A stretch of DNA of 40,630 nt from Methanothrix sp. (GTDB lineage: Archaea; Halobacteriota; Methanosarcinia; Methanotrichales; Methanotrichaceae). Of this stretch, positions 1 to 40,630 are shown in pieces (the stretch's first letter is position 1; every line of letters starts with the position of its first letter). The position numbers and the translations under genes were made by a program. The notes beneath the pieces are model-generated. The model was not told the origin of the DNA, ran no database searches, and saw nothing but the letters and a program-made list of their open reading frames with translations. The DNA lies in NCBI GenBank assembly GCA_028688175.1, contig JAQTYS010000003.1, positions 1 to 40,630 of the forward strand, written 5' to 3'.

Positions 1-801
1 CTAGCAGTCTATACCATCACATGGCGGACGGATTTTATCCGGCACGGGATTTTCATGGAACTTTATGGTCTTCTCGGCTTCGAAGGTTCCTGTGAACATC
101 TCGTGGGCCTTGATATCCTTATAGAATATCTTGTGCCACTTGGCATCGGTGCCCCAGGTACCATTGAAGGAGTTCTTGGTCTCAAGGCCTATGAGATGAG
201 ACGGAACGTAGATGTCATTGCTGGCCGTCATGAGTCTCTCGACTTCTGCGGTATTTCTGCCGGCATCTTTGAGCTTCTTGATCAAGTTCTCTGGGCTGAC
301 ATTCCTCTTAGGCTGGTAAGGTGTTGTCGAGGCAAAGAACGCAGTTTCATCCTTTTCCATCTCGTTTACAGAGAACATCTCCTGGACATCAGCCCCTATG
401 CCGCCGTAGAATGCCTTAGAATGCAGATATTTGCCGCCGGTCAGAGGCGTCTCGCCTGCATAGGTCATCTTGGTGGTCTCGTAGAGGTTAAGGCCAGATT
501 CATTTCCTCCATTTACCGAGGTTACATTCCTCTTCAGCTTCTCAGCATCCTGGGAGTAAGCATGTTCGGAGTCTAGCTCCAGGTCGCCGTCTCCCGCCAT
601 GGTATTGTAGTACTCAAGAGCGATCTTCTTGTCGATTACCGATGTGCTGACATCGATAATTCCTGTTCCGGATACTTTTTGATCTTCACAGAACTGTTCA
701 TACTGCACTGGCGGTACCAGTGGTGGATTAGCTAGCACGATGCTGCAACCTCCCATAAGGGCAATTGCAAGCATGAATGCTACTACTATTACTCCCTTCA
801 T
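1..801 (-). CDS. putative secreted/lipoprotein of unknown function
   Basis: Complete 266-aa ORF with N-terminal hydrophobic segment and lipobox-like LMGGC (MKGVIVVAFMLAIALMGGCS); no recognised domain. Confidence 0.7.
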   Translation of the reverse strand: MKGVIVVAFMLAIALMGGCSIVLANPPLVPPVQYEQFCEDQKVSGTGIIDVSTSVIDKKIALEYYNTMAGDGDLELDSEHAYSQDAEKLKRNVTSVNGGNESGLNLYETTKMTYAGETPLTGGKYLHSKAFYGGIGADVQEMFSVNEMEKDETAFFASTTPYQPKRNVSPENLIKKLKDAGRNTAEVERLMTASNDIYVPSHLIGLETKNSFNGTWGTDAKWHKIFYKDIKAHEMFTGTFEAEKTIKFHENPVPDKIRPPCDGIDC

Positions 802-1048
802 TTTTCTTTTCGCCCCCTTTTTTTTAAGCGATTAATTTAAGCTATTTCGCCAAATAAGCGAGATTTAGCTTTCTACCAATCTCTTACTTTTATATTATAT
901 AAATTTATCCTTCAAAACAACCAAGATTGGTGCGCTCACCTTCCGACACAGGAATAGTTCTCCAGCACTCGAGGGGTGATTAGTATAGGTTAAATGATAT
1001 ACTATGAATAATAAATGCATATCAATAGATCAATCTCTCTAGAAATCA

Positions 1049-3391
1049 ATGCAATCAAATACAACAAGTAGCAATGAATCTCTTATGTCCTCTTTCCTGG
1101 AGCATCCGCGTCTATTGCCGCAAACTGTGGAGAAGCGGCTCTTCCAGTTGGATTTGGCCGCCAACGCTCTCAAGTCTTCCTGTCTTGTTGTAGTGCCCAC
1201 GGGCCTTGGCAAGACCGTCATAGCTCTCATGGTGGTTCTGGCTCGAATGGATATGGGCCGGATTCTTTTTCTGGCTCCTACCAAGCCGCTGGTGGAGCAG
1301 CATGCGGCTTTCTTGCAGCGCGTGCTCAAAGACAAAGATCTGGTCAGCATGATGACCGGAGAGAGAGCGCCGGAAAAAAGGATTGAATCCTGGAGACAGA
1401 GCCAGATCGTAGTCTCCACACCACAGGTGATCGAAAACGACCTTCTCTCTCGAAGGATCGATCTTGAGGACGTCTCCCTGGTGATATTCGACGAGGCGCA
1501 TCGAGCAGTGGGGAATTACGCTTATGTATACATCGCCGATCGCTATCATCGCGAGGCGAAGAATCCTAGGGTACTGGGGATTACCGCCAGTCCTGGCAGC
1601 CAGAGCGAGAAGATCGCCGAGATCTGCAGCAACCTTCATATTGAGACGATCCAGACCCGCACGGAAAATGATCCAGATGTCGCTCCATTTGTTCACGAGC
1701 GGGAGATAGAATGGGTGAAGCTTATAGTTCCCAAAGAGCTTCTGCAGATCCGCACGGCCATAGAGGAGCTGCTCTCTCGCAGAATCGATGATCTGAACCT
1801 ACTGGGCGTCAGTTCCGTCAGAATAGATGCCAAGTCCTCCAAGAAAGAGCTTCTTGGGCTGCAGGCCGCCTTCATGTCCTCGGCCAAGAACAAGGCAAAT
1901 AAATCAACATTTGCGGCCATATCACTCATGGCCGAGATCCTCAAATTGCATCATGCCGTTGAGCTGGCGGAGACGCAGGGACCGGATGCACTGGCCAGAT
2001 ATTTTCAGCGGCTGGATGGGGAAGCCCTCTCGCGAAGCGGTTCCAAAGCATCCCGCAGAATAATGCAAGACCCGAGTTTCAGGCAGGTAGTAGAAACCCT
2101 GCATAACCTGAAAGTGGAGCATCCCAAGCCTGCCGCAGTGCTGAGAATACTGCAAGAGCAGATTGCTGAGAAGCCGCACTCTCGCATCATGGTCTTTACC
2201 AACTATCGAGATACTGCCACCTCTCTCCTGAAGTTCTTGAAAGAGGATAATGCCATTCGAGCTGTGCGATTCGTGGGTCAGTCCAGCCGCGAGAATGATG
2301 AAGGGCTCAGCCAGAAGAAACAGGCAGATATTCTGCAGAAATTTCGGGCCGGTGATTTCAATGTCCTCATTGCTACATCGGTAGGCGAGGAGGGTATCGA
2401 CATTCCTGCTACCGATCTGGTCATCTTTTATGAGCCGGTTCCGTCCGAGATTCGCAGCATTCAGCGCAAGGGCAGGACCGGCAGGGCAAGGGCCGGCAGA
2501 GTAGTAGTATTAATGGCCAAGGGCACGCGCGATGAGGCTTATTACTGGATATCGGATCGCAAAGAAAAGACCATGAACCGGCAGATACGCGATCTGAGCG
2601 GTCCCGGCCAGGAATCGATTTTAAAGGAGAAAGATCCCAAAGAGCCCTTCCCCCGGCAGCTCCAGATAACTGAGGCGGTGGCCGGGCATACGGAGGCAGA
2701 CGAAAAGGATCTGCAAATTGAGATAGGAGAAGATGAGGAGAGCCCTGGAAAAATACTCGCCAAAGTCTTTGTGGACTTCCGGGAGAGAGAGATGGCAAAG
2801 CTTCTGGAGGCCCAGGGCATCGAGGTCACCGTCAAGAATCTGGATGTGGGAGACTATGTTATCAGTGATAAGGTGGCCATCGAACGCAAAACTGCCCAGG
2901 ATTTTGTATCCTCGATTATCGATCCACAAAGAAATTTATTTCGCCAGATGGCGGATCTGGCCAGGACTTATGATCGGCCTGTCTTGATTTTAGAGGGCAG
3001 GGATCTTTACACTTCGCAGATGAATGTCGCATCTATCCGCGGAGCTATGATCTCTGTGGCGGTGGACTACGGGGTCCCCATTATTCCCACGGAAGACCGG
3101 GATGAAACTGCCTCGGTTATTGCCCTGTTGGCTCGTAGAGAGATGCGAGAGGGTCGTGAGCCAAAGGTGCATGGTCACAAGACTGCCAGGACGCTTAAAG
3201 AGCAGCAGGAGTATTTGGTATCGGCCATTTCCAGTGTTGGGCCTACGGTCGCCAGGAATCTGCTCAAGCACTTCGGGTCTGTTGAGAAGATCATGACCGC
3301 TTCATCTGAGCAGCTACAAGAGGTAGAACTGGTGGGTCCGAAGATTGCCCAGCGCATTCGCGAGCTGGTAGGCGGGGAGTATAAAGGGTGA
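1049..3391 (+). CDS. hef: Hef-type helicase/nuclease (FANCM/XPF-like)
   Basis: 780 aa; Walker A PTGLGKT, DEAH box (VIFDEAH), helicase C motif (QRKGRTGRA), XPF-type nuclease motif (VAIERKTAQDF), C-terminal HhH (VGPTVARNLLKHFGSVEKI). Confidence 0.95.
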   Translation: MQSNTTSSNESLMSSFLEHPRLLPQTVEKRLFQLDLAANALKSSCLVVVPTGLGKTVIALMVVLARMDMGRILFLAPTKPLVEQHAAFLQRVLKDKDLVSMMTGERAPEKRIESWRQSQIVVSTPQVIENDLLSRRIDLEDVSLVIFDEAHRAVGNYAYVYIADRYHREAKNPRVLGITASPGSQSEKIAEICSNLHIETIQTRTENDPDVAPFVHEREIEWVKLIVPKELLQIRTAIEELLSRRIDDLNLLGVSSVRIDAKSSKKELLGLQAAFMSSAKNKANKSTFAAISLMAEILKLHHAVELAETQGPDALARYFQRLDGEALSRSGSKASRRIMQDPSFRQVVETLHNLKVEHPKPAAVLRILQEQIAEKPHSRIMVFTNYRDTATSLLKFLKEDNAIRAVRFVGQSSRENDEGLSQKKQADILQKFRAGDFNVLIATSVGEEGIDIPATDLVIFYEPVPSEIRSIQRKGRTGRARAGRVVVLMAKGTRDEAYYWISDRKEKTMNRQIRDLSGPGQESILKEKDPKEPFPRQLQITEAVAGHTEADEKDLQIEIGEDEESPGKILAKVFVDFREREMAKLLEAQGIEVTVKNLDVGDYVISDKVAIERKTAQDFVSSIIDPQRNLFRQMADLARTYDRPVLILEGRDLYTSQMNVASIRGAMISVAVDYGVPIIPTEDRDETASVIALLARREMREGREPKVHGHKTARTLKEQQEYLVSAISSVGPTVARNLLKHFGSVEKIMTASSEQLQEVELVGPKIAQRIRELVGGEYKG

Positions 3392-3673
3392 CTTCCTCCC
3401 CTGCCCCTGAAGATCCTGATGGAACCGATCTTGGATAGAGTCAGTTTTGAACCATCGAGCTTGAATCCAACTTGCGGATAGGTGAACGACTTATACCAGC
3501 CTGCGAAGAACATCTTGAAGTTATTTATGGAACCCTAACTAGATATCTATTTCGCTTCAAGTTCAATAGCAGTAGGTACGGCATTCATCCCACCCCCTGA
3601 AGGGGACGGGTCTCTGCCTGCATTTCTATAAAGCGAAAAAAAATTGTGCGTTTAATTATTATGTTAGAACTAT

Positions 3674-3747
3674 AGCGGGGAGTAGATTTGAACTACTGAT
3701 CTACGGGTTATGAGCCCGTCGGGATATCCTGACTACCCTACCCCGCT
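3674..3747 (-). tRNA. tRNA-Met(CAT), probably initiator
   Basis: Reverse complement AGCGGGG-TA-GGGTAGTCAGGATATCCC-G-ACGGGCTCATAACCCGT-...-AGTAGTTCAAATCTACT-CCCCGCT folds as a cloverleaf. Anticodon CAT, A1:U72 pair and GGG/CCC anticodon stem are initiator features. No intron and no encoded CCA. Confidence 0.93.
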
Positions 3748-4028
3748 GCATTTGGGATATACTCAATGACTTTACCTTAGCTTATAAAGCTTGCGTACAA
3801 AATGGCACTGTTCTGGTGAGGCGAAGAGAAAGGACTATGCATATACCTTCCCATAATAGGTTCATCCTATGCTAAAAATCATCACCTTACGCCATGATCT
3901 TGGCGAACGCGCAATTATTCTTTCCGCGCCGTTGGCTGAAGCCTAGCGCTCGGGTTTTCGGGGTATTCTTGGGGCAGGTCGCAAGGAGTCGTTTACTTAA
4001 TGTATCTGAACGTGTTAGTGTCATTCTT

Positions 4029-4661
4029 GTGTTGCTCCTGGGCGCAGATGAAGCTGGAAAAGGTCCCGTCATCGGCTCCATGTTCGTGGCCGGCCTGGTG
4101 ATCGAGGAGGAGAAGCTCTTCGACTTGGCCGGATTTGGAGTCAAGGACTCCAAGCTTCTCACACCGGCCAAAAGAGAGATTCTGGCCAGAAAGATCAATG
4201 GGATTGCCACCGATCAATATATCCTGGAGGTGAAGGCCCAGGTCATCGATGAGCTTCGACTTGTTATGACCATGAACGAGATCATGGTGAGAAGCTTCTC
4301 CACAGTGGTGGCAAAGCTGCAAGCCGACCGGGCGATCCTCGATGCTGCCGATGTGAATGCTCAAAGGTTTGCAGATCGCGTGAAGGCCATGAGTAAGACC
4401 ACCATGGACCTTATGGCCGAGCACAAAGCCGATCAGCGTCACCACATCGTATCAGCGGCTTCCATCCTGGCCAAAGTGCGAAGAGATGCATCAATGCGAG
4501 AGCTGGAAGAGACCATGCACTGCAAGATTGGCAGCGGATATCCCCATGATCAGGATACAATAAATTTCTTGACGCAATGGGTAAAGGAAAACCGGCAGCT
4601 TCCGCCATGCGCCAGGCATAGCTGGGCGACGGCGCAGCGTATAAAAGCTAGTTTTATATAG
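4029..4661 (+). CDS. rnhB: ribonuclease HII
   Basis: Conserved LLGADEAGKGPVIGSMFVAG, KDSKLL, DxxxADVNAQRFAD and AASILAKVRRD motifs. The supplied ORF starts at 3894, but homology begins near an in-frame GTG at 4029. Confidence 0.9.
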   Translation: MLLLGADEAGKGPVIGSMFVAGLVIEEEKLFDLAGFGVKDSKLLTPAKREILARKINGIATDQYILEVKAQVIDELRLVMTMNEIMVRSFSTVVAKLQADRAILDAADVNAQRFADRVKAMSKTTMDLMAEHKADQRHHIVSAASILAKVRRDASMRELEETMHCKIGSGYPHDQDTINFLTQWVKENRQLPPCARHSWATAQRIKASFI

Positions 4662-4700
4662 GCCGCCCGAAACTAAGAAGCGCAAAGAAGAAGGGATCTC

Positions 4701-5846
4701 ATGGATATAGAGGACACATTGCTCATGATTCCAGGGCCTGTCAAGGTCGCGCCTCGCGTTCTGCGCGCCCTGTCTAAGCCCATGATCAGCCACCGAAGCG
4801 GTGACTTCAGTACAATTTACAGCGACTGCTGCGGACTGCTCAAGCAGTTCTTCGAGACCAAGAACGAGATAGTAGTAATGACGGGCAGCGGCACGGTGGG
4901 AATGGATGCTGCGGTTGCCGGCCTCATCGGCCATGATGATAAGATTGTAACCATATCCAACGGCAAGTTCGGCGAGCGGTTCACCGAGATTGGCGAAAGA
5001 TATGGCAAAGCTATTCCCGTGAAGTTCGAATGGGGCACTCCATTCGACCTTGACAGGGTAGCAGCTGCACTGGAGGAAGGTGCTAAGGCCGTGGCCATGG
5101 TTCACAATGAGACCTCCGTGGGCCTCACCAATCCTGCCAAAGAGGTAGGCAAGCTGGCCAAAAAGCATGATGCGGTCTTTATCGTAGACGGCATATCCTC
5201 AATTGGCGGCAATGAGTTTCTAACCGACGAGTGGGGCATAGACATTGCTATCACCGGCTCGCAGAAGGCTCTGGCCGTGCCTCCGGGCTTGGCCGTGGTT
5301 TCCACCTCCCCGAGGGCAGAGGAGCGTCTCTTGCCCAAGAGCCGCAGCTACTACTCCGATCTGAAGGCCCATCTGAAGAGCGTGCGAAAGAGCCAGCCTC
5401 AAACGCCCTTTACGCCGGCGGTGTCGCTCTTCTTCGCCATGCAAGAGTCCCTGCACATGGCTGCCGAGGAGGGCTTTGCCGCTCGCCGGGCAAAAACGGC
5501 CAAGCAGGCAGAGTCGGTTCGCTTCGCAGCTAAGGCGCTGGGCATCGAGCTGTACCCAAAGGTCAATGAGCACACCCACTACTCCAATACCGTCACCGCC
5601 ATGAAGATGCCGGCAGGCGTCACAGACGACAAGCTGCGCGGCGGCATGAAGAAGCGGGGCGTAATCGTATCCGGCGGGCAGGACGCCGTCAAGGGCAAGA
5701 TCTTTCGCATCGGCACCATGGGCATGTGCTCCTCCGGCGACATTTTGCGAACCATCCAGACTTTGGAGTTGATCCTGGCCAAAGAGGGCAAGATCGCCTC
5801 ATGCGGCGCTGGAGTAGAAGCGGCGGCCAAGGTGCTGGAAAGCTGA
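4701..5846 (+). CDS. class V PLP-dependent aminotransferase (alanine-glyoxylate/serine-pyruvate aminotransferase family)
   Basis: MIPGPVKVAPRVLRALSKPMISHRSGDF; TGSGTVGMDAAV; VDGISSIGG; TGSQKALAVPPGLA (PLP lysine). Confidence 0.9.
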   Translation: MDIEDTLLMIPGPVKVAPRVLRALSKPMISHRSGDFSTIYSDCCGLLKQFFETKNEIVVMTGSGTVGMDAAVAGLIGHDDKIVTISNGKFGERFTEIGERYGKAIPVKFEWGTPFDLDRVAAALEEGAKAVAMVHNETSVGLTNPAKEVGKLAKKHDAVFIVDGISSIGGNEFLTDEWGIDIAITGSQKALAVPPGLAVVSTSPRAEERLLPKSRSYYSDLKAHLKSVRKSQPQTPFTPAVSLFFAMQESLHMAAEEGFAARRAKTAKQAESVRFAAKALGIELYPKVNEHTHYSNTVTAMKMPAGVTDDKLRGGMKKRGVIVSGGQDAVKGKIFRIGTMGMCSSGDILRTIQTLELILAKEGKIASCGAGVEAAAKVLES

Positions 5847-5977
5847 TAAACCGATAAATTCCATTCAATTCATTTTTCTTTTTTGGCCAAAGAACTGGGC
5901 GTTTCCCACAAGAGATTAACAATTTAATAAATTGCAGATATACGCATTTAAAATAACGATCTCTAGAGCCAAAAAGG

Positions 5978-5986
5978 CTTTATAAG
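5978..5986 (+). promoter_or_regulatory. candidate archaeal TATA box for the downstream four-gene operon
   Basis: TTTATAAG preceded by purine-rich AAAAAGGC (BRE-like), about 55 nt upstream of the TTG start at 6038. Confidence 0.4.
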
Positions 5987-6037
5987 TAGGTATGCATGCG
6001 ATAGTATATATTCTGGATTTCATGGGGGTCAAAACAG

Positions 6038-9000
6038 TTGAAGAGATCAAAGGCAGAAATGTGCATTATAGCATCAAATGCATCAAATAATGTAAAAATA
6101 GGAAGATCCAATCACATACAATTACTATTAATTGTCAGCATAATTTCTGCTTTATCCCTTGTGACGCCCTGTACAGCCCAGAGCGGCTATGAAATCAGAA
6201 ATGCTGCGGTCACTCCGGAATATGGCTATGAGGATTTCACCTACACAGCTCAGATATGGATGAGCGAAGAGGCAGCAAGACAAGTAGGTTTGATTGCGGT
6301 CACAAAGTTCAGCATGAAATTGAATATCTACGACCAAAGCCAGTTGGTTTTCTCAGAGTCATCTCCCAGTCAAACGGGCATGAGCCAGACCTCATTTTCC
6401 TTCGGGCCCTACAGCTTCAAGGATCGGTTTGCCATTGCCAGAACCAGCAATGCCACCTTTGAATTCATCTTTTATGCAGGTGGTCAGCAGGTCGCCAAGA
6501 CGGCCAGAATAAAAGGCCCCATCGTCCAGCCGCCCACATTAACCGGCACTCCCAGCTTTGAGAAGAAGCCCTATTTCTTCCAGGGAATTTCCGTCTCTGC
6601 GGGATTCAAAGACCTGGAAGGGCTAAATCCCAAGCCCACATGTCATCTGGAGATCACGGGCCCCTTGGGTACGGCAGATTCGAGAAGCTGGACCACCGCC
6701 GATGTTTCTTGCCAGTCCTCGGGAAAGAGCACATACTCCTGCAGCGTCGCTGAGGACCTATCCAGTTACAGGACTGGAGGAGAATTCACTTTCAATCTGG
6801 TCTACAACAATCTCAAAGTCGACCCCTTAATCTACGGACCCTATAACATTTCTCTCCAGCCTTATAATCCCGCTCTGGAAAAAGTTACCATTCCTAGGCT
6901 GCTGGATTATACCAACTTCACCATTCAGGCTTACGTCAAAGACGCCGGGGCCAAGATGATAGGCGGCATCCCGGACGCAAGTGTGGCCAAGCTGATAATC
7001 AGCCATCCCCAAAAAGGAGAGATGGCTTATGAGTCATCTGAGCCGAAGATGCAGGGTAGCAGCCTGGTCTACGAATGGACCAATGATAATGTTCCGCCCC
7101 TCTTCAACCGCAGCGATGTGCAGCTGGCAAAGAATGCACCCTTCCAGGCCAAAGTGGTGTATAGGAACGAAAACTGGGATTATCAGGCCGAGAAGGCCAA
7201 TATCAGCTTCAGGGTAGTTGAAGAGATTCCCAAACTGGACATCCAATATCCTACAACCGTTTACGTGCGGGCCGGCGAGAGCACCACTCAGGATATAATT
7301 GCCACAGTTACCTTCTCCAAGGGCTCTGGAGACATGAATTTCATGCTGTCAGGCCCGGATCAGGACCTGAATTTAACGGAAAAGGGAATGTCTCTGGGAG
7401 GAAACCGTTATCAATACAAGTGGCAGGTCGCCTTCGATGACCGTCATATCAATAACAACTACACACTTGCATTATCCTTTGTACACCCTATGCTCGAAGG
7501 CGGAAGGTATGCCTTTGAGGACAAAACCATTAGAGTCTCACCGCTTTCAGTGAAGTTTACCCAGGCAGAGGTATCCCCAACCACAGGTCTATGGAACGAT
7601 AGCTACACATATTCTCTGAAGATCGATACCACTATCGTGCCTCTCGAGGTCCGCCTGCAGACCTATGATCCCTGTAGCAGCGAGTGGACGGATAAGGGCG
7701 CCCAGAAGGCAACCATTCAGTCATCCTGGCTGAACTGGACACTTCAGCCCTTCAGCTACGAATGCACAGAGATGCAACAGCTGGGTGCTAAGTTCCGTTT
7801 CAAGGCCAGCTTTGCCGGGAAAGATTATTTATCAAAGCCCTACCAGGGCCCGAACTTCAAAGGAGGCAATCCCGTCCTCATCTCGCTGGACAGCGACCCG
7901 GTGGTCTATGTCTCAGAGGGCAGTGATTCTTTCAGCAGCATTGCGGCTGTTGTGGAATACGGGGCAGGCCAGGGCCAGGCCGTCCTCCGCCTGCCGGAAA
8001 AGAGCATCGATGAAGCCAGCAAGGGCATAGCTGTGGGTGGCAACCGATACAGGTACGAATGGAGCCTGCCCTTCGATGAGGCTGATGTCGGCAAGAGCTT
8101 CAACTACACTATCACCTATAAGCATCCCAGCCTCGATGCCGATTTGCAACTCGCAGAAGAGACGATTGCCGTCAGATCGCTATCAATTGAATTTGGGAAA
8201 GCCAGCGTATCTCCAACAAGAGGCAAGTGGAATGATACATTTGTCTATTCTGTGACCGTAAGCTCCAGCATGGATGCAGCCGTCAAGCTGGAGGTTTTCA
8301 ACCCCTGCACTCATACCTGGGTTCAGAGAGCAACCGGCAGGGTCAAAGCTGGCGAAAGCGTGCTTGATATGCGAGCGCAGCCGCTCAGAGCCAAGTGCGC
8401 TGATTCTGAGAGTAAGGCAGCTAGTTTCCGCTATACAGCCAGCTATGCCGGCCAGACATCTGAGTCTGAAGTCAATTTTGGCCCGACCATCAACGGAGGC
8501 CAGCCCAAGCTGATATCATTTGAGATCGATGAGCCTGTGTTGTATGTGACAAAAGACAACCCTGCTTACCAGTCGGTCAAGGCTGTAGTGGATTTCCCGG
8601 GAGAAAAGGATGCGATGCAGCTTACCATAACGGGCCTGAACAAGGCTCCAATTACGGGGGAGATGAATAGCGTCTACTTGGGTGCAACTCAGTATTTATA
8701 TACCTGGACTAAGGAGTTCGGGCTCGCTGATGTCGGCAACTACACAATCAGCATTAAAAACACCAATCCAAGCGCCGCCGGCGGCATGGTTGCATCCGCA
8801 GGGACTATGATGGTAGCCGACCAAGTAGCCAGCTCCGAATTGGAGCCGAAGGCCATAGGAGATGTAAAATTCCTGCCCGTTCTGTTCGTCTCTTCTGAGA
8901 AGGGAGCCAGCCAGACGTTCAGTGCTGAGGTCTACTCTCCGGGTGGCAAGGGAACTATGACCCTGGATCTTACCGGTGTGGATAAAAACAAAGAGTTAGA

Positions 9001-10168
9001 CATGGCGGTCACCGATCTCGGTGCCAACCGGTATAGATATGATTACACGGAAGAATTTGATGCCACCAATGCCGGCAACAACTACCTGTTCTCCCTTGAT
9101 TATCAATTACAGGGCAGGAGCTATTCCCTGTTTGATGATCACATCATGCAAGTGGCGCTGGAAGGAACGGAGCCTGAACCTATATGGGAGCCCAAGCTAA
9201 TCTTAGAGTATGACACAACACTCTATGTGCCGGCTGGAGGAAAATCAGACCAGCTCATCCATGCCACCATAAATTACACGGAGAGTGGAGGCATCCTCAA
9301 GTTGAATCTGACCGGCCCCTCCAAGAATTTCGGCGAGGACCTGAGCGACAGGGCCATTGGAGATAATAAATATCTTTACGAGTCTGTTATACCCTTTGAG
9401 GATAAAGATATAGGAAACAGCTTCACCATATCTCTGGCCTTCAATCACTCCGGATTAGGAGACTACCGGTTTGCCGACCATTATATGAGGGTTCTTAAGA
9501 AGGCCCCTATAAGCTCAGGCACAGGCGGAACCGGAAAAGATGCTAAGACTGGTGGAGTCTTTGACGAGAGCACAGTGACGGTAATCGGCAATGTGACGCC
9601 GGCAATAGGCGTCATCCAGGCCTGGGATGAGAAAGACCCGCTTCATGCATTAACCTATACCCTGAGGATTCAGAACTGGAGTTCAGAACAGATTCCATGG
9701 GTTGAACTGTCTGTAAGGCCGAATGGAACCGATCAGCCCTGGATGATCGTGGGAGGCAAGAAGAGATTCAATCCCGCCACAGGAAGCGTTAGCTGGACTC
9801 TTAAGCCCTTCTGGGAGACGCCTTTCCTGGGCCCGGCCCAGTATAGGTTCTTGATTGACGGGGCTGAGACCCAGACATTTGAGGGACCGGAGATCATGGC
9901 CGTGATATCCAATGCTAAAGACAGCCTAAACGGAAAAGTTCATGACTTCTGGGCAACGGTCAATTCCTCTGAGAACCTGACAGTATGCCTGGTGGGTGGA
10001 GACAATGCAATTCCCGAACTGATCAAGACCTGGACTACCAAGGGCCAGTGCCAGGATTACCGCTTCAGCCTGGGCGAGCAGACGTTTAAATGGGAAATTC
10101 CAGAGGCACAAACGTCGCCATACTACGATTTTGATATTCAGAGAAAGACAGGGGAGCTGGTGCAATGA
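6038..10168 (+). CDS. large secreted surface protein with tandem Ig-like repeats
   Basis: 1376 aa; signal peptide (LLLIVSIISALSLVTPCTAQS). At least five repeats of 'VxYV...ATVxF..G.G.M.L.L.G......LGGNRYxYxW...FD..DxGN.YTxSxxHP', and a second repeat type 'VSPTxGxWNDxYxYSxx...NPC...'. TTG start; ATG alternative at 6059. Confidence 0.85.
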   Translation: MKRSKAEMCIIASNASNNVKIGRSNHIQLLLIVSIISALSLVTPCTAQSGYEIRNAAVTPEYGYEDFTYTAQIWMSEEAARQVGLIAVTKFSMKLNIYDQSQLVFSESSPSQTGMSQTSFSFGPYSFKDRFAIARTSNATFEFIFYAGGQQVAKTARIKGPIVQPPTLTGTPSFEKKPYFFQGISVSAGFKDLEGLNPKPTCHLEITGPLGTADSRSWTTADVSCQSSGKSTYSCSVAEDLSSYRTGGEFTFNLVYNNLKVDPLIYGPYNISLQPYNPALEKVTIPRLLDYTNFTIQAYVKDAGAKMIGGIPDASVAKLIISHPQKGEMAYESSEPKMQGSSLVYEWTNDNVPPLFNRSDVQLAKNAPFQAKVVYRNENWDYQAEKANISFRVVEEIPKLDIQYPTTVYVRAGESTTQDIIATVTFSKGSGDMNFMLSGPDQDLNLTEKGMSLGGNRYQYKWQVAFDDRHINNNYTLALSFVHPMLEGGRYAFEDKTIRVSPLSVKFTQAEVSPTTGLWNDSYTYSLKIDTTIVPLEVRLQTYDPCSSEWTDKGAQKATIQSSWLNWTLQPFSYECTEMQQLGAKFRFKASFAGKDYLSKPYQGPNFKGGNPVLISLDSDPVVYVSEGSDSFSSIAAVVEYGAGQGQAVLRLPEKSIDEASKGIAVGGNRYRYEWSLPFDEADVGKSFNYTITYKHPSLDADLQLAEETIAVRSLSIEFGKASVSPTRGKWNDTFVYSVTVSSSMDAAVKLEVFNPCTHTWVQRATGRVKAGESVLDMRAQPLRAKCADSESKAASFRYTASYAGQTSESEVNFGPTINGGQPKLISFEIDEPVLYVTKDNPAYQSVKAVVDFPGEKDAMQLTITGLNKAPITGEMNSVYLGATQYLYTWTKEFGLADVGNYTISIKNTNPSAAGGMVASAGTMMVADQVASSELEPKAIGDVKFLPVLFVSSEKGASQTFSAEVYSPGGKGTMTLDLTGVDKNKELDMAVTDLGANRYRYDYTEEFDATNAGNNYLFSLDYQLQGRSYSLFDDHIMQVALEGTEPEPIWEPKLILEYDTTLYVPAGGKSDQLIHATINYTESGGILKLNLTGPSKNFGEDLSDRAIGDNKYLYESVIPFEDKDIGNSFTISLAFNHSGLGDYRFADHYMRVLKKAPISSGTGGTGKDAKTGGVFDESTVTVIGNVTPAIGVIQAWDEKDPLHALTYTLRIQNWSSEQIPWVELSVRPNGTDQPWMIVGGKKRFNPATGSVSWTLKPFWETPFLGPAQYRFLIDGAETQTFEGPEIMAVISNAKDSLNGKVHDFWATVNSSENLTVCLVGGDNAIPELIKTWTTKGQCQDYRFSLGEQTFKWEIPEAQTSPYYDFDIQRKTGELVQ

Positions 10169-11694
10169 ATGGCAAACTCATTTCCATTCTGATTGTGTTT
10201 GCCTTGCTACTTTCGGTGCAAAATGTTGTGGGACCGGCTACACAATCTGCCGGATCATCAGGAGGCAGCGGAGGCGGTGGGGGTGGTGGCGGCAGCAAGT
10301 CGGTTGATATCGACAGGTTGCTCAAGGCCGTGGAGGACGCAAAGAAGAATAAGCCGGCCAAGCTCGAAGAACTGAAGACGGTCCTGTGGAAGGACCCTAT
10401 CACCAGTGATGAATACAAAATGCCCACTGTGCTCATGTATTACAAAGGAAACAATACCACAGTCAGCCGAAACCAGCTTCTGGAGATCATAACAGTTGCC
10501 ACTAATAACAATCCTCTGGAGATGCGCCGTATGCTGGACCTTTATCTGGAGGTAAAGGAGCCGGGTTCGAATAAGTGGGAGCGCATCAACTCCTGGCCGG
10601 AGAAGATCCAGACCAATGAGTACGATGAGAAGACCAACACTACCTTAAGAATCTGGGGCATGCTGCCCTCTTTTGCATACCTTAAGGATGTGGGAGAAGC
10701 CAGGGTAAGGGTAAATGTAAGCGACGGTGTCAATAAATGGAGTACATCAGGCTACAACGGATTGAAGCCGCCTTATTACTCGGAGCTGGTCTTCAATGTT
10801 ACCAACAGCCTGCCGGTCATGAGCGACTTCAATATTACTCCATCAGGCCTTGTGAGATATAATGATCCCATCGAGTACAAGGCTAATATCGAGGATGCTG
10901 ATGGAGACCTGCTCAATGTGACGCTGCATATCCTTGATGAGAACGGCGTTGAGCTGCAGAATGTTACACTGAATATAAAGCCGGGTCCTGTGAGTTTCAA
11001 GGCTAATGAATATGGATTCTTCAAAGAAGCGGATGCAGGCAAGAACTTTACCTACTACTACAGCTATGATGATGGGATTGATTTCGTCAGCCAAGATCCT
11101 GCCGATCCGTTAAAAGGACCCGATATCAAAAAAGGCCCCAAACTCTCCGTGGATAAGTTGGGCTTTTCCGCCACCAGCGAGAATTATTATTGGTGGGAGA
11201 AGTATGGATTCAACGTTAGGGCAAAGAATCTGAACCCGGAAGAGTACGACGTAACCTTCACTCTGAGCACCAGGACCGGTGACAATGAATGGAATACAGT
11301 GGAGACAAAGAAGGTTGGAATTGGACCAGATCCGGTCGAGGTGAACTTCAATGATACCAAGCCATTCCAAGTCACCGATGCCGGGCAGACTTTCTATTAC
11401 AGAGTAAAGTACTCCGAATATGATCAGAGCGGCAAAGATAGCATGGAGCAGACAGGTGTGCTGATCAATGCCAAGATCGTGCCCTACAGCATTTATAGTC
11501 CGGTAATGATCCTGAATTTGGTCCCGATGCTGATCCTGATCATAATGGGCAGCCTTTTCATCGAGAGAAAGCTTAAGAAAGGAATTGAGGCTCATGAAGG
11601 CACTCCTGGAAACGCAGCAGGCAAGAAAGGCAAGAAACAGAAAAGCGGCGAAAGCATCGTCGACAACACACTCAAAATGCTGAGGAGGAACTAG
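10165..11694 (+). CDS. type I membrane-anchored extracellular protein with Ig-like domains and cytoplasmic basic tail
   Basis: 509 aa; N-terminal signal, poly-Gly linker (SGGSGGGGGGGGS), one C-terminal TM (MILNLVPMLILIIMGSLFI) followed by a Lys-rich tail. Overlaps the previous gene by ATGA. Confidence 0.8.
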   Translation: MNGKLISILIVFALLLSVQNVVGPATQSAGSSGGSGGGGGGGGSKSVDIDRLLKAVEDAKKNKPAKLEELKTVLWKDPITSDEYKMPTVLMYYKGNNTTVSRNQLLEIITVATNNNPLEMRRMLDLYLEVKEPGSNKWERINSWPEKIQTNEYDEKTNTTLRIWGMLPSFAYLKDVGEARVRVNVSDGVNKWSTSGYNGLKPPYYSELVFNVTNSLPVMSDFNITPSGLVRYNDPIEYKANIEDADGDLLNVTLHILDENGVELQNVTLNIKPGPVSFKANEYGFFKEADAGKNFTYYYSYDDGIDFVSQDPADPLKGPDIKKGPKLSVDKLGFSATSENYYWWEKYGFNVRAKNLNPEEYDVTFTLSTRTGDNEWNTVETKKVGIGPDPVEVNFNDTKPFQVTDAGQTFYYRVKYSEYDQSGKDSMEQTGVLINAKIVPYSIYSPVMILNLVPMLILIIMGSLFIERKLKKGIEAHEGTPGNAAGKKGKKQKSGESIVDNTLKMLRRN

Positions 11695-11696
11695 GA

Positions 11697-12377
11697 ATGG
11701 ATCTTGATCTGTCAATGGTAATTGACATCCTATTTCCCGCAGGCACATTGCTTTTGGCTATATTGTTGATCCTGGCAGCAGTCCTACATATCAATAACTT
11801 AAATCGGGTTTATAAATTGATGGCAGCATTGCGGCATGAGATGAAGGGATCTAAAAACGAATCCAAAGATTACTCTAAAGGTGGCTATAAAGCGCTTCTT
11901 TATCAGGAGATGACAACCCCGCAAGGAATAAACTTCACGGCACTGGCACTGGCTGCGTGGATAATGCTCTTTGTGGCCCTGGCCTATCTTTACCTGTTGG
12001 TTCCAACAATACTTCCATTCAGTTACATGGATATATCAGATCTGGCCTCCTCCTCAGGAGGGTTCTTCATCTTTGGCATTCTTGTCGCATGCCTTGTTGC
12101 AGGGGTAATCATACTTCTCGATAAACTTCCTCAAGACCATAGAGAATTGAAGCTAACTGAGCTTTACAGCTTTTATTATCTTTCCAAATCTACAAAGAAG
12201 GTGATCGGAATGACTATAATCACCCTATGCATCTCTGTGCTGCTCTCTGCCTATATTGGGACCATATATCCAAGCTATTCGCTGCCAGTAGAACTATTGA
12301 GTTTGATTCTTGTGCTTGGATCTGCGGGCATCCTTGTCATGCCGATTTTTAAGGAAGCCTGGGAGGCGAGAAGATGA
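11697..12377 (+). CDS. multispanning membrane protein (about 5 TM)
   Basis: 226 aa with about five hydrophobic spans; starts 2 nt after the upstream stop. Confidence 0.8.
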   Translation: MDLDLSMVIDILFPAGTLLLAILLILAAVLHINNLNRVYKLMAALRHEMKGSKNESKDYSKGGYKALLYQEMTTPQGINFTALALAAWIMLFVALAYLYLLVPTILPFSYMDISDLASSSGGFFIFGILVACLVAGVIILLDKLPQDHRELKLTELYSFYYLSKSTKKVIGMTIITLCISVLLSAYIGTIYPSYSLPVELLSLILVLGSAGILVMPIFKEAWEARR

Positions 12378-14032
12378 AATTATGCATTGTTGGAATAGGC
12401 GGAGCCGGAGGAAAAATAACCAAGGAATTTTTAGGAAATGAGGATCTGGATTCAAAGCTACTCTCACGCATAACAGAAGCGGAATATCTCTCTCCAGGTA
12501 AGATAAAGGGAATATGGCTTGAGGCAGATAAAAACGATGCCAAAAATGTTAAACCGCACTTTTTCGGTGACATGATGGAAGGATGCTACCCCTGCTATTA
12601 CATCCCTCATGACGCAGTGGACGACGGATGTGCCGTTCACGTTGCTGTGCGCGAAAAATACGGCTATGATGTGAAGAGACAGGGCTTTGTCAGAGACGCC
12701 CAATACCTGAAGGCTATATTTGAGATCTTTGATACTGATAAAGAGATCCAATCTCTTGTTGACCAGACAATGAAAAACGAATCAATGGGAGGAACCGAAG
12801 CTAATAATGGTGCACTATCCGCTTCCAATCCCATCTTCGATAATGCCTGGAATTCTATAAGGGATTTCACAACATTGGGAGAAGGGGAGTGCGATGGGAT
12901 CCTCTTTGTGGTCTCCTTTGGCGGGGGAACAGGCACCGGATTCATCAATCCGATCATCAACAATATCAGAGAAATGGGCAAGGCAGAATACCCGGTTTTC
13001 ACATTGGGCATATTGACAGAACCTGGTGACTATGCAGACAAAGCTCAGTTTTCCAAGAGCGCAAGAAGGAATCTGGCTGCAATTAGTGCCATTTACGACC
13101 TTTTAACCAATGGCAACGGTGCCAATGGCGTCATTATCGTCGATAATGAGACACTATTGGAAAGATATGGAAATGATTACATTTCTGCCAACAAATTCAT
13201 TCATGAGATGATGCAACCACTGGTGGCGGCACGAGACTATCCAGAAGAGGTCCCTCCTGCCCAGGCAGTTGCACATCATGCATTAAAAGGCCTCTCCAAG
13301 CCACCTATATTTGTTCCACTCTTCGCCTCGCTGCCCAGAAGCTCCAATCCAGAAGAAGGATTGATCAAAAAGGCGCTGAGCGAAGAGGGAAGGCTCTTTG
13401 GCTGCACTCCTGATAAAGCTGACTTTGCTTTCGTCTTCTGCAGAGGCTTCATTGATTCAGATAAGATAAGAGCGATTCTTTCAAGAGAAACGGGCATACC
13501 GCCGGAAAACATATGGCCAGCCAGGAAGATGGGCGAAGGAAATAACGAGATCCTTATTCTTCTGAGAAATCCCTATGGAGGAGATGCCAACGCCTACAAG
13601 AAGGTGGGCACGCTGGAAAATCGATTTTGCATGGTGATCGCCCAGGCTTTGCAGTACATAAAAGAGCATCCAGAAGATCTGTTTTATGAAGGCAAACAAG
13701 AAGAAAAGGACAAAAAAGATGATAAGCCAGTTGAACAGGTCAAGCTGACAGCTCTCTCCAAGAAGGCTCTGAAAACGTTCTTCTTTGGGGCGGATGGCTC
13801 CAGTCAGACGAGTGGCTTAGTCTTCGAGTTGAATAAGGCTAGAAAGAGAATTAAGGATGGTGAAAAGCCTTTCTTCATCAATCCCTTGCGTATCTTCCAA
13901 AAGGAATCCATTGCTTCGGATGATCTAAAGAAATCCCAAGGACCAACAAAGAGTGACGATGAAATTGCCAGCATAGTTGATGCCAAGATAATTGAGAAGC
14001 TGACCGAAATGGGATTGATAAAGAGACTATAA
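12374..14032 (+). CDS. divergent FtsZ/tubulin-superfamily GTPase
   Basis: 552 aa; N-terminal MKLCIVGIGGAGGKI (FtsZ-type GxGGAG), tubulin signature FGGGTGTGF, downstream TLGILTEPGDYADKAQFSKSARRNLAAI. C-terminal charged linker (KQEEKDKKDDKP) plus extra domain. Overlaps the upstream gene by ATGA. Confidence 0.8.
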   Translation: MKLCIVGIGGAGGKITKEFLGNEDLDSKLLSRITEAEYLSPGKIKGIWLEADKNDAKNVKPHFFGDMMEGCYPCYYIPHDAVDDGCAVHVAVREKYGYDVKRQGFVRDAQYLKAIFEIFDTDKEIQSLVDQTMKNESMGGTEANNGALSASNPIFDNAWNSIRDFTTLGEGECDGILFVVSFGGGTGTGFINPIINNIREMGKAEYPVFTLGILTEPGDYADKAQFSKSARRNLAAISAIYDLLTNGNGANGVIIVDNETLLERYGNDYISANKFIHEMMQPLVAARDYPEEVPPAQAVAHHALKGLSKPPIFVPLFASLPRSSNPEEGLIKKALSEEGRLFGCTPDKADFAFVFCRGFIDSDKIRAILSRETGIPPENIWPARKMGEGNNEILILLRNPYGGDANAYKKVGTLENRFCMVIAQALQYIKEHPEDLFYEGKQEEKDKKDDKPVEQVKLTALSKKALKTFFFGADGSSQTSGLVFELNKARKRIKDGEKPFFINPLRIFQKESIASDDLKKSQGPTKSDDEIASIVDAKIIEKLTEMGLIKRL

Positions 14033-14096
14033 TGAAAGACAAGCTCTAAATATTTAGCCGATGAAAAGAGCAGACGATATTTCGGGGGTTTAAATC

Positions 14097-14681
14097 ATGC
14101 TCAGTAGGTTTCAGAATTTCACAATATTGGTTCTGGCGGCAATGGCTGCCTTCTCAACAACTGTATTCGTAGCATCGGATACTGCCCTTTCCGTTGATTG
14201 GAATAGCTACAGTCCTGCGCATGCCGTGGGCTCAGGAGATGACGACTGGTGGATGACATATCCTGATCAGAATGAAAACTCAGGCAAGACAGTAGAACAT
14301 CCGGACTGGATAGTGAAAGCTCTCAAGGAAAAGCCGGTGCTCATCCTCATTCATAGCAGCAACTGCGTGCCCTGCCTGACCCAGACGCCAAGAATTAAAG
14401 CTGCAGCTAATAGCTTTAGCGGCGATCTAGCATACTACGATATACTGGGAGAAGGAGACAGCCTGCAAGAGGCAGTTGATATCCTAGATGTCTATGATCC
14501 GTACGGCATGGGAAAGCCGGTCGTCCCAACGACCATCTTCATCACCCTGGCCAAGGGCCCGGACGGGAAGGTGGGTATCGTCTGGCGCAGCGAAGTTGAT
14601 GCTATGAGCGAAGAGCGGATCGACTCCTATGTAAAGGATGCCATCTACTATTACCAGCAGAATAGTGCCGCTTGGGCCTGA
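14097..14681 (+). CDS. secreted thioredoxin-like protein
   Basis: 194 aa; N-terminal hydrophobic anchor; thioredoxin-like CxxC (LILIHSSNCVPCLTQTPRIK). Confidence 0.8.
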   Translation: MLSRFQNFTILVLAAMAAFSTTVFVASDTALSVDWNSYSPAHAVGSGDDDWWMTYPDQNENSGKTVEHPDWIVKALKEKPVLILIHSSNCVPCLTQTPRIKAAANSFSGDLAYYDILGEGDSLQEAVDILDVYDPYGMGKPVVPTTIFITLAKGPDGKVGIVWRSEVDAMSEERIDSYVKDAIYYYQQNSAAWA

Positions 14682-14694
14682 CCTGGATCTGAGA

Positions 14695-16101
14695 GTGATA
14701 CTGATAATCGCCCAACCTAGCAAAAAAAGGCTGCCATCGGCAGCTCTTATCCTCTTTTTCGCTCTGGCTATTCAGGCCCTCTTTATCAGCCCTGCTTTTG
14801 CCGCTGATGCCATCAAGGCCCCGCAGTTTTCTGCCACTGGAGTTGACGGCAAGAACTTCTCGCTCTCTGACTTTTCCGGCGCGCCCCTAATCCTTCATAT
14901 CACCAACATCGAGATACCGCTCTGTGTGGAATGCGAAGAGTCCCTGAAAGGACAGGTAGAAGAGCTGGCAAGACTCAAGGCTGCGCATCCGGCGGTCCAG
15001 ATCGCCACATTGAACCTGAGGAAAAATTCCTACTCGCGTGACGGCAAGTCCCTTGCTGAGAAGTGGTGGAAGGTCAATATCACCTGGCCCTGGGCTGAGG
15101 ATATTGAGCCTTACACTATCGCCAGCAAGTATCTGGACTACTGGAATGTGAGAGGCGGCTCCTCCAACCCCACACTCCTTCTCATAGACAAAGATGGTAA
15201 TATCGCTGTAGTCTATCACGTCTACCGGGTAGGGGAAGGAGTGCAAGACGGCGTGCAAAGTAGCGAGAAGCTTTACCAGAAGCTGCAAGACGTGAACGGC
15301 GGAGCGTGGAAGGGCCTGGAAGGAGAGGTCTTCCGGCAGGATGTCTCCGCCTTTGGTATGTTCTTGCTGGGCATATTAACGTCACTTGCTCCCTGCTCCA
15401 TAGCTCTTATGATCGCTGTGTTCTCCTATGTTATGACCATAAGACGAAAGGATGAATACCTGAGAAAGAGCGTGTCTACCTCAAGAGAGGGCTTTATGAT
15501 CGGCATTGCCTTCACCTTTGGCATGGCCGCAGTATTCTTTGTGCTGGGGCTGTTCATCTCTCAGGTGGGCCTGTTCATAAGAGATTCCAGGGTCTTCGAC
15601 CTGATCGCCGGTATTATCATGATACTTCTAGGCATCAGCAACATGAAGCCATTGGAAGAGATCCTGGAGCCCGTCACATCTCGAATTCGGCGCTATCGTG
15701 GAGAAGGAGAGTACTGTGAGACCAGGAAAAGCCTGCTGCAAAGGTCGGTTGAGGCATCCGTTGCTCTATTCAAGCACTCCTCATTCATTGGCGCCTTCAC
15801 GCTCGGCATATTCTTCGCCCTGGGATGGGCACCCTGTGCTCTATCCATGGTGTTGCCGGTATTGATCTGGCTGGCCTCGCAAAATATCACTCCTCTGGCG
15901 GGAGGTGTTATGCTCTTCATCTTCGGAATCGGGCATGGCGTGCCCATCATTCCCATTGCCACATTCTCTCGGGCAGTGGGAGGCAGAATCGGAGAGAAAT
16001 ACGTCTCCATCGGGGCTTGGACCACCAAATTCTTCGGGCTGCTGGTGATTGTGGTGGGCGTGGTTTATGCAGTGAGATATGCCGGGATCTTGCTTTGGTA
16101 A
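14695..16101 (+). CDS. DsbD/CcdA-like thiol-disulfide transporter with N-terminal TlpA/peroxiredoxin-like domain
   Basis: Signal peptide, AdoAhpC/TlpA-like fold start (APQFSATGVDGKNFSLSDFSGAPLILH), CVEC motif, then CcdA-type membrane domain with LAPCS and WAPCALSMVLP. The ORF opens at 14638, but an in-frame GTG at 14695 fits the signal peptide better. Confidence 0.8.
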   Translation: MILIIAQPSKKRLPSAALILFFALAIQALFISPAFAADAIKAPQFSATGVDGKNFSLSDFSGAPLILHITNIEIPLCVECEESLKGQVEELARLKAAHPAVQIATLNLRKNSYSRDGKSLAEKWWKVNITWPWAEDIEPYTIASKYLDYWNVRGGSSNPTLLLIDKDGNIAVVYHVYRVGEGVQDGVQSSEKLYQKLQDVNGGAWKGLEGEVFRQDVSAFGMFLLGILTSLAPCSIALMIAVFSYVMTIRRKDEYLRKSVSTSREGFMIGIAFTFGMAAVFFVLGLFISQVGLFIRDSRVFDLIAGIIMILLGISNMKPLEEILEPVTSRIRRYRGEGEYCETRKSLLQRSVEASVALFKHSSFIGAFTLGIFFALGWAPCALSMVLPVLIWLASQNITPLAGGVMLFIFGIGHGVPIIPIATFSRAVGGRIGEKYVSIGAWTTKFFGLLVIVVGVVYAVRYAGILLW

Positions 16102-16504
16102 AAAGAAGGTAGCCAGAAAGGAGCGGGGCAGAGAAGACGGTGCCTTAATTTGATGCATTTGCATTTTATCAGGAATCCTGGTTAAGGAGAGATAAAATGG
16201 AGAAGATGAAGAAGATCTGCCTGTGCCATGTTGCACGAGCATCTTGGAAGCCAACCTCAACAGCAATGAGATCGGCATCGCCCACATCGGATGGATCTCC
16301 ATAGAAAAGTTCATTCAGCTCTTGGGCAACTCCACCTGTGGTGCCATCAGCATTGACTGGCAGCCCTGCGTATAATTGCAGATCGCTCCATCTCCCTGAG
16401 CGCATAAAGGACGAACGACCGAACAACTATCCATTATAATGCTGATATAAAAATTCGTATATATAAAATAATTAAGAAATATGTCGTATAATATTTATAA
16501 ATAG

Positions 16505-16939
16505 TTATCGAGTATTTGAACTCATGGCACCGCTTTCTACCATTAAAGATGTTAAAATTTGCTTAACTTTATTAGAACGAAAAATATTCTTTAATGTAGT
16601 TATAAACTCATTTTCGTAATCGATCTTTATTGCCTTATTCTCAGATTTATACGAATAAATCTCTTTAAATATTTCGTCGTCCAGGACAATATATACAGGA
16701 TAGATATTCAAAATGTTATAATTAATCGTAAATAATGAATATCTATAGTTTCGCAAAGAAGGAGCGAGGATATTAAATGCATACGCAGAATTGGGTTGGC
16801 CTGTTGGAACTGCCTGGATTTCTCCAAGCAAGATGTTTTTAGTCATTTTTCCAAGTAATGATGCTTGTTCTTTTAATATTTGAACAGGAGATCTAACCTG
16901 TTCTGAGCTAGCTATTTCATCAGGCCATAGACTTTCCAT
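16505..16939 (-). CDS. hypothetical protein paired with EEP nuclease
   Basis: 144 aa; starts 21 nt after the EEP gene stop on the same strand; no recognised motif. Confidence 0.6.
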   Translation of the reverse strand: MESLWPDEIASSEQVRSPVQILKEQASLLGKMTKNILLGEIQAVPTGQPNSAYAFNILAPSLRNYRYSLFTINYNILNIYPVYIVLDDEIFKEIYSYKSENKAIKIDYENEFITTLKNIFRSNKVKQILTSLMVESGAMSSNTR

Positions 16940-16960
16940 AACTTAATCTCCATGTCAATT

Positions 16961-17770
16961 TTAAATATTAAGCTTAAATGAGATTGGAAGATGATCCGAT
17001 ATATTTCTTTTGGGCAATCCACTTTTGGAAAGAAACTTCTCATCTCCATCTGAATCAAGAATATTCAAGTCCTCATTCTTGAATCTATCCAATAGATCAG
17101 GTCGAACTAATACCTGATCGAATATATTCCAAAATAGAACAACATGTTCCGGTCTGGTATAAAAATAAGTTCCTGGTGGGCCTCTTGTTCCATCACCTAG
17201 TAGACTCCACATAGGATTATAAAAGAAAGAATAACTACGACCGAGAACTACTCGATGCCTTTTCATCGCGATTTTTCTACTCATTACGGAATGAAGACCT
17301 TTTGTTCCCACAATACCATCTTCGAAGGGATTCATGTTAAGATCTCCTACTAAAATTGTTCTTGAATGCCCAATCTCATGCTCTGCTGCTTCAATATAAG
17401 CTGCCAAATTTTGACATTCTTGATATTGGCTAGCATTATTCCAATATAGCTTGCTCGGGAAATGGGTAACGGCTAATAGTATATCCTTTTTCGCAGGAAG
17501 TTCCAGATGTCTTATTGTTAGTCGATCATTTTCAAAAATAGGTTTTATATATTCTTCGGAGAATTTTGTATATATTTTTATCTTTTCACAGTGGCCAGGT
17601 GCAAAGAAATATGTAGGTTCTCCAAATGAGTTCAAACTAGTCAATAAAACGCCAGGTTCAATCAAGCATTCTACTAGCATTAGGACATCAATTTCTTGCC
17701 TCTTAGCCAGGTTGGCAACAAAATCCTGATTTGGCTTTCTATTAACATTCCAAAAGAGCATAGATACCAT
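16961..17770 (-). CDS. endonuclease/exonuclease/phosphatase (EEP) family protein
   Basis: FWNVNR, LVECL, GDLNMNPFEDG and ISDHLPISF motifs of the DNase I-like fold. Confidence 0.85.
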   Translation of the reverse strand: MVSMLFWNVNRKPNQDFVANLAKRQEIDVLMLVECLIEPGVLLTSLNSFGEPTYFFAPGHCEKIKIYTKFSEEYIKPIFENDRLTIRHLELPAKKDILLAVTHFPSKLYWNNASQYQECQNLAAYIEAAEHEIGHSRTILVGDLNMNPFEDGIVGTKGLHSVMSRKIAMKRHRVVLGRSYSFFYNPMWSLLGDGTRGPPGTYFYTRPEHVVLFWNIFDQVLVRPDLLDRFKNEDLNILDSDGDEKFLSKSGLPKRNISDHLPISFKLNI

Positions 17771-18094
17771 AAAATTTCTCCATTAATCCGCATCCATTGA
17801 TGGAAATTGCTCCAAGATATTATTCCGATTAATCATCATTTTGAAACCTGTACCGGCATTTTTGTAAAAGGGTTTGATCATTCAACGAAAAAGTCTTTTG
17901 GTTGCCTCAACGGAGAATAGGGAGATAACTTTAGCGACACAATTTGCATCAGGTTCTTGAGAATTAAGGTAAAAATCCCTATCAAGATATCAGCCAGAAG
18001 ATCTCAACATAAAAAGCCCCGTCCGCGATTGCTACCAGACCAACGCTTCGATTGTAGATATAATTGCAGACCTATAAAAAAAATATTTTTAGGT

Positions 18095-19540
18095 CTACTT
18101 CTTCCCCGCCATCTCCAGAACCCTTGCAGCCTGCGCCCCTGCCTCCAGGATATCCAGGTTCTTGGTGATGAGCTTGGGCTTCTTGGCAAAAGTCTCCCGG
18201 AAGGCATTGCCATAAGCCTCATGGGGCAGACCCAGCTTTCCCGCCTGCATCAAGGCCCCGAGCATAGCCGTATTGGCCGCCTGCGGGGTGCCGCGCTCCG
18301 TGGCGATCCCAGTGGCCGGAACTGATATGGCTCTAACACCCTCCGGTGCCTGGAACTGGCCGACTAAAGAGTCATAGAGAATCACTCCACCTTTCTTGAC
18401 AGTCGGCGCAAACTTCTCCAGAGACGGACGGTTGAAAGCCACCAGCACATCTGGGTGGTCCACCACAGGCGAGCCGATGGGCCGGCCGGAAATGACCACA
18501 GAGCAGTTAGAGGTTCCTCCCCTCTGCTCCGGCCCGTATTCGGGATAGTAGGACACATAGCGTCCGCTGCCAAATCCCGCCTGGGTCAGGGTCAGGCCCA
18601 TGCTCAGCACACCCTGTCCTCCAAAGCCGGCGATCTTCACGCCCTTGGTCACAAACTCCGGGTCCTCCTGGAATGAAATGCAAATCCCGCTCTCACAGCC
18701 AAATGTCTTATCCAGGGATTCTAGAGAGAAGTCACTCTCAGGCCTGGTTATGGCCTGGGCCTCTGCGGATCTGTCCCGGAATCGCTTTAGCGGAAACTCC
18801 TTTTCCATCTGCTCATTGACGAAATTGGCAATAGCCTTGGCATCCATCCTCAGGATAGTGGGGCATGGGGAAAGCAGCTCCACAAAGGCATATCCTTTCT
18901 TGTCCCTCTGAATCTCCAGAGCCTTCTTGACCGCCCGGCGTGCTTTTCTGATATGCTCGATGTCCGAGAGCGAAGCGCGCTCGATGAACACCGGCGCCTT
19001 TAGCGTATCCAGCAGTTCGCAGATGTGAATGGGATAACCCTGCTCGCTGGCAATGCGCCCGCCTGGCGTGGTGGCCGTTACTTCTCCAATCAAGGTAGTA
19101 GGTGCCATCTGGCCACCGGTCATGCCGTAGACGCTGTTGTTGACGAAGAATACAGCCAGCTTCTCTCCCCGATTGGCAGCCTGAATGGTCTCGTTCAGTC
19201 CAATCGAGGCCAGATCGCCGTCCCCCTGATAGGAGATGACGATGGCATTATCTTCTGACCGCGATATGCCTGTAGCGATAGCCGGAGCGCGACCATGTGC
19301 CGCTTGCATGTGACCGCAATCCAAATAGTAGTAGGCAAAAACGGCGCATCCCACCGGGCTGATTACAACGCACCTATCCTGGATGCCAAGGTCTGCCATG
19401 GCCTCACCAATGAGCTTATGCAAAATTCCGTGGCCACAGCCAGGACAGTAATGGGTGGCAGTAGGTGCGGCTCCTCCCTTCCTGGGAAACTGTGCATATA
19501 TGCCGGGATGTCCTCCGATCACCTTCTCAATTGCTGCCAT
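18095..19540 (-). CDS. 2-oxoacid:ferredoxin oxidoreductase, fused beta (TPP-binding) and gamma subunits
   Basis: N-terminal [12 protein letters not shown] / [12 protein letters not shown] (TPP enzyme beta), C-terminal [20 protein letters not shown]...[21 protein letters not shown] (gamma). Confidence 0.92.
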
Positions 19541-19542
19541 CT

Positions 19543-20586
19543 CTAAGCCACCTCCCTTATCTTCTCTAAGACTGATTCCATGCCGACCAAATTTCCTCCG
19601 TAGCGGCAGACCAGCTCTACCGGCATGCAGCCGGTGGCAAGGCGAATGTCCTCACGCATCTGTCCGTCGCTCATCTCCACGGAGATGAACTTGCAACCGC
19701 GCTCTGCGAGAGAGCCCATCTCTTTTTCAGGGAAGGGGAAGAGAGTAATGGGCCGGAAGAGACCGGCCTTGATGCCCTCCTTTCGTGCAGCATCCACTGC
19801 GGACCTCGCGATCCTGCTGCTGATGCCGTAGGAGACGAGGACGACGCGGGCATCCTCCAATCGATAGCCCTCCCATGCCACTTCGTTCTCTTTTATGCGT
19901 TCATACTTCTCTTGCAGCTTGTAGTTGTGCCTCTCCATCTCATCGAAATTGAGCATAATTGAGGTTATCAGATTGCCTCTAGTCTCGGCTCGACCGGCTA
20001 CTGCCCAGGTGGTGTCAATGCTGGGCGTGAAGGCCTCTTTGGGAAACTCCAGAGGCTCGACCATATGCCCCAGAACTCCGTCGGCCAAAACCACTACCGG
20101 ATTTCTATACTTAAAGGCCAGATCGAACCCCTTGCGAGTAAGGTCGCACATCTCCTGCACGCTTGCCGGGGCTAAAACGATGTTGTGATAGCAGCCATGC
20201 CCACCACCCTTGCAGGCTTGATTGTAGTCCGATTGCTCCGGCCCGATGTTGCCTAGGCCCGGTCCCGCTCGACAGATATCGACGATAACGCAGGGAAGCT
20301 CTGCACCGGCGATATAAGTTATTCCCTCCTGCTTGAGGCTCATGCCCGGGCCGGATGATGCCGCAAGAACGCGATGCCCTGCACCTGCCGCCCCGTAGAC
20401 CATGTTGATTGCTGCCTCTTCCGATTCAGCTTGCACGAACTTGCGACCCACTTTGGGAAAATTGCGAGATGCTTCATGCAATATCTCGCTGGCGGGTGTA
20501 ATGGGGTAGCCAAAGAAGCAGTCACAGCCTGCATAAAGTGCACCCACGATCACTGCTTTGTTTCCATCAATTAACTGAGACGCCAT
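19543..20586 (-). CDS. 2-oxoacid:ferredoxin oxidoreductase alpha subunit (VorB/KorA-like)
   Basis: [66 protein letters not shown]; 2 nt gap to the downstream beta-gamma gene. Confidence 0.92.
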
Positions 20587-20590
20587 TTTC

Positions 20591-22492
20591 TTAGTTCTCC
20601 TCTACTTTCTTCTCTTTCTGGGGCACATGAACCTCAATGGCCAGAGGCTCAGGACAGGTGTAATAACATGCTCCGCAGCCAATGCAGCCGTCACCTGAAT
20701 AAAGCACATAGTGATAGCCTCGGGAATTCAGCTCTTCACCCATCTTCAATACATCCGCGGGACATGCCTCAATACACCGCTCGCAAGCTTTGCATTCCAG
20801 GGTATTGATGACCGGATAGGGCTTGTCTTTATCCCTGATCTCCACCCGCCGGATCTTCCCGCTTATGGTCTTGGGCAGCTCTTCAACGAACTCGATGATT
20901 CTCGGGTACTTGTAGGGTGCAGTGACCTTCTTTACATGATCTTGCAGCACCTTTTTCAGCTCATCGGATGAGGTGTATCCTTTGGCCAGGACTATGGTTG
21001 CTTTTACCACCTGTCCTCGAATGGCGTCAGGCACACCGGTAATGGCTACCTCCATCACCGATGGGTGAGACATGAGGGCACTTTCCACCTCAAAAGGCCC
21101 AACCCGGTATCCGGAGCTCTTGATCATATCATCCGTACGGCCTATGAACCAGAAGAATCCGTCCTCATCCCGCCAGGCGGTGTCTCCCGTATGGTAGTAA
21201 TCATCATGCCAGGTGCTCTTGGTCTTGTCCGGATCGGAATGATAATCGGTGAAAAGGCCGACAGGCTTTCCCTTGTCCGTCTTGATCACAATCTCGCCTT
21301 CTTCACCCACCTCGCATAATTTGTCGTTCTTGCCCACCAATACAATATCAAACCCAGGTGCAGGCTTTCCCATAGAACCTGGTTTGGGATTCATCCAGGG
21401 ATAATTGGCAATGCAGACCACGGTCTCCGTCTGGCCGAATCCTTCCATAAGCCGCAGACCGGTGGTCTTAAGGAAGCTCTCATAAACAGACGGGTTAAGC
21501 GGTTCTCCTGCCGTGACCGCATATTTTAGCCGGGAGAAGTCATATCTGGACATATCACTCTTGATCATGAATCGGAAGATCGTCGGTGGAGCACAAAAGG
21601 TCGTCACCCCGTATTTGCCCATCTCGTCCATCATCTTCCCGGCATCGAATCGATCATAATCGTAGACGAAGACCGCCGAGCCGGCCAGCCATTGGCCGTA
21701 GATCTTGCCCCAGGCGCATTTAGCCCATCCCGTATCCGCCACGGTGTAATGAAGCCCATCATCCTCCACATTCTGCCAGTACTTGGCAGTAAGAATATGG
21801 CCCAGGGGATATGTCTGATCATGTTTGACCATTTTTGGATATCCCGTAGTTCCGGAGGTAAAGTACCCGAGAAGAATATCTTCATTTCTCGTCGCCTGAT
21901 CTCCGGTCGGGCGGACGAAATCTGCCGATGCCTCCGCCAGCTCCTTATTGAAATTTATCCAGCCATCGCGCGTCTGATCAGCTTTTCCTACCAGGACTTT
22001 AACCAGAGAAATATTTCCCAAACTCTTGTGGGCCTCATCGAACTCGCCCGGAACCCCGTTCTCAGCTATGCAGACGATCATCTTCAGATCGCCCTTCTTG
22101 ATGCGATAAACGAAGTCCTTGGCCTTGAGCATATGCGTAGAAGGAATAGAGATTGCCCCGATCTTGTTCAAGCCCACCATGCATACCCAGAACTCCCAGC
22201 GGCTCTTGAGGGTGAGCATGACCGTATCCCCTTTTTTCAGTCCATATCTAGAAAAGAGATTTGCGGCCTTGTCACTCAGGGTCTTGAGATCTTTGAAGGT
22301 GATGATCAACTCTTCACCGTGATCATTGCACCAGACCAGGGCCCGTTTATCTGGATATTCTGCGGCATAAGCATCGACTACATCGTAGGCAAAATTGAAG
22401 TTCTCGGGAACCAGGATCTTAAGATTTTCTTTAAAATCCTCATATGACTTGTAATCGACCCGAGAGACGAACTTAGGCAATAATGACGTCAT
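20591..22492 (-). CDS. AMP-forming acyl-CoA synthetase fused to a C-terminal 2x[4Fe-4S] ferredoxin domain
   Basis: AMP-binding motif [59 protein letters not shown]-terminus [12 protein letters not shown] ... [14 protein letters not shown]. Confidence 0.93.
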
Positions 22493-22513
22493 TTTTTAGT
22501 TCCTCTTTCTCAA

Positions 22514-23068
22514 CTACATGACCACAGCCAGCAGCTTTACCGGCTTGTCGTTTAGAGCTTGCATATAATGATCATAAGACGAATCAAAGAAGATGGAGTC
22601 ACCAGCATTTAGCACTACATCATTGTCATGAATAGTGATCTTTAAAGACCCTTCGAGCACATATTCAAATTCCTGGCCAGGATGACTGTAGAATGACGGG
22701 CCGTCTTTCCTGGGATCGATGGTGACTATAAACGGCTCAGCTTTTTTATGAGCGAACTTTCTGGCCAAGCTTTGGTAGTGATATTGTTCTCTGCGTTCCA
22801 CTTCAACCGCTTCGCCCTTTCGAGTAATAGTGAAGATGCTCATCTTGGACTCTTCGCCAGTGAGAAGCAGGCCTGTATCGACATTGAGTTTTCGCGCAAT
22901 GCCGATGAGAATGCTGGCGGGGATATCCAGCTTTCCATCTTCATAGCAGTTGTATGTCCCAACTGGCACATTAAGGTGCTCTGCCATCTCCTCGGACGAT
23001 ACCATATTTAGTTCCCTCAGCTCACGAAGACGTGAACCTATCTCATCAAGGCTCTCCTTCATACTCAT
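22514..23068 (-). CDS. XRE-family transcriptional regulator with C-terminal cupin domain
   Basis: HTH ([33 protein letters not shown]) plus cupin ([44 protein letters not shown]). Confidence 0.9.
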
Positions 23069-23335
23069 TCCTCAGCGCATTGTGACTGCCTCACATGCAT
23101 ATTTTAATCTATCTAATCATGAGCAATTTTCTTGCAGGCAAATCCTGGATTCAAATATCAATGAGAAGATCATTGTAAACAAATCTAACCTCAAAAAGAA
23201 AGAAAGTTCGTAGGATATGCACTGGGATTGTCCCTCAATCTTATGAATATTAGGACTCCTAAGCTATCGTTCGCGAATGATACATCTACTTCGAGCAAGT
23301 GGAAACAAAAATATCTGCAAAGCGACTATTAGGCA

Positions 23336-23710
23336 TCATGAGGTCCAATCGTCCTCATCAAGCCAGTATTGAGCCTTTTTCTTTGTGCTTATCGGACTTT
23401 TTATCGCTGACGGTTCGGCAAAATTGCGCGATGCGGATCGGTAGCCATGATTTCCACGCATCAGATTGTAGGCAATTTCTGGATCAATGCCATGTTTATT
23501 TAAATAATCCTCGCGAGATAGATGCTCTCCCATTCCAGAAATGTATATCGCTTCGCCAACAACAGGAGTAATTTTTCCGGCAGGCAAAATCCATTCGAAA
23601 CCCTGTGGGAGTGCACATTGCAGCCAATCACTATTGCTTTTAAGATCCGCTTCTGATGCTACATTTAAAGCGCCGCAGTTTCTACAAATGAACTTCTTCA
23701 TACCACTCAC
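23336..23710 (-). CDS. hypothetical protein with N-terminal CxxC
   Basis: 124 aa; FICRNCGALNVASEA; unrecognised otherwise. Confidence 0.55.
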   Translation of the reverse strand: MSGMKKFICRNCGALNVASEADLKSNSDWLQCALPQGFEWILPAGKITPVVGEAIYISGMGEHLSREDYLNKHGIDPEIAYNLMRGNHGYRSASRNFAEPSAIKSPISTKKKAQYWLDEDDWTS

Positions 23711-23934
23711 CTTCAGTCAGCTAGGTTAGTCTATAACAGTATATATAATTTACTTAACAAATGTTTTAATTACGGCACTATCATTTTTTATATAGGAATA
23801 ATGAATATTGTATTAGTGAAACAAAATGATGAAGATGGCCCAAATGTTTTGGTTGCTTACCACACATGCGTTATGACTGCAAGCCAACCATTATTAGTAG
23901 GAGGCGGAAATACTGCGATGAAAGGTGTTTGAAT

Positions 23935-24564
23935 ATGAGATCAATTAGTCTATTACTCGGTTTGGTGGCGCTGGCTTGCCTTCTGTTCCAAGCATGTGCG
24001 CTGGGCCAAGGTCAAGTGCAGGAGGATCAGGACAAAGTAGATCTAATGAATAAGCAGATACTTAGTGATAAAAAAACGGTGACAACCAGCTATAAGGGCC
24101 AGCCCTGGGCAACTTCATCGCTTAATGATTCCTATAAGAAAACCACATCGGTGGAATCTATATCCCCCGTCCAGGTCTCTTCGGCTTTGGGCCAGTCATC
24201 CGATTACATGGTCAAGATGGATTCCTTCCTTAAAGAGGCAAAGAACAATGATTTCTATCTTCTGAGCGTTGCAGATTTCCTGAGCATTTCCGGCCAGGAT
24301 AAGAACTGGGCCATAGTGGATGTCAGGACGCCGCAGCTATACCTGCTCGGCCATATTCCAGAAGCATTGAACATCCCCTTGGAAAACCTCATATCGCAGA
24401 TGGGAATGATTCCTGCCGGCCAAAAGGTGGCAGTCTACTGCGCGACTGATACCGACGCAGCCTTTGCCGTTCAGGCGTTGAGAGTCTATGGAGATCGCGA
24501 AGCATTCGTCCTTCAGGGCGGAATTGTTGCCTGGCAGGCGGCTGGAATGCCTGTGGTCACTTAG
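23935..24564 (+). CDS. secreted rhodanese-domain protein
   Basis: Signal peptide MRSISLLLGLVALACLLFQACA; rhodanese motifs WAIVDVRTPQLYLLGHIPEALNIPLENL and active-site-like VAVYCATDTDAAFAVQAL; GGIVAWQAAGMPV. Confidence 0.85.
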   Translation: MRSISLLLGLVALACLLFQACALGQGQVQEDQDKVDLMNKQILSDKKTVTTSYKGQPWATSSLNDSYKKTTSVESISPVQVSSALGQSSDYMVKMDSFLKEAKNNDFYLLSVADFLSISGQDKNWAIVDVRTPQLYLLGHIPEALNIPLENLISQMGMIPAGQKVAVYCATDTDAAFAVQALRVYGDREAFVLQGGIVAWQAAGMPVVT

Positions 24565-24640
24565 ATTGAAATAGAGTATAACTCAATAAATTTTTTATCG
24601 ATCGTAAAAGTTATAAACTTTAAAAAATATCTATTTATGT

Positions 24641-25663
24641 ATGAAGGACTTTGCGGGGTCGAGCATCACCTACTATGGTCTGGCTCGCGAAAAATTGATA
24701 AGTAAATATCCCAAGCTGATAAGCGTTCTCATCATATTAGCGTTGATCTGCGCTACTGGTCTGGCCATATTTCTCATATACGATCTCGTCTCTTTTGCTT
24801 CGAATCCGGGTTATAAGGGTGTTGCCTTTGATTTCAAGGGTCTTGAAAGCGGCGTCCCATCTGTGGTGAACGATAAGGAGATGAGTGGAAATATCAGCCC
24901 GAACTCTTCCCTTAACACGAGCCGTCAAACCAAGGAGCAAAGCCCTGCCAACCTATCGGTGATGAATGCATCGCTCCTATCCAGTCAGGCTGTAAAAGGA
25001 GTCGTTGCCACAGGCAAATCATCGAGCAGCAGCTCTAAAGGTTCCGTCGATAAAAAGAGCGGCAACTCTCCTGCTACAGGACATCATAGTTCTTCATCAT
25101 CTTCATCTTCCAAGTCGTCTTCTGCAAACTCTGCAAAAAAAAGTAGCGACATGAACAACCTAACAAATGAGACGGCAACAGCACCAATGCTGACAAATCA
25201 ATCCATGAACAATTCACAAGTCCAAGAATCTCCATTATCAAATGCTAGCAGTATCGCGACTACAGAGGTTCTTGCATCCTTGCCATCAGCTGCCATAGGC
25301 AGTTTACCCAATCTCGCAGAAAACACCCCAGCAAGAGAGCCGGTATCAATAATTGAATTCAAGACAGAAACGAAAATTAGTCCAAAATCCAAGCAAGATA
25401 TTAATCCAGATAACGGTGCTGGTACCGTTGGGACATCTGCCTCAGATAATGCTAAGAACGCGAAAAGCTCAAAAGTTGCGACAAAGAATATTAAATTAAA
25501 GACTGCTAAAAAGAAGACTGCTTCTTCAATGAAGAGCAAATCGACTTCTTCAAGCCAGGCCGAAAAGGTAAAGGAAGCCAGAGATAAGATGAAAGCCAAT
25601 AAAGATCGCATTGAGCAGAACATGAAGAAGAAAGCAGCTCAACTGAGGAGCAAAGCAGCATAA
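24641..25663 (+). CDS. single-TM protein with Ser-rich and Lys-rich low-complexity regions
   Basis: 340 aa; TM ISVLIILALICATGLAIFLIY; Ser runs (HHSSSSSSSSKSSSANS); C-terminal Lys/Ala-rich tail. Confidence 0.65.
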   Translation: MKDFAGSSITYYGLAREKLISKYPKLISVLIILALICATGLAIFLIYDLVSFASNPGYKGVAFDFKGLESGVPSVVNDKEMSGNISPNSSLNTSRQTKEQSPANLSVMNASLLSSQAVKGVVATGKSSSSSSKGSVDKKSGNSPATGHHSSSSSSSSKSSSANSAKKSSDMNNLTNETATAPMLTNQSMNNSQVQESPLSNASSIATTEVLASLPSAAIGSLPNLAENTPAREPVSIIEFKTETKISPKSKQDINPDNGAGTVGTSASDNAKNAKSSKVATKNIKLKTAKKKTASSMKSKSTSSSQAEKVKEARDKMKANKDRIEQNMKKKAAQLRSKAA

Positions 25664-25746
25664 AAGTAGTCTTGAAAAGAGCAAGTCCCGCATCATTATT
25701 TGCAGAGATGAACTCTTACAAGGCAAAATCTGCATTTTTTTCGAAT

Positions 25747-26214
25747 TTATTGATTTGAGATTCTCATGATACATCCATCCTCGGTATGCTCTACTTCCAG
25801 CTTCATCTTCAGATCGGAGAGGACCTTCTGCCAGTGGCTTTCCACGCAGGTCTTGCAGTGCTCCTTAACGATCAGGCTGGCTCCGATGCGAGAAAAGGAT
25901 TTGGCGCCTTCCATCAAGCCGCAGCGATGGCGTTTGATCTCCACAACACCATCATTCTGCGTGACCTCCACCACGCTTCCGAAGAGGTTCTTGTCATTGG
26001 TTGCCATGGCCATGGCCACATCTTCAGGCTTCTCCAGGCCAAGCTGCTTGAATGTAGCCGCTACCTGGTGAGCACCGATACCCTGAAACTCGCGCAGACC
26101 TTTCTTACCGAGCTTGCGAGCCACATAACCGCTGCTGCCATAGAAGCTGCCCATCCACATGGCCACTACACGCTGCTGGATCTGCTCCAGGGGGATATCA
26201 GGGACGTCTGTCAT
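25747..26214 (-). CDS. conserved hypothetical protein
   Basis: 155-aa ORF with HRCG...HCKTC cysteine motif; about 25 nt downstream of the Spo11-like gene on the same strand. Confidence 0.6.
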   Translation of the reverse strand: MTDVPDIPLEQIQQRVVAMWMGSFYGSSGYVARKLGKKGLREFQGIGAHQVAATFKQLGLEKPEDVAMAMATNDKNLFGSVVEVTQNDGVVEIKRHRCGLMEGAKSFSRIGASLIVKEHCKTCVESHWQKVLSDLKMKLEVEHTEDGCIMRISNQ

Positions 26215-26239
26215 GCTGCTTTAACTACGCGAGAGAGCA

Positions 26240-27052
26240 TTATAATACTTTTTGTCCAAGGGCTTTATCGAGAAAGGCTGCAATTCCACCAGGATAGTAG
26301 ATCTCCAGTGCGTCAATCTCAACCATATTCTTGGGATCAAGAGAAAATGACTCAAGGTATTTTTTGAATTTATCCTTATTCTCTTTTGCCTTATTTGCCC
26401 GGATCATGGGGATCTGCAGCTCTCGAATCTGCTCAGGCAATAGACCGACGTTTTTGACTCTGAACAACAAATTGCTCTCCTTGGGCCGGAATTTCTCGAT
26501 ATCTTCTTTCAAATCATTTGCGAAAAATGCGTCTCTTTGGCTCAGGTCTGATAAGCAGAAAATAGTAATAGGAGAACTATGGCGTCGGAACAGGTCCGCG
26601 ATTGCCTCCTGAGACGGTCTGCCAACAACGAGGACCAATGCGATCCCGTGTTTATCGCATACCGGGTACAGCAGCGGACCTGCCGCAGATTTATTCAGCC
26701 AGACCTCGGCGTGCGATGGATAGCAATTGCCTGATTTCGGCAAGAATAAAAGCTCGCCGGGTATCTCCTCAAGGATGGCATCAGCGGGAATGAATCCCAG
26801 ATTTTTTGCTCTATTCGTCCATTTGGCCAGCTTTTCGCCGTCATTCTCGTGATAGGATCTCGTGATTCTAATCTCACCCACAAATCCTCCGCAGATAGGA
26901 TAGTCGGAGATTGTTCTTTGCAGCGCATAATAGAAGAGTCCACGCAAAGTGGTCTTAGATCTTCCAGTCTCCCTAACAAAATCATGGTAGACCTTTGCTA
27001 CCCATTTGGACTTGGTCCGATCCGTCTCAGTAAATGCAAATGCTTCAGTCAT
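26240..27052 (-). CDS. stand-alone Spo11/TopoVI-A-like protein (wHTH + Toprim-like)
   Basis: 270 aa; SKTTLRGLFYYALQRT resembles the catalytic-Tyr motif of the Spo11/TopoVI-A winged helix; AEVWLNKSAAGPLLYPVCDKHGIALVLVVGRPSQEAIADLF...ITIFCLSDLSQRDAF resembles the Toprim segment of short TopoVI-A-like proteins. Confidence 0.55.
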   Translation of the reverse strand: MTEAFAFTETDRTKSKWVAKVYHDFVRETGRSKTTLRGLFYYALQRTISDYPICGGFVGEIRITRSYHENDGEKLAKWTNRAKNLGFIPADAILEEIPGELLFLPKSGNCYPSHAEVWLNKSAAGPLLYPVCDKHGIALVLVVGRPSQEAIADLFRRHSSPITIFCLSDLSQRDAFFANDLKEDIEKFRPKESNLLFRVKNVGLLPEQIRELQIPMIRANKAKENKDKFKKYLESFSLDPKNMVEIDALEIYYPGGIAAFLDKALGQKVL

Positions 27053-27071
27053 AACGGTGCTATTCCTAGTA

Positions 27072-27306
27072 TTACATCACTTCAATCAAGACGCTTCCCT
27101 GGGCAGAGGTGCCGGCCCCATCAGTGACCTTAAGAATGATCACATGGCCGCCTTTGCTCAGCCGAGAGGGATTTTGCATGAATTTTCTGCTGGTAGAGAG
27201 CTCTCCGTCGATGTTCGAACTCCAGCGATAGCTAATGGGAGCCTGGCCCACACTTACCACGGCATCAAAGCTGACATCCCAATGCAATTAATACGATCAA
27301 TTTCAT
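27072..27306 (-). pseudogene. remnant of a secreted PKD-domain protein
   Basis: ATG at 27306 gives MKLIVLIALGCQL* (signal-like). The overlapping frame from a TTG at 27287 encodes VSVGQAPISYRWSSNIDGELSTS...GGHVIILKVTDGAGTSAQGSVLIEV (PKD-like). The frames are disjoint. Confidence 0.45.
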
Positions 27307-27466
27307 AGCGAAGTTAAGAGATTGTGCATGAATATAATACTTTTTAAAAGAGAAACGCTATTTAAAAACAGCAAAGCTATATTCTGTTAAAAATCTCTAA
27401 CCGCGCCCTTCAAGCTTCGCGGCAAGAGGGGCGCTGGTGATCGCCATTGGATTTGGTCGACAGGAC

Positions 27467-28102
27467 TTAAGATGGGGCTGTCGTAGCTTCCGGTGCTGGA
27501 GCAGGCGCTGCTGTTGCCATGGTCGGCTCAGACTTGATCTCAGTCTTGCGCACTTCAACGCGCCTGAGGGGGTAGATAGTCTTGGCCTCTTTGTAGATAT
27601 CCAAAGAGATCTTGCCGCCCACAGCTTCCTGGATCAATTGGTTTAGATCCAGACTCTTTGACCTCTCTAAGACGACCCTTTTGGAGAGCTCTCTGATGCT
27701 CTTGACCTGATTGGCCCGCGCTCTCTTCACTGTGAAGCAACTGGGCTTAACCCGGACATGGTAGCCATCTGTGGTGACTACGTCCACAATGGAATCGATT
27801 CGTGAGGTTCTTCTCTTGACCAGGGAGCGCACATAATCCGTAGTCATCTCATGGCCCAGGAACTTGGTGTATGCCGAATCTCCGGCCACGCGATCTACTT
27901 TAAACTTGAGTTTGGTGTTCTGTTTGGAGAAGTTGTTGGTGAGGTCTCCTAGAGTGGTTTCAACGATCCTTCCCACAACCCTCTCTGGATCGTTGGCTAC
28001 CGTTTCACCAAAGGGAACTCTGCCGAATATCTCCGGACTTACAACCTTATACCATTGCTTGGCCTTTCTGCTCTCAGCCTTTCTTTGTGATCTTCTTGCC
28101 AA
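27467..28102 (-). CDS. rps3ae: 30S ribosomal protein S3Ae
   Basis: KQWYKVVSPEIFGRVPFGETVANDPERVVGRIVETTLGDLTNN..., typical archaeal S3Ae/S1e. Confidence 0.95.
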   Translation of the reverse strand: MARRSQRKAESRKAKQWYKVVSPEIFGRVPFGETVANDPERVVGRIVETTLGDLTNNFSKQNTKLKFKVDRVAGDSAYTKFLGHEMTTDYVRSLVKRRTSRIDSIVDVVTTDGYHVRVKPSCFTVKRARANQVKSIRELSKRVVLERSKSLDLNQLIQEAVGGKISLDIYKEAKTIYPLRRVEVRKTEIKSEPTMATAAPAPAPEATTAPS

Positions 28103-28209
28103 TAAACATCCTCCGAGGTAATATCAATCCGAAGTTCGTTCAAGCTCACGGTATTTAAACCGATCGCCCAAAAAGATAAGATGCAAAAAATGAAATGGTC
28201 GAAACAGGA

Positions 28210-29739
28210 CTAGTCAGCCGGCCAGACATAGATGTAAACGTAGTTGGACCAATCATTGCAACAGTAGCTTAGTATATGCCAACCGGGATTATTTGCCTTA
28301 AACCAGGTCTGATACCATCCGGTGCTCTTGTAGCCGAAGTTCTTGACCTCTGGAGAGCAATAATAACCGGTTCCGCTGCTGCAAGTCATCCACTCAAAGG
28401 ACCAATAGGTGCCTGGCCGACTCACTTTAGACCAGAGTGGCAGCCATGACCCGCAAAATACGCCCGCCACTGTTGCCAACCTTCCTGGGCAGCTCTGGAC
28501 ATAGTACTCATTGCATTTGCAGATGGATGGCACCGGATAAACGGCTTGGTAGCTCTGCGCGGCGTAGCCGTAAGGCGCGCTCTGGCTTGCGGGAAACGCG
28601 CAATTGGGGCAACTTGTCTCATAGGGATCGCTGCTGGAAACCCCGCCTGTAATCACTGTAGAGCTTGTGCAGGTAGCGCAGGTTTTGCGTGAAGAGCTAG
28701 CCAACGCAGGATTTGCTATCGCGGGATTTTCGACCAGCCCCATCCCGCTTGATGAAAAGGCAGCATCTGTGATCGGCCGGTATTGGTTAAAATCAGGCAA
28801 AACAATCCTTTCAGCAGCCGGATCAGGAGGATTGGGCGCATTCAGGGGCAGAGATGCTTTGCTCACGCTCGCCGCGGCATTTGAGAAACCTGATGGCGCT
28901 GATAGGGCGAAGCCTCTGGGATACACATAAATGTAGATGTAGTTGGACCATATGCCGCTGTTGTAGCAGAGGATATGCCAGCCGGAGACATCTCCGCAAA
29001 ACCAGCCCTTCTTCCAGCCACTTCCCGTCCAGCCCCACCATCGCACTGAGGGAGTGGATTGTCCTGGATACCATTCATAGACAAAAAAGTTGCCGCTTGA
29101 TTTGATATCCGCCCAAAGAGGAAGATAACCTTGGAAGCTGCACCCACCCACCGTTCTTAAGCCGGAGGCCGTCTGTACATAGAATCTGTTGGCGGAAACC
29201 AAAGAACTGGGATAATACCAGATGCTGGAACCTGGTAATGTCGCCTGAACATAAGACGATGTTGAAGCCGGAACAGAAGACTGACCGGGCGCGGTTATTA
29301 TCCGGGCCGCGTCGACCGGCTGCGAGGCTGACACGAAATCCAATCTCTCGTCGGGAGCGAAGCTCTCCATTTGCGGCTGGGAGAGTCCCAGCTGCTCGGC
29401 CGTCATTTGCTCTTGCATTGGCCCGCTGATCTGAGGTGCCGGATAAGCGGATTGTCGACTCTGGGAATTGTCCTGGCCCTGCGCGGGATAACCGTCATAA
29501 GACGAACTGTCATAAGATGAACTGCCGTAAGGCAACAACGATGGCTGGTTAATTGATGCCTGACCTGATTGTTCGGGCAGGTAAGAATTTGTGTCCAATC
29601 CGGCCAAAGAGCTCTGCTCCTGCGAAATAGTCGCTGACGTATCTGAGACACCCACATCGCCTACTGCACCAAAGGCAGTGTTAATCATCAACAAAAACAT
29701 GACTGACAAATTAATATTAAACTTCATACACCCCACCAT
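28210..29739 (-). CDS. secreted protein with two Trp/Tyr/Cys-rich repeat domains
   Basis: 509 aa, signal peptide; two copies of 'YYVQ..xGxxxTVxGxxxGxxLPLWxxxxxxGxxxxxEW...GWxxxWFxxxxxGWHILxYxxxxWSNYxYIYVxP', separated by a Gln/Ser/Pro-rich region. Confidence 0.75.
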   Translation of the reverse strand: MVGCMKFNINLSVMFLLMINTAFGAVGDVGVSDTSATISQEQSSLAGLDTNSYLPEQSGQASINQPSLLPYGSSSYDSSSYDGYPAQGQDNSQSRQSAYPAPQISGPMQEQMTAEQLGLSQPQMESFAPDERLDFVSASQPVDAARIITAPGQSSVPASTSSYVQATLPGSSIWYYPSSLVSANRFYVQTASGLRTVGGCSFQGYLPLWADIKSSGNFFVYEWYPGQSTPSVRWWGWTGSGWKKGWFCGDVSGWHILCYNSGIWSNYIYIYVYPRGFALSAPSGFSNAAASVSKASLPLNAPNPPDPAAERIVLPDFNQYRPITDAAFSSSGMGLVENPAIANPALASSSRKTCATCTSSTVITGGVSSSDPYETSCPNCAFPASQSAPYGYAAQSYQAVYPVPSICKCNEYYVQSCPGRLATVAGVFCGSWLPLWSKVSRPGTYWSFEWMTCSSGTGYYCSPEVKNFGYKSTGWYQTWFKANNPGWHILSYCCNDWSNYVYIYVWPAD

Positions 29740-29871
29740 AGCCCCATAAGTATTGCTTTCTCCATTCTTTTTAGAGTGCTCAATCTATTTAATACTTGGC
29801 TTGAAGTTCCGAGAGCAGGAAGACGATTAGCTTATATTAATATTAACAAAAAATGTGATAGTACTGGCAAT

Positions 29872-30657
29872 CTATTGACTGCGGCCTCGCGACCAGTTAA
29901 TTCTCACCATCTCTGCCAGACGAGGATTGGTGAACTGATTGTAGATATCCAGATCGGTAGTATAACCAACAAACGGATCTATAGTGCCCTTCTCCAGGTT
30001 CATTATCCAAATATTAAGACCTTTATCCTCTGCAGCTTGCCCATTTTCTTGGAAGAATTGCACAAACGGATCCAAAGTCTCGCTGCTTGGCACCAGGATG
30101 ATATGGTCAATTCCCGCCTCGGGGCTGTATTTATTGATATCCAGAGACTTTACGCTGGTGACTACAAACGCCTTTGCCGTGCGTTTTGCGGCCAAGAATG
30201 TCAAATCTTGCGGGCCCCCCGCGGAAAGGGTGTACCCGGCTTCATTCATGAAAGCTGTAAGTCCGTCCACCAGGCACTGTTGCAGGATGATCTTCAGCTC
30301 GGGAAGCGAGGCAAGAAGCAGGTCTGCTGCTTTTTTGAAATCCTGTTTGCTGTATTTCTTGGTATGAGAAAAATGGAAGATGCGGCCATCAATTTGGGTG
30401 TAGGTATCAATTTTGGGCAGGTCGGGAAATATTGGCTCTTTGCCCATGATGCTTGCAAAGATGCCGGGGGCAATTCTTCCACCCAATGTCTCGACCAGCT
30501 CCCTTCGCTCCTGGTCGCTCAACTTTGCAGACCTAACAATATCGTAGGTGCGAAGAAGAAGCTCACACCTGGCAATGATCTCCCTCTCGTGGAGCAGCAC
30601 TCTGAGAGGACCGGCAATGCTATCAATTTCTGTCATTGTCATTCCCTTATTCATCAA
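29872..30657 (-). CDS. conserved hypothetical protein co-oriented with mptA
   Basis: 261-aa ORF whose start overlaps the 3' end of mptA. Confidence 0.65.
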
Positions 30658-31609
30658 TCCCTTTGACGCGAGCTAACTCCGCTCGCAGCTCACCCATCTT
30701 TGCCGTTCTTTCTGCAAAGGCATTATGCTGGTGAATGCTCTCCTCATTAATCTGCTTTAAGGTCACTGCGGCGTCGTCAGGAAGATCGGAAAATGCATCG
30801 ACCAATTTCTGGGCCATGGTTCGTACGCAATCCTCCACAAACTTCGGGTTGCTGTGTGCCCTCTTCACCACCACCGCCTCGTCCGGACGCTTGAGCAGCC
30901 CAAAGACTCTAGAACTCATGGACTCTTCAATGATTTTGATGATCCGATCGATGGAAACGCAGCGCCGGTCATGAACTTCAACTGATATGCTCCCCCGTCC
31001 CCGCTGATTGTGCGTGGCCACGGGCAACCGCTGTGCGAGCTCTGCTGCCGCCTGCGCAGAAAGACCTGCACTGGCCAGCTCCTGGCGAACCTGCTCTTTC
31101 ATGATCTCCTGAGCGCAGGGACAGGCAGTCATGCCCAGAACTTCAGCTCCTACCGTCTTTCGCACGTATCCAGTGGGCCCGGCCCTGGCTACCGCCTCGG
31201 CAAAGATGTCCACTACTTCCTGGCAGTTGACCTTTGTCACCGGTGTCTGTCTGCGCACAATGTACTCGCTTTTCATCTTTACTTCCGCCCGGGAAGCGTA
31301 CTCATGCCGGGACAAAAGTCTCGTGGCAATCTCTCCACAAAGCTCCTCGATCTCGTAGACTGGGCAGTTTATGGCCTCTTCTAAAACTTCGTCGATCACC
31401 TCAAAGTTACGGGAGAGATTGGCACCTTTGCGGTCAGACGGAAGGTCGACAAAGACCTCAAAATTGGAGATGAGAACTACGGGCCTCTCATCGTTCCCAC
31501 GTTCAACTTTCACCAGCTTTTTAACGCCGGTCACACCCACTCTGGTTAAATTGAAGGGATAATCAGGTTCGCAAGCTTGAATATCTGGTAGGCTGTCCAC
31601 TAAATTCAC
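30647..31609 (-). CDS. mptA: GTP cyclohydrolase MptA (FolE2 family)
   Basis: [60 protein letters not shown]. Confidence 0.94.
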
Positions 31610-31620
31610 CTTGGGCTCGA

Positions 31621-31836
31621 TTACTCATCCTCATCTTCGAGCGACTCGTCCTCTATTTCATCTATGCGAGAGATGAGTCGATCTACTTCCAGCATCATCT
31701 CCTCCAGGGTATCGTTGATCTGCTGGTGGCGCTCATCCGAGAGTCGGAAAGACCTTTCCATTTCCGCCAATAACTTCTCATCGCTCATATCGAGCATCCT
31801 GCATATCATTTTCTCGACATCATTGGAGGCGGGCAT
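31621..31836 (-). CDS. small acidic coiled-coil protein
   Basis: 71 aa, highly charged; 11 nt upstream of the mptA start on the same strand. Confidence 0.55.
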
Positions 31837-31930
31837 GAAAGTTCATCTGGGCGCGGTGATATTTGAGACTTTGCTCAGCGGTCAGATATATCTATGCGAA
31901 GGTCTACCTTAAACGAAAGGAGTTCTACAG

Positions 31931-32578
31931 ATGATCAAGCGTTGCCCTCAACACGGTTTTTTCAGGGAAGAGCATTGCGAGTGCGGCTCTGCCGGTCAGC
32001 TTCTTTTGGATGAGACCAAGACGGAGCAGCTGGGTCGGCTGGTCGCCGGGGGCCTGCGGCATTTTCCTGGTGACCTGGGCCTGGCTATGGACTCCCGCGG
32101 TTGGGTTGATCTCGACAAGCTTGGCCAGGTGGTGACGAGCAGGCATCGCTGGGCCAGCAAAGAATTGGTGATTGCGCTGGTAAAGTCTGATTCCAAGCAG
32201 AGATACGAGATTGTAGATAATAAAGTCAGAGCCAGATATGGCCATTCTGTTGATGTGGAGCTTGATCATCCGGAAAATAAGCTGCCTAAACTCTATTACG
32301 GAGCAAGCGAAGAGGAAGCGGACAGGATCCTGGAGATAGGCATCAAGTCTGCATCGCAAAGGTACGTCCATCTGTCTACCACTCCAGAGAAAGCCTGGCA
32401 CGTAGCGACATTTCGTACCGGCAACCCCAGAGTGATTCAGGCTGATGCTGCCGCAGCGCAAGAGGCCGGTGTAAAGATGATGACTGTGAACGATGATATC
32501 GTCATCTCGGAGACTATTCCGTCCCAGTTCCTTTCCATCCTTGCCGCGAAGGACATTGTCAAACAAGCAAAGCCATAA
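31931..32578 (+). CDS. kptA: probable RNA 2'-phosphotransferase (Tpt1/KptA)
   Basis: LGRLVAGGLRHFPGDLGLAMDSRGWVDLDKL; RYEIVDNKVRARYGHSVDV; LYYGASEEEADRILEIGIKSASQRYVHLS; zinc-binding N-terminus CPQHG...CECG. Confidence 0.92.
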   Translation: MIKRCPQHGFFREEHCECGSAGQLLLDETKTEQLGRLVAGGLRHFPGDLGLAMDSRGWVDLDKLGQVVTSRHRWASKELVIALVKSDSKQRYEIVDNKVRARYGHSVDVELDHPENKLPKLYYGASEEEADRILEIGIKSASQRYVHLSTTPEKAWHVATFRTGNPRVIQADAAAAQEAGVKMMTVNDDIVISETIPSQFLSILAAKDIVKQAKP

Positions 32579-32587
32579 TAAGAAAAA

Positions 32588-33199
32588 TTAACGACCGAAA
32601 CGTCTCTCCCTTCTCTGGCAATCCCGGATGGCCCGCAGAAAATCGATCTTTCTCAGATCCTTCCAGTTGACATCGGTGAAATAGAGCTCTGAATAAGCCG
32701 CCTGCCAGATCAGGAAGTCGCTCAGCCTTTTTCCACCCGCCCTGATCACCAGATCTGGCTTCTGGGAAAATCGAAGATGCGATTCTATAGTCTTTTCGTC
32801 GATCTGCTCTGGTTGCATATGCCCCATTTCCACCTCTTTGAGAATGCCTCGGAATGCTTCGGCCACCTCGCGCTTGCCTCCAAAGCCCAGTGATATTACT
32901 ACCTTGAGCGGGCCACCGGTGCCAGTTTGCTCCTCGCCCTCTGCGGTATGCAAGCTGATTTGGGCGGGCGCAGCCGCAAGCTCTAAGGTAATCTTGCGCA
33001 GGAGCAGGGGCGCATCATCGTTCACATAGAGCACCAGAGAGGTAAGACCAATGGATCGGCTCCATTCCAGCAACTGGCCAAGGTGTAGCAGACCTTCGTC
33101 CAATAGATCGCCGCTGCAAAGAACTACGGCCACACAGCTGGGCAGATTGCTCTTTGCGATCTTGGATTGTAGGAGATGTTCGTAGAGACGGTAAATCAT
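32588..33199 (-). CDS. divergent cis-prenyltransferase (UppS)-family protein
   Basis: C-terminal PDLVIRAGGKRLSDFLIWQAAYSELYFTDVNWKDLRKIDFLRAIRDCQRRERRFG aligns by eye with UppS; the N-terminal MDGNGRW motif is absent. Confidence 0.8.
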   Translation of the reverse strand: MIYRLYEHLLQSKIAKSNLPSCVAVVLCSGDLLDEGLLHLGQLLEWSRSIGLTSLVLYVNDDAPLLLRKITLELAAAPAQISLHTAEGEEQTGTGGPLKVVISLGFGGKREVAEAFRGILKEVEMGHMQPEQIDEKTIESHLRFSQKPDLVIRAGGKRLSDFLIWQAAYSELYFTDVNWKDLRKIDFLRAIRDCQRRERRFGR

Positions 33200-33250
33200 A
33201 GTTGGTCTTAATGCACTTCACCCATAGGCAAAGTATTTTTGCAATGAAAA

Positions 33251-34471
33251 TTGTCATATGGCCCTATGGAGCGGGAAGATATCGCCCGGATAGCTATCGG
33301 ATTAATGGTCCTGTTGCTGCCTTATGCCGGAGCTTTCACAGTCATAGCTCTCGCTGCCGTATTCTTCCTGGACCGTGGCTCTCGCCTGCTCTGTGCATCC
33401 CTGGCCATGCTGCTCATCATGAGGCCGGCGCTTATCCTTACTGACACCAACCTGCCGCAATACGTCATAGCCATCTCTTTTGTGGCCTCAACGTTTGCCC
33501 CTCTTGCTTTTCGCAAGTTCGATTCTCTGGCGGGCAGCATCATGTATCTGCTCATCAATGTGGGTCTCGGCTATCCCGTCGCGAGCCTGATCTCAGCAGG
33601 CAGCCTCTCATCTGAGAGGATATTGTTCCTGGTTATCTTGGGAGGGCTGTCCGGCGCTTTGCTGCATCACGTCTCCAAAGAGCGGGACTTCACCGTGCCC
33701 TTCGGCACCGCCATGGTGATGTGGCTCTTCTCTTTCGATTATCCGCTGCCAGAGCTGCAGCGCATTCTGCTCATCTGCATCTTTGCTCTGGTACTGGGCA
33801 TTGGCGCCTACTGGGCCAAAGCCGCAGACTCGGATGCCGTGCTCAGCGAGACCATAGTCTGCCTACTGGTGATTCTCTTTGCGGGCATCACCTGGTTTAT
33901 CCTGCTCTTAGCCTTCTATTTGCTGGGTGGAGGTTTTACTCGCTATGGTTATTCCCATAAACATAAGCTCGGTATAGCTCAGTCTCATGGAGGCCGGCGC
34001 GGCTACAAGAACGTCTACAGCAACAGCCTGGTGCCGCTTGTTCTGGCCATCTGCTATGGAGTTTACGGCAATGATGTCTTCATCTTCGCATTCATTGCCT
34101 CGGTGGCTACCGCCAATGGGGATACTCTGGCCAGCGAGATTGGAGAGACCAGTAGATCCAAACCCCGCATGATTACCACTCTCAAGGAGACTGAGCCGGG
34201 TGTGGATGGAGGTGTAACGCCCCTGGGCGAAGCCGCCTCTCTGGCCGGAGCCATTATCATCGGTCTATTGGCCACCGGCATGGGAATGGCGGGCGTCTCT
34301 GGCATCGCCATCGCTGCTATCGGCGGATTTTTGGGCACGAACTTCGACAGCCTTCTCGGGGCAACGCTGCAAAGCCGGGGCATCTTGAGCAACAATGGCG
34401 TGAACCTCGTTGCGACGGCCTTCGGCGCTCTCGTGGGTGGCGCCCTGTGGTATATTCTGCAAATTATTTAG
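33251..34471 (+). CDS. DUF92/TIGR00297 integral membrane protein (VTE6/TMEM19-like)
   Basis: Multispanning; GDTLASEIGETSRSKPRMITTLKETEPGVDGGVTPLGEAASLAGA and GFLGTNFDSLLGATLQ motifs. Confidence 0.88.
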   Translation: MSYGPMEREDIARIAIGLMVLLLPYAGAFTVIALAAVFFLDRGSRLLCASLAMLLIMRPALILTDTNLPQYVIAISFVASTFAPLAFRKFDSLAGSIMYLLINVGLGYPVASLISAGSLSSERILFLVILGGLSGALLHHVSKERDFTVPFGTAMVMWLFSFDYPLPELQRILLICIFALVLGIGAYWAKAADSDAVLSETIVCLLVILFAGITWFILLLAFYLLGGGFTRYGYSHKHKLGIAQSHGGRRGYKNVYSNSLVPLVLAICYGVYGNDVFIFAFIASVATANGDTLASEIGETSRSKPRMITTLKETEPGVDGGVTPLGEAASLAGAIIIGLLATGMGMAGVSGIAIAAIGGFLGTNFDSLLGATLQSRGILSNNGVNLVATAFGALVGGALWYILQII

Positions 34472-34479
34472 GTACTATT

Positions 34480-35292
34480 ATGAAGATATTCGGCATATTT
34501 GGGGACCCAATAGAGCACAGCCTGTCTCCCGCCATGCAAAATGCTGCCTTGCGGGCGCTGGGCGAAGATGCCTGCTACCATCCTTTTTGCGTCGCCCAGG
34601 AGGATCTGGAAGATGCCCTTTTGGGGGCTGCAGCCATGGGATTTTGCGGGCTGAATCTGACCATTCCACTCAAAGAAAAGGCGCTGGAATTTGATTTCTT
34701 GCAGCCTGATCCTCTGGCCCAGGCCATCGGGGCAGTGAACACGGTAGCTTTCAGATCGCAGGGCCTCGCGGGCTACAACACAGACGGCTGGGGCGCGCTT
34801 CTGGCACTGCGGGATGCGGGAGTGGAAATCAAGGGCAAGAGCGTGCTGATAATCGGCGCAGGAGGCGGCGCGCGGGCCATTGCCTACACCTTGCAGCAGG
34901 AGGGAGCGGAGATCTCCATCGCCAACCGCAGCCTAAAGAGGGCAGAGGATCTGGCGGCCTGCGTTGGTGCCGGGGGCTTTTCTCTGCACGAACTGGAGAA
35001 GCTTGTCCCTTCTGCAAATATCATAATAAACTGCACATCGGTGGGCATGCGAGCAGGCGACCCGAGACTGCTGGACGGTGGCCTTTTGCATAGCCGTCAG
35101 GCAGTCTTTGATATCGTCTACAACCGGGAGACAGAGCTTCTTCAGGATGCCCGCGCCGCCGGAGCGGTGGCAGTGGACGGAGTGATGATGCTGGTCTATC
35201 AGGGAGCCAAAGCTCTGGAGATCTGGACCGGCAAAAAAGCTCCCGTGGATGTGATGGAGAGGGCGGTTCGAGAGGCTCTGGCGGCGAGGTAG
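34480..35292 (+). CDS. aroE: shikimate dehydrogenase
   Basis: FGIFGDPIEHSLSPAMQNAA; LNLTIPLKEKA; GAVNTV; YNTDGWG; IIGAGGGARAIAYTL; the ORF opens upstream, but the ATG at 34480 fits homology. Confidence 0.95.
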   Translation: MKIFGIFGDPIEHSLSPAMQNAALRALGEDACYHPFCVAQEDLEDALLGAAAMGFCGLNLTIPLKEKALEFDFLQPDPLAQAIGAVNTVAFRSQGLAGYNTDGWGALLALRDAGVEIKGKSVLIIGAGGGARAIAYTLQQEGAEISIANRSLKRAEDLAACVGAGGFSLHELEKLVPSANIIINCTSVGMRAGDPRLLDGGLLHSRQAVFDIVYNRETELLQDARAAGAVAVDGVMMLVYQGAKALEIWTGKKAPVDVMERAVREALAAR

Positions 35293-35568
35293 GGGCTAGA
35301 AAAGGGGCGCGTTGCACATGGCTGGTATCAAGTCTGAGCAATAGAGCGGAAGCGTCCTGCAAGATCTGCGGCATCTCGCCCTTGCGCCTCTCAGGATTGC
35401 GGATGGCATTAACCAATCACTAATTATCCATAACGATAGTCTTGGCTAAATCTAAAGCTAAAAATTGCAATCCATGGGCACAATCTCATTAATAAGTGAT
35501 GTAGGCAGGGCACATTGTATCACAAGTTATTAATATTATGATAACCATGTACCCTGTGAGACCCTACA

Positions 35569-35778
35569 ATGACAGAGATGCAATTAAGCTTGATAAATTT
35601 TCCGTATCGTGAAATGCTTTCAACGATCTTTGAGGGCTACTCAAATGATTTTGAATTCACTGCAAACGGCATTTTTCGAAAAATAGTGCCACCATCATGT
35701 CCTGAATGCGGTAATCCCATGAATCATAATGGTTTTAATACCTACCAAAAGGGGCATCTTGGTGAAGCAAAATTCTGA
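35569..35778 (+). pseudogene. truncated transposase N-terminus (zinc-ribbon)
   Basis: 69 aa ending in CPECGNPMNHNGFNTYQKGHLGEAKF*; resembles the N-terminal zinc ribbon of methanogen IS transposases; the remainder is missing. Confidence 0.4.
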
Positions 35779-35816
35779 TAGATAATTATATAATAACCTT
35801 TCATGCCCATCAGAGA

Positions 35817-36032
35817 ATGGATGAGAGAGGAATTTCCACTGTATTAGATGGATGTATAATTGAAGACTATCCAGACAACAAGCCATGCCCCTCTGCCCTC
35901 ATCACTGGCATTGCTAACTGGCGATGCTGTCATGCAGTGGTTGCGCTGTGCGAAAACCACTTGCGAATAGTCACTGTCTACTGGCCGGAGGATGAAAAAT
36001 GGATAGACCACAAGACGCGAAGAAAGAATTGA
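35817..36032 (+). CDS. DUF4258-like putative toxin
   Basis: RMDERGISTVLDGCIIEDYPDNKPCPSALITG...HAVVALCENHLRIVTVYWPEDEKWIDHKTRRKN; homology appears to extend upstream of the ATG (IITFHAHQR), so the start is uncertain. Confidence 0.7.
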   Translation: MDERGISTVLDGCIIEDYPDNKPCPSALITGIANWRCCHAVVALCENHLRIVTVYWPEDEKWIDHKTRRKN

Positions 36033-36309
36033 TCCCTGATACATGCAGATGCGGTCGAGGCAAATTGCATCGTGGCTTCAAAGAATATGTCACAAAAGTC
36101 AATGGGGGGGTGTATTGGTGATTAAGAATGTCCCGGCTTTGATGTGTGACATTTGTGACGAGGCTTATCTCACACCGGAGGCGTCCAGAGAGATTGATAA
36201 GATTGCGAAGGATTTTCGTGAAGGAAAGCTTCTGGCAAAGCCCATTGCAGCCGGTGAGGTGGATCTTAAGATGAAGGAAGTGGCATGGGTTGAATTGACA
36301 TGCAAATGA
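35999..36309 (+). pseudogene. YgiT-type zinc-finger antitoxin, frameshifted at G7
   Basis: Frame from ATG 35999 gives MDRPQDAKKELIPDTCRCGRGKLHRGFKEYVTKVNGG; the -1 frame continues GGVLVIKNVPALMCDICDEAYLTPEASREIDKIAKDF. The junction is GGGGGGG at 36104-36110. Confidence 0.7.
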
Positions 36310-36774
36310 CCACCCCGTCATCTACTCCATCGCCGTCCTCTCCCCCATCACCCCCGCTCTTTAGGCGCTGCCCGCTATCCCCCGCGGCTCGCTCGTAATC
36401 GTCTGGGGCCGGGCGCCCGCACCGCGGCGCCGCATCCGGCTAGCACGGCTCGCCCGCCGCAGCCCAGGGCAGCCGACCCGCGCCTGGGTGAGGTGATCGG
36501 GGCAAAGCACAGCCCGGAGTGGCAGGTGGGCCCTGGTGGTGGATGTAACATTTCCTGCAGAAAGATAGTGCAAGCTGCTATGTAAACTGTCAATGGCCCT
36601 GGCTGGTCGCTGCCTGGTGCGAGGGTCCCGGCAGAACGCGGTAGGCCGGCAGGCTGACTCGCGGCTGTCCGGAAAAAAGCATGAAAGTCGGTTTTTGTCA
36701 AACATGCTCTGATCGTCGAAGGCCGTAGTCCTTAGCGGTAGGCGAGATCCTTTCATTTCTCCAAGGCCGAAAAA

Positions 36775-37854
36775 TTGAATACCGATCGAGTGCCAAATAT
36801 TGTTGTGAAATTTAGCCTCGTTCTCTTTGCAGTTCTGCTGGCCCTGCTCTATCTTGCTCTTCCAGCTTACGCCCACGTGCCCCTCATGGCCGGAGAAAAT
36901 GAGAACATCTCCACAGCCATGCACATATCCGATTCGGGCAAGTCCTGGGCGGTTTATGGAACTCTGGAGAAGGATCTGGTGCATTACTACAGTTTTGATC
37001 TGCAGGAGGGCGAGCGAATTTATCTCTCTCTTTTCAAGTCCGCGGATGCCAAAGAAAATGATTTTCTTCCCGCCCTGCTCCTCCTGGGTCCGGGACTGAA
37101 TGCCAGCGCTCTGTCGCCTGGTCAGCTTGCCTTGCCTATGCAAGCATCCGGCTTGAAAATTCTGGCGGCAGAAAACAAGAGCGCAGTCAATGCCGTCTAT
37201 GAGCCCTTCGGGCCCAGCAGTTTTAAAGAAATCTCGGAGATAAACCTGACTGCTCCCCAATCGGCCCGCTACTATGCGGCGGTTTATAGCAGCTCTTATA
37301 ATAATATTGATAATACCAATAACATGAGCGCAAAATCCGGTCATTACGGATTAGCCGTCGGCTATAGGGAGGAGTTCGGCTTCCTGGAGAGGGTTTCTAC
37401 GCCTTTGCAGCTCATCTCCGTTTACCTCTGGGAGGGCCAGAGCCTGGGTGTCATTCTCATCCCCTATCTGGTGGCAGAGATCCTGGCGCTACTGCTATTT
37501 TGGCGAGGCTCCCGACGCACCTCATTCTGCCTGGCCGGATCTCTGGCAGGATTTCTCTTCCTGGCCAGCAGCGCTTCAGTTATCACCCAGATGGTCTTCA
37601 ATCTCACTCGCGCTCCCTTTGGCCCGGAGGTTTATATCACCCTGGCCATCGCTGTTCTGCATGCTTTCCTGGGAGTGGTGACAATTCGTCTGGCCAGGGG
37701 TGAAGCAGGATTGCTGCAAAGGATCCTTCTGGCTGTCCTGGGAACTATTGCCCTGCTGGTCGGCTCTGGTCTGATCATGGGTCCCATTCTGGCTTTAGCT
37801 GCAAGCGTGCTGCCTTCCAGGAGCGGGAGCATCTTTGGCAGGACTTCGGCGTAA
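36775..37854 (+). CDS. secreted/membrane protein with C-terminal multi-TM region
   Basis: 359 aa; TTG start, signal peptide (LVLFAVLLALLYLALPAYAHVPL), N-terminal beta-rich ectodomain, four or more TM spans. Confidence 0.7.
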   Translation: MNTDRVPNIVVKFSLVLFAVLLALLYLALPAYAHVPLMAGENENISTAMHISDSGKSWAVYGTLEKDLVHYYSFDLQEGERIYLSLFKSADAKENDFLPALLLLGPGLNASALSPGQLALPMQASGLKILAAENKSAVNAVYEPFGPSSFKEISEINLTAPQSARYYAAVYSSSYNNIDNTNNMSAKSGHYGLAVGYREEFGFLERVSTPLQLISVYLWEGQSLGVILIPYLVAEILALLLFWRGSRRTSFCLAGSLAGFLFLASSASVITQMVFNLTRAPFGPEVYITLAIAVLHAFLGVVTIRLARGEAGLLQRILLAVLGTIALLVGSGLIMGPILALAASVLPSRSGSIFGRTSA

Positions 37855-37890
37855 TGAATGATTAAGGAACATCTCCAATTCTCATCTCTT

Positions 37891-38526
37891 TTAGTCGCTA
37901 AGAAAGTCCTCTAGAGTCGCATTCTTCCTGTTTTGCACCAGCCGCAGTCCCGCAGCCTCTTGATCTCTTCTGGGCATGTGCCTGTGAAATGCTGCCAGGT
38001 TCTTTCTCTCAGGACAGTACTGGCTGTCGTAGTAGACCTGCCAGAGGTCCTCCGCGTTGGAGTGATCCTTGCCGGCTGAATCATCGATTAATCCATCCTG
38101 GTCGCAATGCAGCGCAGCTTTCAGCGTCTCCAGAGTTGCGGCAATACCGCTCCCATGATCCCGCCAGCTCCTGCCCTCCCGGCAGAGGGAGATCCAGCTC
38201 TCCCTGCCGTTTCCCAATACTATTATCATCCCGGCATTTCTGCGGGCAAAATGGGCGCAGATGTGCTCTCCAATTTTGTGCCTGGGCTTGAAAAAGCCGT
38301 AAAGAATCGAATCGCCAAGGGAAGAGAGTCTCACAAATGCCTTCATGCGGTGCGCTTCTCCCAAAACGGCGTTAACCATCTTCTTTATGCGAACCACTTC
38401 CAGTTCGGTCGAGATCTCCACATCCTCGGGCTGTAGCTCCTTTGCCCTGGCAAGAATCCTCTCATTGCACTTTGCGTGCATAGAGAGGTAGTAGAGGAAG
38501 TTATGCGGGACCCTCAAGCCTGCCAC
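37891..38526 (-). CDS. DUF4130 / TIGR03915-like putative DNA metabolism protein
   Basis: ARAKELQPEDVEISTELEVVRIKKMVNAVLGEAHRMKAFVRL...HICAHFARRN...WQVYYDSQYCPERKNLAAFHRHMPRRDQEAAGLR; overlaps the radical SAM gene. Confidence 0.85.
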   Translation of the reverse strand: MAGLRVPHNFLYYLSMHAKCNERILARAKELQPEDVEISTELEVVRIKKMVNAVLGEAHRMKAFVRLSSLGDSILYGFFKPRHKIGEHICAHFARRNAGMIIVLGNGRESWISLCREGRSWRDHGSGIAATLETLKAALHCDQDGLIDDSAGKDHSNAEDLWQVYYDSQYCPERKNLAAFHRHMPRRDQEAAGLRLVQNRKNATLEDFLSD

Positions 38527-39743
38527 ATCTCCAATGTGGTGTCTCTCCAGCCGTTGATCTTTAGAAAGGGCGCAGCTCTCTTAATTCGTATTCCCATGGC
38601 CGCCAGCTCAGCTTTGGCCACGATCGGCCTTCTCTTCCTAAGGGCTACGATCCTCTGCGCGCTCCGGGGCCCAATGCCCGGCACTCTCAAGAGTTCCTGC
38701 AATGTGGCCGTATTCGGGTCCAGAGGTCTGTCCATGGCCTCTCTGGCAATGGCCATCTTGGGATCGGCATTGCAAAGAAAGCCATTCTCATCAAAGGCAT
38801 GGGAGATCTCGTCTGCCTGGAAGTGGTAAATTCGATAGAGCCAGTCCATCTGGTAGAGGCGGTGCTCTCTCCAGAGCGGCTGGGCGGTTTTCCTTTCAAA
38901 TGGTGTTCCACTCTGGGGAGAAAAAGCACTGTAGTAGGCCCTCTTCACCCCAATTTCCCGATACTCGTAGAGAACTCTCTGGAAGATCTCCTCATCGCTC
39001 TCCCCGCAGGCTCCAACAATAAGCTGAGTGGTCTGGCCGGCGGGCAGAATGGATTTACGGTTTCTGCTGCTACCAGAAAGAATATCGCGGATGTATCTCT
39101 GTCTTTGCAGGATATCGTTCTCATAATTCTTGGTGGCACAGATCTCATTCATATGCGAAGCAGATGCCGCCTCGAGATTGATGCTGACCCTATCCGCCAG
39201 CTTTGCCGCTTCCTGGATATGATCCCGAGATGATCCGGGCAGCACCTTGAGGTGAATGTATCCGCTAAAGGCAAATTTTTGGCGCAGCAGCCTCACCGTC
39301 TCCAACATCTTTTCTGTGGTGTGCTCCTCATCCCGGCCTGCTCCTGAGGAGAGAAAGAGCCCTTCGATATAGTTCGAGCGGTAGAGGGAAATGGTGATCC
39401 TGGCCAGCTCTTTTGGAGTATAGGAAAAGGCTCTGGATTTGTTGCTACAGACGGCAGCATTGCTACAGTAGCTGCATTGATGGGAGCAGTGGTTGGTGAA
39501 AAGCGTCTTGAAGAGGCTGACGCATCTGCCATCCTGGGTGAAGGCATGGCATATTCCTGGAAGAGGCGTCTCGCGTGGCGAGTAGGTGGATGCACAGACA
39601 TCATGGCGCGTGCCCTCTCCCAAACAGCGAAGCTTCTCAACGTCTACCTCATCGATGCCCGCCTGCAAAGCACCTTGAGCCGGCCCGGATGAGTCGAATC
39701 TGCACTCTTCCGCCAGATGGGCAATCTTCTCCAGGGTGACCAT
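38514..39743 (-). CDS. putative DNA modification/repair radical SAM protein with C-terminal HhH
   Basis: SAM motif NHCSHQCSYCSN (CxxxCxxC); GAGRDEEHTTEKM; C-terminal LLRVPGIGPRSAQRIVALRKRR. Confidence 0.88.
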   Translation of the reverse strand: MVTLEKIAHLAEECRFDSSGPAQGALQAGIDEVDVEKLRCLGEGTRHDVCASTYSPRETPLPGICHAFTQDGRCVSLFKTLFTNHCSHQCSYCSNAAVCSNKSRAFSYTPKELARITISLYRSNYIEGLFLSSGAGRDEEHTTEKMLETVRLLRQKFAFSGYIHLKVLPGSSRDHIQEAAKLADRVSINLEAASASHMNEICATKNYENDILQRQRYIRDILSGSSRNRKSILPAGQTTQLIVGACGESDEEIFQRVLYEYREIGVKRAYYSAFSPQSGTPFERKTAQPLWREHRLYQMDWLYRIYHFQADEISHAFDENGFLCNADPKMAIAREAMDRPLDPNTATLQELLRVPGIGPRSAQRIVALRKRRPIVAKAELAAMGIRIKRAAPFLKINGWRDTTLEMWQA

Positions 39744-39837
39744 TGCAATAATGTGCGAATTTATGTATTATAACCAATACGTAGGCGGGGCGAAAGTAAT
39801 CATCTCGAAATCTTTTTCAGGTTGCAGGTGCATAAGT

Positions 39838-40266
39838 ATGGCAGGCAGAGCTGAGAATCGCATGGACCGCAAATCGATGATGGCAAGAATTGGGCAGATT
39901 GTTAGCAGCTATCCAGAGGTGCAGACGGCTTATGTCTTTGGCTCTTTTCTGGAAAGAGATGATTTCCGGGACATAGATATTGCCCTGCTTTTATCTGGAA
40001 GTCTTTCCTCATATCGAGCCCTCAAACTGGCTCTGCGTGTCGGCAGCGATCTTGATTTAGGGATCCGGCCTGGCCGCGATTTCGATGTGAGAATTTTAAA
40101 TAATGCACATCCAGAGTTTCAGTTTGAAGTGGTTAAAAATGGCAGAACTGTTTTCACCCGAAACAGACAGGAACAGCATGATTTTGAGGCAGAAGTGATC
40201 TCTACTTACCTGGACCTCAAAGAGATGTACGATTCATACGACCGCAAATACCTGGCGAGGGCGTAA
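39838..40266 (+). CDS. nucleotidyltransferase-domain protein (MNT-like)
   Basis: GSFLERDDFRDIDIALLLSG (GS...DxD nucleotidyltransferase signature). Confidence 0.8.
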   Translation: MAGRAENRMDRKSMMARIGQIVSSYPEVQTAYVFGSFLERDDFRDIDIALLLSGSLSSYRALKLALRVGSDLDLGIRPGRDFDVRILNNAHPEFQFEVVKNGRTVFTRNRQEQHDFEAEVISTYLDLKEMYDSYDRKYLARA

Positions 40267-40267
40267 A

Positions 40268-40405
40268 ATGAGATCTTTGGCTCATATGAGAGAGATGGAC
40301 GAAGCTTTGGACGATTGGGGTAGGTATATGAGTATTCCTCTTGAAAAATTGCTCCCGTATGAAGTAAAGCGGATTTTATACTCTCATTCTAGCGGAGGAG
40401 AATGA
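40268..40405 (+). CDS. short ORF (45 aa) downstream of nucleotidyltransferase
   Basis: ATG at 40268 to TGA 40405; MRSLAHMREMDEALDDWGRYMSIPLEKLLPYEVKRILYSHSSGGE; begins 1 nt after the upstream stop and its 3' end carries a GGAGGAG RBS for the next gene. Confidence 0.45.
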   Translation: MRSLAHMREMDEALDDWGRYMSIPLEKLLPYEVKRILYSHSSGGE

Positions 40406-40630
40406 ATGTCTGATGAAATCTTCAAGATGCCCCGCATGGAAAAGGTGGAGTATGACGGCTTGGTGGAAGAGCAATATGTCTGCCGCATTGCTTTCAAGGG
40501 CGAGACACATCCTTACATTGCTCCATTTATCTATGTCTTTGATGGCAGGTTCATGTACTTCCTTTCCACCAACTACGGTAAAAAGGTGAAGCACTTTCGG
40601 GACAATCCATTCGTTACCGTGGAGATAGAG
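40406..40630 (+). CDS. pyridoxamine 5'-phosphate oxidase-family (FMN-binding split barrel) protein, partial
   Basis: MSDEIFKMPRMEKVEYDGLVEEQYVCRIAFKGETHPYIAPFIYVFDGRFMYFLSTNYGKKVKHFRDNPFVTVEIE; runs off the window. Confidence 0.75.
   Translation, partial: MSDEIFKMPRMEKVEYDGLVEEQYVCRIAFKGETHPYIAPFIYVFDGRFMYFLSTNYGKKVKHFRDNPFVTVEIE

Follow-up and report, generated by a model that had tools for sequence, protein, structure and literature searches.

Operon Layout in the Window

The window, by which we mean the whole 40,630-nt stretch of DNA analyzed here, is contig C174 of a Methanothrix metagenome-assembled genome (MAG) of 2.93 Mb in 404 contigs. Between positions 6038 and 14032 it carries four genes, which we call A, B, C and D; these and the other features of the operon and its immediate flanks lie on the plus strand. 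Gene A (6038–10168) begins with a TTG codon and encodes a secreted repeat protein of 1376 aa. Gene B (10165–11694) encodes a secreted Ig/cadherin/PKD-like protein of 509 aa with one C-terminal transmembrane (TM) segment, gene C (11697–12377) a membrane protein of 226 aa with five TM segments, and gene D (12374–14032) a CetZ-like protein of 552 aa with the GTPase fold of the tubulin superfamily. An earlier note on this DNA had described the four genes as coupled, either through ATGA overlaps or across a gap of 2 nt, and its open frames, positions and lengths were all reproduced. Specifically, A and B overlap by 4 nt (ATGA), as do C and D, and B and C are separated by 2 nt. Two further elements were spotted by eye: a TATA-like box (TTTATAAG, 5979–5986), which is a candidate archaeal promoter for the operon, and GGGGGTC (6024–6030), a candidate ribosome-binding site located 7 nt 5' of the TTG start of A.

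Hydropathy assigns A one N-terminal segment (residues 29–47), B a signal-like segment plus the TM segment at residues 448–466 (11506–11562), C five TM segments and D none. Thioredoxin-like and DsbD-type genes follow 3' of D (14097–16101). Because such genes adjoin D only in Methanothrix-type genomes, they were rejected as members of the conserved module and are considered to lie outside of it.

Gene D Encodes a New Member of the Tubulin Superfamily

D scores above the cut-off of the Pfam Tubulin family (PF00091; 37.2 versus 33 bits, E 4.8e-9), with the same outcome in a whole-genome search. An AlphaFold2 model based on 20 homologues (pTM 0.81, mean pLDDT 79) has a tubulin fold. Among PDB entries, Foldseek ranks CetZ2 from Haloferax volcanii first (4b45; E 3.6e-12 over 455 columns, with a target-length TM-score of 0.66); numerous tubulins and a Methanosaeta CetZ (3zid) rank lower. 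The match to CetZ takes in the C-terminal domain as well as the GTPase domain. Fold and Pfam score alike thus bear out the initial description of D as a tubulin/FtsZ-like protein.

Profile–profile comparison also points to CetZ (E 5.8e-13 with 15 sequences and 3e-10 with four, spanning T4 to the C-terminal domain). The values for FtsZ2 (E 3.2e-6), FtsZ1 (E 2.1e-4) and an FtsZl1 protein (E 2.5e-4, over only 55 columns) are far weaker. CetZ is therefore the nearest relative of D by both profile and fold, and the T4, T6 (VDNQ) and H7 elements of D align with those of CetZ. In a phylogenetic tree, the D clade (support 100/100) and the CetZ clade (100/99) are each monophyletic, but the branch leading to D measures 3.77 changes per column, and for this reason the tree does not place D relative to CetZ and FtsZ. 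An origin of D from CetZ is likely judging from the profiles, although the tree does not show it.

Both nucleotide-binding motifs that had been claimed for D are present, the T1 loop as GIGGAGG (residues 7–13; 12392–12412) and the T4 signature as GGGTGTG (residues 183–189; 12920–12940). The T1 and T4 loops are conserved in D homologues, as is the DN of T6, and among the 20 that were aligned GGGTGTG and DN are invariant. By comparison, the T7 loop has diverged. In the corresponding stretch (residues 287–300; 13232–13273), which lacks the acids that FtsZ and CetZ carry there, the FtsZ sequence NLDFADV and the CetZ sequence VTDLGDF fall opposite PPAQAV of D, an alignment-dependent placement, and position 298 is alanine in 19 of the 20 sequences. 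The T7 acids are a catalytic trait and do not define the superfamily, to which D belongs by fold and Pfam score. Their absence leads us to predict that D hydrolyzes GTP slowly or not at all.

Several features set D apart from its known relatives. It is ~170 aa longer than CetZ, with a large insert, specific to this family, that separates T1 from T4; it also has an altered C-terminal region and is encoded together with A, B and C. Where the CetZ proteins of Methanosarcinia have SGGTGSS, D has GGGTGTG; this CetZ signature and the Asp-Leu-Gly-Asp of the CetZ T7 loop, both invariant in 12 CetZ sequences, were not found in D. FtsZ1 and FtsZ2 share with D the superfamily fold and GGGTGTG, but D lacks their T7 NxDxxD, and it reaches only 20.9 bits with the FtsZ model TIGR00065, whose equivalog score is 295, so D is not an FtsZ. 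Phage and plasmid tubulins (PhuZ, TubZ) were also rejected, given their weaker fold matches and the conserved chromosomal site of the module.

Membership in FtsZl1, one of the FtsZ-like families of Makarova and Koonin that had been raised as a possibility for D, was rejected. FtsZl1 proteins resemble D in being diverged FtsZ–tubulin proteins that have inserts between T1 and T4 and are linked to membrane and surface genes. However, D has a clear T6–H7 region and a CetZ-like C-terminal domain, and it scores 19.8 bits against the cut-off of 27 for Tubulin_2 (PF13809), a family with which the CetZ of the same genome scores 21.8. The reported FtsZl1 partners are a vWA protein, a kinase, a GTPase and an OmpA-type protein (Makarova and Koonin 2010; PMC2875224), none of which was found among the neighbors of the module by inspection of neighborhoods and Pfam searches. 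Since the window genome has three further Tubulin-family genes (two FtsZ and one CetZ), D is an additional member. D and its homologues form a family new to the tubulin superfamily, accompanied by conserved surface proteins of their own.

Conservation and Distribution of the Module

Of 50 Methanotrichaceae genomes, 46 yielded D in a single-sequence search, and among the 33 better ones it was found in 32. Six-frame profile searches of 51 loci recovered A-B-C-D in the same order and on the same strand. C and B are present wherever the contig reaches, and A precedes B in all but one of 42 readable loci, the exception (L056) being a locus where the B gene is incomplete as well. The linkage of D to the other three genes, on which the earlier note had staked its proposal, therefore extends to every D locus where the contig permits a reading, save for that one missing A. 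The four genes are still together where D has diverged to ~33% identity, which argues that their linkage is not due to chance. Loci often share their upstream neighbors, an RNase HII gene and one for a class V aminotransferase.

When 240 genomes of the class were searched, the B profile detected 43 genomes, all of them Methanotrichaceae. Likewise, complete or near-complete genes exceeded 380 bits with the D profile only in this family; outside it, scores were 20–43 bits, at genes of ordinary FtsZ or CetZ length. Within these 240 genomes, the module was not found beyond Methanotrichaceae. Neither B nor D is present in G016, whose assembly is 99% complete with a contig of 3,008,626 bp and which we take to be very probably M. 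soehngenii GP6; its syntenic RNase HII and aminotransferase genes are kept, and other genes follow. The confinement of B to Methanotrichaceae, together with the loss of both genes between retained flanks, indicates that the module is both inherited and lost as a unit. Gene order and co-inheritance are thus established. The apparent lack of D in another genome (G002) is an assembly gap, because its short contig has A at the usual position.

A survey of 397 genomes of the phylum found D outside Methanotrichaceae only on one doubtful contig, from the MAG UBA148. This 14.8-kb contig (L157) has a complete A-B-C-D set, whose D is 57% identical to a Methanothrix-type D, and the module occurs in one of four genomes of the genus. 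With this identity and this distribution, misbinning and transfer cannot be told apart. A single-sequence scan of genome contigs with D, of a kind that may omit near relatives, reported no relatives. The corresponding profile scan returned, among named records, Methanothrix and other Methanotrichaceae, as well as one very short match in Paceibacterota (39% over 64 residues, E 2e-4).

Some loci depart from the usual arrangement. In L070 (genome G030), A is ~56% identical to A of the window, whereas B, C and D are only ~29–36% identical and the DsbD neighbors are the same, which looks like recombination inside the operon. Three genomes (G001, G010 and G012) have two B–D module copies on separate contigs. 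A partial second copy of D lies behind D in L154 (7487–7978), and the D gene of L069 (8721–10436) is split by a stop. In distant genomes (L150, L157 and L035), related large surface proteins that are ~42–44% identical recur beside the module.

Partner Proteins A, B and C

A has an N-terminal signal segment and is without a C-terminal anchor. It had been described as a giant Ig-repeat protein, and its 1376 aa in the window fit the first part of this description, but homologues range from 537 to 1460 aa and the size is thus lineage-specific. No Pfam Ig family scored above its cut-off in A. The Ig repeats are supported indirectly, by the profile similarity of A to B (E 5.6e-7), in whose family Ig-like domains are supported in other members (Big_9, E 3.9e-5; PKD; Cadherin_4).

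For B, the predicted outward-facing portion and single TM segment agree with what had been proposed, but the basic cytoplasmic tail is limited to the Methanothrix-type clade. Most B homologues end a few residues past the membrane, with ERRFYR or a similar sequence, and the tail was accordingly rejected as a universal tether.

C matches its initial description as a 5-TM protein of 226 aa. It has no known family or relative by sequence, and its predicted fold has no known match in the PDB. A loop of C (12165–12197) contains residues Y157, Y160, S163 and K167, each kept in 16 or 17 of 17 sequences, and is predicted to be cytosolic from the positive-inside pattern. Because this loop is conserved and B lacks a conserved long tail, C is the better candidate for docking of D, and D may dock on C rather than on the tail of B.

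CetZ Is Paired with an Ig-Like Protein in Methanosarcinia

A simpler arrangement involving a tubulin-family gene was encountered across the class. At 54 of 55 loci (L167, L168, L171, L188–L203 and L205–L242), a canonical CetZ gene lies 8–159 nt downstream of a gene for an Ig-like (DUF11/CARDB) single-TM protein. This count comprises all 15 loci read first and 39 of 40 read further, two of which belong to families that lie outside the class. The partner proteins are secreted and have one C-terminal TM segment and a conserved short cytosolic end such as YRRHRQYRY; in the three that were scanned, DUF11/CARDB-type domains exceeded the Pfam cut-off. As far as the passages found in a CetZ survey go, nadC, nadA and nadX are the CetZ neighbors in Methanosarcinales, and the main text there does not discuss an Ig-like upstream gene (PMC9856176).

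Like the four-gene module, the CetZ pair consists of a secreted Ig-like protein with a C-terminal TM segment followed by a tubulin-family gene. Unlike the module, it has two genes instead of four and is without a 5-TM protein. This common layout makes a link from tubulin to the surface the natural reading of each system. Profile comparison detected no homology between B and the CetZ partners, and the parallel may therefore be convergent or have arisen twice. The Ig-like single-TM protein is a candidate membrane anchor for CetZ. The class-wide pair thus offers a concrete candidate for the contact between CetZ and the membrane, and genetics exist in Methanosarcina.

A Proposed Transmembrane Machine and Its Alternatives

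The module suggests an undescribed machine that links the inside of the cell to the outer wall, for which four specific genes can now be named as candidates. In the reading we favor, to which we would give an even chance, A-B-C-D is one transmembrane machine in which a D scaffold is tied via C and B to A and braces the envelope. D, a diverged CetZ-like tubulin paralogue, would bind GTP and, at the inner membrane face, assemble into a scaffold or filament. Its docking on C would use the conserved cytosolic loop of C, C would hold or organize the single-pass Ig protein B, and B would bind the secreted Ig-like A. Such a chain would run from a tubulin scaffold in the cell interior to the coat outside, and could position or brace the envelope (S-layer plus sheath) of these filamentous cells. 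The missing T7 acids predict that D acts as a scaffold that is stable or gated by nucleotide, and not as a treadmilling ring. The operon geometry, the intact A-B-C-D set at D loci, its inheritance and loss as a unit, the fold of D, the invariant GGGTGTG and DN, the conserved cytosolic loop of C, and the precedent of CetZ and its Ig-like partner all support this machine, whereas the physical complex, the polymerization of D, the docking surface and the cellular role are what we infer. A tubulin-family protein that is tied to surface proteins family-wide, and is without the usual catalytic loop, would widen the repertoire of the superfamily.

A more ambitious form of this proposal, which we advance only tentatively, is that the module is an archaeal analogue of the integrin–cytoskeleton connection, with an internal tubulin-family filament joined via C and B to the Ig-repeat protein A. 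The module would then be a second, specialized version of a CetZ and Ig anchor pair that was ancestral in Methanosarcinia and gives CetZ its membrane anchor.

In FtsZ and CetZ, hydrolysis across the protofilament contact needs the very T7 acids that D lacks. This absence, along with the family-specific T1–T4 insert and changed C-terminal region, would also suit a D that does not polymerize. Such a GTP-binding sensor or switch might report nucleotide state via C to B and A, and so control how surface proteins are secreted, processed or displayed. We consider this unlikely, because the fold of D matches CetZ and tubulin over ~455 columns that include the C-terminal domain.

Disulfide chemistry has been connected with sheath hoops, and sheaths occur in lineages other than Methanotrichaceae. 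G016, very probably M. soehngenii GP6, would be a classic sheathed filament former, and it is without the module. These points bear on the idea that the four genes make up machinery of the sheath or plugs, which would place new hoops or seal the ends of cells in sheathed filaments; we judge this idea to be distinctly improbable. The absence of the module from the M. soehngenii-like G016 is evidence against an essential role in the sheath and does not sit easily with a stable tie to this rigid structure. Moreover, D was not found in the 397 phylum genomes except for Methanotrichaceae and the one doubtful contig, even though sheaths are more widespread, and the adjacent DsbD and thioredoxin-like genes are seen in one clade only. 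Still, the module is present in almost all Methanotrichaceae, and the Methanotrichales surveyed all carry sheath proteins (PMC11576556), a generality that lends these genes some relevance to the sheath but also sharpens the case against it posed by G016. That study found no associated assembly gene and no sheath-assembly protein is known (PMC11576556), which, together with the adjoining DsbD-type genes in Methanothrix, leaves room for a sheath-specific role. The archaeal SH proteins of Methanothrix share with A and B secretion and the organism family, and some have chains of Ig-like domains, but by description they have an amyloid-like core and a cluster of their own (PMC11576556).

A role in division can also be conceived, with D as an accessory to FtsZ1 and FtsZ2 and with A and B marking the septal surface. 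Although D belongs to the tubulin superfamily and filamentous cells divide inside a common coat, we think this very unlikely, since FtsZ1, FtsZ2 and CetZ are present besides D, also where D is missing, and the neighborhoods examined hold no division genes next to the module. Least probable of all is co-expression without one machine, in which A and B serve at the surface, as adhesins or in the coat, and a separate function falls to C and D; the great variation in the length of A would fit, but strict co-occurrence, fixed order and tight spacing across deep divergence weigh against it.

The window also holds ordinary genes on either side of the operon, among them an ERCC4/helicase (Hef-like) gene (1049–3391) and a cluster for a 2-oxoacid ferredoxin oxidoreductase and an AMP-binding enzyme (18095–22492).
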